The notes beneath the pieces are model-generated. The model ran no database searches. It was not told the origin of the DNA and saw only the letters and a program-made list of their open reading frames with translations. DNA of 44,612 bases, from contig JAKOPZ010000353.1 in NCBI GenBank assembly GCA_029778615.1, positions 1 to 44,612 on the forward strand, read 5' to 3'. Positions 1 through 44,612 of this stretch are shown here, piece by piece (the first letter of the stretch is position 1; each line of letters starts with the position of its first letter). A program made the translations under genes and the position numbers. This DNA comes from Chloroflexota bacterium (GTDB lineage: Bacteria; Chloroflexota; Anaerolineae; UBA4142; SHND01).

Positions 1-1248
1 CGCCCCCACATTCCCCCCCCCCGCATTGACCTTGCTACTTTGCCGCCGCTGCTTTCGACCGGCGACTCGAACTCGTTCGCCGAATTTACGCTCAAGGTGC
101 GCGACCCAAAAATTTTGGATGAGCTGATTGACGCGCCATATTTTTCGCCCGACCTCGTGCGCGCGTTCAAAAAATTCCGTGAGGAAATTTTGACCGGCGT
201 AATTCAGCCGTTGCGCGAGGACGCGCCCGATGCAGAATTTTGGCGCGCGATTTCCAAATCGTTCATCGGGCGTTCATGGCTCGACGTGCCGTGGTTTTGG
301 GCGGAAACTTTTTTTTATCGCCGCATTTTGGAAATTGTCGGTTATTTTCAAATCGGCGCGTGGCATGAGCGCGACCCGTTTGCGCCGCAAAAAGACGCGG
401 AATTGAAAAAAGACGCGGCGCCCGAACGCGTGCGCGCGGTGTTGCAGACGACGGCGCATAACGCACAACCAATACCGAACAACGAAATGAAATTTGAAAC
501 GCTGCTTCATGCCGCGCTGTGGGGCAATCGCGTGGACTTGTCGTATCACGTGGAAAAGAGCGTGGGGCGCGCCGCGCGTGTGCAGGACGAACGCGCGAAT
601 TTGTTGGTAGACGACGCGCCGCGCGTGTGGGAATTTTTCACGGCGCACCCAATTAGCAATTTGGTTTACGTGTGCGACAATGCGGGCACCGAACTCGCGC
701 TCGATTTGGCGTTTATGGATTTTTTGCTCGCCGAACATTTGGCGGAAAAAATCAGCGTCCATTTGAAACCACAGCCCTTTTATGTATCCGACGCGATGCC
801 GCAAGATTTACAGCGGACGCTCGCCGCGTTCGACCAAGCCGGCGGCGAAGCGAATGCGCCAACCCGCGCGCTGGCGCAGCGTTTGCGCGAACATCTCACA
901 ACAAAACGTTTGCAATTGCGCGTGCATTGGTTTTATCCGACATGTCTGCATTATTTTGAAATGCCGAACGATTTGTTTGAAATGTTCCGCGCGGCAGATT
1001 TTGTAATTTTCAAAGGCGATGTAAATTATCGTCGGCTTGTCGGCGACGCGCATTGGAAACCGACGCTCGCCTTTGAATATCCCACGCGTTATTTTCCGAC
1101 GCCGTTCGTTGCGCTCCGCACCTTGAAATCGGACGCGATAGTGGGCTTGGGCGCGGAACAGGTCGAAGCATTGAATCGCATTGACCGCGCATGGCGCGTG
1201 AACGGCAAACGCGGCGTGGCGCAGACGAGGTTGGAGATTGGAGACTAG
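1..1248 (+). CDS. ARMT1/DUF89-family damage-control phosphatase, 5' truncated by window edge
   Basis: The frame is open from the first base, so the gene begins upstream of the window; the TTG at 40 is only the first possible internal start. The residues before it (IDLATLPPLLSTGD, then SFAEFTL) resemble the usual N-terminal part of ARMT1/DUF89 proteins. Two family hallmarks are visible: the metal-site stretch VCDNAGTELALDL (codons near 673-711) and the late motif FKGDVNYRRLVGD (near 1009-1047). Family members are metal-dependent phosphatases that act on damaged or reactive sugar phosphates and related metabolites; the substrate here cannot be told. The last residues, RLEIGD, and the stop codon are encoded by the heptamer repeat at 1231-1265, so the C-terminus was apparently set by repeat invasion. 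The family call is firm, the substrate unknown. Confidence 0.85.
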   Translation, partial: RPHIPPPRIDLATLPPLLSTGDSNSFAEFTLKVRDPKILDELIDAPYFSPDLVRAFKKFREEILTGVIQPLREDAPDAEFWRAISKSFIGRSWLDVPWFWAETFFYRRILEIVGYFQIGAWHERDPFAPQKDAELKKDAAPERVRAVLQTTAHNAQPIPNNEMKFETLLHAALWGNRVDLSYHVEKSVGRAARVQDERANLLVDDAPRVWEFFTAHPISNLVYVCDNAGTELALDLAFMDFLLAEHLAEKISVHLKPQPFYVSDAMPQDLQRTLAAFDQAGGEANAPTRALAQRLREHLTTKRLQLRVHWFYPTCLHYFEMPNDLFEMFRAADFVIFKGDVNYRRLVGDAHWKPTLAFEYPTRYFPTPFVALRTLKSDAIVGLGAEQVEALNRIDRAWRVNGKRGVAQTRLEIGD

Positions 1249-1265
1249 AGATTGGAGACTTGAGA
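1231..1265. repeat. Heptamer tandem repeat, purine arm (TTGGAGA family)
   Basis: Five degenerate 7-bp units (TTGGAGA, TTGGAGA, CTAGAGA, TTGGAGA, CTTGAGA). The TAG stop of the ARMT1-like gene lies inside the third unit. The same word family recurs at 6081, 7942, 8897, 12524, 21059-21161, 35167-35236 and 39790. Read in frame it would encode METRDWRLEI upstream of the next gene, which should not be taken as protein. Confidence 0.9.
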
Positions 1266-1294
1266 TTTTTGATTTGCGTTTCACGTATCCTCTC

Positions 1295-3322
1295 ATGATA
1301 AAGCAGCTAAAAATTTTCCTTCCGCTCTTTTTTCTTTTCTTGACGCTGACGCTCTCTCCTGCGTTCGCGCAAGATAAATCTGTTGTCGTACAGCGGCGCG
1401 ATGGCGACATGACCATCAACCAAGACGGCAGCGTCAGCATTGTCGAAACGTGGGTGGTGGAGTTTCGGGGCGGACCGTTTCGCTTTGCCTTTCGTTCCAT
1501 CCCGTTCAACAAAATTTCTTCGTTTGTATTTCAAAGCGTGAGCGAAAACGGGACGGAGTATCAGCGCGCGGGTTCCGAAACGCCAAATACCTTTGAGGTG
1601 GAGAGCAGTTCGAATGAACGCACCGTCACGTGGTATTTTCCGCCGACGACGAATCAGACGCGCACGTTTCAATTGCGCTATGTTCTGTACGACCCACTGC
1701 GGATTTATCCGGACGGCGACCAGTTTTGGTGGAAGTTTATCGAGCAAGACCGCGCGTACCCCATCAATGCCGCGCGCGTCACGGTGCATCTGCCGTCAAC
1801 ATTGGAAACGAATCAGATTGGCGGAACAACGTACACCAACATGCGTGACACGGGCGGCGCGCGCGTGCTCGATGGACAGACGATTGAATTCAACGGCGGA
1901 CCGTTTCCGCCCAACACGGAATGGGAAATCCGCGCGCAGTTTCCGCATGGTGTCGTGAGCCAATCCGTTCAATCGTGGCAGGCGGCGGATGATGAACGGG
2001 TTGCGCGTTTGGAAGCGCAGGCGCGCGCGGTGGAACAATTTGGTTTCTATTCCACTTGGCTCACGTGGTTGATTGCGCTCGGCGGCGCGCTGGCGCTGCT
2101 CGTGCTGTGGTACGTGTTTGGACGCGACCGCGCGGGCGAACTGCCCGCCGAATTTTTGAACGCGCCGCCTGCCGACCCGCGCACAAATCAAATTCTGTCT
2201 CCCGCGCTGGCGGGGACTTTGCTCGACGAACAAGCGAACGTACGCGATGTGCTGGCGACGTTGATTGATTGGGCACAACGCGGCATCCTCAAAATTCGCG
2301 CGCTGCCGCAAGGGACCAAAACGGCGACGCCGAACGACGATTATGTGTACGAGCGCATCGGCACGGACGCGCCGCCTCTGTACTATCAATATGAACGCGC
2401 ATTGATGCAGCGATTGTTTCAAGGCGAAACGAGTCGCAGTATCGGCACGATTCGCCAAAAATTTACCGCATCGCTCGACGAAATGTTTAACGCGTTGTAT
2501 GACGAACTGGTACGGCTCGGGTATTTCGAAACGCGTCCCGACCGCGTGCGCGCGCGGTTCTATCGGCTCGGCTGGTTGCTGCTCGTTTTGCTCTTGCCCG
2601 CCGCGTTTTTGTTTCAATTGTACGTCGGTGCGGCGATTGCATCGGATTTGGCGTTTTCGTGGCTCGCCCTCGCGCCGTGGGGGATGCTCCTGCTCGTCGC
2701 CGGCGCGGTGATGTATCTCGCGCGTTACATGCCGCGCAAAACTGCGACGGGCGCAGACGCCGCCGCGCGTTGGAATGCGTTTCGGCGCTATCTGACGCAC
2801 ATCGAAAAATATACGAACGTCGCGGACGCGTCCGCACAATTTGAAAAATATTTACCGTACGCCGTCGCGTTCGGCATTGATAAAACGTGGGTGCAAAAAT
2901 TCGCGGCAGCGGACACGCCCGCGCCGAAATGGTACGTCGCGCCGCCTGCCGCGCGTTCCGTCAGCGCAAGCCGCGCGTCCGATACGCGCGCGTCAACAAG
3001 TGCGTCCGCACGCGCGGGTGTGGACAGCGCGCCCGCGACAGCCCCGGCGAGCGCGTCTGGTGTGCCGTCGTTGAATCAAGCCGCGAGCGGCGCGTTCACT
3101 TCGCTCAATAGTGTGAGCGCAAGTTTCTTTTCGATGTTGAACACGACGGCAAGTTCGTTTGTGGCAAGCAATCCGGGCTCGAATCCAAGCCGCATGAGTT
3201 TTCGCTCAGGCAGTGGTGGCGGCAGCAGTTGGAGTTCGTCGAGCTCGAGCCACAGCAGTTTTTCGGGGGGCGGCAGCTCCGGCGGTGGCGGCGGTGGCGG
3301 CGGGCGCAGTGGTTTTGGCTAA
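1295..3322 (+). CDS. DUF2207 family membrane protein with Gly-rich tail
   Basis: This is a 675-residue predicted membrane protein of the DUF2207 family; its function is unknown. The ATG at 1295 is preferred because it begins a clean signal peptide (MIKQLKIFLPLFFLFLTL, cleavage after about AFA). The in-frame start at 1238 would add 19 residues that merely translate the heptamer repeat. The order is: signal peptide; an extracytoplasmic beta-rich DUF2207 domain (about residues 25-240, with VVQRRDGDMTINQDGSVSIVE); one membrane helix (about 258-275); a cytoplasmic region; two more helices (about 430-485); then a low-complexity Ser/Ala/Thr stretch and a tail of Ser and Gly ending GGGGGGGGRSGFG. That layout, including the Gly-rich end, is typical of the family. 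The next gene is convergent, and the 112 bp between them hold nothing I recognise. Confidence 0.88.
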   Translation: MIKQLKIFLPLFFLFLTLTLSPAFAQDKSVVVQRRDGDMTINQDGSVSIVETWVVEFRGGPFRFAFRSIPFNKISSFVFQSVSENGTEYQRAGSETPNTFEVESSSNERTVTWYFPPTTNQTRTFQLRYVLYDPLRIYPDGDQFWWKFIEQDRAYPINAARVTVHLPSTLETNQIGGTTYTNMRDTGGARVLDGQTIEFNGGPFPPNTEWEIRAQFPHGVVSQSVQSWQAADDERVARLEAQARAVEQFGFYSTWLTWLIALGGALALLVLWYVFGRDRAGELPAEFLNAPPADPRTNQILSPALAGTLLDEQANVRDVLATLIDWAQRGILKIRALPQGTKTATPNDDYVYERIGTDAPPLYYQYERALMQRLFQGETSRSIGTIRQKFTASLDEMFNALYDELVRLGYFETRPDRVRARFYRLGWLLLVLLLPAAFLFQLYVGAAIASDLAFSWLALAPWGMLLLVAGAVMYLARYMPRKTATGADAAARWNAFRRYLTHIEKYTNVADASAQFEKYLPYAVAFGIDKTWVQKFAAADTPAPKWYVAPPAARSVSASRASDTRASTSASARAGVDSAPATAPASASGVPSLNQAASGAFTSLNSVSASFFSMLNTTASSFVASNPGSNPSRMSFRSGSGGGSSWSSSSSSHSSFSGGGSSGGGGGGGGRSGFG

Positions 3323-3434
3323 ATTTTTTTGCGTGTGCTTATTCCATTTCACCAAAGTTGCTTTACAGTTTCATAGCGCGATTCTTGCGAAATAAACTCG
3401 TTTTCCGCAAAATTCTATTGCCGATGTAAAGCAT

Positions 3435-3968
3435 TTATGGTGAGACGGAATAGGTGTGGGACGTGGTGTGGGTCGGGCGCAGCAGCAATACGGGAACGGA
3501 CACGTGCCGCACAATTTGTTCTGCCACACTGCCAAACAACAAGCGGCTGATGCCCGAACGTCCATGGGTGGTCATCGCAATCAAATCAATATCTTGCGCG
3601 CGGGTGCGCTTGATAATTGCTTCCGCCGCGTTTCCCAAATCCACTTGTACGCGCACTGCATAACCGTTCTCGCGCAAGGATTGCGCGAGCGATTCGAGTT
3701 GGTCGCTCAACGCGCTCAAACGCGAATCATCTTCTTGCGATTCATAAATCGGATGATGCGCCAATTCCACATCTTGCCCCGTTTCGTACATCGGCAGCGG
3801 CATTTCGCTGGCGGCGGGGCGCGGCGGCAGTCCGGTGAATCCCTCCGTCGGCGCGCCGATGCGATACAAAATGAGTTCGCCTGTGTCGGGCGCAAAGAAT
3901 TTTTTCACGGTGGCGAGAATCTGCGCGCTAAACTCTGAACCATCGAGAGGGATAAGAATGCGAGTCAT
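3435..3968 (-). CDS. Universal stress protein (UspA family)
   Basis: A 177-residue single-domain UspA protein, probably cytosolic and ATP-binding. The N-terminus MTRILIPLDGSEFS is the usual first beta strand with the nucleotide-contacting Asp. Near the C-terminus THGRSG followed by GSVAEQIVRH matches the G-2X-G-9X-G(S/T) ATP loop, with Thr at the first Gly position, a common variant. The ATG at 3968 is chosen over the one at 3992: AAAGGA lies 7-8 nt upstream and the family motif starts at once. About 30 extra residues sit between the first strand and the Usp core (FTGLPPRPAASEMPLPMYE), making it longer than the usual 140-150 residues. It follows hyuA by 20 bp on the same strand and may be the last gene of that transcript, although a stress protein is not obviously part of the pathway. 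Confidence 0.9.
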   Translation of the reverse strand: MTRILIPLDGSEFSAQILATVKKFFAPDTGELILYRIGAPTEGFTGLPPRPAASEMPLPMYETGQDVELAHHPIYESQEDDSRLSALSDQLESLAQSLRENGYAVRVQVDLGNAAEAIIKRTRAQDIDLIAMTTHGRSGISRLLFGSVAEQIVRHVSVPVLLLRPTHTTSHTYSVSP

Positions 3969-3988
3969 TGTATGTTCCTTTGGCGAGT

Positions 3989-6079
3989 TCACTCGGGGGC
4001 TTGTTCAATCCACAAATTTCCGTACCGGTCTACACGCGCATCATACTCTGGATGTATCAACGTTGTCGAATCAAATTCTTCCACAATAGCAGGACCGCTA
4101 ACGCGCGCGCCCGCGCCCAATTTGTAACGGTCATAAATCGGGCACTCTACAAAGCCGCCGCGTTCGGCAAAATAAATCGCGCGCGATTCTTTGATTGCTT
4201 GTTTCTCTGTCTTGCCAATTTCTTGCAATTGCGGTTTCGCAATTTTGCCCCACGCGGTCAGACGCACATTCACAAATTCCGTCGGCTCGTGCGGCGCGCT
4301 GAATCCGTAGGCGCGTTCGTGCGCGCGATGAAATTGTTCAAGCAACAATGAAATATCGTTCGCTTCAAGTTCGTGGTTTGGCAATGCAAGCGCAAGTTCG
4401 TAACTCTGTCCCACATAGCGCATCTCCACTTGGCGCGTAAACTGTATCTCTGTATCCGCCATCCCTTCGCGCGCGAGGACATTATGCCCCGCGCGTTCCA
4501 TTTTTTCAAACGCGTCTTGTACCGCGCGCGTGTCCAACGCGTCGACGCGTTCAATCATGGTCGTCGCGTAATCGTGTTTCAAATCGGTGACGAGGAGACC
4601 GCGCGCGGAAAAAATTCCCGGCGACATGGGAATCAGCGTCGTCGGAATTTCCATTTCTGCCGCGAGGCGGTTTGCATGAAGCGGACCTGCGCCCCCGAAC
4701 GCGATGAGCACAAATTCGCGCGGGTCGTACCCGCGCTGCACGCTCACCAAACGCAGCGCGTTCACCATCGCCGCGTTCGCAATTTCGATGATGCCGTGCG
4801 CGGCGGAAACCACGTCCATCCCCAGCTTGTCCGCGCAATGTTTTTGAATCGCCGCGCGCGCGCGTTCGACATCCAATTCGATTTCGCCGCCGAGAAAAAA
4901 TTTTGGATTGATGCGCCCCAACACCAAATTCGCGTCGGTGATGGTCGGTTCCGTTCCGCCTTTCGCATAACACGCGGGACCGGGGTCCGCGCCCGCGCTT
5001 TGCGGACCCACGCGCAGCGCGCCGCCCGAATCCACCCACGCAATCGAACCGCCGCCCGCGCCAATTTCCACCAAATCAATCACGGGTGTACGAATCGGAT
5101 AACCCGAACCGCGCGCGCTGCCATATCCCGCGCGCGCAGTGCCGCCAACCTCATAATCTTTCGTGATGCGCGGCGAACCATCTTGCACCATCCCCGCTTT
5201 CGCCGTCGTGCCGCCCATGTCGAACGAAAGAATATTTTTTTGCGCGAGCGCAGTGCCGAGATGTGCTGCGGCGATGACGCCCGCCGCCGGACCCGATTCG
5301 ACAATGAACACGGGTTTTTCGCTCGCCGCCGCGAACGTGAACACGCCGCCGCTCGACTGCATCACCAACAATTCCGCGTTCAAGCCCGCGTCGCGCAAAC
5401 GCGTTTGAATGTTTTGCAAATAACGTCCGACGAGCGGACGCAAACTCACATTGATAATTGTTGTACTCGCGCGCGTGTATTCGCGAATTTCCGGCGCGAC
5501 TTTAGATGACAATGACACCACCGCTTCGGGAAAAATTTCGGTCAAAATTTCGCCCGCGAGTTTTTCGTGCAATGGATTCAGGTACGCGTGCAAAAAGCAG
5601 ACCGCGACCGCTTCCACTTTTTCATCGCGCAATGTTTCCGCAACATGACGCATTGCGTCATAATCCAACGGCGTCAACACATTGCCCTGCGCGTCCATGC
5701 GTTCCGGTACGCCGAACGCTAAATTACGCGGCACGAGCGGTTTCGGTTTTTCAAATTGCAAATCGTACAGCGACGGACGAATCTGCCGCGCGATTTCGAG
5801 CATGTCGCGGAAACCTTCGGTGGTAATGAAACCCGTGCGCGCGATTTTGCCTTCGATAATCGCGTTCGTCGCAACCGTCGTTCCATGCACCACATAACGA
5901 ACGTCTTGCGGCGCCACATTCGCTTCGCGCAAAATGCGTTCGGTGACGCGCAAGAACGCAATCGAAGGGTCGTGCGGCGTGGAAGAAACTTTGGCGATGC
6001 GCGTTTCGCCCGTGCGCTCGTCCATCAACGTCGCGTCGGTGAACGTGCCGCCAATGTCAATGCCGAGTCGGTAGGACAT
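3989..6079 (-). CDS. hyuA: Hydantoinase/oxoprolinase subunit A (HyuA family)
   Basis: A 696-residue ATP-dependent hydantoinase/5-oxoprolinase large subunit. The N-terminal ASKHA-type phosphate loop is GIDIGGTFTDATL (residues about 6-18), followed by VVHGTTVATNAIIEGK and the second phosphate site FDMGGTTAKAG. Proteins of this family pair with a HyuB subunit to hydrolyse cyclic amides (hydantoins, 5-oxoproline) or, in acetone carboxylase, to activate ketones with ATP; the substrate cannot be read from sequence. The partner hyuB lies immediately upstream in the same direction, separated by 152 bp filled with three repeat types. The start codon has no Shine-Dalgarno sequence; a pyrimidine heptamer arm sits directly 5' of it on the mRNA. 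Context with an amidase suggests use of an organic nitrogen source. Confidence 0.92.
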   Translation of the reverse strand: MSYRLGIDIGGTFTDATLMDERTGETRIAKVSSTPHDPSIAFLRVTERILREANVAPQDVRYVVHGTTVATNAIIEGKIARTGFITTEGFRDMLEIARQIRPSLYDLQFEKPKPLVPRNLAFGVPERMDAQGNVLTPLDYDAMRHVAETLRDEKVEAVAVCFLHAYLNPLHEKLAGEILTEIFPEAVVSLSSKVAPEIREYTRASTTIINVSLRPLVGRYLQNIQTRLRDAGLNAELLVMQSSGGVFTFAAASEKPVFIVESGPAAGVIAAAHLGTALAQKNILSFDMGGTTAKAGMVQDGSPRITKDYEVGGTARAGYGSARGSGYPIRTPVIDLVEIGAGGGSIAWVDSGGALRVGPQSAGADPGPACYAKGGTEPTITDANLVLGRINPKFFLGGEIELDVERARAAIQKHCADKLGMDVVSAAHGIIEIANAAMVNALRLVSVQRGYDPREFVLIAFGGAGPLHANRLAAEMEIPTTLIPMSPGIFSARGLLVTDLKHDYATTMIERVDALDTRAVQDAFEKMERAGHNVLAREGMADTEIQFTRQVEMRYVGQSYELALALPNHELEANDISLLLEQFHRAHERAYGFSAPHEPTEFVNVRLTAWGKIAKPQLQEIGKTEKQAIKESRAIYFAERGGFVECPIYDRYKLGAGARVSGPAIVEEFDSTTLIHPEYDARVDRYGNLWIEQAPE

Positions 6080-6080
6080 A

Positions 6081-6104
6081 ATTGGAGACTAGAGATTGGA
6101 GATT
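6081..6104. repeat. Heptamer repeat abutting the hyuA start
   Basis: Units of the TTGGAGA/CTAGAGA family, 1 bp from the hyuA ATG. On the hyuA mRNA the element is pyrimidine-rich (TCTCCAATCTCTAGTCTCC) and takes the place where a Shine-Dalgarno sequence would be. Confidence 0.85.
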
Positions 6105-6127
6105 TCCGAGTTCTGATTTTCGATTTC

Positions 6128-6180
6128 GTGAAACGTGAAACGTGAAACGTGAAACGTGAAACGTGAAACGTCAAACGTCA
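6128..6180. repeat. (GTGAAAC)6 perfect heptamer array with variant end
   Basis: Six perfect consecutive GTGAAAC units followed by GTCAAAC and a partial unit. It is the cleanest short tandem repeat in the window and lies between hyuB and hyuA. The word reappears in reverse as TTTGACGTTTCAC at 36850-36862. Confidence 0.95.
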
Positions 6181-6200
6181 ATTGACTCGGTATTCTTTTT

Positions 6201-6228
6201 CCGCGTTCATCCGCGTGTATCCGCGTCC
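6201..6228. repeat. Decamer repeat (CCGCGTNNAT family)
   Basis: Three 10-bp units (CCGCGTTCAT, CCGCGTGTAT, CCGCGTCC) just after the hyuB stop. The same decamer family occurs as two-armed structures at 17028-17094 and 20036-20107. Confidence 0.8.
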
Positions 6229-6231
6229 AAA

Positions 6232-7941
6232 TTATTTTTTTGCGCGCAATGTACGCGTTGCGTGTTCATCCACAATCCATTTTTCAATATCAATCACAAC
6301 ACCGTATTCCTCACGCGCGCGTTCCACGCTCACTTTTTCTTGGCGCACATCGCGCAGCACGCGTTGCGCGTCGCGTTCGTGCGGCTCCCCGTAACCGCCG
6401 CCGCCGCAAGTGCGAAAACTGATAATATCGTTTGCTTGAATTTGAATTGTCGTTTTGGACGCGAGTGGAATTTCCTCACCGCCGCGCAATAAAAAATACT
6501 GCGCGATTTTTCCTTCGCGTCCGCCAAACAAGCCGTGCGGTCCCCATCTATCGCGGTCCGACAAAAGCGAACACGACGCGTCGTGGTCAATGAATTGATA
6601 ATCGCGCCGCAGTCCGAGTCCGCCGCGAAATTTTCCCGCGCCGCCGGAATCGTTCACCAATTCATAACGCGCGAGCCGAATCGGATAATTGCGTTCGGTT
6701 TCTTCGACGGGCGCGTTCTCGGTGTTTTGTCCGTGCGTTTGCACCGCGTCCGCACCGTCTTTCGTCTCGCGTCCGCCATAGCCGCCCGCAATCGCTTCAT
6801 AGTACGCGTACAAATCACCATCGCGCGGGTCAATTCCGCCGAACGCGATTTGCGCCATCATCGCCTTTGTTCCCGCAGGCACGCGTTCGGGAATCGCTTG
6901 GGCGAGCGCTTGGAAAAGAATATCGGTGAGCCGATGCTGTGTTTCCCAGCCGCCGACAACGGGCGCGGGCATCGTGCAATTCGTAACCGTTCCTTCCGGC
7001 GCAATCATTTTCACCAACGCATAAAATCCCGCATTCACCGGAATATCGGAATCAATCAAACATTTCAAAACATACGCGCACGCGGCGAACGTTTGCGCGT
7101 AGGTGGAATTGACGGGCGCGCGTCTTTGTTCATCCGAACCCGTGAGGTCGAACAACACGCCATCGTCGTCAATCGTAATCGTCGCCGCGAGATGCACAGG
7201 TTCGTCGGTGTAACCATCGGTGTCAACCACGCCCGTCGCGGAAAAAATTCCGCGCGGCAATTTTTCTAAATCGTTACGCGCGCGGCGTTCCGTGTACGCG
7301 AGCAATTCGTCCATGTACGCGTTCAATGTTTCGATACCGTACCGTTCGGCGAGCGCGGCGATGCGTTTTGTGCCCGTGATGTTTGCCGCAATCTGCGCGC
7401 GAAAATCCCCCGCCGTTTCGCGTTTGCTGCGAATTTGCGCGAGGACGAGGCGGAAAATGTCGTCATCAATTTTTCCTTGCGCGACGAGTTTGACGCCGGG
7501 AATGATGATGCCTTCTTGAAACACTTCGCGGAACGCACCGATGCTCCCCGGCGCACCCCCCCCCACGTCCACATGATGCGCGAGATTTGCCACATAGCCA
7601 ATCAACACATCACTCGCGTACACGGGCGAAATCAACGTAATATCGTTGAGATGCACACCACCGAGATACGGGTCGTTGGCGAGAATGCCATCGCCCGCGC
7701 GCAAATTTTCCGCGCCGTACGTACGAATTACATTCGGCACAAATTTGGCGAGTGAACCAAGATGCACGGGTTGTCCCGACGCCTGCGCGATGGTACGCAT
7801 TTGGGAATCAAAAAACGCGCACGAAAAATCGTTACGCGTTTTGATATTCGTCGAGTACGCGCTGCGTTTCAGCGCGAGCGCCATTTCTTCGGTCGCTTCG
7901 ACGAGCGCAGAGGCGAGGACTTGGAAGAGGATGGGGTTCAT
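6232..7941 (-). CDS. hyuB: Hydantoinase/oxoprolinase subunit B (HyuB family)
   Basis: A 569-residue HyuB subunit. Family features visible are the N-terminus NPILFQVLASALVEATEEMA, KRSAYSTNIKTRNDFSCAFFD, the stretch GDGILANDPYLGGVHLNDIT, the conserved GGVHLNDI/AHHVDVGG metal-binding-like histidines and the glycine-rich end RTCGGGGYGEPHERD. It is the obligate partner of HyuA, forming an ATP-dependent cyclic-amide hydrolase; both subunits are full length. The ATG at 7941 lies 6 bp after the stop codon of the amidase gene and is preceded on the mRNA by a pyrimidine heptamer repeat rather than a ribosome-binding site. The pair plus amidase is probably co-transcribed. The exact substrate is unknown. 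Confidence 0.92.
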   Translation of the reverse strand: MNPILFQVLASALVEATEEMALALKRSAYSTNIKTRNDFSCAFFDSQMRTIAQASGQPVHLGSLAKFVPNVIRTYGAENLRAGDGILANDPYLGGVHLNDITLISPVYASDVLIGYVANLAHHVDVGGGAPGSIGAFREVFQEGIIIPGVKLVAQGKIDDDIFRLVLAQIRSKRETAGDFRAQIAANITGTKRIAALAERYGIETLNAYMDELLAYTERRARNDLEKLPRGIFSATGVVDTDGYTDEPVHLAATITIDDDGVLFDLTGSDEQRRAPVNSTYAQTFAACAYVLKCLIDSDIPVNAGFYALVKMIAPEGTVTNCTMPAPVVGGWETQHRLTDILFQALAQAIPERVPAGTKAMMAQIAFGGIDPRDGDLYAYYEAIAGGYGGRETKDGADAVQTHGQNTENAPVEETERNYPIRLARYELVNDSGGAGKFRGGLGLRRDYQFIDHDASCSLLSDRDRWGPHGLFGGREGKIAQYFLLRGGEEIPLASKTTIQIQANDIISFRTCGGGGYGEPHERDAQRVLRDVRQEKVSVERAREEYGVVIDIEKWIVDEHATRTLRAKK

Positions 7942-7977
7942 TAGAGATTAGAGACTGGAGATTGGAGATTGGATTTG
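7942..7977. repeat. Heptamer repeat across the amidase/hyuB junction
   Basis: About five units of the TAGAGAT/TGGAGAT word family. It encodes the last residues of the upstream amidase (SPISSL and the stop at 7948-7950) and touches the hyuB ATG. On the mRNA strand it is pyrimidine-rich. Confidence 0.88.
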
Positions 7978-8892
7978 GCGCGTAAATCCCTTAAGGTAGC
8001 GTTTTGGAATCTTGCAAACCATCGTGTACGCGGGGTCGAACATGTTGCCCAAGTTGTACTCGACGCATTGCCCAAACAAAATGCTCGCGCTCACCGCGTC
8101 GAGTCCGTAATCGTCTTGGAGCCAGCGTAACATTTCCGTCGTCGCGTGCTGGGTTGCTTGGTCGAGCGGACGCGCGTTGCCGACGGTGAAAATATATTCA
8201 TCGTTTTCGCCGCGCACCTGATTGATTTTTTTATTTTTCAACACGCGCACAGTGAACTGCACGTCCATCGAAATTTCGATGCCCGTGCCGACCATTTCGC
8301 CATCGCCTTGCGCCGCATGTCCATCGCCGAGATAAAAGAGCGCGCCAGAAACAAACACGGGAAAATACACCGTGACGCCCGCGACGAATCCATTGTAATC
8401 CATGTTGCCGCCGTGTTGGGCAGAGGTCGCTGTAGAAATGGCTTGCCCATCATACGGCGCAACGCCGAAACAACCGAGCATCGGCTTAATCGGCACAACA
8501 AATTCGCCCAATTTTGTTTTGGGTGAAACGAGCGTTGCCGTTTCCATTTCACCGTCCACGCGCCACTCTGCTTTGTCGCGCGGCGGCAATTGCGGAACGA
8601 ACGAGGGGTCAACAACATTTGACGCGACGGACGCGCGCGACCAGCCATATTCGCGATTCGGCGTGATGCGTTCCAAATGCACGACAAGTGTGTCGCCCGG
8701 TTCCGCGCCTTGAATAAAAAACGGACCCGTTTGTGGATTGGGGTCCGCGCTGACGCGTTGATTCTGCGCGTCATAGCCGTTCGCATCAATCGTCGTCGTG
8801 ATGACCGTATTGCCATCGGCGATTTCAAGAACGGGTGTGTGGGAACCGAGAGTGATGTGGTAGTGCGTGGGAGAAAAGTAGTGGGTGGTCAT
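7948..8892 (-). CDS. Acetamidase/formamidase family protein
   Basis: A 314-residue FmdA/AmdA-type amidase, predicted cytosolic, hydrolysing short amides to acid and ammonia. Family features are the early HYHITLGSHTPVLEI strand, the PGDTLVVHLERI segment, the PIKPMLGCFGVAP segment, the HGGNMDYNGF loop and the late LGDGHAAQGDGEMVG metal-site stretch; these are in the usual order and the length is normal. The final residues (QSPISSL) are translated from a heptamer repeat rather than family sequence. hyuB begins 6 bp after its stop. On the mRNA the ATG is preceded by another pyrimidine heptamer arm with no Shine-Dalgarno sequence. Beside hyuAB it suggests sequential release of nitrogen from amides or cyclic amides; that link is inference. 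Confidence 0.9.
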   Translation of the reverse strand: MTTHYFSPTHYHITLGSHTPVLEIADGNTVITTTIDANGYDAQNQRVSADPNPQTGPFFIQGAEPGDTLVVHLERITPNREYGWSRASVASNVVDPSFVPQLPPRDKAEWRVDGEMETATLVSPKTKLGEFVVPIKPMLGCFGVAPYDGQAISTATSAQHGGNMDYNGFVAGVTVYFPVFVSGALFYLGDGHAAQGDGEMVGTGIEISMDVQFTVRVLKNKKINQVRGENDEYIFTVGNARPLDQATQHATTEMLRWLQDDYGLDAVSASILFGQCVEYNLGNMFDPAYTMVCKIPKRYLKGFTRQIQSPISSL

Positions 8893-8896
8893 TTCG

Positions 8897-8921
8897 TTTG
8901 GAGATTGGAGATTAGAGATTT
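8897..8921. repeat. Heptamer repeat upstream of the amidase start
   Basis: Units of the TTGGAGA/TTAGAGA family starting 4 bp 5' of the amidase ATG. It is pyrimidine-rich on the mRNA and no Shine-Dalgarno is present. Confidence 0.82.
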
Positions 8922-8936
8922 TAGAACTTTGTTTTT

Positions 8937-8964
8937 CTCTGCGCCTCTGCGTCTCTGCGTGAGA
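8937..8964. repeat. Octamer repeat (CTCTGCGT family)
   Basis: Three 8-bp units (CTCTGCGC, CTCTGCGT, CTCTGCGT) between larA and the amidase gene, followed by GAGAAG. This is a different word from the adjacent heptamers. Confidence 0.75.
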
Positions 8965-8991
8965 AGCTCTGCAATCTCAATAGGGAGTACT

Positions 8992-10263
8992 CTATCTCTC
9001 AGAAAGACGAAACAACGTTTCGCCCGCGTGCGGCACAACCAAAACATTTCCATCTCGGCGCGCTTGCCATTCGGCTATATCAATTTGCGCGGGGTCGCAG
9101 TAACCCAAATTCACCGCGCGACAAATCTCTTGCGGAATTTGCGTTGCCAATGTTACTTGAATGCGCGGACGTTCGATGCCTGCGGAACCATTGCTTCCGC
9201 GTTCAAACGTGCCAATCCCGCGTACGTGCGTTGAATGAGCGAGGACGCCCCAGGGGAAATGTTTGAACGCGTCCCATTGTTTCACAAAATAATCGCGCAC
9301 ATGATAACCAATTTGCCGAATCAACGCGCCGTGCGTGACGCTGATTTCGCGCAGATGCGGCGCATACAAAATCACCTCGCCGCCGTCCGCCACAATCGGT
9401 TCCGTTTTGTACATTCCTTTCGCGCCGACCCACAACTCGTCGTACATTGCGGGCAGCACGGCAAGAACTTGCTTGTACGGATGCTCAAGCCATTGAATAT
9501 GAATTTGCGCGGACAAATCCGCTGCGCGCGTCCACGCGTCTTCCGGCGTTCCAAAAAATAATCCCGCCACGCCATCATGTGACACCACACTGCAAAACGC
9601 GTGACGCGGTGTGGGAATCATGGACGCCGCTCGATTGATGACATCACGCACAGGTGTCTGTTTTGTCCCGATAATTTCGTACGATGTCATCAACGCGCCG
9701 AGCCAATGCGTGAAATCAATAATATCTTGTCCCGCAATGCCGGGGAAAAAATATTTGTTGCCGCCGCTGAAACCGACAACCTCGTGCGGAAACACCGGAC
9801 CGCAAATCAAAACATGGTCGTACTCACAAATCAGTTTGTTTAATCGCACAGGCACCGCTTGATGAAACAATCCATTGCTCAATTCTGCAATATCATCCGC
9901 CGCAATTTCGCCGAGCGAGACGAGCGCGTTCGCCTCTTGCCACGCGTGATTCAAAATTTCAACATCCGCATATTCGTTCACGCGTTCCGCGCGCGTCAAA
10001 CCGAACATTTTTAGAATCGCATCCTCGCGCATCGGCGGATGTGTGCCCAACGCGATGAGAAATGCGATTTCGCGCGCGCGCGGGCGCAAATGTTTCACGA
10101 GCAAACGAAAAAACAACGGCAGCGGCATCGTGCGCGTGCTGTCGGGCACAAGCACCAATACGCGTTGGTTCGTGAGCGGCAATGTGTCCAGCCCGTTCGC
10201 AACAATTTCCTCAATTTCAAATTCGCTCAAGAACCGCATAGATTCTTTTTGAGAGTTTGCCAT
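8992..10263 (-). CDS. larA: LarA-family nickel-dependent racemase/epimerase; possible mannonate/gluconate 2-epimerase
   Basis: A LarA (DUF2088) homologue of 423 residues from the ATG at 10263; an ATG at 10305 would overlap uxuB by 32 bp and one at 10239 is also possible. Catalytic residues match Lactobacillus LarA: Asp41 and Arg44 (PDSTRTMP), His75 (GTHPPM), His160 (FPHEVVGFSGG), Lys170 (GGNKYFFPG) and His186 (FTHWLG). The His-Lys-His spacing of 10 and 16 residues equals that of LarA His174, Lys184 (pincer attachment) and His200. LarA enzymes use a nickel-pincer nucleotide to racemise or epimerise 2-hydroxyacids; superfamily members include D-gluconate 2-epimerase. The gene follows uxuB, whose product is D-mannonate, the C2 epimer of gluconate, by 10 bp. 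A mannonate/gluconate epimerase is therefore a reasonable inference, not proven. Cofactor genes larB, larC and larE are not in this window. Confidence 0.85.
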   Translation of the reverse strand: MANSQKESMRFLSEFEIEEIVANGLDTLPLTNQRVLVLVPDSTRTMPLPLFFRLLVKHLRPRAREIAFLIALGTHPPMREDAILKMFGLTRAERVNEYADVEILNHAWQEANALVSLGEIAADDIAELSNGLFHQAVPVRLNKLICEYDHVLICGPVFPHEVVGFSGGNKYFFPGIAGQDIIDFTHWLGALMTSYEIIGTKQTPVRDVINRAASMIPTPRHAFCSVVSHDGVAGLFFGTPEDAWTRAADLSAQIHIQWLEHPYKQVLAVLPAMYDELWVGAKGMYKTEPIVADGGEVILYAPHLREISVTHGALIRQIGYHVRDYFVKQWDAFKHFPWGVLAHSTHVRGIGTFERGSNGSAGIERPRIQVTLATQIPQEICRAVNLGYCDPAQIDIAEWQARRDGNVLVVPHAGETLFRLSER

Positions 10264-10273
10264 GCGCAATCTT

Positions 10274-11104
10274 TCAAACCCCGCTGAAAGCCGAAAATCC
10301 GCCATCTACCGGAATCACCACGCCCGTCACAAAACTCGCGCCCGGCGACAATAACCACAGCGCCGTTGCCAGCAAATCATTCGGTTCGCCGAAACGCCCC
10401 ATCGGCGTATGCGCGATGATAGTCTGTCCGCGCGGTGTGAGTTCCCCCGCGTCATTCACCAACAGCGCGCGATTCTGGTCGCCGAGAAAAAAACCGGGCG
10501 CAATCGCATTCACGCGCAGCGATGGCGAAATATCGCGCGCAAGCATCACCGCGAGCCACTGCGTAAAATTATCAATCGCCGCTTTCGCTGCCGCGTAACC
10601 GACAACGCGCGTGAGCGGACGCATTGCCGCCATTGAACTGATGTTGAGAATACTGCCGCGCGTTTGCTGCGCGAGATGTTTGCCGAAAACTTGTGAAGGC
10701 AAAATCGTGCCCATCAAATTCAAATCAATCACCGCGCGCAAATCGCTTTCCGGCAAATCAAAAAATTTGTCCGCCGTCAACGCAATCGCGCCGGGACGCT
10801 GTCCGCCCGCGCCATTGACGAGATGGTCTATTTTGCCGAACGCGTTCAAAATTTTCTCCCCCGCGCGTTCGAGCGAAACGCGTTCTGTCACATCGCCTTC
10901 GAGCGCAAGCGCATTGCCGCCGCTGACGCGAATTTCATTCGCAAGCGTTTCCGCTTTCGACAATGTGCGATTCAACAGCGCGACCTGTGCGCCGCGCGCG
11001 GCAAATCCGCGCGCCAACGCGCCGGGCAACACGCCGCCGCCGCCGGTGATGACGATAACCTGATTGGATACATCGAACAAGGGGTCGGGGGTCAAATTGT
11101 TCAT
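10274..11104 (-). CDS. uxuB: SDR-type D-mannonate oxidoreductase (fructuronate reductase)
   Basis: A 276-residue classical short-chain dehydrogenase. The cofactor loop is TGGGGVLPGALA (from residue 20), NGAG lies at 97-100, and the catalytic set is Ser156/157, Tyr170 and Lys174 (ISSMAAM, then GYAAAK). The late APGFFLGDQNRALL and the closing PVDGGFSAFSGV resemble the SDR form of UxuB found in Bacillus and relatives, which reduces D-fructuronate to D-mannonate with NAD(P)H. Context strongly supports that substrate: its ATG overlaps the stop codon of uxaE by 4 bp (11101-11104), so translation is probably coupled to the enzyme that makes fructuronate. The LarA homologue follows within 10 bp. 2-Deoxygluconate or other sugar-acid dehydrogenases are the main alternatives. 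Confidence 0.85.
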   Translation of the reverse strand: MNNLTPDPLFDVSNQVIVITGGGGVLPGALARGFAARGAQVALLNRTLSKAETLANEIRVSGGNALALEGDVTERVSLERAGEKILNAFGKIDHLVNGAGGQRPGAIALTADKFFDLPESDLRAVIDLNLMGTILPSQVFGKHLAQQTRGSILNISSMAAMRPLTRVVGYAAAKAAIDNFTQWLAVMLARDISPSLRVNAIAPGFFLGDQNRALLVNDAGELTPRGQTIIAHTPMGRFGEPNDLLATALWLLSPGASFVTGVVIPVDGGFSAFSGV

Positions 11105-12522
11105 GCTGATTTTGTGAACGGCGCGAGATGTTTTTCAAAATGCTTTTGTAACGTGTCCGCGTATTCGTTTTCGTGTGCGCGCAGTGTTGCGTGAATGCGG
11201 TTGCCAAATTCGTGTAACGCGGAACCGAACGTGACATGCAACACCTCACGCGCATCAAACTCATTCAACAGTTCGGACAATTGCGCGTCACTCAATTCCG
11301 ATTCCGCGCGCACGCGCTCCACGTCGGCGGAAACGTGATAGGTCGCGCGGTCAAGCGGGTAGCGTTCGCGCGCTTGCGTCAAAATTTCGCGGAACAGTTT
11401 TGGATTCACATTCGCAATCGTGCGTAACGCTTCGAGGTAACTTGTGCCTGCTGTTTTCACGTGCGCGAGATTTTGGGTGGCAGACGCAAACAACGGATAC
11501 ACGCTCAACTTGTCCGAACCCGAATGTAACGAAAGTTTGTAATTGAAATGCCGCGCGATGCGCGCGTGTTGATTCAGATTTTCCGCGAGCGCGTCGAGGT
11601 CGCCGATATAGTCCACGCCTTTTTCAAAACGTCCAATGAAACGCGGCGCAAGACTCGTCACGCGCACGTTCAAGCGCTGCAACTCGTTCGCAAAATAAAA
11701 ATGCTCAGCAATATCTGTCGGCAATTCCGTCTCGTCCACCGAAACTTCAAAATCAAACGCGGCATTATTTTTTTGCCGCGCGATTTCTTGAAACATCGTG
11801 ACCGCGTGCGCGACGGCGCGCCCATATTTTACAATCGCGCGCAGCAGCGATTCGTCCGTCAATTGAATTTGCAAATCATCGAGCGCGAACGTTTGATTCA
11901 AATAACGTGCGCGCAAATTTTCGAGCGAATCGTTCAACACATCCCACGGCAGCGCGTTGGCTTTTTGTTCCAGCGTTGCGCGTGAATCGGTTGGCGCATC
12001 ATTGTCCACAAATTCGCCGGGGTCAACGGTGAAAAAGGTATAGCCCGCCGCGATGAACGGCGCAATATCCTGTGTCGTTTTCAAATGGTCGGCGTCCGCG
12101 CCCCACGCGTCGCGCCAGCCGCATTGAAACACGCCCCACATCGCGTCGTCCATCACTTGCTGCGGCGTGCGTCCCGTGCGCGCATTTTCACGCACCGACT
12201 GCTGCGCGAACAACGCCGCAATATTTTTCCCCCGCGCCGCCTGAATATGTCCCGGCGTTGCCAACCCCAAACGGTCGCCGTAACCGAACGATGTTTGCAA
12301 GCCGCACGGTTTCGCATTAAGCCATTCCAAACGTTTTCGCAATTCTGCCGCGTTGTGCGCGTTCAGCGGAAAATATTTCGCGTCGTCCTGTTGAAACGCG
12401 AGCTTTGCAAATCCCTCCGCGTCGCCGCGCACACACAAAAATTTTTCCGTATCCGCGCGCACGAGGGAATACGTTGTTCCGCTGTGTTCGACGCGCGAAT
12501 CAAGATACTCTATCGTTTCCAT
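11101..12522 (-). CDS. uxaE: D-tagaturonate 3-epimerase
   Basis: A 473-residue protein of the UxaE family first assigned in Thermotoga, converting D-tagaturonate to D-fructuronate. Visible family features include FGYGDRLGLATPGHI, the block from ARTGRTPQQVMDDAMWGVFQ, TFFTVDPGEFVDND, a metal-site-like SVDETELPT, and LHSGSDKLSVYPLF late in the chain. The start lies inside the 3' end of uxaC (23-bp overlap). Unusually, its Shine-Dalgarno (GGAG, 8 nt before the ATG) is supplied by a heptamer repeat in the purine orientation. The 3' end overlaps uxuB by 4 bp. With uxaC and uxuB it makes a three-step route from galacturonate to mannonate; the epimerase replaces the usual tagaturonate reductase/altronate branch. 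Confidence 0.88.
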   Translation of the reverse strand: METIEYLDSRVEHSGTTYSLVRADTEKFLCVRGDAEGFAKLAFQQDDAKYFPLNAHNAAELRKRLEWLNAKPCGLQTSFGYGDRLGLATPGHIQAARGKNIAALFAQQSVRENARTGRTPQQVMDDAMWGVFQCGWRDAWGADADHLKTTQDIAPFIAAGYTFFTVDPGEFVDNDAPTDSRATLEQKANALPWDVLNDSLENLRARYLNQTFALDDLQIQLTDESLLRAIVKYGRAVAHAVTMFQEIARQKNNAAFDFEVSVDETELPTDIAEHFYFANELQRLNVRVTSLAPRFIGRFEKGVDYIGDLDALAENLNQHARIARHFNYKLSLHSGSDKLSVYPLFASATQNLAHVKTAGTSYLEALRTIANVNPKLFREILTQARERYPLDRATYHVSADVERVRAESELSDAQLSELLNEFDAREVLHVTFGSALHEFGNRIHATLRAHENEYADTLQKHFEKHLAPFTKSA

Positions 12523-13990
12523 TCGCTAATCTCCAGTCTCCAGTCTCCAGTTTGTACGCGCGTTTCGCCAATCCATACGCCAACTCGCGCGCCATGTCCA
12601 TTGCCTCATTTTCGTCAAGGATGTGCCGCGTGACAAGTCCTGCGAGCCAATTCGTCGTTGCGCGCCGCCATACATCATGCCGCACGGGAATCGAAGCAAA
12701 CGCGCGCGTGTCGTCATTGAAACCGACCGTGTTGTAAATGCCTGCTGTTTCTACCACATTATCAAAAAAATGATGAAATCCATTGAGCGAATCGTAAAAC
12801 CACCACGGCGGTCCGAGTTTCACCGCAGGATAATGTCCCGCGAGCGGCGCGAGTTCGCGCGAGTATGTTGTTTCGTCCAACGTAAAAAGAATCAACGTCA
12901 AACGCGCATCGTTCCCAAACTTGTTTAACAACGGCTGCAAATTCCGCGTGTACTCGGTCGCAATCGGAATATCCGCGCCCTTGTCCGCGCCAAATTTTTT
13001 GTACACCGATTCATTGTGATTGCGAAACGAACCGGGATGCAATTGCATCACGAGTCCGTCGTCAACACTCATGCGCGCCATCTCAATTAACATGTGCGCG
13101 GTGAATTGCGCGGCATCGTTCGCGTCTGCCGCGCCTCGTAACGCGCGCTGGAAAATATTTTCCGCGTTTACTTTGCTCAATTCATTCGTGTACGGTGTCA
13201 CCGCCGCGTGGTCGGTTGCCGTCGCGCCCATTTGTTTGAAAAATGCACGACGCTGCTCCAGCGCAGAAATGTACGACGAATAATCGTGTACGTCAATGCC
13301 GCTGACGCGCGCTAACGCGTCAATGTTCGCGCGCCAATTCGCGGCGTCGAGATTCAAAACATTGTCGGGACGAAACGTCGGGCGAATGTCGCCGCGCCAA
13401 CCCTCTCCCCCATCCCCTCTCCCTCTGGGAGAGGGGAGCATACTCGACGCGCGGATTTTTTGATGAGATTCGAGCGGGTCAATTGCCGCGTCCGTTGTAC
13501 ACAAAACCTCGATGTTGAATTTTTCGTACAACGCGCGCGGGCGAAATTCGGGCGCCGCCAATTTTTCCACAAGCGCATCGTACAGGCGCGGCGCGGATTC
13601 GCCGTTCAAATTTTCGTCAATCCCAAAAATCGTTTCGAGTTCGTCTGTAATCCAAATCCCCGTCGGCGTGCCGCGAAAGAGATAAAAATTTTCCGCGAAC
13701 GTTTGCCAGATTTTGCGATGGTCGTTTTCCACCGCACCGGCATCTGCACGCGGAATGCCTAACGCCTCCATCGCAATCCCTTGCGAATACAACATGCGAA
13801 AAATATAATGGTCGGGAAGGATGAACAAATCCGTCGGCGTGCCGAACGAAAAATGCTCATCCGCAAACGTGCGCGGGTCAACGTGTCCATGCGGACAAAT
13901 CAACGGCAGCTGCGCGATGTGTTGGTACAACGCGCGCGCAATCTCGCGCTGCGCGGGGTCGGGGGAAAAATAGCGGTCGGGGTGAAGCAT
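12500..13990 (-). CDS. uxaC: Uronate (glucuronate/galacturonate) isomerase, with in-frame repeat insertion
   Basis: A 496-residue UxaC, converting D-galacturonate to D-tagaturonate or D-glucuronate to D-fructuronate. The N-terminus has PLICPHGHVDP with the metal-binding HGH, then RMLYSQG; later GIWITDELETIFGI, MQLHPGSFRNHN and VGFNDDTRAF follow family order. The ATG at 13990 has AAAGGA 6 nt upstream and begins MLHPDRYFSPD; the ATG at 14014 would overlap the cupin gene. Two departures are of note. About 15 residues (near SMLPSPRGRGDGGEG, codons around 13400-13442) interrupt the conserved segment between KIRAS and WRGDIRPTFRPD, and are encoded by a palindromic repeat. The C-terminal LETGDWRLANGNDRVS is translated heptamer repeat. 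The rest is intact, so the enzyme is probably active. Confidence 0.93.
   Translation of the reverse strand: MLHPDRYFSPDPAQREIARALYQHIAQLPLICPHGHVDPRTFADEHFSFGTPTDLFILPDHYIFRMLYSQGIAMEALGIPRADAGAVENDHRKIWQTFAENFYLFRGTPTGIWITDELETIFGIDENLNGESAPRLYDALVEKLAAPEFRPRALYEKFNIEVLCTTDAAIDPLESHQKIRASSMLPSPRGRGDGGEGWRGDIRPTFRPDNVLNLDAANWRANIDALARVSGIDVHDYSSYISALEQRRAFFKQMGATATDHAAVTPYTNELSKVNAENIFQRALRGAADANDAAQFTAHMLIEMARMSVDDGLVMQLHPGSFRNHNESVYKKFGADKGADIPIATEYTRNLQPLLNKFGNDARLTLILFTLDETTYSRELAPLAGHYPAVKLGPPWWFYDSLNGFHHFFDNVVETAGIYNTVGFNDDTRAFASIPVRHDVWRRATTNWLAGLVTRHILDENEAMDMARELAYGLAKRAYKLETGDWRLANGNDRVS
12524..12554. repeat. Heptamer repeat at the uxaC/uxaE overlap, purine on the mRNA
   Basis: Units of CAGTCTC on the plus strand, so GAGACTG on the mRNA. 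It encodes the C-terminal tail of UxaC, and its last unit provides GGAG 8 nt before the uxaE ATG. Orientation is opposite to most copies that sit at start codons in this window. Confidence 0.88.
13401..13441. repeat. Palindromic repeat inserted in frame in uxaC
   Basis: A core inverted repeat at 13414-13436 has perfect 10-bp arms (CCCCTCTCCC and GGGAGAGGGG) around TCT, with a flanking CCCTCTCCCCCAT. It resembles the CTCTCCC/GGGAGAGGGG intergenic repeats seen in many bacterial genomes. Here it adds about 15 residues to a conserved enzyme without breaking the frame. Confidence 0.85.
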
Positions 13991-14000
13991 GGTTAATCCT

Positions 14001-14342
14001 TTATTCGGCGACATTCCACTGAATCACATAATACGTCGCGGGTTCGTCGCCAACATTTGTCCAGCCGTGCAACTCATTCGACGCGACAAACAGAATGTCG
14101 CCGATATTGAGACGCGTGATTTGATTTTCCACACGCGCTTGCAACATTCCTTCTTTGATGATTATTATTTCTTCGTGGCGATGTTGATGCGGCGGATGCG
14201 GCGACGCGCCGGGATTCAATGTCGTCACATGACATTCGATTTCTTGCAGCAGCATCGTCGGCATTTGAAAAAATTTTCGCACCGCACCGACTTGAGTGGG
14301 TGTAGCGGGAATGGAATTCCACTCAAAACTCTGCGAGTTCAT
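14001..14342 (-). CDS. Small cupin-domain protein
   Basis: A 113-residue single cupin. The first cupin motif is HQHRHEEIIIIKEG (metal ligands His, His, Glu), followed by NQITRLNIGDILFVAS, and the second motif carries the ligand His in SNELHGWTN. Small cupins of this form bind a metal and act as isomerases, dioxygenases or ligand sensors; here the gene lies between a rhamnosidase and uxaC, so a role on sugar acids is likely but cannot be named. Its start overlaps the 3' end of the GH78 gene by 20 bp and its stop is 10 bp before uxaC, so all three are probably translated from one message. Confidence 0.82.
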   Translation of the reverse strand: MNSQSFEWNSIPATPTQVGAVRKFFQMPTMLLQEIECHVTTLNPGASPHPPHQHRHEEIIIIKEGMLQARVENQITRLNIGDILFVASNELHGWTNVGDEPATYYVIQWNVAE

Positions 14343-17016
14343 TCGCTTTGCTCCATAATTCTACCGTGTGTTTGCCCGAATCAATTCCCTCAATTACAAA
14401 ATAATTTTCCTCTTGCACACAATTCGCGCGTTCTCCATCCACAACAATTCGCGCGTTAGAAAAATTACCACGCGGCACACACATTTTCGCTTGCACGTTC
14501 GCGGGGAGTTCAAGCGTCATTGCAAAACTTTTTTCGCTGCGTTGCCAACGCACAAAAATTTCACCGCGTTCGGTTGGCACGCGCCCTTGCACAAATTTCA
14601 ACGCGTTGCCAAAATCGAGCGGCTTGATTTGCGCGCGGGCGTATTGCGGCGCGAGCGGTTTGACGCCGAGAATGTATTGTTGAATCCCGCACAATCCGAC
14701 TGCACCCCACGGATGCGATTGACTCAAGTTGCCGCCTTGGTCAGCATCCCAACTCTCCCACGTACACGTCGCGCCGCGCTCAAGACATTTCGCCCAACCG
14801 TCCCATTCGGCATTCGTGTACAAATTCAGCAAATGTTCACCCGCGTCCATTTCACCCAACGCGCGCACAAGCCAATACACGGTCACCATGCCGACGGACA
14901 TTTTCAAATTTTTTACGTGCTGCAAAACTTGCGCGCGTTTTTCGGGCGGCACGATCCCGAGCGCGAGCGGAAACATATTCGCGTGCTGCGACGCGTGCGC
15001 GCTTGCTGAACCGTTTTCGTACAACCCATCAACATACACGTCGCGGAGCAAATGATGATTGATGGCATTTTTCAAATCATTCGCCCGCGCCGCGTAGATT
15101 TCGCAATCGTCTGCGTTCCCAAGTTCCGCCGCGATGTTTGAAATGATTTCATAGTCCGCATACGCGTAACAATTGATGACGGTGCGCGCATCGGTTTGCA
15201 TGTCATAGCCGTAACGCATTGAGGGAGGCCAATCTACGATGCCATGCAAATATTCTCCGCCGCCGCCGCGCAATTGATGAATCAAACGCGTTGTTGTGTT
15301 GCGATGGCGATGCACGTACTCGGCGATGCTTTTCAGTTTCGCATAATTTTCTCGCAAAAAAATTTTATCACCCGTCTGCAAATAATATTCCCACACCCAC
15401 ACCAAATATGCTTGCGTGAAATCGGGAATGTCGCGCGCGCCGTCGCCGTTTGGAAACACCGCGTTCAGGCGTCCTTCGTATGGGCGATTGAAATCGCGGC
15501 AACCCAACGCCAAGTCCGCCTTCGCAGACTCTTCGACGGAAGTCGAATTCGCAATGCGTTGCGGATTGAAATCGCGGCAACCCATCGCCAAGTCCGCCTT
15601 CGCAGACTCTTCGACGGAAGTCGAATTCGCAATGCGTTGCGGATTGAAATCGCGGCAACCCAACGCCAAGTCCGCCTTCGCAGACTCTAATTCGACGGAG
15701 GTCGAATTCGCAATGCGTTGCGGCGAATTGATTCGCCCATCCCAATACTGCTCCATACTCTGCAAAAATTCGCGCAGCGTCTTGCGCGTCAACACGCGTT
15801 CGCCGTATGCGAACATCGCGGCGAGCGATTCGTTCATGCTGTCCACGAGAAAGCCGCCTTTTTCGCGCGTGGGCGTGTCGAGAAATTGTTCCTGCGCGCC
15901 GAGCGTGACGGAGTGTTTGCACAAGTCCCACACCGCGTTCAACGTGGGATGCGATGATGTAAATGCTGAACGCGACGCGTCCAATTCCGCGTGACGAACG
16001 ATGAATGAAAAATTTTCGCGCGTAATTGGCATCGGCGCGTTCTCGATTTGCACGTACCTCATTCCCAAATACTCGCAAGGTAAAAACGTGAACGCGCCGC
16101 CATTCGCAATCGCGTAAAACGTCATATCCGTATTTTGATTCTTGTCCGCGTCAATTGTGCCCTCATCGCGCAGTGCGTAACCGCCGCATATCGTTATCAA
16201 TTGTCCCGCGCGTCCGCCCGAAAAAATTATGCGTGGGCGCCCCGCATACACTTTGCCCAAATCAACAACATATATCTCGGGTGGGTTTGTCATTTCGAGC
16301 CGTCTTTGCGAGAAATCTCTTTCGCCAAAACCGAGATTTCTCGCTCCGCTCGAAATGACAGCTGTGATGGAAACAGGCGCGATTTCGTACTCGACGATGC
16401 GCGAGATATCGAGTTGCAAAATTCCCGTCCACGGTTCCGTTGGGTGCGCGCCGATTTCGGTTGCATATTCCCATGCCGATTCGTCGTACTCGCGCGCAAA
16501 CCAATTCGGCATGATTTTCGCCGCGTCAATTTTTTCGACGTAACCGACACCTTCGTCATTGCGCAGCGGCTGTCCCAACACCCAACATTCCGCGCACGTT
16601 TGTTTCCATGTTCCATCACTGCAAACGATTTGGTGTGCGCCGTCCGCGTACTCGAGGTTCGTTTTCAAAATCATTCCGCGCGCGCTCGCGGGTCTGCCTT
16701 GTCCTGCGCCGAACCAGTGGGTGAAAACGGCGAAAGTGTTTTGCGCGTTCGGAACGAGCTGCGTTGTAATGTCGTAGGCGTTGTAATACTGATATGGCGG
16801 AGAATGGTACGAGGGACCTTTGCCGATTAAATGCGCGTTGAGATAGAGTTCGTACTTGTGAACGGCGGAAACGTACAACGTGGCGCGTTCGATATTTTTG
16901 TCTTGAACAAAAAATGTTTTGCGATAGTACGTGTAATCGTCCGTATCGTCACACGCGCGTTTAATCCACAGCGCGCCGCGCCAATCGTCATTCGTCAACG
17001 GAGCTGTCTCATTCAT
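14323..17016 (-). CDS. Alpha-L-rhamnosidase-like glycosidase (GH78 type) with two in-frame repeat insertions
   Basis: An 897-residue enzyme of the GH78 alpha-L-rhamnosidase kind. No signal peptide is visible, so it probably acts in the cytosol. Beta-sandwich domains come first (TYYRKTFFVQDKN, VHKYELYLNAHLIGKGPSY). The (alpha/alpha)6 catalytic domain follows, with the acidic segment FLDTPTREKGGFLVDSMNES, PDFTQAYLVWVWEYYL and TCTWESWDADQGGNLSQSHP. A C-terminal beta domain starts near GVKPLAPQYARA. Two foreign stretches interrupt it: ISSGARNLGFGERDFSQRRL (from the element at 16288-16360) and three copies of a 26-27-residue unit (STSVEESAKADLALGCRDFN; DNA 15486-15722) directly before RPYEGRLNAVFPNGD. 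Both keep the frame. Without them the length would be near 800 residues. Rhamnogalacturonan fragments are the likely substrate, given the GH4 and uxa genes beside it. Confidence 0.82.
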   Translation of the reverse strand: MNETAPLTNDDWRGALWIKRACDDTDDYTYYRKTFFVQDKNIERATLYVSAVHKYELYLNAHLIGKGPSYHSPPYQYYNAYDITTQLVPNAQNTFAVFTHWFGAGQGRPASARGMILKTNLEYADGAHQIVCSDGTWKQTCAECWVLGQPLRNDEGVGYVEKIDAAKIMPNWFAREYDESAWEYATEIGAHPTEPWTGILQLDISRIVEYEIAPVSITAVISSGARNLGFGERDFSQRRLEMTNPPEIYVVDLGKVYAGRPRIIFSGGRAGQLITICGGYALRDEGTIDADKNQNTDMTFYAIANGGAFTFLPCEYLGMRYVQIENAPMPITRENFSFIVRHAELDASRSAFTSSHPTLNAVWDLCKHSVTLGAQEQFLDTPTREKGGFLVDSMNESLAAMFAYGERVLTRKTLREFLQSMEQYWDGRINSPQRIANSTSVELESAKADLALGCRDFNPQRIANSTSVEESAKADLAMGCRDFNPQRIANSTSVEESAKADLALGCRDFNRPYEGRLNAVFPNGDGARDIPDFTQAYLVWVWEYYLQTGDKIFLRENYAKLKSIAEYVHRHRNTTTRLIHQLRGGGGEYLHGIVDWPPSMRYGYDMQTDARTVINCYAYADYEIISNIAAELGNADDCEIYAARANDLKNAINHHLLRDVYVDGLYENGSASAHASQHANMFPLALGIVPPEKRAQVLQHVKNLKMSVGMVTVYWLVRALGEMDAGEHLLNLYTNAEWDGWAKCLERGATCTWESWDADQGGNLSQSHPWGAVGLCGIQQYILGVKPLAPQYARAQIKPLDFGNALKFVQGRVPTERGEIFVRWQRSEKSFAMTLELPANVQAKMCVPRGNFSNARIVVDGERANCVQEENYFVIEGIDSGKHTVELWSKANELAEF
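15486..15722. repeat. Three tandem 78/78/81-bp units inside the GH78 gene
   Basis: Units at 15486-15563, 15564-15641 and 15642-15722 differ at only a few bases; the third has three extra bases (AAT). All keep the reading frame. Each contains small inverted repeats: TTCGAC-GGAA-GTCGAA and GCGATT-TC-AATCGC (in complement). There are no unique spacers, so this is not CRISPR; it looks like amplification of a palindromic repeat after insertion. Confidence 0.95.
16288..16360. repeat. 73-bp palindromic element, copy 1, in frame within the GH78 gene
   Basis: Terminal inverted repeats of 13 bp (TGTCATTTCGAGC and GCTCGAAATGACA) flank an inner GAGAAATCTC/GAGATTTCTC pair. The translated form is ISSGARNLGFGERDFSQRRL. 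A second copy lies between genes at 22238-22328 in the same orientation. It has no coding capacity of its own and resembles a non-autonomous REP/MITE-like element. Confidence 0.9.
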
Positions 17017-17027
17017 CAGAAATTTGG

Positions 17028-17094
17028 ACGCGGATTTGCGCGGACGAACGCAGATTTAAAATTGGATTTTTAGTTTCCGCATCAATCCGCGTCC
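17028..17094. repeat. Two-armed decamer repeat upstream of the GH78 gene
   Basis: 10-bp units (GGACGCGGAT, TTGCGCGGAC, GAACGCAGAT) on one side and complementary-sense units (TCCGCATCAA, TCCGCGTCC) on the other. They could fold as an imperfect hairpin in the GH4-GH78 spacer. It is the same word family as 6201-6228 and 20036-20107. Confidence 0.78.
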
Positions 17095-17110
17095 TGTACA
17101 AAAATAGAAC

Positions 17111-17166
17111 CCGGTGTCCCAAGCGACTCGGACATGCTGTTTACGCGCAAGTCATAGGGACACCGG
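17111..17166 (-). terminator. Hairpin after the GH4 gene, possible weak terminator
   Basis: Perfect 10-bp arms CCGGTGTCCC (17111-17120) and GGGACACCGG (17157-17166) enclose 36 bp. On the GH4 mRNA the hairpin begins about 19 nt after the stop and is followed within a few bases by TTCTATTTTT, a modest U tract. It could end or attenuate transcription before GH78, or be another dispersed palindrome. Confidence 0.5.
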
Positions 17167-17184
17167 TGGAGGAGGGAAAAGAAC

Positions 17185-18552
17185 TCAATTCCATCCGGGC
17201 AAAAATTCGCAGCTCGCTTGGAGCATCCGATTAAACATTTCCCATGATTCGTCAATGGGCAAGCGATTCGTCGGGTCGTTGTACACCGCGTGAAATGCCA
17301 TGTCCTTGTCGCACGTCAACGCCGCCTCGACAATCAATTCTTGATTGCTCACATGGCGCGTAATGAGCGGATACAAGCCCGGCGCGAGCGCGCCCGCGTT
17401 CAACGGACGCACATCGTCTTGCGAAAAACGCGCGTTTGTTTCGACAACCGCGTGTAACGGCAAATTTGAAATCTGCCCCTGATTTTCCATATTCACATTC
17501 GTCACGCGTTCGCCGAGACCGACAAGCGCTTTGATTTGCGCGATGCCTTCTTCGCCGCTCGCGCCGAGCGACAATTTTTCTTTGCCCGCTAACAAATCGC
17601 GCGTTTGCTGCGGCGCATTCGTCCAGCGCGCTTTGCGCCATGAAACAGGCGTGCGAATGATGCCCCACTTGAACAACTCTTCCGGCGAACGCGTGAACCC
17701 CGGCAAAAATTCCACGAGGTGACGGTCACCCGCTGCCGCTAAAATTCCGTAGCGCTGAAACAAATGAAATTTCACCTGGTCGGTGCTGTGAAACCACGTG
17801 CCAAAATTTTCCACTTCGGCTTGCGTGTATTCGCGCAGCACGCCGGGCTTTTGAATATGTGCGGTTAAGAGTGGAAACAAATCCATTCCGTTGTACGTCG
17901 CGCGGTCAATCCACGTGAAATGATTAATGCCTTGAACATTGATTGCAACATCCGCGCGCGGAATCGGCGCAGTCGTTTGCAAATGTTCGCTCGCGAGTTC
18001 CGCAAACAATTCTTGCGATTTGAAAACTTCGTGGCAGCAGCCAAACACTTTAAGTTTTGGTTCGACGCGCGTGAGTGTGCGCGTGCAAATCGTCATCGGA
18101 TTCGTGTAATTGATAACCCACGCGTTGGGGCAATGTTCCGCAATCGCGTGCGCGAAATTTTTGTAAATCGTCGCCGCGCGCAAACCGCGCACGAGTCCGG
18201 GCGCGCCGCTCGTATCGCCGACGGGAAAAAACATCCCGTACTCTTCCGCCAGCGCGATTTCTTGCGCCATGATGTCGAGCGTGCCGGGCTGAATCGAAAC
18301 GACGACAAAATCCGCGCCGCGCAAACTCTCTTCCAACGTTTGCACCGCTTCGTACTTCCAGCGCGACACAACGCCATCTTGGTCTTGCAGCCAATTGCCT
18401 AACTGTTCGTTCAATTTCGCCGCGTCAAAATTAATGTCAAACAGTTTCACGCTTCCGCCGAGCGCGGGTTCGAGCGCGAGGTCAAACATCAATTTGCGCG
18501 CCCACTCGCGACTTCCGCCGCCGATGTAGGCGATTTTCAATTCTGTCGTCAT
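17185..18552 (-). CDS. Glycoside hydrolase family 4, alpha-galacturonidase type (CHEV motif)
   Basis: A 455-residue GH4 enzyme using NAD+ and a divalent metal. The N-terminal Rossmann loop reads IAYIGGGSREW (residues 7-17), NPM lies at 151-153 and the class motif CHEV at 173-176. In GH4 the residues after Cys-His track substrate class, and CHEV marks the alpha-galacturonidase group typified by Bacillus subtilis LplD. That fits the uxaC-uxaE-uxuB genes downstream: it would free galacturonate from imported pectin oligomers in the cytosol. Length is normal and there is no signal peptide. AGGA lies about 10 nt before the ATG. Alpha-glucuronidase is the main alternative, since GH4 substrate prediction from the motif is good but not absolute. 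Confidence 0.88.
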   Translation of the reverse strand: MTTELKIAYIGGGSREWARKLMFDLALEPALGGSVKLFDINFDAAKLNEQLGNWLQDQDGVVSRWKYEAVQTLEESLRGADFVVVSIQPGTLDIMAQEIALAEEYGMFFPVGDTSGAPGLVRGLRAATIYKNFAHAIAEHCPNAWVINYTNPMTICTRTLTRVEPKLKVFGCCHEVFKSQELFAELASEHLQTTAPIPRADVAINVQGINHFTWIDRATYNGMDLFPLLTAHIQKPGVLREYTQAEVENFGTWFHSTDQVKFHLFQRYGILAAAGDRHLVEFLPGFTRSPEELFKWGIIRTPVSWRKARWTNAPQQTRDLLAGKEKLSLGASGEEGIAQIKALVGLGERVTNVNMENQGQISNLPLHAVVETNARFSQDDVRPLNAGALAPGLYPLITRHVSNQELIVEAALTCDKDMAFHAVYNDPTNRLPIDESWEMFNRMLQASCEFLPGWN

Positions 18553-18576
18553 TGGAAATTTTCCTGTGTGCGAAAA

Positions 18577-20007
18577 TTACTTTTTCGCTTGTTTCAACAA
18601 TTCGTGTTCGGGATGCGTTTTGTAAAACGGGTCGAGCGGATAACAGCCCGACACGAGCCCGTTGCGCGGACCTGTGGTGCAATCGCTGAACGTGCGACAA
18701 ATAAATTTTGTGCGTAACGATTTGCCTTCGAGAACATCGCGCGGCATTTCGGGATACGCCAAGATCATGCGTCCCAAGCCGACGAAATCTACGCGACGGT
18801 TTCGCACATTGTATTGCCCCACATGCGGCAGCCATTCTTGCAAGTACGAATAGCCCGTGCCGACGATGGCGAGCTGTGGAAAATGTTTCTTGAATTCCGC
18901 CGTCGCGTTCAACATGCGCGCAACATCCACGAGCGGGTCTTGCGGCGGCTCGTAGCCGTCCGAAGGCGGAAAGAGCGCGGGGCGTTGAATGTGCGGATTA
19001 TAGTACGGGCTGCCGCCCGTGATATTCACCAAAGGAATCTGCAAAGATTCCAGCAATCGCAAAAATTGCATCGGCTCGCGTAAATCCACTTGTACTGGAT
19101 TGCACGCATCGCCGCCGAACGCGTATGGATACGCGCCCGAAAAATTTTCTGGCACGCCGCGTCCATCCGCGCCCGCGTGAAACGGAATCAAATCGAACGC
19201 GCTCACGCGCACGCCAATGTTCAACCCCGGTACATCGCGTCGGACGTTTGCAACCAACTCGCGCAAAAAGCGCGTACGATTTTCAAAACTGCCGCCATAT
19301 TTTCCATCGCGCTCCACCGCGCTCAAAAATTCGTGTCCCAAATAACCGTGACAATGTTTCAAGTCCACGAAATCGAAACCGAGTTCGTGCGCGCGTTTTG
19401 CCGCGACGACAAAATCGCCGAGCAAATCGTCAATCTGCGCGTCGGTCATCAACGGCTCATCGGGCGGCAAACCGTAGCGACTGTTCAAAAACGGATGCTC
19501 GTACAAAATGAACGGTTCGAGTTTTTTCTTGTCGTTTGGTTTTGAAAAACGTCCCGAATGGGTGAGTTGCAAACCAATGTACAAATCGTCGGCGCTGCCA
19601 AAATTTTCGCGATGCGCGTCGAGCAAACACGCGCGCAGTTCGGCGATGCCGCGCATCGTGTCAGCAGTAAGCATCAATTGATTCGGATTCGCGCGCCCGT
19701 CGTGACGCACCGCCACCGCTTCGCCGCCCCAAATCAATTTCGCTCCGCTCGCGCCAAAATGCTGCCAGCGCCGCCGCGTCAAATCACTCGGCATTCCATT
19801 CGTCTCGCCGTCCCAACCTTCCATCGGCTGCACGCAAAAACGATTGCCAATGACGCGATTTCCCAAAACATATTTTTGCGCGAGCGGGGAATCCGCGCCG
19901 TGCTGCAATTCCGCATCGAATGGCAAATCCACGCCAAGTGATTGCAAATGCGCGGTGAATGATTCAGGAGTTTTGAGTTGGGCAACGCGAGTGTAATGAG
20001 TGGTCAT
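18577..20007 (-). CDS. NADH:flavin oxidoreductase (Old Yellow Enzyme family)
   Basis: A 476-residue FMN-dependent TIM-barrel oxidoreductase. Seen in order are [17 protein letters not shown] (FMN-binding start of the barrel), [24 protein letters not shown] (the conserved Gln-Leu-x-His-Ser-Gly-Arg), [38 protein letters not shown]-like [10 protein letters not shown], and [15 protein letters not shown] near the phosphate site. A C-terminal extension with cysteines ([13 protein letters not shown]) recalls the Fe-S region of 2,4-dienoyl-CoA reductase relatives, but the reductase domain itself is absent. The substrate is unknown; in a sugar cluster it may reduce an unsaturated or oxidised sugar derivative. 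A decamer repeat separates it from the aldolase gene upstream. Confidence 0.85.
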
Positions 20008-20035
20008 TCTCTAACAATTTCCAAGTTCTGCTAAG

Positions 20036-20107
20036 GAACCGCGAATCCACGCGAATCTACGCGAACAAGAGACAAAGATTAGCGAAGATTCGCGCAGATT
20101 CGCGGTT
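20036..20107. repeat. Two-armed decamer repeat between the aldolase and OYE genes
   Basis: Left units (CCGCGAATCC, ACGCGAATCT, ACGCGAACAA) and right units (AGATTAGCGA, AGATTCGCGC, AGATTCGCGG) are complementary, giving a long imperfect hairpin that starts directly after the aldolase stop codon. Confidence 0.85.
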
Positions 20108-21058
20108 TCATCCAATTTCCTTTTCAAGCCGCTCCGCAATATCGCGCAGCACCGCCACATCACTCTCAGGACGACGCGGGGAATTGGGATGTGGGCAATC
20201 GCTGGCGATGATGCCGCGCAATTTCAAAAACATCGCGGCGTCGTGTTTGTACGCGGGCACGGGCGGACGAAACGCAAACATGCCGAGATATTGCAGCACA
20301 TCATTCAATTCATAAAAACGCGCGTCGCCGTTCGCCCAAAACTCGTCGCGCCGCGCGAACGCATCGGGCGCAAACGTTGCAAGCCCCAACAAATAATCGC
20401 TGCCGTACATCACCATATCAATCGCCAAATCGTTGCCGGTATAAATTTTGAAATCGGGACGCACCTCATCGCGTAACGCGAGCCGCTGCCATTCGAGTTC
20501 GCGTTGGAGCGACGAATGTTTCATGCCGACGATTTGTGGAATCTCCATCCAGCCGCGCACAACCTCCAAATCGTAAATTTGTCCGAACGGCGCAAACATT
20601 TCGCCCAACTCAAACGCGAGCATTTTTTCGCAGTGTGATGCGACATCACGGTACAACGTGACGATTTCGGCGGGCGACAATTTTTTCAGCGCGGAACATT
20701 GAAACAAAATTGGTGTGCCGCCGAACGCTTGAATCGTTTCACATTCGCGTACATACAACGCGCCCGCGTCGCCCGTTTCGTTTTCGACGAACGCGCCCGC
20801 GACAAAATTTTTCCCTTGCAAAATCTCGCGCGTTTTTTCCAACACCGCGCGCCGTTCTTCACGCGTCAGCAAATTCACATAGCCCGTATCCATATTGACC
20901 GCCGGCGTGAGTCCCGCGTTCACGACGCGCGCGAGAATTTCCGCGAAACTGTCCAAGTCCATTTGCCCGCGTTCGGTGTACGGCAAGAGCACCGCAGAAA
21001 TTCCTTCAATGCGGCGATTTGGAATGAGGCGGTGAGTGAGTTGGGGAATGGAAAACAT
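20108..21058 (-). CDS. DapA/NAL-family class I aldolase or lyase
   Basis: A 316-residue protein of the dihydrodipicolinate synthase/N-acetylneuraminate lyase superfamily. The barrel begins RRIEGISAVLLPYTERG, and the Schiff-base Lys is probably the one in IVGMKHSSLQ (about residue 190), followed by IYTGNDLAI. The usual GTTGE motif near the first third is replaced by NMDTGYVNLLT, so it is not a housekeeping DapA. Members with this form occur in sugar catabolic clusters beside Gfo/Idh/MocA dehydrogenases, as here. A 2-keto-3-deoxy sugar acid aldolase is attractive in this context but unproven. The start is preceded on the mRNA by the pyrimidine arm of the heptamer hairpin and has no Shine-Dalgarno. 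Confidence 0.75.
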   Translation of the reverse strand: MFSIPQLTHRLIPNRRIEGISAVLLPYTERGQMDLDSFAEILARVVNAGLTPAVNMDTGYVNLLTREERRAVLEKTREILQGKNFVAGAFVENETGDAGALYVRECETIQAFGGTPILFQCSALKKLSPAEIVTLYRDVASHCEKMLAFELGEMFAPFGQIYDLEVVRGWMEIPQIVGMKHSSLQRELEWQRLALRDEVRPDFKIYTGNDLAIDMVMYGSDYLLGLATFAPDAFARRDEFWANGDARFYELNDVLQYLGMFAFRPPVPAYKHDAAMFLKLRGIIASDCPHPNSPRRPESDVAVLRDIAERLEKEIG

Positions 21059-21161
21059 GGAGATTGGAGATTGGGGATTGAGGACTGGAGACTAGAGACT
21101 TGGGGTCAGTGGCAGTGGGCAGTAATCAGTAATCAGTCTCCAGTCTCCAATCTCCAGTCTC
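21059..21161. repeat. Complete heptamer hairpin between the Gfo/Idh and DapA-like genes
   Basis: Read on the mRNA strand: a purine arm of GAGACTGGAGATTGG type right after the stop, then (ACTGATT)2 and ACTGCC units, themselves heptamers, then a pyrimidine arm of TCTAGTCTCCAGTCCTC type ending at the ATG. The whole junction of about 100 bp is made of 7-bp words. Confidence 0.9.
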
Positions 21162-21162
21162 T

Positions 21163-22227
21163 TTATTTTGGCTGCCATCCTTGATACATCGGATGGTCAT
21201 TGCGAATCGGCAAGTCAACAAAGGTTTTTGTCTGCGCGGAAAAATAAATCGCGGTGAGCCATTCGAGTGAGGAGCGCGCTTGCGCGAGGGTGACAGGAAG
21301 TTCGGTGTTGTCTTGGAGCGCGCAGGCGAAACGATAAAATTGTCCTTCGCGACTTTGCGGGAGCGATGGAAATTGCGCGAGCGTTTCGGAAATTTGCGCG
21401 TCTATTTCGGGCGTGTCGCCGTGAAAGGTCCATTCGTCATCGGTGAACGTGTACGGAAGCAGATTGCTTTCCGCGACGAGATGTTCAAAACAAAAACGCT
21501 GACGGCTGATTTCGACGGACGAACCGGTGGTGACGGAAAACGAAACGAGCGAACCATCTTGCATCTGAATCGAAATCGCCGCGCTGTCTTCGGTTTCAAT
21601 CGGATTCACGAGCGTTGCCGTGTGCGCCGCAATCGTTTTCGCTTCGCCCAGAATGAATTGCACCGCGTCTTGCGCGTGAATCGCGAGCGTGACGAGCGCG
21701 CCGCCGAGTTCCGTTTGCCATTTGCCGCGCCACGGGACCGCGTAATAGGCGGGACGCCGCCGCCACGATGTTTCGGACGTTGCCAAATACGCGCGTCCTG
21801 CGATATTTTGTTCGCGCAAAAATTTTAGTTTCTGCAAACCGCGTCCGAAACGATATTGAAAAATCGGCATCACGCGTTTGGACGAGGCGCGTTCTGCCGC
21901 AATCAATTCGTCCGCTTGTTTCAACGAACCCGCGATGGGTTTTTCGAGAATGACATGTTTGTTTGCTGCGAGCGCGTCCAGTGTTTGTTGATAATGCAAG
22001 AACGACGGCGTGCAAATATCGAGCACGTCGAGTTCGTCGTCGCGATAGAGTTCGTTGATGTCTGTCGCGATGCGCGCGATTTGAAATTCGTCCGCCGCAC
22101 TCTGTGCGCGCGCCTTATCCAAATCGCACACCACGCGCACGTCGAACTGCGCGGGCAAATTTTTCATTGCCTCGATATGCGATTTGCCGATGCCTGCACC
22201 CACAACGCCAACGTTTAATTTTTCCAT
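21163..22227 (-). CDS. Gfo/Idh/MocA family oxidoreductase (first of two)
   Basis: A 354-residue NAD(P)-dependent sugar dehydrogenase-like protein. The N-terminal Rossmann motif is VGVVGAGIGKSHIEAM, followed by VVCDLDKARAQ, then DVLDICTPSFLHYQQ and the conserved cofactor-site KHVILEKPIAGSLKQADEL (Lys of EKP is the usual catalytic lysine). A C-terminal alpha/beta domain follows with AIHAQDAVQFILGEA, matching the usual GxHxxD region. Such enzymes oxidise sugars or sugar acids, often at C1, C3 or C5. The start codon lacks a clear ribosome-binding site and lies 10 bp from the palindromic element at 22238-22328. Confidence 0.86.
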   Translation of the reverse strand: MEKLNVGVVGAGIGKSHIEAMKNLPAQFDVRVVCDLDKARAQSAADEFQIARIATDINELYRDDELDVLDICTPSFLHYQQTLDALAANKHVILEKPIAGSLKQADELIAAERASSKRVMPIFQYRFGRGLQKLKFLREQNIAGRAYLATSETSWRRRPAYYAVPWRGKWQTELGGALVTLAIHAQDAVQFILGEAKTIAAHTATLVNPIETEDSAAISIQMQDGSLVSFSVTTGSSVEISRQRFCFEHLVAESNLLPYTFTDDEWTFHGDTPEIDAQISETLAQFPSLPQSREGQFYRFACALQDNTELPVTLAQARSSLEWLTAIYFSAQTKTFVDLPIRNDHPMYQGWQPK

Positions 22228-22237
22228 TACTTGTGTT

Positions 22238-22328
22238 TGTCATTTCGAACCCCTCAATCCTTCGGGGTAAACTCTGTGAGAAATCTCAGTTTTTTCCACC
22301 GAGATTTCTCGCTCCGCTCGAAATGACA
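22238..22328. repeat. 91-bp palindromic element, copy 2 (same family as 16288-16360)
   Basis: Bounded by TGTCATTTCGAA and CGAAATGACA with inner GAGAAATCTCAG and GAGATTTCTC. It is 18 bp longer than copy 1 because of an extra CCCCTCAATCCTTCGGGG segment, itself partly palindromic. It fills the spacer between the two Gfo/Idh/MocA genes. Confidence 0.88.
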
Positions 22329-22329
22329 G

Positions 22330-23340
22330 TTAGGTGAGATGCCCCAAGCGCGTCGCGCGCGCTTCTGCCTCCAACGCGAGTTGCGACGCGAGAAAGACGT
22401 GCGCTTGCGGAACGGCGGTGTCGGTGCGATTCAAAATATCGTGAATCAATTGTTTGCCGTACGGCAATTCCACTTGGCTGCAATCCATATACTGCATTCC
22501 GTTTTGATGCACGAGAAACAAATGGTCGCCGCCCGCGCGTCCCGCAATGTCCACATATTTTCGCAATTCGATGTAACCGTCCGTGCCCAAAATTGTTAGT
22601 CGTCCATCGCCCCATACGGGCAAACCCGCAGGCGTGTACCAATCCACACGAATATAGCCCGTGCCGTTTTCACTTTTCAAAAGCATCTCGCCGAAATCTT
22701 CGAGTTCGGGATGCTGCGGATGTTTGTAATTTGCGACTTGCGACGCAACGACCTCGCCGTTCGTGGAATTGGTGAAAAATAAAAATTGGTCAACTTGATG
22801 CGAGGCAATGTCGCAGAGGATGCCGCCGTATTTTTCTTTTTGATAAAACCACGCGGCGCGTTCGGGCGGATGAATGCGGTGCGGACCGAGACCGACGGTT
22901 TGCACGACGCGTCCAATCGCGCCTTGTTGTACAAGTTCGCCCGCTTTCACCGTCGCGCGGTTGTCGAGGCGTTCGCTGAAACAAATCGAATAGATGCGCT
23001 GCGTTTCCGCTTGCACGCGTTTTACCGCGTCCAATTGTTCGAGCGATGTGAAACCCGGCTTGTCGCTCATGTAATCTTTCGCGTGCCGCATCACCTCGAT
23101 GCCGAGCGGCGCGCGTTCGCACGGAATCGCCGCGCTGACGACGAGCTGAATCGTTTCATCCTCTAAAATTTCGCGCGCATCATTCACTTGAATCGCTTGC
23201 GGAAATTTTTCCGCGAACGGCGCGGCAAGTTCAGGTTCACGCGAATAGAACGAAACCAATTCCGCGCCGGCATCCAAGAGCAAGCTCGTTTGTCCGTAAA
23301 TGTGCGAATGATTGAGACCGATGACGCTGAAACGAATCAT
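22330..23340 (-). CDS. Gfo/Idh/MocA family oxidoreductase (second)
   Basis: A 336-residue member of the same superfamily but not a close copy of its neighbour. The N-terminus is FSVIGLNHSHIYGQTSLLL, with Asn-His where the classical GxGxxG stands, followed by ELVSFYSREPELAAPFAEKF, then the altered cofactor-site segment AKDYMSDKPGFTSLEQLD, which keeps the Lys-Pro. GILCDIASHQVDQFLFFTN is the C-domain signature carrying the conserved Asp and His. The substrate is not identified. The ATG overlaps the permease stop as ATGA (23337-23340), so it is translationally coupled to the transporter and probably acts on the imported sugar. Confidence 0.85.
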   Translation of the reverse strand: MIRFSVIGLNHSHIYGQTSLLLDAGAELVSFYSREPELAAPFAEKFPQAIQVNDAREILEDETIQLVVSAAIPCERAPLGIEVMRHAKDYMSDKPGFTSLEQLDAVKRVQAETQRIYSICFSERLDNRATVKAGELVQQGAIGRVVQTVGLGPHRIHPPERAAWFYQKEKYGGILCDIASHQVDQFLFFTNSTNGEVVASQVANYKHPQHPELEDFGEMLLKSENGTGYIRVDWYTPAGLPVWGDGRLTILGTDGYIELRKYVDIAGRAGGDHLFLVHQNGMQYMDCSQVELPYGKQLIHDILNRTDTAVPQAHVFLASQLALEAEARATRLGHLT

Positions 23341-24236
23341 CCTTTGATCCCCGTTGTGCTAATGCCTTGCACGAGATAACGCTGGAAAAAGATAAAGACG
23401 AGAAAAACGGGAATGAGCGACAAACTCGACATGGCAAAAATCGCGCCCCAATTGGTGACCGAATTCGGGTCGGCGGACGCGCGCAGTGCCAGAGACACCG
23501 TATACAGTTTTGGACTGTTGAGGTAAATGAGGGGTTGAAAGAAATCTTCCCACGTCCAGTAAAACGAAAAAATCGCGGACGTAATAATCGCGGGCCAAAT
23601 CAACGGCAGGATGATGCGAAAGAAAATGCCAATGCGCGAACAGCCGTCAATTTCTGCCGCCTCGTCCAGTTCACGCGGAATGCCGCGAATGAACTGCATC
23701 ATCAGAAAAATGAAAAATGCTTGTCCGAACAAACGCGGCACGAGCAGCGGCAGGTACGTGTTCACCCACCCCAGTTGATTGTAGAAAATGTACTGCGGAA
23801 TGAGCTGGACTTGCGAAGGCAGCATCAACGTGAGAATCATGCAGGTGAACCAAAACTTGTTGCCAAAAAAACGAATGCGCGCAAAACCGTAGGCGACGAG
23901 CGCGGATGTAGCGACCGCAAACACGGTGCCCAAACCCGCGTACATGAACGAATTGAGATAAAACGTAGTGTACGAAACGCCGCCGATGCCCTTCCATCCT
24001 TCCGGATAATTTCCCCACGCGAATTCTTTGGGGATGAGCGCAAACACATTCGTCCAAATTTCTGCCGGACCTTTGAGCGAGCTGCCAAAGAGCCAAAGAA
24101 TCGGATAGAGCATGATGATGCAAAAGCCGCCCACCAGTACGTGAAACACAATACTGTTGAAAAAATCTCTTTTCTTTTTGGGCATGCCTTCGAACGTTGC
24201 CGCTTTGAGCACCGGCGTTGAAACAGTTGCTTCCAT
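23337..24236 (-). CDS. Carbohydrate ABC transporter permease (MalG/UgpE type)
   Basis: A 299-residue inner-membrane permease with six predicted helices. The first spans IVFHVLVGGFCIIMLYPILW. The EAA loop that docks the ATPase reads RELDEAAEIDGCSRIGIFFRIILPL (key residues E-A-A, D-G and R-I-ILP) in the fourth cytoplasmic segment, about residues 192-216. The C-terminus ends YLVQGISTTGIKG, typical of the CUT1 class. An N-terminal cytoplasmic tail of about 28 residues precedes helix 1. It partners the permease upstream (53-bp spacer) and the binding protein. No ATPase gene accompanies them; CUT1 systems often share one encoded elsewhere (MsmK/UgpC type). Confidence 0.92.
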   Translation of the reverse strand: MEATVSTPVLKAATFEGMPKKKRDFFNSIVFHVLVGGFCIIMLYPILWLFGSSLKGPAEIWTNVFALIPKEFAWGNYPEGWKGIGGVSYTTFYLNSFMYAGLGTVFAVATSALVAYGFARIRFFGNKFWFTCMILTLMLPSQVQLIPQYIFYNQLGWVNTYLPLLVPRLFGQAFFIFLMMQFIRGIPRELDEAAEIDGCSRIGIFFRIILPLIWPAIITSAIFSFYWTWEDFFQPLIYLNSPKLYTVSLALRASADPNSVTNWGAIFAMSSLSLIPVFLVFIFFQRYLVQGISTTGIKG

Positions 24237-24289
24237 ACGAATTCACCCTTTGGTTTTTTTTAGATGGACTCGCCGACGGACGAATCCAC

Positions 24290-25243
24290 TCAATCTCTTT
24301 TCTCTTCGTAAAAGACCCAGTTGGACGAAAACTTGAAGGTGAGCGCGGTAAAGACGGCGATGATGAGCAGCAGCACCCAAGCCATTGCCGAACTGTAGCC
24401 CATTTGGAATGTCACGAACGCGCGTTGGTAAAGATAGAGCGCGTAAAACAGCGTCGTATCCAGCGGTCCGCCTTCGGTGATAAGGAACGCTTGCGTAAAA
24501 ACCAAAAACCCGCTAATCATTTGCAAAACGAGATTAAACAAAATGACCGGCGACAGCATAGGAATCGTAATGTTGATAAATTGGGGCCACGCGTTCGCGC
24601 CGTCAATGGAAGCCGACTCGTACAATTCTTGGGGAATTTGTTTGAGCCCTGCCAGAAAAATCAACATCGGCGAACCAAACTGCCACACCGCCAAAAGAAT
24701 CAAAGTCCAAATTCCCGTATTCGGATTGCCAATCCAAGAGGTCGGCGGAATTCCAAAAAGCCACAACAGCGCGTTCACAATGCCCTCTGTGCCAAAAAGC
24801 TGCCGCCACATAATGGCGACTGCCACACTCGCGCCCACAATCGAAGGCACATAGAACGCGGCGCGATACGCCGAAATTCCGCGCCGCGTGTTGTTGAGCA
24901 ATAGCGCCAGTCCCAGCGCAAAGATGAGCCGCAGCGGCACGGCAGTAAACACATAGAAAAAGGTCGCGCGCACCGATTTCCAATAACGCGGGTCCTGCAA
25001 GAACATGGTTTGGAAATTATCCAAGCCGACAAAGTGCGGCGCGGCAGTGAGCCGATAATCGGTGAACGCCAGCACGAGCGATGCCGCCATCGGCAGCAGC
25101 GTGAAACCAAAAAAGCCAATCAGCCACGGCGCGATAAAAAGATACCCCGCGCGATTGTCGTGGCGCAGAGATTTCTTTTTCGCGCGGCGCTGCATTGGGG
25201 CGGCGGGAGTATCTTGAGTTGTCGGTTGCACCAGACTGCTCAT
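24290..25243 (-). CDS. Carbohydrate ABC transporter permease (MalF/UgpA type)
   Basis: A 317-residue permease from the ATG at 25243 (MSSLVQPTTQD), chosen because GAGAGGG lies 8 nt upstream; the earlier in-frame start at 25303 falls close to the binding-protein stop and adds sequence unlike a permease N-terminus. Six helices are predicted, beginning GYLFIAPWLIGFFGFTLLPM. The EAA loop reads IPQELYESASIDGANAWPQF and contains the conserved acidic, Ala and Asp-Gly residues. It belongs to the CUT1 class that imports di- and oligosaccharides. Neighbours are the lipoprotein 76 bp upstream and the MalG-type permease downstream. Confidence 0.92.
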   Translation of the reverse strand: MSSLVQPTTQDTPAAPMQRRAKKKSLRHDNRAGYLFIAPWLIGFFGFTLLPMAASLVLAFTDYRLTAAPHFVGLDNFQTMFLQDPRYWKSVRATFFYVFTAVPLRLIFALGLALLLNNTRRGISAYRAAFYVPSIVGASVAVAIMWRQLFGTEGIVNALLWLFGIPPTSWIGNPNTGIWTLILLAVWQFGSPMLIFLAGLKQIPQELYESASIDGANAWPQFINITIPMLSPVILFNLVLQMISGFLVFTQAFLITEGGPLDTTLFYALYLYQRAFVTFQMGYSSAMAWVLLLIIAVFTALTFKFSSNWVFYEEKRD

Positions 25244-25319
25244 GGCGGAAACCCTCTCGTGAAATGGATGGGGTGCGAGGCGCTCGCACGGAACGCCTCG
25301 CACACAACATGCGCTTGAA

Positions 25320-26723
25320 TTACGGCTTGGTCGCGGCGCCGAGAAGTTTATTGGCTTCGGTCATGTACAATTTTACACCGTCCGCAGGCGTAATTTGTCC
25401 GTACATGATGGGGTCAACGACTTGCGGACCCCAGATGTTTGTCGTGATTTCATTGTGCTTGCCGGGGTCGGGCGGACGAATCGGGCTGACGTTGCCTTGA
25501 AGCGCTTTCAAGAACGCGGCGGCTTCGACTTGCGCGGGCGGCAAATCGGGAGCAATCGCGGCATTGATGGCGGGCGAAATCGGAATTCCGCGTTCCGCCA
25601 ACATGATTTTGTTCGCTTCGACCGAATTGGTGTAAAAGTCAATGAACATTGCCGCTTCTTTGGGATGTTTGGCTTGCGATGTTACGGACCAGAACATCGA
25701 GGGCTTGAAATAATTGGCGGATTGTTTTGCGCCCACCGCGCGCGGCACGGGCACCATCTTGAGATGTCGGTCGGGACCGGCGGCTTTGTAAACCGCAAGC
25801 ACCTGATTCGAATGCGCGAAATACATTGCCGACTTGCCGGCGGTGAATGTATTCTTTTCGATGGTTTCTTTATCCGCCACTTGCTGTTCGCGGCTAATCA
25901 TGGATTTGGCTTGCTGCATGTCCAACATCCGTTGAAAGTAATCCACGAGCGGCTGACCATCCGTAAAGCCGAGCGATTTGCCGTCATCGGAATACAATCC
26001 TTCGCCCAAAGAGAGGAACAAGCAGTTGACGATTTGGATGTTGGTCAGGTCGCCGCCATTGCCAAAGACGCCGAGCTTGTCGTGGATCTTGTTGCTGACG
26101 TCTTGAAAATCTTGCCACGTCCAATCGGGCTTGGGAACATCTACGCCCGCTTTTTGGAACATGTCCAAATCAATCACGAACGACTGCGAGTTGGTGCCGG
26201 CATTCAGCGCGTACAATTTGCCGTCCACTTTGCCGCCGTTCAATAAATCGTCGGTGACGCCTTCGAGCTTGATGGTGCCGTCCGCGATGTACGGGTCGAG
26301 CGGCACAAGCAATCCGTCATTCACAAACCCGACATAGTACGCATAGTCCTGCTGCATCACATCAGGCAAATTGCCGCCTGCCGCTTCCGTCGTCATTTTG
26401 GGCCAATAGTCGGAAAAGGTGGCATATTCGTACGTGACTTTGATGTTGGGATATTTTTGCTCGAACAGTTCGATGACCTTGATGGTCTGGTCATGCCGCA
26501 CCTGCGAACCCCACCACGCGATGCGCAGTTCGACATTTTCCGCCGACGCGGTGGTCGACTGCGGAGCCGTCGTCGCGGCGGGGGCTTGGGTGGCGGCAGG
26601 CGCAGACGTGGGCGGCGCTTGCGTAGGTTGTGCGGCAGGCGCGCACGCGTAGGAAATCGCGGCGATGAGCAGCAGCGCAAGCAGCGCGATAAAGGTGGAG
26701 CGTCCTTGCTTTTTACCGAACAT
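25320..26723 (-). CDS. Sugar ABC transporter substrate-binding lipoprotein
   Basis: A 467-residue extracellular solute-binding protein (family 1, CUT1 class). The signal peptide has a lysine start (MFGKKQGRS), a hydrophobic core (FIALLALLLIAAI) and a lipobox-like SYAC, so lipid anchoring at Cys27 is expected. Next comes an Ala/Pro/Thr/Gln linker (PAAQPTQAPPTSAP) as in many Chloroflexota lipoproteins. The mature domain starts VELRIAWWGSQVRHDQTIKV and has NIKVTYEYATFSDYW and DVMQQDYAYYV, which are common in oligosaccharide binders. A strong GGGAGG lies 6 nt before the ATG. As first gene of the block and best expressed by its ribosome-binding site, it heads the catabolic run; ligand probably a galacturonate- or rhamnose-containing oligomer (inference). 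Confidence 0.92.
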   Translation of the reverse strand: MFGKKQGRSTFIALLALLLIAAISYACAPAAQPTQAPPTSAPAATQAPAATTAPQSTTASAENVELRIAWWGSQVRHDQTIKVIELFEQKYPNIKVTYEYATFSDYWPKMTTEAAGGNLPDVMQQDYAYYVGFVNDGLLVPLDPYIADGTIKLEGVTDDLLNGGKVDGKLYALNAGTNSQSFVIDLDMFQKAGVDVPKPDWTWQDFQDVSNKIHDKLGVFGNGGDLTNIQIVNCLFLSLGEGLYSDDGKSLGFTDGQPLVDYFQRMLDMQQAKSMISREQQVADKETIEKNTFTAGKSAMYFAHSNQVLAVYKAAGPDRHLKMVPVPRAVGAKQSANYFKPSMFWSVTSQAKHPKEAAMFIDFYTNSVEANKIMLAERGIPISPAINAAIAPDLPPAQVEAAAFLKALQGNVSPIRPPDPGKHNEITTNIWGPQVVDPIMYGQITPADGVKLYMTEANKLLGAATKP

Positions 26724-26763
26724 GGTTTCCTCCCTTTCTAATGTACGACGCCGAGTGGTAGCG

Positions 26764-26778
26764 TCACTCGCGGAGTGA
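26764..26778. promoter_or_regulatory. Candidate operator upstream of the sugar transporter
   Basis: A 15-bp palindrome TCACTC-GCG-GAGTGA lies 41 bp before the ATG of the binding-protein gene, in the spacer to the divergent response regulator. Its size suits a dimeric repressor, but no regulator gene of LacI or GntR type is in the window. Promoter boxes near it are not clear to me. Confidence 0.45.
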
Positions 26779-26922
26779 TGATAGAATCTCCAGTGTGGCT
26801 AGTGTAGCAACAGTTTGTCATTGTTTCCGCCAAGAATGTGCCATGATTAAGCCATGCTGACCGTTGATTCATGCGCTGAACTGCATCGCCATCGACGAAA
26901 AAAAAAAAAGTCCATTCGTTTG

Positions 26923-26961
26923 CCATAGTTTTCTAAACTATGGAACAGTTTTCTAAACTGT
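26923..26961. promoter_or_regulatory. Tandem palindromes 5' of the response regulator
   Basis: Two palindromes share the core AGTTTTCTAAACT: CCATAGTTT-TCT-AAACTATGG (26923-26943) and ACAGTTT-TCT-AAACTGT (26945-26961). Their centres are 20 bp apart, about two helical turns, and the second ends 6 bp before the ATG at 26968. They could be a cooperative operator or stem-loops in the leader; a dispersed repeat is the alternative. Confidence 0.6.
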
Positions 26962-26967
26962 GGATGT

Positions 26968-28167
26968 ATGACTGAAACCGAATTTCGCAAATCCGTCAAA
27001 GACGCGTTCGAGCATTTGTACGATACCGCGTATCTCGGCGCGCATCCGCTCGTGGCAGAATTGGTGGAAATGCCCGACAGCACGCGCGTCGCGCGCGCGC
27101 AAAAATTACGCAGCGTCTTGAAACAAGCGATTGAAGAAATTCGTCCGCAGCAAGATTTGCCTTCCACCGCGCCCGAATGGCGCAGCTACAACGCGGTGCG
27201 GTACCGTTATACGCAGGGTATGACGATGGTTCAAGTGGAAAACGCGCTGGGCATCAGTCAACGCCAACTCCAGCGCGACTTTCATAAAGGATTGGATGCC
27301 GTCATTGCGCTGTTGGAAGAAATGCGCGTCGCGGGCGGCGAGGCGAAACACGAGGCGGTGTTGAACGCAACGAACGAACTCGAAGAACTGCGCGCCGAAA
27401 TGAATGCTTGGCAGCTCGTGCGCGAACCGACCGAAGTGGTGACATTGGTCGAGAGCGCGCAAAAAATGTTACAGCCGCTGCTCGGCGACAATTTGCAAAA
27501 ATTTCGCGTCGAATTGCCCGCTTCGTTGAAACCCGTTTTGGTGGATTCGACCTTGACGCGGCAAGCGTTGTTTCAATTATTGCGCTTGCTCTTTTCCACC
27601 ACACGCGGCGAAATTGTACTGCGCGCGGCGCCGATGGAGCATCACATCCAAATTTTTTTTGACGCGCCCGCGCCGCTCGACCCCCGCACTGCCGATTGGC
27701 AAATGGCGCAATTGCTCATCGAACAGCAGGGCGGGACCTTGAGCCGCGACGGGAGCGCACGCGTAACCGTCACCTTGCCGCAAGCCAATCCGCCGCGCGT
27801 GCTGGTGATTGACGACAATCCCGCGCTGCACGCTTTGTTTGAACGGTACCTCACTCCAAATTTTTATCAAGTGGTCCACGCCTACAGCGGCGCCGAAGCA
27901 ATGCAGACCGCGTTGGAAACGCTGCCCGATGTCATTTTGCTCGACGTGATGATGCCCGCCACCGACGGCTGGCAAGTGTTGGAAGAATTGCAGCGCAATG
28001 AAAAAACGCGCGCCATCCCGATTGTGGTGTGTTCGGTCTTGAAAGAACCCGCGCTCGCGTTGTCGCTGGGCGCGCGCGTGTATCTCAAGAAACCGGTAGA
28101 GCGTCTCCAATTGTTGGAGACGCTGGCGCGGCTGCAAGAAACGGTTCGCGCGGCGGCAGACCTTTGA
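26968..28167 (+). CDS. Unusual response regulator: HTH, kinase-like relic and C-terminal receiver
   Basis: A 399-residue protein. Residues about 65-105 include TQGMTMVQVENALGISQRQLQRDF, a helix-turn-helix-like segment. The middle (about 150-270) has LVESAQKMLQPLLGDNLQKF and QLLIEQQGGTLSRDGSARVTVTLP, which resembles the end of a histidine-kinase ATPase domain but lacks an H box, N box and clear G boxes. From 275 comes a receiver domain, PRVLVIDDN, with the phospho-acceptor Asp at about 326 (VILLDVMMP) and the conserved Lys in YLKKPVE. The receiver at the C-terminus is the reverse of the usual order. No Shine-Dalgarno is seen and palindromes reach to 6 bp before the ATG. Its 3' end overlaps the convergent histidine kinase by 83 bp. 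The partner kinase is presumably that neighbour. Confidence 0.8.
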   Translation: MTETEFRKSVKDAFEHLYDTAYLGAHPLVAELVEMPDSTRVARAQKLRSVLKQAIEEIRPQQDLPSTAPEWRSYNAVRYRYTQGMTMVQVENALGISQRQLQRDFHKGLDAVIALLEEMRVAGGEAKHEAVLNATNELEELRAEMNAWQLVREPTEVVTLVESAQKMLQPLLGDNLQKFRVELPASLKPVLVDSTLTRQALFQLLRLLFSTTRGEIVLRAAPMEHHIQIFFDAPAPLDPRTADWQMAQLLIEQQGGTLSRDGSARVTVTLPQANPPRVLVIDDNPALHALFERYLTPNFYQVVHAYSGAEAMQTALETLPDVILLDVMMPATDGWQVLEELQRNEKTRAIPIVVCSVLKEPALALSLGARVYLKKPVERLQLLETLARLQETVRAAADL

Positions 28168-30319
28168 CCAGCGCGTTCAAACATGTCAGCACTTGAAGCA
28201 GCGAAGTGTCTTGGGCGCGCGTTACGCGCAGCGCGAGTCCTACCTCCGGTGTGATTTCTTCGGTCGGCTGTCCGCTAATTACAATGACGGGAATGTTGGC
28301 GAGAGCGGCTTCTTGTTTCATCGCAAACAGCACATCAATTCCGCCGAGTTCCGGCATCATCATGTCGAGCAGCATCAAGTCCACCGGATGCTGCATCAAA
28401 ATCCCCAACGCTTCGATGCCTTGATACGCAATCCGCAATTCGTACTCGTTCCCCGACGATTGCAGCATTCGGCTAATCAAGTCTACCAACTCCGGGTCAT
28501 CGTCCACAATCAAAATCGAGCGCACGGGCGCCTCGAGTTGCGCAATCGCGTCCAGCAATTGTTCGCGCAGCACCGGTTTAATCAAATAATTTTTGATGCC
28601 CAACGCGCGCGCGCTGTTCAAGCTGCCCGGCAGCGCGACATGCACAATCGGCAAATCGCGCGGCAGCTCGTTCAACCACGCGGGCGGGGTGTCCGTTTCG
28701 CACGCCGCGTCAATCAGCAACGCGAGCGGTTGATGATAGTCCACCAACGCGCGCACATTCTCCGCGTGCGCTTCCAACACATCGTACGCGCTCATGTGGC
28801 GGCGAATCGTCCGCAGCAGCAGCGCGTCGGGTTCAATCACCAGAATCACCTCGCGAAAAGTGGGCGCGATGTTTTGCGGTTTCAAACCGAGCGGAGTGGC
28901 TTCGATTTTCGATTCGCGGCGGCGCTGTTCGGGCAGCACCGGAATCGTGAAATAAAATGTTGTGCCCACCCCAACTTGACTTGTCAGCCACAAACGTCCC
29001 CCGTGCATTTCCACCAAACGCTTGCTTAACGGAATTCCCAACCCCGTGCCCTCGTGCTTGCGGCTCGACGTGCCGTCCACCTGCCCAAATTCCGCAAACA
29101 CGCGCGTAAAATCGTGTGTCGCAATGCCGACGCCCGTGTCCGCCACCGCCACTTCAATCAGCGTTCCATCCAAGCGCGCGGAAATCGTCACCCCCCCCTT
29201 GGGCGTGAACCGCGTCGCGTTGGTCAAAATGTTCAACAACACTTGGCGAATGCGAAGCGGGTCAATCCGTACGCGCGGCAAATCGGGCGCGATATCCATT
29301 TTCAAATACAAATGTTTCGCACGGTACAAATCATACACAACACCAACCGCTTCTTCAATCACCGTGCGAATGCTCGTTTCTTCGACGGTGAGTCCGAGCT
29401 GCTGTGCTTCGAGCGCGGACAAATCCAAAATGTCGTCAATCAAATCGGAAAGATGTTTGCTGCTGCGATAAATCTGTTCCACATCCCCGCGCAAGGTCGG
29501 CGTCCAGGTCACGCTGCGGTACGTTTCGGGCGCGTTCGCCATCGTTTCGCTGAAACCGATAATCATGTTGAGCGGCGTGCGTAATTCGTGGCTGATGTTG
29601 GCGGCGAATTCCGCTTTCAAGCGCCGCGCGTCTTCTGCCGCGCTGCGCGCCTCAATCAAGCTGTAATTTAATCTCGTGATGCGATAATGCGCGTCCTCCA
29701 ACATCTTGATCGTCATTGCCAAGTGCTGGCGTTCGTCGCGCAATTGTTCCAAGAGCTCATTCGAGCGCGTATAGCTGCTTTGCATCCACGTGAGCGCAAA
29801 GTGCATTTGCCGCGAACCGAGCCACGCCGCGAACGCGGTCAGAAAATTTAATAGAATGGGAATGAGAATTTCCGCGTCGTCGAACCACGCGGCGCCTTGC
29901 GCGCGCGCCACGACAATCACCGCGAGACTGGCACATGCCGCCACGCCAAACACACTCCACCGCGACAACAGCACGCTGCACGCGACGATGGCGACGGGAT
30001 AAAAAAATTGCGCGACGCTGTCGGGGAACAGCCATTTCGCGCACGCAATGGCGGCAAGGGATGAGGCAATTAAAAGATACAACGCGATGGGCAAATGTTT
30101 CTGCCGCAGCCAAAAAATTGCAACTGCCCCCGCCAGCAGCAGCGCCGCGACAACCAGCGCTTCAATGCGTCCTTGAAAGCGCAGCGCGTTCACAAGAATC
30201 AGCCACGCGATGATGAGCAGCACAATTCCAATTTCCAGCATGGAATTGCGGCGCAAATCATTCAAGCCGCTGGCGTCCGCATGTTTGTTGACCTCGGACC
30301 AGTCTATGTTGACTCTCAT
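28085..30319 (-). CDS. Membrane-bound hybrid histidine kinase with two receiver domains
   Basis: A 744-residue sensor kinase. The ATG at 30319 is preferred (GGAAAGG 8 nt upstream) over the one at 30466, whose 49 extra residues look unrelated. Order: a short cytoplasmic N-terminus; about six membrane helices (residues 28-168) with no large external sensor domain; a coiled linker (180-235); the H box FAANISHELRTPLN with His244; an ATPase domain with DTGVGI and GTGLGIPLSKRLVE; a first receiver that is partly degenerate (VILVIEPD, acceptor Asp in LLIDAACET, Lys in YLIKPV); and a second, complete receiver (SILIVDDDPELV, LLDMMMPELGG). The C-terminal codons overlap the convergent response-regulator gene. 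The signal sensed is unknown. Confidence 0.9.
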   Translation of the reverse strand: MRVNIDWSEVNKHADASGLNDLRRNSMLEIGIVLLIIAWLILVNALRFQGRIEALVVAALLLAGAVAIFWLRQKHLPIALYLLIASSLAAIACAKWLFPDSVAQFFYPVAIVACSVLLSRWSVFGVAACASLAVIVVARAQGAAWFDDAEILIPILLNFLTAFAAWLGSRQMHFALTWMQSSYTRSNELLEQLRDERQHLAMTIKMLEDAHYRITRLNYSLIEARSAAEDARRLKAEFAANISHELRTPLNMIIGFSETMANAPETYRSVTWTPTLRGDVEQIYRSSKHLSDLIDDILDLSALEAQQLGLTVEETSIRTVIEEAVGVVYDLYRAKHLYLKMDIAPDLPRVRIDPLRIRQVLLNILTNATRFTPKGGVTISARLDGTLIEVAVADTGVGIATHDFTRVFAEFGQVDGTSSRKHEGTGLGIPLSKRLVEMHGGRLWLTSQVGVGTTFYFTIPVLPEQRRRESKIEATPLGLKPQNIAPTFREVILVIEPDALLLRTIRRHMSAYDVLEAHAENVRALVDYHQPLALLIDAACETDTPPAWLNELPRDLPIVHVALPGSLNSARALGIKNYLIKPVLREQLLDAIAQLEAPVRSILIVDDDPELVDLISRMLQSSGNEYELRIAYQGIEALGILMQHPVDLMLLDMMMPELGGIDVLFAMKQEAALANIPVIVISGQPTEEITPEVGLALRVTRAQDTSLLQVLTCLNALVKGLPPREPFLAAAPASPTIGDALPVS

Positions 30320-30356
30320 GGCAGCACCTTTCCGGGCTCTCGATTCAATCAAGCCG

Positions 30357-30362
30357 ATTTTA
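30357..30362 (-). promoter_or_regulatory. Extended -10 promoter for the histidine kinase
   Basis: On the minus strand the sequence reads GTGGTAAAAT: a TAAAAT hexamer preceded by TGG, 37 bp before the ATG at 30319. The -35 region is poor, as often with extended -10 promoters. Confidence 0.5.
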
Positions 30363-30423
30363 CCACGCAAAAACTCGCGTCGGCAGAGGAAATCTGTTAC
30401 GCTTGACGCGGTAAGCAAATTGT

Positions 30424-30451
30424 TGCAATCGAAACCAACTTGGGTATTATC
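30424..30451 (+). promoter_or_regulatory. Sigma70-type promoter for mnmA
   Basis: TTGCAA (30424-30429), a 16-bp spacer and TATTAT (30446-30451), about 33 bp before the mnmA start at 30485. It would start transcription near 30458. Confidence 0.55.
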
Positions 30452-30484
30452 GTTCAGGCAAGGCAAATTGGTCCGAGAGAGGTT

Positions 30485-31564
30485 ATGAGCAAAATTCGTG
30501 TTGCCGTCGCGATGAGCGGCGGCGTGGACAGTTCCACGACGGCGGCATTGTTGGTCGAACGCGGCTATGCTGTCGTGGGGCTCATGATGCGGATGTGGTC
30601 GGAAGAAGGCGACGGTTTGTTACCGAACAAATGCTGTTCGCCCGAAGCCGTCGCGGACGCGCGCGGCGTGTGCCAGCGTTTGGGCATTCCATTTTATTTG
30701 TTGAATGTGGAAGACGAATTCAAAACGCGCGTGGTAGATTTTTTCGCCGACGGTTACGCGCAGGGCATTACTCCGAATCCGTGTCTGCAATGCAACCGGC
30801 ACATCAAATTTGGCACCTTGTTACAAAAAGCGCGCGCGCTCGACGCGGAATTTTTGGCAACGGGGCATTACGCGCGCATTTTCAAAAATGAACGCGGCGA
30901 GTATGAATTGTTCAAAGGAGTGGATGCGCACAAAGACCAATCGTACGCGCTGCATATTTTGTCGCCAGCACAATTGGCGCATTCAATGTTTCCGCTCGGC
31001 GAAATGACCAAAGCGCAAACGCGCGCGCTCGCGCAAAAATTCGGACTGCGCGTCGCCGCCAAAGATGATTCGCAAGATTTGTGTTTTATCGCCGACGGCA
31101 ATTATCGCAATTTCATGCGCCGCAATCGCCCCGAAGCGCTCGTGCCCGGACCGATTCTCGATTCACACGGGAACGTGCTGGGCGCCCACACCGGCTTGCC
31201 CGATTACACCATCGGTCAACGCAAAGGTTTGGGCATTGCCGCGCCGGAAGCGCTGTACGTCACCGCGTTGGACGCGACGCGTAACGCGTTGATTGTGGGA
31301 CACGCGGACGAATTGGGCAAACGCGAATTGCTTGCGCGCAATGTGAATTGGATTCCACCGCGTTTGGAAAACGAATTGCCGCTGCGCGCGAATGTAAAAA
31401 TCCGTTATCGTTCGGTGGAACACTTGGCAACGCTTTCGGCAGTGGACGGCGCAGCGGTGCGCGTCGCGTTTGATGCGCCGCTGCGCGATATTACACCCGG
31501 ACAAGCTGCCGTTTTTTACGACGGTGAAAAATGTTTGGGTGGCGGAATCATTGACCAGGCGTAA
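30485..31564 (+). CDS. mnmA: tRNA-specific 2-thiouridylase MnmA
   Basis: A 359-residue MnmA, which makes 2-thiouridine at the wobble position 34 of tRNA for Lys, Glu and Gln using ATP and a persulfide sulfur. The PP-loop is AMSGGVDSSTTAALL (residues 9-23). The catalytic cysteines are visible: Cys100 in NPCLQCNRHIKFG and Cys198 in DSQDLCFI. GQRKGLGI and a C-terminal beta-barrel domain with the closing PGQAAVFYDGEKCLGGGII follow. The ATG at 30485 starts the normal MSKIRVAVAMSGG; the in-frame ATG at 30440 would place the start within the promoter. AGAGG is only 2-3 nt upstream. After the stop comes a heptamer hairpin. Confidence 0.96.
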   Translation: MSKIRVAVAMSGGVDSSTTAALLVERGYAVVGLMMRMWSEEGDGLLPNKCCSPEAVADARGVCQRLGIPFYLLNVEDEFKTRVVDFFADGYAQGITPNPCLQCNRHIKFGTLLQKARALDAEFLATGHYARIFKNERGEYELFKGVDAHKDQSYALHILSPAQLAHSMFPLGEMTKAQTRALAQKFGLRVAAKDDSQDLCFIADGNYRNFMRRNRPEALVPGPILDSHGNVLGAHTGLPDYTIGQRKGLGIAAPEALYVTALDATRNALIVGHADELGKRELLARNVNWIPPRLENELPLRANVKIRYRSVEHLATLSAVDGAAVRVAFDAPLRDITPGQAAVFYDGEKCLGGGIIDQA

Positions 31565-31637
31565 AGTAAAAAGTTAAAAGCTAAAAGTTTCGACTCGGCT
31601 TTACTTTTAGTTTTTAACTTTTAACTTTTAACTTTTC
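31565..31637. repeat. Heptamer hairpin between mnmA and a small membrane protein
   Basis: A left arm of AAAGTTA/AAAGCTA units and a right arm of TTTTAAC/TTTTAGT units, separated by CGACTCGGC. It begins 1 bp after the mnmA stop and ends at the TTG start of the next gene. The same word family occurs at 41802-41880. The U-rich right arm could serve as a terminator. Confidence 0.88.
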
Positions 31638-31913
31638 TTGTTCACGCTTCCTTCTCTCGTTCTCGCGTTTATCATCGCGTCGCTCATCGGGCTCGCATTC
31701 TATCTCGTCTTTGGGCGCGGTTGGCTGCGCCTGGGCGTGTATTGGCTCGTTGCGCTCGTGGGCTTTTTCCTCGGGCAAGTCGTGACGACGCTGCTCCGCT
31801 TTTCGCTCTTTCCGATTGGCTCGGTCAATTTGGTCGAGTCCACCATTACGTGCCTCATCGCGCTCTTGGTCACCCGCGCCCTTTGGAAAAACGACGCCGA
31901 ACGCGCGGCATAA
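31638..31913 (+). CDS. Small integral membrane protein, function unknown
   Basis: A 91-residue protein with about three predicted helices: LVLAFIIASLIGLAFYLVFG, LGVYWLVALVGFFLGQVVTTLL and VNLVESTITCLIALLVT, ending in a short charged tail (KNDAERAA). The start is TTG at 31638, directly at the end of the heptamer hairpin, with no Shine-Dalgarno; no ATG is available before helix 1. The hydrophobic pattern and normal ending support a real gene, but I recognise no family. It may share the mnmA transcript by read-through. Confidence 0.65.
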   Translation: MFTLPSLVLAFIIASLIGLAFYLVFGRGWLRLGVYWLVALVGFFLGQVVTTLLRFSLFPIGSVNLVESTITCLIALLVTRALWKNDAERAA

Positions 31914-32025
31914 GCGCGCGCATTTCACAAATATTTTACACTTTGATAAAACGCACACAATACGCGGAACCGAAACTGCGCCTGTGAGCAGCGTTGCTGT
32001 TTAAAAAATTTCAGGAGGACATGCC

Positions 32026-33033
32026 ATGTTGACCAAGCCCGGTTTCAAATTTGTATGGGCACTGCTTTGGCTGTGCGCGTTTGCGGGACTCGGCGGCGGG
32101 ACGCCTGTGTTCGCGGCGGAATTTGTCGTGCACTCTCAAGCTGCCGCGTCGGCGTACACCAACAAGGGACTGCCGCCCGTCGGACAAAAAATTCTCTGGG
32201 CAGATTTCATCGGCGCGCCGACCATTCCTGCCAACACGCTTGGCTTGTGGGTTTGGAGCGAAGATACAAGCGGACAGGAAATTTTGCATGTGCGCACGGG
32301 CAGTGACGGAACGGCAAAAACATTTTCGGGGACCCTCCGCACGAATCGCGTCGGAAATTTTTATGACCTCGCGTTGGTGAACGCCAGCGGCGACGATTCC
32401 GCCGCGCTCGTAAAATTCAACGAACTCACCTTTTCCATACCAACGAGCGGCGGGGGGGAAGGGTTCGATGTGAGTTGGAGCGGCACGTGGTTGTTTCTCG
32501 ACTTGTACGTGAATGGCGCGTATGTGCCAGAAAAAATTTTTGTCGGCGCAGCAGCCAAGGGGACAACCGGTGCGCCTCTCGGCGTACGCGCGGGCAGCGA
32601 AGGGCTGCTCACGTTGCCGTTGACCATGCTGGACGGCGCGACCACGTTTTCCAAAAATATCGCGGACGGCTATTTCTTGTATCGTGATGCCAAGGGGCGT
32701 TATCATTTGCGCGTGACGACGACTTCGGTCAATGATTTTGTCGTGTATCGCGGACGCATTGTCGCGGCAGCAGACCGCTTTCGCATTGTGCGCGAGTTTC
32801 GCGGCGACCCGCGCGATTTTACGCGGCTTTCCAAACGCGGCAAGGTGCTCGAATTCAAATATCACACCAAGGGCTATGTGGATGGACTCGATTGGATTTT
32901 GGGCAACAAAAACAAACCGGACAATCTAGTGATTACCCTGCGGATGAATGATGGTGTCGCGGCGCCCAATGTTGCGCTCGGCTCCGCTCCGTTCGGCACG
33001 CTTCAAGCGTTCACCTTTCGCCTCGTCGAATAG
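32026..33033 (+). CDS. Secreted protein of unknown function
   Basis: A 335-residue protein with a clear signal peptide (FKFVWALLWLCAFAGLGG, cleavage near VFAAEF). A very good AGGAGG lies 7 nt before the ATG, so the start is secure. The mature part is rich in beta-strand-like segments and Gly/Ser turns (TIPANTLGLWVWSEDTSG, VSWSGTWLFLDLYVNG, DGYFLYRDAKGRYHLRV), followed by a more basic stretch (FRGDPRDFTRLSKRGKVLEF). There are no catalytic motifs, lipobox or cell-wall anchor. I do not recognise a family. It stands alone with its own terminator (33067-33098). The upstream 112 bp contain no strong promoter that I can defend. Confidence 0.75.
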   Translation: MLTKPGFKFVWALLWLCAFAGLGGGTPVFAAEFVVHSQAAASAYTNKGLPPVGQKILWADFIGAPTIPANTLGLWVWSEDTSGQEILHVRTGSDGTAKTFSGTLRTNRVGNFYDLALVNASGDDSAALVKFNELTFSIPTSGGGEGFDVSWSGTWLFLDLYVNGAYVPEKIFVGAAAKGTTGAPLGVRAGSEGLLTLPLTMLDGATTFSKNIADGYFLYRDAKGRYHLRVTTTSVNDFVVYRGRIVAAADRFRIVREFRGDPRDFTRLSKRGKVLEFKYHTKGYVDGLDWILGNKNKPDNLVITLRMNDGVAAPNVALGSAPFGTLQAFTFRLVE

Positions 33034-33066
33034 AGCTTGGTTCTCGCAACGCGCGTTCCATGTTCC

Positions 33067-33098
33067 AAAACGGCAGCGTCACAGTACGCTGCCGTTTT
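33067..33098 (+). terminator. Rho-independent terminator
   Basis: A perfect 12-bp stem AAAACGGCAGCG / CGCTGCCGTTTT around an 8-nt loop, ending in TTTT then CCGTTT. It lies 33 bp after the stop of the secreted-protein gene. Confidence 0.85.
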
Positions 33099-33144
33099 CC
33101 GTTTGATGATGCAGACAACAGTATTTCTGGTCGCGTTTTCTTTA

Positions 33145-33153
33145 TGCTATAAT
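33145..33153 (+). promoter_or_regulatory. Extended -10 promoter, nearly leaderless
   Basis: TGC-TATAAT gives a consensus extended -10. The ATG of the next gene lies 10 bp after TATAAT, so the transcript would begin only a few bases before the start codon, or at it. No Shine-Dalgarno fits there. Confidence 0.7.
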
Positions 33154-33163
33154 CGGGGCTGAA

Positions 33164-33448
33164 ATGTCCATTGAAACCATTCGCGATATTTCAATCATTG
33201 TTCTCGCGGTGACGACCATTGCGATGCAGGTCATTTTGGTCTTGTTGCTTTTGGAAATCATTTCGCTTTCCAGAATGCTGCGCGACAACATTTATCCGAT
33301 TTTGCAATCGGCGGATGAAACCGCCCGCACCGTGCGCGGCACGAGTGTGTTTGTGAGCGACAATGTCGTATCGCCGGTTGTGCGAATTTCCAGTTTCGCT
33401 GCCGGCGTGAGCCAAGCCCTCCGCATTCTCGTGCGGCGCGGGCAGTAG
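33164..33448 (+). CDS. Small membrane-anchored protein (DUF948-like)
   Basis: A 94-residue protein with one N-terminal helix (ISIIVLAVTTIAMQVILVLLLLE written across residues 9-31) and an amphipathic region (MLRDNIYPILQSADETARTV) that looks like the DUF948 family, whose role is unclear. The next gene is a YtxH protein 22 bp downstream; small DUF948-like and YtxH proteins often occur together and may form an envelope stress pair. The call rests on general pattern rather than strict motifs. The promoter at 33145 suggests a leaderless message. Confidence 0.7.
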   Translation: MSIETIRDISIIVLAVTTIAMQVILVLLLLEIISLSRMLRDNIYPILQSADETARTVRGTSVFVSDNVVSPVVRISSFAAGVSQALRILVRRGQ

Positions 33449-33470
33449 TTGAACGAAAAGGAGAATCACT

Positions 33471-33845
33471 ATGAATAATTCTCGCGGGGTTGAATTTTTG
33501 ACCGGATTTTTGTTGGGGGGAATCGTCGGCGCTGCTGTGGCGTTGTTGATGGCACCCGCTTCCGGTGAACAGGTGCGCGAACAATTGCGCGAACGCGGCA
33601 TTGAACTGCGCGAGCGCAGCGGCGATTATACGAATGAAGCTATGCAGCGCGCGTCCTTGATGGCAGAAGAGGGGCAAAAACGCGCTGCCGAAATGCAAGA
33701 GCGCAGCCGTCTCGCGCTCGAAGAACAAAAATCGCGTCTGCAAGAAGCGATTGAGGCAGGCAAGCAAGCGGCGGCGCAGCGCCGCAACGATTTGATGGGT
33801 CGCTTTGAAGCAGAAAAAGCGCCCAAACCGGCGAACGAAGCGTAA
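33471..33845 (+). CDS. YtxH domain-containing protein
   Basis: A 124-residue protein with the YtxH signature: a glycine-rich membrane helix FLTGFLLGGIVGAAVALLMA directly followed by APASGEQVREQL, then a long, highly charged helix (about residues 40-115) rich in Glu, Arg, Gln and Ala that should form a coiled coil. AAGGAG lies 7 nt before the ATG. YtxH proteins are general-stress envelope proteins of unknown mechanism. It is the second gene of a two-gene unit with the DUF948-like protein. Confidence 0.85.
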   Translation: MNNSRGVEFLTGFLLGGIVGAAVALLMAPASGEQVREQLRERGIELRERSGDYTNEAMQRASLMAEEGQKRAAEMQERSRLALEEQKSRLQEAIEAGKQAAAQRRNDLMGRFEAEKAPKPANEA

Positions 33846-33934
33846 TTCAAAGTAACGCTCACTCTTTTGCCAATCAATCCGCTCCGCTCCGAGTGATGTA
33901 ACTCGCGCGGGGCGGTTTTGTTTTGGAGGCATGC

Positions 33935-35095
33935 GTGCAAAAAATTTTTCCGTTTCTCGTTTTTGTTTTGATGGTTGCGTGTGGTAACCCATTGCCAACG
34001 CCAACCATTGTGCCAACCCGCGCAGCACAACCAACGCTCGTTCCTGAACCCACCAATACACGACCAACGCAAAACAACGCGCCAACAAATGTTGCATCAT
34101 CCGCGCAGCCAACGATAATGCCCGCAACGCTTCCCCCCCCCGCAGTACCGACAGCTGTTTCGGACGCGCTGCCGATTCCAAGCAAATATGAATTGCAAGA
34201 ATTTGCTGTGCCGTCGGGTTCGCATCCGCACGATGTTGCGCCCGCCGCAGATGGCGGCATTTGGTACACCGCGCAGAATCAAGGCGCGCTTGGATACTTG
34301 AATGTGCAAACAGGCGCCACACGTCACATTCCGCTTGGACGCGGTTCCGCACCGCACGGTGTGATTCTCGGTCCCGACAACGCGGCGTGGATTACCGACG
34401 GCGGTTTGAACGCGATTGTGCGCGTGGACCCGTCGAACGATAACGTCGAAATTTTTCCATTGCCCGACACGCAGCGCGGCGCGAATTTGAATACGGCGGT
34501 GTTTGACCAAAACGGTGTGTTGTGGTTCACAGGTCAGCGCGGCGTGTACGGAAAGCTTGACCCGAAAGTGGGTCAAGTGGAAGCGTGGGACGCGCCGCGC
34601 GGCGCAGGTCCATACGGAATCACGGTGACACCGAACGGCGATATTTATTACGCGTCGCTCGCGGGCAGTCACATCGCGCGCATCAATCCGCAAACGAATG
34701 AGGCAACGGTGATTGAACCGCCGACCGCGCGTCAAGGTGCGCGCCGCGTGTGGAGTGATTCGCAGGGGCGCGTGTGGGTGAGCGAATGGAACGCGGGACA
34801 GGTTGGAATGTATGACCCCGCGAACAATTCATGGAAGGAATGGAAATTGCCTGCCGTGTCGGCAAGCGCGTCTCCGCAAGCCTACGCGGTGTATGTGGAC
34901 GAAAACGATAAAGTGTGGTTGAGCGATTTCGGCGGCAACGCGCTCGTGCGTTTCGACCCGCTCACGGAAAAATTTGATGTGTACGATTTACCGAGTGCGG
35001 GCGCGGCGGTGCGACAAATTCTCGGACGCGCAGGTGAGGTATGGGGCGCGGAATCGGGCGCGGATAAAATCATCGTCGCGCGGGCGCAAGAATGA
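33935..35095 (+). CDS. Vgb/SMP-30-like beta-propeller lipoprotein
   Basis: A 386-residue predicted lipoprotein. The GTG at 33935 is the likely start because GGAGG (33925-33929) is correctly spaced before it; the in-frame TTG at 33923 would overlap that ribosome-binding site. The signal peptide QKIFPFLVFVLMVAC ends in a lipobox, followed by a Pro/Thr/Asn linker of about 60 residues. The rest is a repeating propeller: GSHPHDVAPAADGGIWYT, APHGVILGPDNAAWITDG, GPYGITVTPNGDIYYAS, QGARRVWSDSQGRVWVSEW and PQAYAVYVDENDKVWLSD. These repeats match the virginiamycin B lyase-like (Vgb) family. True streptogramin lyases are not lipoproteins, so resistance should not be assumed; binding or hydrolysis of an unknown lactone is as likely. 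Confidence 0.82.
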   Translation: MQKIFPFLVFVLMVACGNPLPTPTIVPTRAAQPTLVPEPTNTRPTQNNAPTNVASSAQPTIMPATLPPPAVPTAVSDALPIPSKYELQEFAVPSGSHPHDVAPAADGGIWYTAQNQGALGYLNVQTGATRHIPLGRGSAPHGVILGPDNAAWITDGGLNAIVRVDPSNDNVEIFPLPDTQRGANLNTAVFDQNGVLWFTGQRGVYGKLDPKVGQVEAWDAPRGAGPYGITVTPNGDIYYASLAGSHIARINPQTNEATVIEPPTARQGARRVWSDSQGRVWVSEWNAGQVGMYDPANNSWKEWKLPAVSASASPQAYAVYVDENDKVWLSDFGGNALVRFDPLTEKFDVYDLPSAGAAVRQILGRAGEVWGAESGADKIIVARAQE

Positions 35096-35144
35096 TTACA
35101 ACGCATCAAAAAATCAGTAATCCAATTTTTGGCGAAGCGTTGTA

Positions 35145-35153
35145 TGTTATAAT
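35145..35153 (+). promoter_or_regulatory. Extended -10 promoter upstream of tpiA
   Basis: TGT-TATAAT lies 83 bp before the tpiA ATG. No good -35 is present. The leader between it and tpiA would consist almost entirely of the heptamer hairpin. Confidence 0.6.
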
Positions 35154-35166
35154 CGAAAAAAACAAA

Positions 35167-35236
35167 GACTGGAGACTAGAGACTGGGGACTGCGGTACAC
35201 GTCTGGTCTCTAGTCTCTAATCTCCAATCTCTCCTC
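35167..35236. repeat. Heptamer hairpin forming the tpiA leader
   Basis: The left arm has units ACTGGAG, ACTAGAG and ACTGGGG; the right arm has TCTGGTC, TCTAGTC, TCTAATC, TCCAATC and TCTCCTC, and ends exactly at the ATG. The purine arm comes first and the pyrimidine arm last on the mRNA. Confidence 0.9.
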
Positions 35237-36013
35237 ATGCGAACCCCCATCATTGCAGGCAATTGGAAAATGAATACGAATCTCGCGTCGGCGACGGAAC
35301 TGGTCAACGCGCTGAAAAATGCATTGTCACAACTTGTAGCGAAAAACATGCTACAAGTTGTGTTGTGTCCGCCGTTTCCGTATCTCGCGCGCGTGAATGA
35401 ATTGACGCGCGGCACGGGCATCAGCGTTGGCGCGCAAAATATGTATTACGAAACCAAAGGCGCGTTCACGGGCGAAGTCGCGCCGACGATGCTTGTAGAT
35501 TTTGCCGAATATGTCATTATCGGACATTCGGAACGCCGCCAAATTTTTCACGAGAGCGATGAACTCGTCAATAAAAAAATTCACGCCGCGCTCGCCAATA
35601 ATTTGAAACCGATTGTGTGTTGTGGTGAAGCGTTGGAAACGTACGAGAATGGCGAAACGGATGTTTGGGTGCGCGGACAAATTCACGCGGCGATGAAAGA
35701 TTTAACTGCCGACCAAGTGCGCGGACTCGTGATTGCGTACGAACCGATTTGGGCAATCGGCACCGGCAAAGCCGCAACCGGTGCGGGCGCGAATCAAGTT
35801 ATCGGCATTTCGATTCGCGGCGCGCTCGCCGATTTGTACGGCGAAGAAGTTGCCCAAAGCGTACGCGTCCAGTACGGCGGCAGTGTCACCGCGAAAAATA
35901 TCGAAGAATTTATCGTGCAGCCCGATATTGACGGCGCGCTCGTCGGCGGCGCGAGTTTGAAAGCGGAAGAGTTTGTGGCGATTTGTCGCGCGGGGTTGAA
36001 AAAGAACGGGTGA
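35237..36013 (+). CDS. tpiA: Triosephosphate isomerase
   Basis: A 258-residue TpiA, the glycolytic enzyme interconverting dihydroxyacetone phosphate and glyceraldehyde 3-phosphate. All catalytic residues are present: Asn9 and Lys11 (AGNWKMN), His97 (IIGHSERR) and Glu169 (AYEPIWAIGTGKAAT, the mobile loop 6). The closing phosphate-loop GGSV and DGALVGGASL are normal. The segment SQLVAKNMLQ (residues 31-40), between helix 1 and strand 2, is encoded by a perfect 13-bp inverted repeat (35328-35362). Most relatives have a shorter loop there. There is no Shine-Dalgarno; a pyrimidine heptamer arm precedes the ATG. A second hairpin follows the stop and leads straight into the next gene. Confidence 0.97.
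   Translation: MRTPIIAGNWKMNTNLASATELVNALKNALSQLVAKNMLQVVLCPPFPYLARVNELTRGTGISVGAQNMYYETKGAFTGEVAPTMLVDFAEYVIIGHSERRQIFHESDELVNKKIHAALANNLKPIVCCGEALETYENGETDVWVRGQIHAAMKDLTADQVRGLVIAYEPIWAIGTGKAATGAGANQVIGISIRGALADLYGEEVAQSVRVQYGGSVTAKNIEEFIVQPDIDGALVGGASLKAEEFVAICRAGLKKNG
35328..35362. repeat. Perfect 13-bp inverted repeat inside tpiA
   Basis: CACAACTTGTAGC and GCTACAAGTTGTG enclose GAAAAACAT. The frame is kept and adds a few residues to the loop before strand 2 of the barrel. Confidence 0.9.
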
Positions 36014-36072
36014 AGTGGTGAACAGGTGACAAGGTGACAGGGTGATTCACCCTGTCACCTTGTCACCTTGTC
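36014..36072. repeat. Octamer hairpin between tpiA and the HEASH peptidase gene
   Basis: Octamer units (AACAGGTG, ACAAGGTG, ACAGGGTG) pair with CACCCTGT and CACCTTGT units in the second arm, an almost perfect stem of about 24 bp with a minimal loop. It starts at the tpiA stop and ends at the next ATG, so it serves as both 3' and 5' untranslated region. Confidence 0.92.
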
Positions 36073-36807
36073 ATGAATTTGGAAATTGTCCTCTTTTTCG
36101 TGCTCTTTGGCGCGATGCTGTTTCTCCAGCGTTGGCTGCAACAACATATTCAGGGATTGACGTACGCGGTCACAGGGAATCCGGGCTGCGCGGTGCGCGC
36201 GTTGTTTTTGATTTTGCTGCCCGGTGTTTTACTGCATGAAGCGAGTCATTGGGTTGTCGCCAATTTAATCGGCGTGCGGACGGGCAAAGTGAGCATCGGG
36301 CTTGGCAAAATGCGCGGCAAACATTTTTCGCTCGGCTCGGTGACGGTGGAAAAAAGTGACCCGCTGCGCGAATCGCTCATTGGCGTTGCGCCGTTTGTGG
36401 TTGGCATTCTCGCCGTGTGGGCGTTGATGGGTTTCGGTTTCGATTTGTGGGCGCCGCAAAATGTCGAGCAGGTGCTTCAAGGCATTGGCTCGACCATCAG
36501 CGACCCGCTGACATGGCTCGCGTTGTACGTGGTGTTTGCGGTTTCAACTTCCATGATTCCGAGCGAATCCGACCGCGAACCATGGGGTGTCATCATTGGC
36601 ATATTCGCTGCCATCGGCGGACTCGCGCTCATTCTCGGTTGGACGCCGAACATTACGCCGGATTTGATTGAACTGGGGCAAAAAATTTTGACGACGTTGA
36701 TTTTTGTGTTTGGCATCATCGTCGTCGTCAACGGTTCGCTCGCAGTTTTGATTTTTCTCCTCGAATGGGGTTTTGGAACGGTGACGTCGCGGAGAGTGCG
36801 GTATTGA
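36073..36807 (+). CDS. Membrane zinc metallopeptidase-like protein (M50/HEXXH type)
   Basis: A 244-residue integral membrane protein with about five to six predicted helices. HEASH at residues 55-59 lies at the end of a helix (FLILLPGVLLHEASHWVVAN), as in site-2-protease-like M50 enzymes, and is followed by GVRTGKVSIGLGKMRGKHF and ESLIGVAPFVVGILAVW. I cannot find the third ligand motif NPDG of classical M50 enzymes; a late Asp-rich site is also unclear, so activity is uncertain. The ATG is in direct contact with the octamer hairpin and has no Shine-Dalgarno. The next gene is convergent. Confidence 0.72.
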   Translation: MNLEIVLFFVLFGAMLFLQRWLQQHIQGLTYAVTGNPGCAVRALFLILLPGVLLHEASHWVVANLIGVRTGKVSIGLGKMRGKHFSLGSVTVEKSDPLRESLIGVAPFVVGILAVWALMGFGFDLWAPQNVEQVLQGIGSTISDPLTWLALYVVFAVSTSMIPSESDREPWGVIIGIFAAIGGLALILGWTPNITPDLIELGQKILTTLIFVFGIIVVVNGSLAVLIFLLEWGFGTVTSRRVRY

Positions 36808-36863
36808 TTGGAAATTGGAAGTTAGAAATTGGAAGTTGGAAATTGGATGTTTGACGTTTCACC
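36808..36863. repeat. Heptamer repeat between convergent genes
   Basis: Units TTGGAAA, TTGGAAG, TTAGAAA, TTGGAAG, TTGGAAA, TTGGATG, TTTGACG and TTTCAC follow without a break. It starts at the stop of the peptidase gene and covers the stop codon of the convergent transferase gene. Confidence 0.9.
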
Positions 36864-37872
36864 TTCTCAACCGCGCTAGTACAGTTACTGCAATTCCTCC
36901 AATCACCAGCAGCACAATCAATTTTGGAAATCCGCTTGGCAATTGCAGCGCGAGCGCGCCAAACAATGCGGTGAGCGCGTAATAGACCAACACAATCGCG
37001 CGCGTTGAAATCCCACTATCGTACAAACGAATATGCAAATGTCCCCGGTCGGCGGCGAACGGCGATTTGCCCGCGCGCACGCGATTGAGAATTTGCCATG
37101 CCACATCGAGAATCGGAATCGCCAGCGCGAGCAAGGCGGTTGCCGCTTTGGTGCCGCCGATGATTGCCAACACCGCGAGCGCGAACCCCAACACATACGC
37201 GCCCGAACCGAGAAAAATTTTCGCGGGCGGAAAATTGAAAATGAGAAAACCGAGCGCCGCGCCAATCAACGCGAGCGCGAGGAGCATCAAACTTTCTTGT
37301 CCGAGTTTGTAGTTATGCAAAAACAAAATCGCGCCCGCAATCACGGTCACACCGCCGACAAGCCCATCGAGCCCGTCCAAAAAATTTACCGTGTTCATCA
37401 TGCCCACAATCCAAAACAGCGTGAACACAAACGCGACGGCAGTTGGCAACACAATTGGCGAACCATCGAGCGGACTGGCGATTTCGTTAATCTCGACGCC
37501 GAACGCAATGGCAATGCCTGCCACGCCAACCTGCATCGCAAACAACGGCAGCGGTTTCAATTCGCGTACGTCGTCAATCAAACCGACGATGGCGACAATG
37601 GCGACGCCGATTGCCAAACCAAGCACACGCGCCCATTCCTTTTCATCAATGCGCGGAAATGGCTGCGTGACCGCGAGCGCGGCAACAAGCGCAATCGCAA
37701 GCGGAATGGCGCCGATGCGCGGTGTGGGAATTTGATGCAAACGCCGCGGCGCGGGTTGGTCGAGCCAATTCATGCGCCGCGCAAAACGAATTGTTAGAGG
37801 AGTGAGAACGAGAGCCAGAAAAAACGCGACGAGGAAGACGAGGACGAAATAAAACAGCATGAGCGAAAACAT
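36859..37872 (-). CDS. Polyprenyl-phosphate glycan-1-phosphate transferase (WecA/TagO/MraY family)
   Basis: A 337-residue membrane enzyme with about ten predicted helices that links a UDP-sugar phosphate to undecaprenyl phosphate at the inner face of the membrane. Typical motifs are RRMNWLDQPAPRRLHQIPTPRIG near the N-terminus, the acidic VGLIDDVRELKP, MNTVNFLDGLDGLVGG (Asn and Asp of the active site), AIPILDVAWQILNRVRAG and the His-containing SPFAADRGHLHIRLYDSG. The His-x-His form favours WecA/TagO over MraY. Probable role: first step of a wall glycan or O-antigen-like polymer. No other glycan genes are near it. Confidence 0.92.
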   Translation of the reverse strand: MFSLMLFYFVLVFLVAFFLALVLTPLTIRFARRMNWLDQPAPRRLHQIPTPRIGAIPLAIALVAALAVTQPFPRIDEKEWARVLGLAIGVAIVAIVGLIDDVRELKPLPLFAMQVGVAGIAIAFGVEINEIASPLDGSPIVLPTAVAFVFTLFWIVGMMNTVNFLDGLDGLVGGVTVIAGAILFLHNYKLGQESLMLLALALIGAALGFLIFNFPPAKIFLGSGAYVLGFALAVLAIIGGTKAATALLALAIPILDVAWQILNRVRAGKSPFAADRGHLHIRLYDSGISTRAIVLVYYALTALFGALALQLPSGFPKLIVLLVIGGIAVTVLARLRR

Positions 37873-37887
37873 TGTAGCACAACGTCA

Positions 37888-37916
37888 TTGACGATTCTGT
37901 TGAAGAGTGATATAGA
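37888..37916 (+). promoter_or_regulatory. Sigma70-type promoter of the MNT-HEPN unit, nearly leaderless
   Basis: TTGACG (37888-37893), a 17-bp spacer and TATAGA (37911-37916). The ATG is at 37926, so transcription would begin within about three bases of it. No Shine-Dalgarno is present. Confidence 0.7.
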
Positions 37917-37925
37917 ATAGAACAA

Positions 37926-38750
37926 ATGACCGAACGACGTTCTCCGCGCCGCGCGCGCGAAACAGCCGCAACCTATCGCGCCGCAAAACTCAATGAACGC
38001 GACCTTAAAGAAATCACGCGGCGCATTGTGCGCGCCGCGCATCCCGAAATGATTATCTTGTTTGGTTCGCGCGTGTACGGCAAGCCGCGCCCAGATAGCG
38101 ATTTGGATGTGTTGGTGGTGATGGACAAAGAGGGCAGCCACACCGAGCTTACTACCCCACTCAAACAATTGTTTTCGCCTCAACCGATTAAACTGGATAT
38201 TCACGCGCGCACGCCAACCGAAGTCACGCGTCGTCTCGAAATGGGCGACGACTTTATGCAGACGATTGTGGGCCGCGGGCAAAAATTGTATGCGGTGCGC
38301 GCGAAAAATGGCTTTGCAAAACATCTTGATAGCGCGTTAGAAAAAGGAAGGACTCAACCAATGAGTAATGTGCCCCTCGTGTTGGAATGGGTTGAACTTG
38401 CGGAAGGTGATTTCGCAGGCGCGCAAATGTGGGCGCGCCAAAAGAAAAATTTTCGTCCCGAAAAATTGTGCTGGGACTGTGAACAGTGTGTCGAAAAATA
38501 TCTCAAAGCATTTCTCACGCGGCACCGCGTAAAATTCGAGCGCACGCACAAATTGGGAGAACTGAACGCGTTGTGTCTCGCGGTGGATTCCGATTTTCGT
38601 TTGATAAAAACTTTAGTGGACCAAGCCGACATTTGCGACCCGAAAATTCGCTATCCCGGCAATTCGGTGACAGAAGAACAAGCGCGCGCGGCGTTCATCG
38701 CCGCGAAACAAATTCGCAAATTTGTCCGCGCCAAATTGGGACTGCATTAA
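37926..38750 (+). CDS. Fused MNT nucleotidyltransferase and HEPN domain protein
   Basis: A 274-residue fusion of two domains that are usually separate adjacent genes. Residues about 25-130 form a minimal nucleotidyltransferase: FGSRVYGKPRPDSDLDVLVV has Gly47-Ser48 and Asp59/Asp61, with the third acid at about Asp91 (IKLDIHA). Residues about 146-274 form a HEPN domain: KLCWDCEQCVEKYLKAFL, then RTHKLGELN and IRYPGNSVTEEQA, in the canonical PF05168-like order. An Rx4-6H RNase motif is not evident at the position used by toxins. Between domains, AAGGAAGGA (38344-38352) stands 8 nt before an in-frame ATG at 38361 that begins MSNVPLVLEW, so the HEPN part could also be made alone. An uncharacterised DHH-like gene follows after 2 bp. 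Likely a toxin-antitoxin or defence-type module; function not established. Confidence 0.82.
   Translation: MTERRSPRRARETAATYRAAKLNERDLKEITRRIVRAAHPEMIILFGSRVYGKPRPDSDLDVLVVMDKEGSHTELTTPLKQLFSPQPIKLDIHARTPTEVTRRLEMGDDFMQTIVGRGQKLYAVRAKNGFAKHLDSALEKGRTQPMSNVPLVLEWVELAEGDFAGAQMWARQKKNFRPEKLCWDCEQCVEKYLKAFLTRHRVKFERTHKLGELNALCLAVDSDFRLIKTLVDQADICDPKIRYPGNSVTEEQARAAFIAAKQIRKFVRAKLGLH
38344..38363 (+). promoter_or_regulatory. Internal ribosome-binding site and start inside the MNT-HEPN ORF
   Basis: AAGGAAGGA (38344-38352), 8 bp, then ATG (38361), in frame with the fusion at codon 146 and exactly at the HEPN boundary. It would allow a 129-residue stand-alone HEPN protein ending at 38750. Confidence 0.65.
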
Positions 38751-38752
38751 TT

Positions 38753-39745
38753 GTGTTAAACAAAGCTTCTCTTTATGCCAAACACGCGTGGCTCGTGCCC
38801 AGCCGCGAGCCGTTGAATCTCATCATCGGCGATGACCTCGATGCCGCGTTGAGCGCGGCTCTTTTTTTGCATACGCATCCCAACGCCAAAATCATTGGCG
38901 TCTATGCCAAATATCAGACCGTATATTATTCCGCCATGTCCGCGTGGCAAGACGCGTTGAACGCGGCGTGGCTCGACCTCGATATTTATCATGCCGAGTG
39001 CAAATCACTCGGACATCACATCCTTCGCTTGAACCCGCGCGACAAGTTGGATGGTTTCGCCAAGTCGCTGAATCTGAATGATTTATGGGGCAAGGCGCTC
39101 GATAAACATTTTGATGAAAAATATCCGCTCGGCACGGTTCATTTTTTGATGTGGTTGTATCAACAGGAAATTCCAAATCTTCCCGACGCCGATGTATTGT
39201 TATGGCTCGCGGACTCGGCGTACATTAACGCGCAGGCGAACGCGTTTCGGAAACGCTACCGCGAGGGTCAAGTCGAATGGGTGGAACGCGCAGGTTTCAA
39301 ATGGAACGTGAAAAGTTGGCTGCACGGCGCGATTCAAGTGAAATCATTGCAGCAAACGTTTGAGCAAGTGGACACACTCGCGTTTGAAGAACGGATGCGC
39401 GCGTTTCAAGAAAAAATGAACGCACACGGATTCACGCAAGGCGAAGGTCAAGTCGCATCGCATCATTTGAAATTGTTCGGTTACCAATGTCAACCGACGG
39501 GCGACGTGGGCGCGTTTGTTGTGCGCTTGTTGGAATTTTGTTCCACGCAAACCGGTTGGAAATTTTCACCCGCGCAAATCGAGCCGTTGAAAACATTGCA
39601 GGCGAAATCCGGCAAACGCGTTTCGGAAAATTTGGAGCGCGTGCGCGCGCAAGGACTCGAAAATTTTCTGCGCGCGCAAAATGTTTTTTCCTACGTGTTC
39701 ACGCATTTCGATACGATAAATTACACAACGGGGTTGAACGCATAA
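38753..39745 (+). CDS. Uncharacterised protein, possibly DHH-superfamily-like
   Basis: A 330-residue soluble protein I cannot place firmly. The GTG at 38753 lies 2 bp after the MNT-HEPN stop; the frame also runs back through the HEPN gene, but that part is its shadow. The first 90 residues recall the DHH phosphoesterase fold: LIIGDDLDAALSAALFLH (Asp27, Asp28, Asp30, like motif I), a second acidic strand WLDLDIYH (Asp75, Asp77, His80) and SLGHHIL (Gly87-His88-His89), where Gly replaces the first Asp of DHH. The remainder is helical, with ADVLLWLADSAYINAQAN, EGQVASHHLKLFGYQ and VGAFVVRLLEFC. Its tight linkage to MNT-HEPN suggests a shared role. The stop is followed by repeats. Confidence 0.7.
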   Translation: MLNKASLYAKHAWLVPSREPLNLIIGDDLDAALSAALFLHTHPNAKIIGVYAKYQTVYYSAMSAWQDALNAAWLDLDIYHAECKSLGHHILRLNPRDKLDGFAKSLNLNDLWGKALDKHFDEKYPLGTVHFLMWLYQQEIPNLPDADVLLWLADSAYINAQANAFRKRYREGQVEWVERAGFKWNVKSWLHGAIQVKSLQQTFEQVDTLAFEERMRAFQEKMNAHGFTQGEGQVASHHLKLFGYQCQPTGDVGAFVVRLLEFCSTQTGWKFSPAQIEPLKTLQAKSGKRVSENLERVRAQGLENFLRAQNVFSYVFTHFDTINYTTGLNA

Positions 39746-39789
39746 TGCCGAATGCACAATACACAAATTACCGATTCACTCCATCACCC

Positions 39790-39825
39790 AATCTGTAATC
39801 TCCAGTCTCTAGTCCCCAATCTCCC
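39790..39825. repeat. Heptamer repeat, pyrimidine arm
   Basis: Units AATCTCC, AGTCTCT, AGTCCCC and AATCTCC on the plus strand, the same family as at 35203-35236. Here no purine arm is found beside it. Confidence 0.82.
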
Positions 39826-39843
39826 TTGAAAATGTTTTGTAGT

Positions 39844-39859
39844 GACGAATTCATTCGTC
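39844..39859. repeat. Small palindrome GACGAAT-TC-ATTCGTC
   Basis: Perfect 7-bp arms with a 2-bp centre, in the spacer before the ABC ATPase gene. It may be a dispersed repeat or an operator for the exporter. Confidence 0.5.
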
Positions 39860-39966
39860 CGCCCAGGGGAACGATTGAGGCGATGTCGTTCATCGCACGT
39901 TACTACGCGCCATCCATTTTCATGCGCTGCGGGTGCGACGCAAAGCGACGAATGGCGAACTTCCTT

Positions 39967-40971
39967 ATGAACAACGCGATTCAAGTGACGAATCTCCGCC
40001 GCGTGTACAAATCGTACGTCGGCGTGTTTCGCCGCAAACTCAAAGAGGTCGAAGCGGTCAAGGGCATTTCGTTCGAGGTTGCAGCGGGCGAACTGTTTGG
40101 CATTCTCGGACCGAACGGCGCGGGCAAAACGACGACGGTGAAAATGTTGACGACCTTGCTGCTGCCCACGAGCGGCACCGCGACGATTCTCGGACATGAT
40201 GTCGTGCGTGACGTGAGCGCGTTACGTCCGCGCATCGGTTTCATTTTTGGCGGCGAGCGCGGTTTGTACTGGCGGCTTTCGGGCATGGACAATTTGAAAT
40301 ATTTTTCGTCGCTGTATCAAATTGACCCCGCCGTGCAGGCGAAACGCATTCCGTATTTGCTCGAACTCGTCGGGCTAAAGGAGCGCGCGAATGAAAAAGT
40401 GGAAGGATATTCGCGCGGCATGAAACAACGTTTGCACATTGCGCGCACGTTGTTGAATGACCCCGAAGTGATGTTTCTCGACGAACCTTCGATTGGGCTC
40501 GACCCCGTTGCCGCGCGCGATATACGTCGCGTGGTGCGCGATTTGCGCGATGAAAAGAAAACGATTTTGCTCACCACGCATTACATGTTTGAAGCGGATG
40601 AATTGTGCAAACGCATTGCGGTTATCAACAAAGGCGAAATCGTCGCGCTCGATACGCCCGCGAATTTGAAACGCGTGGTGCAAGATTTGTCTGTCGTCGA
40701 ACTCGAAGTGAAAATGTTCACGCCGGACGCGCTGGAGCGTTTGAAAGGACTGCCGTTTGTGGACGCGGTGACGGTGCAGGAACGCGAACAAAATTCGCTC
40801 GTCATTGTGCAATCGCCGCGCGGCGCGGAAGCGGTGTCCGAACTGCTCGCACAGCTCAACGGCGCAACGGTACAAAAAGTTACCGTGCGCGAACCCACGC
40901 TCGAAGACGCGTACGTGCGCTTGGTGGAAGGGATGGATGAGACGAAAAAGGAGGGAGCAGGCAGCAAGTAG
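39967..40971 (+). CDS. ABC-2 type exporter ATP-binding protein
   Basis: A 334-residue ATPase from the ATG at 39967 (MNNAIQVTNLRRVYKSY). Walker A is GPNGAGKT (48-55), the signature YSRGMKQR (148-155), Walker B VMFLDEP (168-174) and the switch His is in LLTTHYMFEADEL. The Q-loop region reads FIFGGERGLYWRLSGMDNL, with Gly where Gln is usual. A C-terminal accessory domain (about 235-325) is of the kind seen in drug or lipid exporters. The last residues EGAGSK and the stop are encoded by the repeat at 40952-41011. Two ABC-2 permeases follow. The substrate is unknown; an antibiotic, lipid or polysaccharide are all possible. Confidence 0.93.
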   Translation: MNNAIQVTNLRRVYKSYVGVFRRKLKEVEAVKGISFEVAAGELFGILGPNGAGKTTTVKMLTTLLLPTSGTATILGHDVVRDVSALRPRIGFIFGGERGLYWRLSGMDNLKYFSSLYQIDPAVQAKRIPYLLELVGLKERANEKVEGYSRGMKQRLHIARTLLNDPEVMFLDEPSIGLDPVAARDIRRVVRDLRDEKKTILLTTHYMFEADELCKRIAVINKGEIVALDTPANLKRVVQDLSVVELEVKMFTPDALERLKGLPFVDAVTVQEREQNSLVIVQSPRGAEAVSELLAQLNGATVQKVTVREPTLEDAYVRLVEGMDETKKEGAGSK

Positions 40972-41011
40972 GACGTAGCAAGGAAACCTGCTGCCTGCTG
41001 CTTGTTACTCC
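40952..41011. repeat. Hairpin repeat between ATPase and permease 1
   Basis: A purine arm GGGAGCAGGCAGCAAGTAG pairs imperfectly with CTGCTGCTTGTTACTCCC. The ATPase stop codon is inside the first arm, and the second arm ends 5 bp before the permease ATG. Confidence 0.85.
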
Positions 41012-41015
41012 CAAC

Positions 41016-41801
41016 ATGTTCCTCAAATATCTCTACGCGATTTTTGCCGCGTTCAAAATGAATTTCCTTTCGCTCGTGGTGGACGGCTTTTTTATTTTCG
41101 CCACGCTGTTGATGCCGCTCATTTACGCGCTGATTGCGTTCGGCATTTTGCGCGACAAGGGCGCGCACTATGGAATTTTTGTCGCGGTGGGCAGTGGACT
41201 CGCGGGCTTGTGGACGACGCTCTTGTTTGGCAGCGGCAACGCGATTACGGGCGAACGTTGGAGCGGCACATTGGAATTGATTGCCGCGACGCCGACGCCG
41301 ATGTGGATGATTGTATTTGGTAAATCGCTCGGCGTGATTTTACAGTCGCTGCTTTCGATGGTCGCGAGTTATCTGCTCGGCTGGCTCGTGTTTGGCTATC
41401 CGCTCGGCATTGCCCAGCCGTTGGAATTTTTTCTCGTGTTGTTTATCGGACTGCTTTCCTTTATCGCGTTTGGGCTGATGCTCGCGCCGCTGTTTCTTTT
41501 GAACCCGCAAGTCCAGCAATTTCAAAACGCGTTGGAATATCCCGTGTACATTCTCTGCGGCTTTTTGTTTCCGATTGCGCTGCTGCCGTTTTGGACGACG
41601 CCGCTTTCGTACATTCTTTCGCCGTACTGGACTGCGCGTTTGCTGCAAGCGGCGGCGGGCGGAACGCTTGCGTGGGAACAACTCGTCAACGAAAGCATTT
41701 ACATTCTCGCGCTTGGCGGTGTGTATATTCTGATTGCGTCCGTCCTGTTTCGCATCGTCTTGAAAAAAGCGCGCGTGGACGCGACGTTGGGGCTGCAATA
41801 A
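41016..41801 (+). CDS. ABC-2 type permease (first)
   Basis: A 261-residue integral membrane protein with six predicted helices; the first is LVVDGFFIFATLLMPLIYAL. FGSGNAITGERWSGTLELIAATPTP is the characteristic cytosolic loop of ABC-2 permeases, where the sequence ERxxGTLE contacts the ATPase. The end is VYILIASVLFRIVLKKARVDATLG. It partners the ATPase upstream and the second permease, probably as a heterodimer. The ATG lies directly after a hairpin arm, with no Shine-Dalgarno. Repeats at both ends isolate it from its neighbours. Confidence 0.9.
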   Translation: MFLKYLYAIFAAFKMNFLSLVVDGFFIFATLLMPLIYALIAFGILRDKGAHYGIFVAVGSGLAGLWTTLLFGSGNAITGERWSGTLELIAATPTPMWMIVFGKSLGVILQSLLSMVASYLLGWLVFGYPLGIAQPLEFFLVLFIGLLSFIAFGLMLAPLFLLNPQVQQFQNALEYPVYILCGFLFPIALLPFWTTPLSYILSPYWTARLLQAAAGGTLAWEQLVNESIYILALGGVYILIASVLFRIVLKKARVDATLGLQ

Positions 41802-41880
41802 GCTCAAAGCTAAAAGTTAAAAGCTAAAAGTTTTCCCATCGACTTGTCACTTTTAGCTTTGAGCTTTTTACTTTTAACTT
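41802..41880. repeat. Heptamer hairpin between the two permeases
   Basis: Left units CTAAAAG, TTAAAAG and CTAAAAG; right units CTTTTAG, CTTTGAG, CTTTTTA and CTTTTAA, separated by TTTCCCATCGACTTGTCA. It starts right after the stop at 41801. Read as protein it would add MSLLALSFLLLTLLS to the next gene, which I discount. Confidence 0.9.
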
Positions 41881-41888
41881 TGCTCTCG

Positions 41889-42689
41889 ATGCACCAACTC
41901 ATCACCAACCTCAAACTCTTTTGGCAGGGTGCGGCGCTTTCCTACGTCGCGCTGTTTTCGTGGCTGCGTCCCACGACGTTTCTCGCATCCATGATTATTT
42001 TTCCGTTGGGACAAATTCTTTTTTTTACGCTGCTCGGAATTTTTGCGACGGGGCGCGATAGCGCGAGTTTTTATCTCATCGGCAACGCGATGCAAATTAC
42101 CGCGTCCGCCGGAATTTTTGGCGTGACGATGGCGATTGGGGGGGAGCGCTGGGCGGGGACGTTGATGTATTTATTTGGCGCGCCCGCGAATCGGCTGACG
42201 ATTTTTGCCGGACGCGCGACGATTCACATTTTCAACGGCGTGGTCCAAGTGTTGATGGGATTGGCGTGGGGGCTGGTTTTGGGTTGGGTGAGTTTCGCGC
42301 ACACGGACCCGCTCGCGCTCGGCATTACGATTTTGATTGCGACGTTCAGCACCGCCGCACTCGGACTCTTGCTCGGCTGTCTCGGACTCGTCACGCTCAA
42401 CATCATGTTCATCAACAACTTGGTGTACTTTTTGCTGCTGCTTTTTTCCGGCGCGAATTTGCCCATTACCGCGCTGCCGCAGTGGATGCAATACATTTCG
42501 TGGTCGCTGCCGCTCACACGCGGCATTGCCGCCGCGCGTTTCATTGTGGATGGCGCGTCGCTCGCAGAGGTGGCGCCGCTGCTCGTCGGCGAATTTTTCA
42601 TCGGCGTCGGGTATCTCGTCGCGGGCTATGTGCTCTTTCGCATTTTTGAAATCGAAGCGAAACGACGCGGCACGCTCGAAGCATTCTGA
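41889..42689 (+). CDS. ABC-2 type permease (second)
   Basis: A 266-residue permease from the ATG at 41889 (MHQLITNLKLFWQGA). An in-frame start at 41844 would add 15 hydrophobic residues that come only from the heptamer repeat. Six helices are predicted, including FLASMIIFPLGQILFFTLLGIF; the cytosolic loop GGERWAGTLMYLFGAPANR matches the ERxxGTL loop of the first permease. The end is LVAGYVLFRIFEIEAKRRGTLEAF. It is related to but distinct from permease 1. A strong bidirectional terminator begins at its stop codon. Confidence 0.9.
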   Translation: MHQLITNLKLFWQGAALSYVALFSWLRPTTFLASMIIFPLGQILFFTLLGIFATGRDSASFYLIGNAMQITASAGIFGVTMAIGGERWAGTLMYLFGAPANRLTIFAGRATIHIFNGVVQVLMGLAWGLVLGWVSFAHTDPLALGITILIATFSTAALGLLLGCLGLVTLNIMFINNLVYFLLLLFSGANLPITALPQWMQYISWSLPLTRGIAAARFIVDGASLAEVAPLLVGEFFIGVGYLVAGYVLFRIFEIEAKRRGTLEAF

Positions 42690-42731
42690 AATAAAATGGC
42701 TGTCCTGATTTTCAGGACAGCCATTTTATTT
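42689..42731. terminator. Bidirectional terminator, perfect 20-bp stem
   Basis: Arms 42689-42708 and 42712-42731 are exact complements with a 3-nt TTT loop (core GGCTGTCCTGA/TCAGGACAGCC), flanked by A-rich and T-rich ends. It serves the exporter operon on the plus strand and the esterase gene on the minus strand, and overlaps the stop codons of both. Confidence 0.93.
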
Positions 42732-44186
42732 CCCGAAAAGATATTCCAACATTTCATCCGTCAAGCCGGTCCACGCGCTCCAACTGTGTCCCTCTTGCGA
42801 ATGAAAAAGTTGGATGATGTCGCCGTGTTGCTCAAAACGTTTTGCCCACGGCTGCATGTCTCCCACATCCCAACCGGTCAACCCCGCGCTCAAAAAGATT
42901 TTCGTCGGCAATTCGCCGCGCGTTGCCAACGCATCGTCCACGAACGCGCTCATGCGCGGCGCGCCCGCCGCGACGTTCGATTGGTACACCCAATACGCGG
43001 GCGAATAAATTGCTAAATTTCCAAACACCTCCGGATAACGCAACCCCGCATAGGTGATGAACGCGCCGCCGAAACTCACGCCCATTAACGTGCGTCCTTC
43101 GCGCGTCGCGTTGGTGCGATATTGCGAATCAATGGTAGTAACGAGTTCACTCGTTATGAATGCGGCAAAATCTTCGGGACGCGCGAGGAACTGTGTTTCG
43201 CGTTCATTCTTTTTCAAATTGTCGGGCACGCGCGCGTCAATGAAAACGGCGATGAGCGGCGAAATTTTTCCATCCGCGATGAGATTATCAATAATCGTTT
43301 GTGTGCCGCCCATTTCAGGGTCGGAATAATCGTTCCCGTCCGTCACATACAGCACCGGCAAATTTTCCAACGCGTCATAATTCGGCGGCGTGTACACGCG
43401 ATAATTGAGCGGCGCGCCCCACGCTTTGCTCTCGAAACGAATCCAATCGGTGAGATTGCCGTGCGCGATATTTTTGCGCGGCGTGGAAAAATCCGTCACT
43501 TGAAAAGCGGGCATCGCGAAAATGCTGTTGTAACCGAAACCGCCTTTGTGTTTGTACGGATTCGCCGGGTCGGAAATCGCGCGCGTGCCGTTCAAGAAAA
43601 TCTCGTATTCGGTGCGGCTGTCGCGCGGAAAATTGGCAACGCCGTACCACAAATCGGTTTGCCCTACGCGCGCGCCTTCGATTGGTTTACCCAACTGCCA
43701 ATACGAAAAATCGCCGCGAAACGCCACACTCGATGCATCGCCTTTGTATAAAAAAATTGCGCCGTCGTCCAACGCCAACGGCACGCGCCGCTTGTTCACC
43801 AATTCGTTCCACAATGCATCCACGCGCGCTTGCGCGTTCGCATCACCCTGAACGCTTGCGACAAATTCCTCCCAGCCCGCGCGCGTTTGCGCGGACAATT
43901 CCGAAATGGGCGCGAGCGTTGGCGGCGCGGAAACATTCGTTGCAGACGGAACGAGAGTTTGCGTTGCCGTTGGCGGAACGGGCGTTAAAGTAGGTGGAAC
44001 ACGCGTCGGCGTTGCGGTGACGCGCGTGGCAGTGGGTTGAAGTTTTGTTGCGGTTGGCGCAGATGTTGTCGCTGTCGCGACGGTTTTGTTTTGTGTTGGA
44101 GTTGGCGGGAGGGTTGTCGGTGTTGTGATGTTGGCGCACGCGGTGAAGAACAATGCTGCGAAAAATAGAATCGGAAATCGTTTCAT
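42726..44186 (-). CDS. Esterase lipoprotein (putative esterase/Fes-like, alpha/beta hydrolase)
   Basis: A 486-residue predicted lipoprotein. The signal peptide MKRFPILFFAALFFTAC ends in a lipobox, then a Pro/Thr/Ala linker of about 85 residues (TPTRVPPTLTPVPPTAT). An N-terminal beta-sandwich of CBM48 or enterochelin-esterase type follows (FLYKGDASSVAFRGDFSYW). The catalytic domain starts near NYRVYTPPNYDALENLPVLY; the nucleophile elbow is LMGVSFGGAFITYAGL (Ser of GVSFGG), an acid is likely in the later LSAGLTGWDVGD region, and the His is in SQEGHSWSAWTG. Enzymes of this group cleave siderophore, feruloyl or acetyl esters; with pectin genes nearby, a carbohydrate esterase is reasonable, but the gene is far from that cluster. 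Confidence 0.88.
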   Translation of the reverse strand: MKRFPILFFAALFFTACANITTPTTLPPTPTQNKTVATATTSAPTATKLQPTATRVTATPTRVPPTLTPVPPTATQTLVPSATNVSAPPTLAPISELSAQTRAGWEEFVASVQGDANAQARVDALWNELVNKRRVPLALDDGAIFLYKGDASSVAFRGDFSYWQLGKPIEGARVGQTDLWYGVANFPRDSRTEYEIFLNGTRAISDPANPYKHKGGFGYNSIFAMPAFQVTDFSTPRKNIAHGNLTDWIRFESKAWGAPLNYRVYTPPNYDALENLPVLYVTDGNDYSDPEMGGTQTIIDNLIADGKISPLIAVFIDARVPDNLKKNERETQFLARPEDFAAFITSELVTTIDSQYRTNATREGRTLMGVSFGGAFITYAGLRYPEVFGNLAIYSPAYWVYQSNVAAGAPRMSAFVDDALATRGELPTKIFLSAGLTGWDVGDMQPWAKRFEQHGDIIQLFHSQEGHSWSAWTGLTDEMLEYLFGK

Positions 44187-44338
44187 GTATTTTGGTTACT
44201 CGTCAAAAAATGCGATGCTGCGTGGGCAGGAGCAGCAAGCGGAGCATGTGAGCGCGGAGAGCGAGGGGGAGAGGGAAGCGTCAAGCGTGAAATGTGTATA
44301 GGAGGCAACACTAACGCAGAGAGACGAGAGATGAGAAT

Positions 44339-44612
44339 TCAATTCCCTTCGCGTTCCTGAATATTCACTATTCGATAACAGGTTGCATCGTCTTTCCAAA
44401 GATCCGAGGCGCTGTTCAAAAATTTTTCCAGCGTCCAGTCCTTGCCAAGTTGATTTTCGAGAAATTCATCGGCTTTCTGCATCGCCTCACTTTCTTCGTT
44501 GGCGTGAATTCCTCCCATATCGGCAACAAGTAGTCGCACCAAGTCACGTTCATTTTCAGCATAGTACGTGTACTCGAAATCATCTTCAAGTACGTCGTAG
44601 AATCTTGTGAGA
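44339..44612 (-). CDS. Hypothetical protein, 5' truncated by window edge
   Basis: The frame is open to the window edge, so the start is missing; the internal GTG at 44542 is not needed. Ninety-odd residues are visible, including FYDVLEDDFEYTYYAENERD, then LLVADMGGIHANEESEAM and a C-terminal WTLEKFLNSASDLWKDDATC. The protein is acidic, soluble and rich in aromatic and charged residues. I do not recognise a family. Codon use is more AT-rich than in neighbouring genes. Upstream of the esterase gene start there are about 150 bp (44187-44338) with nothing I can name. Confidence 0.65.
   Translation of the reverse strand, partial: LTRFYDVLEDDFEYTYYAENERDLVRLLVADMGGIHANEESEAMQKADEFLENQLGKDWTLEKFLNSASDLWKDDATCYRIVNIQEREGN

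Follow-up and report, generated by a model that had tools for sequence, protein, structure and literature searches.

The CGTC REPs are one of the described systems against which the repeat considered here can be set. In the survey by Di Nocera et al. (2013, PMC3733652), they carry the tag CGTC, often changed to TGTC, and have stems of 8–9 bp that begin with complementary A-T residues, loops of 4–5 and tails that are mostly CCA. The survey describes head-to-head dimers as predominant, intragenic copies as adding 20–30 residues, and the repeats as lacking an attached transposase; in some species the dimers lie inside longer palindromes, and RPE-4 and RPE-6 of Rickettsia are classed as CGTC/TGTC-tagged REPs. 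It closed by asking what moves CGTC REPs. A second system comprises the REPINs and their RAYTs (Bertels and Rainey 2011, PMC3116915; PMC8266576). The transposase TnpA-REP recognises folded single-stranded REPs that bear a conserved tag and, in E. coli, an irregular stem (PMC8266576).

The window analysed here is a stretch of 44,612 nucleotides from a Chloroflexota bacterium, and it includes a TGTC-tagged palindromic element within a gene for a GH78-type alpha-L-rhamnosidase (Table 1). It is very likely that this element is a REP dimer of the CGTC/TGTC type, REPIN-like in form, which inserted in the gene, added about 24 residues and was kept. The element starts TGTCATTTCGAGC and ends GCTCGAAATGACA. 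A sequence-only reading of the window had given its coordinates, its length of 73 bp and its perfect terminal inverted repeats of 13 bp correctly, and the 91-bp relative it named is real and intergenic, almost filling a 102-bp gap between two oxidoreductase genes. One 28-base arm ends both elements, and one arm of the 91-bp dimer has an apical loop of 25 bases. As single-stranded DNA, the 73-mer has a folding energy of −24.8 kcal/mol, versus −9.1 ± 2.1 for shuffled sequences (z −7.6; 0 of 200 shuffles). Rfam returned nothing matching within the window, and a literature search with the literal sequence of the element gave nothing. A 14-base unit (AGATTGGAGACTAG and variants) also recurs in the window as short arrays.

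Table 1. Coordinates of the GH78 element, its parts, its host gene and other repeats in the window
Feature	Position	Strand	Description
GH78-type alpha-L-rhamnosidase gene	14323..17016	-	Insertion host; 897 codons
REP dimer in the GH78 gene	16288..16360		73 bp, head-to-head, TGTC; about residues 219-243 of the protein
Left REP arm, long-loop form	16288..16319	+	TGTC-ATTTC-GA-GC-CGTCTTT-GC-GA-GAAAT-CTC; stem identical to the 28-base arms counted
Spacer separating the arms	16320..16332		13 bases
Right REP arm, standard 28-base form	16333..16360	-	Minus-strand reading TGTC-ATTTC-GA-GC-GGA-GC-GA-GAAAT-CTC
REP dimer of the same family	22238..22328		91 bp; between two oxidoreductase genes
78-bp repeat in the GH78 gene	15486-15719		Three in tandem, in frame; about residues 430-512
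Uronate isomerase gene	12500-14014	-
Extra segment in the uronate isomerase gene	13379-13420		About 14 residues
Arrays of the 14-base unit	1223-1295, 6067-6125, 7933-7977, 8897-8941, 21058-21156, 35166-35233, 39788-39820	both

Each half of the GH78 element forms a hairpin of its own, and two REP hairpins together, not a single palindrome, make up the unit. The arm follows the rule TGTC, A-NNN-C, GA, two bases, a loop, two complementary bases, GA, G-N'N'N'-T and CTC, with a stem of 5 + 2 pairs interrupted by a GA/GA mismatch, a loop of 3 or of 7–25, and the tail CTC. Many arms are paired head to head, mostly in pairs of 65–95 bp. In the GH78 element this pair consists of a long-loop arm, a 13-base spacer and a standard arm, with TGTC outermost in both arms. 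The collection of copies that the sequence-only reading had proposed was made by pattern search and region by region, and the arm has 118 matches (≤3 mismatches) in the 6.0-Mb home genome, many of the copies being intergenic, versus 0 for a reversed-pattern control. The repeat can be described, as that reading had it, as a non-autonomous palindromic element, and it is dispersed. Matches number in the hundreds in relatives; the arm is frequent within the genus and within a sister family of the order, and 40 other families of the class almost lack it. In one congener (G001, e.g. C7:8097-8142) a compact 46-bp form is abundant, whose two arms overlap and have the centre GAGATATCTC in common.

The pairing of the stem was analysed with a pattern in which the variable stem positions were left free, applied to relatives and to 301 genomes of the phylum, 24 of which gave matches. 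The TGTC tag, the GA/GA mismatch and the tail are preset in this pattern, so that their constancy across relatives is built in. Among 51 distinct arms the stem is paired in 93.6% of cells, two-sided changes number 66 as compared with 21.5 in shuffles, and the covariation score is 0.493, against 0.195 when shuffled and at most 0.144 when the partners are slid. The outer stem occurs as ATTTC/GAAAT, ATATC/GATAT, ATTCC/GGAAT, ACATC/GATGT and ATCCC/GGGAT, and the inner stem as GC/GC, AC/GT and AG/CT. The stem is thus kept by compensatory change, as in REPs.

A test for target-site duplication, called for by the sequence-only reading, had a divided outcome. Among 23 naked dimers, collected with a loose filter that may have admitted a few spurious pairs, none is flanked by a duplication of at least 5 bp (0.55 expected from swapped flanks), and the GH78 copy has no target duplication either. 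In contrast, 35 distinct copies lie inside a near-identical MITE, either 122 or 144 bp long, with the ends ACYYAATGTGCAAC, and 33 of these 35 have duplications of 5–9 bp, mostly 6–7, a count made without a shuffle baseline. A second MITE, with TTACGCA ends, is represented by seven copies, all with a repeat of at least 6 bp (0.97 expected from swapped flanks), although for one copy the longest match could be to the repeat ends themselves. A third set of flanks, with GGACTT ends, shows possible duplications in three of six cases. At least two MITE families therefore have the REP dimer as their core, and the duplications at the MITE copies imply DDE-type transposases acting in trans. It could be argued from these 35 and seven copies, and from the left arm of the GH78 element, whose CGTCTTT loop matches in type those of 121/122-bp MITE copies, that the GH78 copy is what is left of a truncated MITE, its outer ends and target duplication gone. 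We regard this as unlikely: neither the GH78 nor the 22238-22328 copy has MITE outer ends or duplications, the flanks at 16288 and 16360 hold no trace of a MITE end, and the 23 naked pairs share cut points at identical TGTC ends, which decay would not produce.

We were unable to find a mobiliser encoded beside the repeats. Genes with the PF01797 (Y1_Tnp) domain are present in 17 of the 20 genomes searched, yet at 31 of the 32 Y1_Tnp loci read in this set no arms lie within up to 1.5 kb. At the remaining locus (L033, 1745-1880; G000:C164:17547-17668) the arms belong to a copy of the REP-dimer MITE that interrupts the Y1 transposase gene, with the 9-bp duplication ATAAGAATT. A RAYT gene flanked by arms was not found in any of the 20 genomes, and the sequence-only suggestion of a RAYT as the mobilising enzyme is thus not supported. 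The assembly also yielded no autonomous partner of the GTGCAAC MITE, as close matches to its ends (0–1 mismatch) fit MITE copies and none marks a longer element. From the covariation of the hairpins and the missing duplications, and by analogy with TnpA-REP, we infer that the bare dimers would have been moved by a single-strand route.

In the GH78 gene, which is read on the minus strand, the frame is open through the element, in agreement with the earlier statement that the frame used has no stop. The protein has its rhamnosidase domains above the Pfam cut-offs, and the element sits between an N-terminal domain that ends at residue 188 and a concanavalin-like domain that starts at residue 245. 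The closest homologues in named genomes are those of a Myxococcales MAG (55%), a Sedimentisphaerales MAG (50%) and three Actinoallomurus strains (36–37%). All five lack the segment, having about 6 residues where the host protein has 30, and the condition under which the sequence-only reading would have been abandoned, the same residues in distant GH78 proteins, was not encountered. On the evidence of these homologues from three other phyla, the 73-bp element in the GH78 gene is an insertion; as they share at most 55% identity with the host protein, they do not fix its exact junction. The net gain is 24 residues, or 72 nt. The statement that the length of 73 bp, with target change, leaves the frame intact needs correction in this respect: 73 is not a multiple of three, and at least one base at the site must have been lost or changed. 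The structure model of the protein is of poor quality (mean pLDDT 54); in it the insert, with a pLDDT below 50, lies between two strands. The same gene contains an unrelated 78-bp repeat, absent from the five homologues, that has further copies or fragments at scattered places in the genome.

The sequence-only reading had also asked how many copies lie in frame in genes. Besides the GH78 copy, three more are read through, namely in a MauG-type peroxidase (C312:4399) and in two PMT-like membrane proteins (C340:51157 and C74:10244), in a scan that looked for open frames and in which frame-breaking insertions fall outside the count. All three genes have recognisable domains and congeneric homologues, and the empty site is seen in four congeners for MauG (net 78 nt), in five for C340:51157 (net 63 nt) and in four for C74:10244 (net 96 nt). 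In-frame insertion in unrelated genes, absent from orthologues, thus holds for the GH78, the MauG and the two PMT-like genes. Between them, the four copies have the palindrome read in three different frames, evidence against selection for a common peptide. The C74 element is present at the same place in congener G003, whose gene has about 76% nucleotide identity, and this in-frame copy has therefore persisted through that divergence. The arms of this shared copy are 88.7% conserved as compared with 76.2% for the coding flanks, but 11% of flank windows reach the same conservation, and the difference is not significant. In the uronate isomerase gene next to the GH78 gene, about 14 extra residues (SMLPSPRGRGDGGE) relative to the solved structure 2q01 look like a third in-frame repeat insertion.

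The insertion of two different repeat families in the GH78 gene, the REP dimer and the 78-bp unit in three copies, might be taken to mean that the gene is decaying, with a frame that is open by chance and no working enzyme made. This is more improbable still than a MITE remnant, since all 897 codons are free of stops, the rhamnosidase domains exceed the Pfam cut-offs, many positions invariant across the six aligned proteins are retained, and the in-frame pattern is seen again in three other genes. That the segment is a native extension of a GH78 subfamily, merely resembling the repeat, has nothing beyond the open frame in its favour and is scarcely credible, being already contradicted by the absence of the segment from homologues and by the DNA itself, which belongs in full to a repeat whose 118 arms are in many cases intergenic. 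The description of the element as tolerated within an enzyme stands as regards its in-frame position in an enzyme gene; as regards tolerance, the open frame and the intact domains suggest that the host enzyme probably still works.

According to the preferred reading, a REP dimer would have entered the GH78 gene between the N-terminal and the concanavalin-like domains, the naked dimer having presumably moved as a folded single strand by means of an enzyme acting in trans, e.g. a Y1/HUH transposase not encoded alongside. The insertion may have been kept because it was short, free of stops in the frame used, located at a loop, and of a net length change that is a multiple of three; most other intragenic insertions would have been removed by selection. 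For other copies a second route is seen, in which the dimer forms the core of MITEs of at least two families; this implies a DDE-type transposase in trans. More generally, we tentatively propose, as a possibility that we hold with some doubt, that TGTC-type REPs spread partly as passengers, at the core of at least two DDE-moved MITE families, and also as bare hairpin pairs, genes included. A single genome that holds both bare REPs without duplications and MITE-borne REPs with clear ones allows the two routes to be compared side by side. The in-frame palindromic insertion best known from Rickettsia is moreover now seen in an unrelated lineage, where it affects metabolic and membrane genes, and two diverged species have one such insertion in common.

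Compared with DDE-type MITEs, the family is alike in that other copies of the core lie in elements of 122/144 bp, nearly identical to one another, that have terminal inverted repeats and 5–9-bp duplications; the GH78 and 22238-22328 copies, which lack both outer ends and duplications, and the want of an autonomous partner in the assembly set it apart. With the REPINs and RAYTs (PMC3116915; PMC8266576) it shares paired inverted hairpins, a conserved unpaired tag, an irregular stem and naked copies without target duplication, while the tag is TGTC rather than GTAG and the 20 genomes contain no arm-flanked RAYT gene. The likeness to Rickettsia palindromic elements pointed out in the sequence-only reading fits, as the palindromes are read in frame inside unrelated genes and RPE-4 and RPE-6 are classed as CGTC REPs in the 2013 survey (PMC3733652); the host lineage is unrelated, the stem sequence is another, and fewer intragenic copies were found. 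As in the CGTC REPs of that survey, the family has the TGTC tag, a stem that starts with A-T, a predominance of head-to-head dimers, intragenic copies and no attached transposase. Compared by description and not by consensus sequences, it departs from them in its 5 + 2 stem in place of 8–9 bp, its loop of 3 or longer in place of 4–5, and its CTC tail in place of CCA, and it is therefore a variant and not a plain member; it is also carried in MITEs with target duplications. In-frame palindromic insertion is thus a known phenomenon, and the present family is a new variant; that the dimer also travels in MITEs flanked by target duplications is what touches on the survey's closing question, how CGTC REPs are moved.
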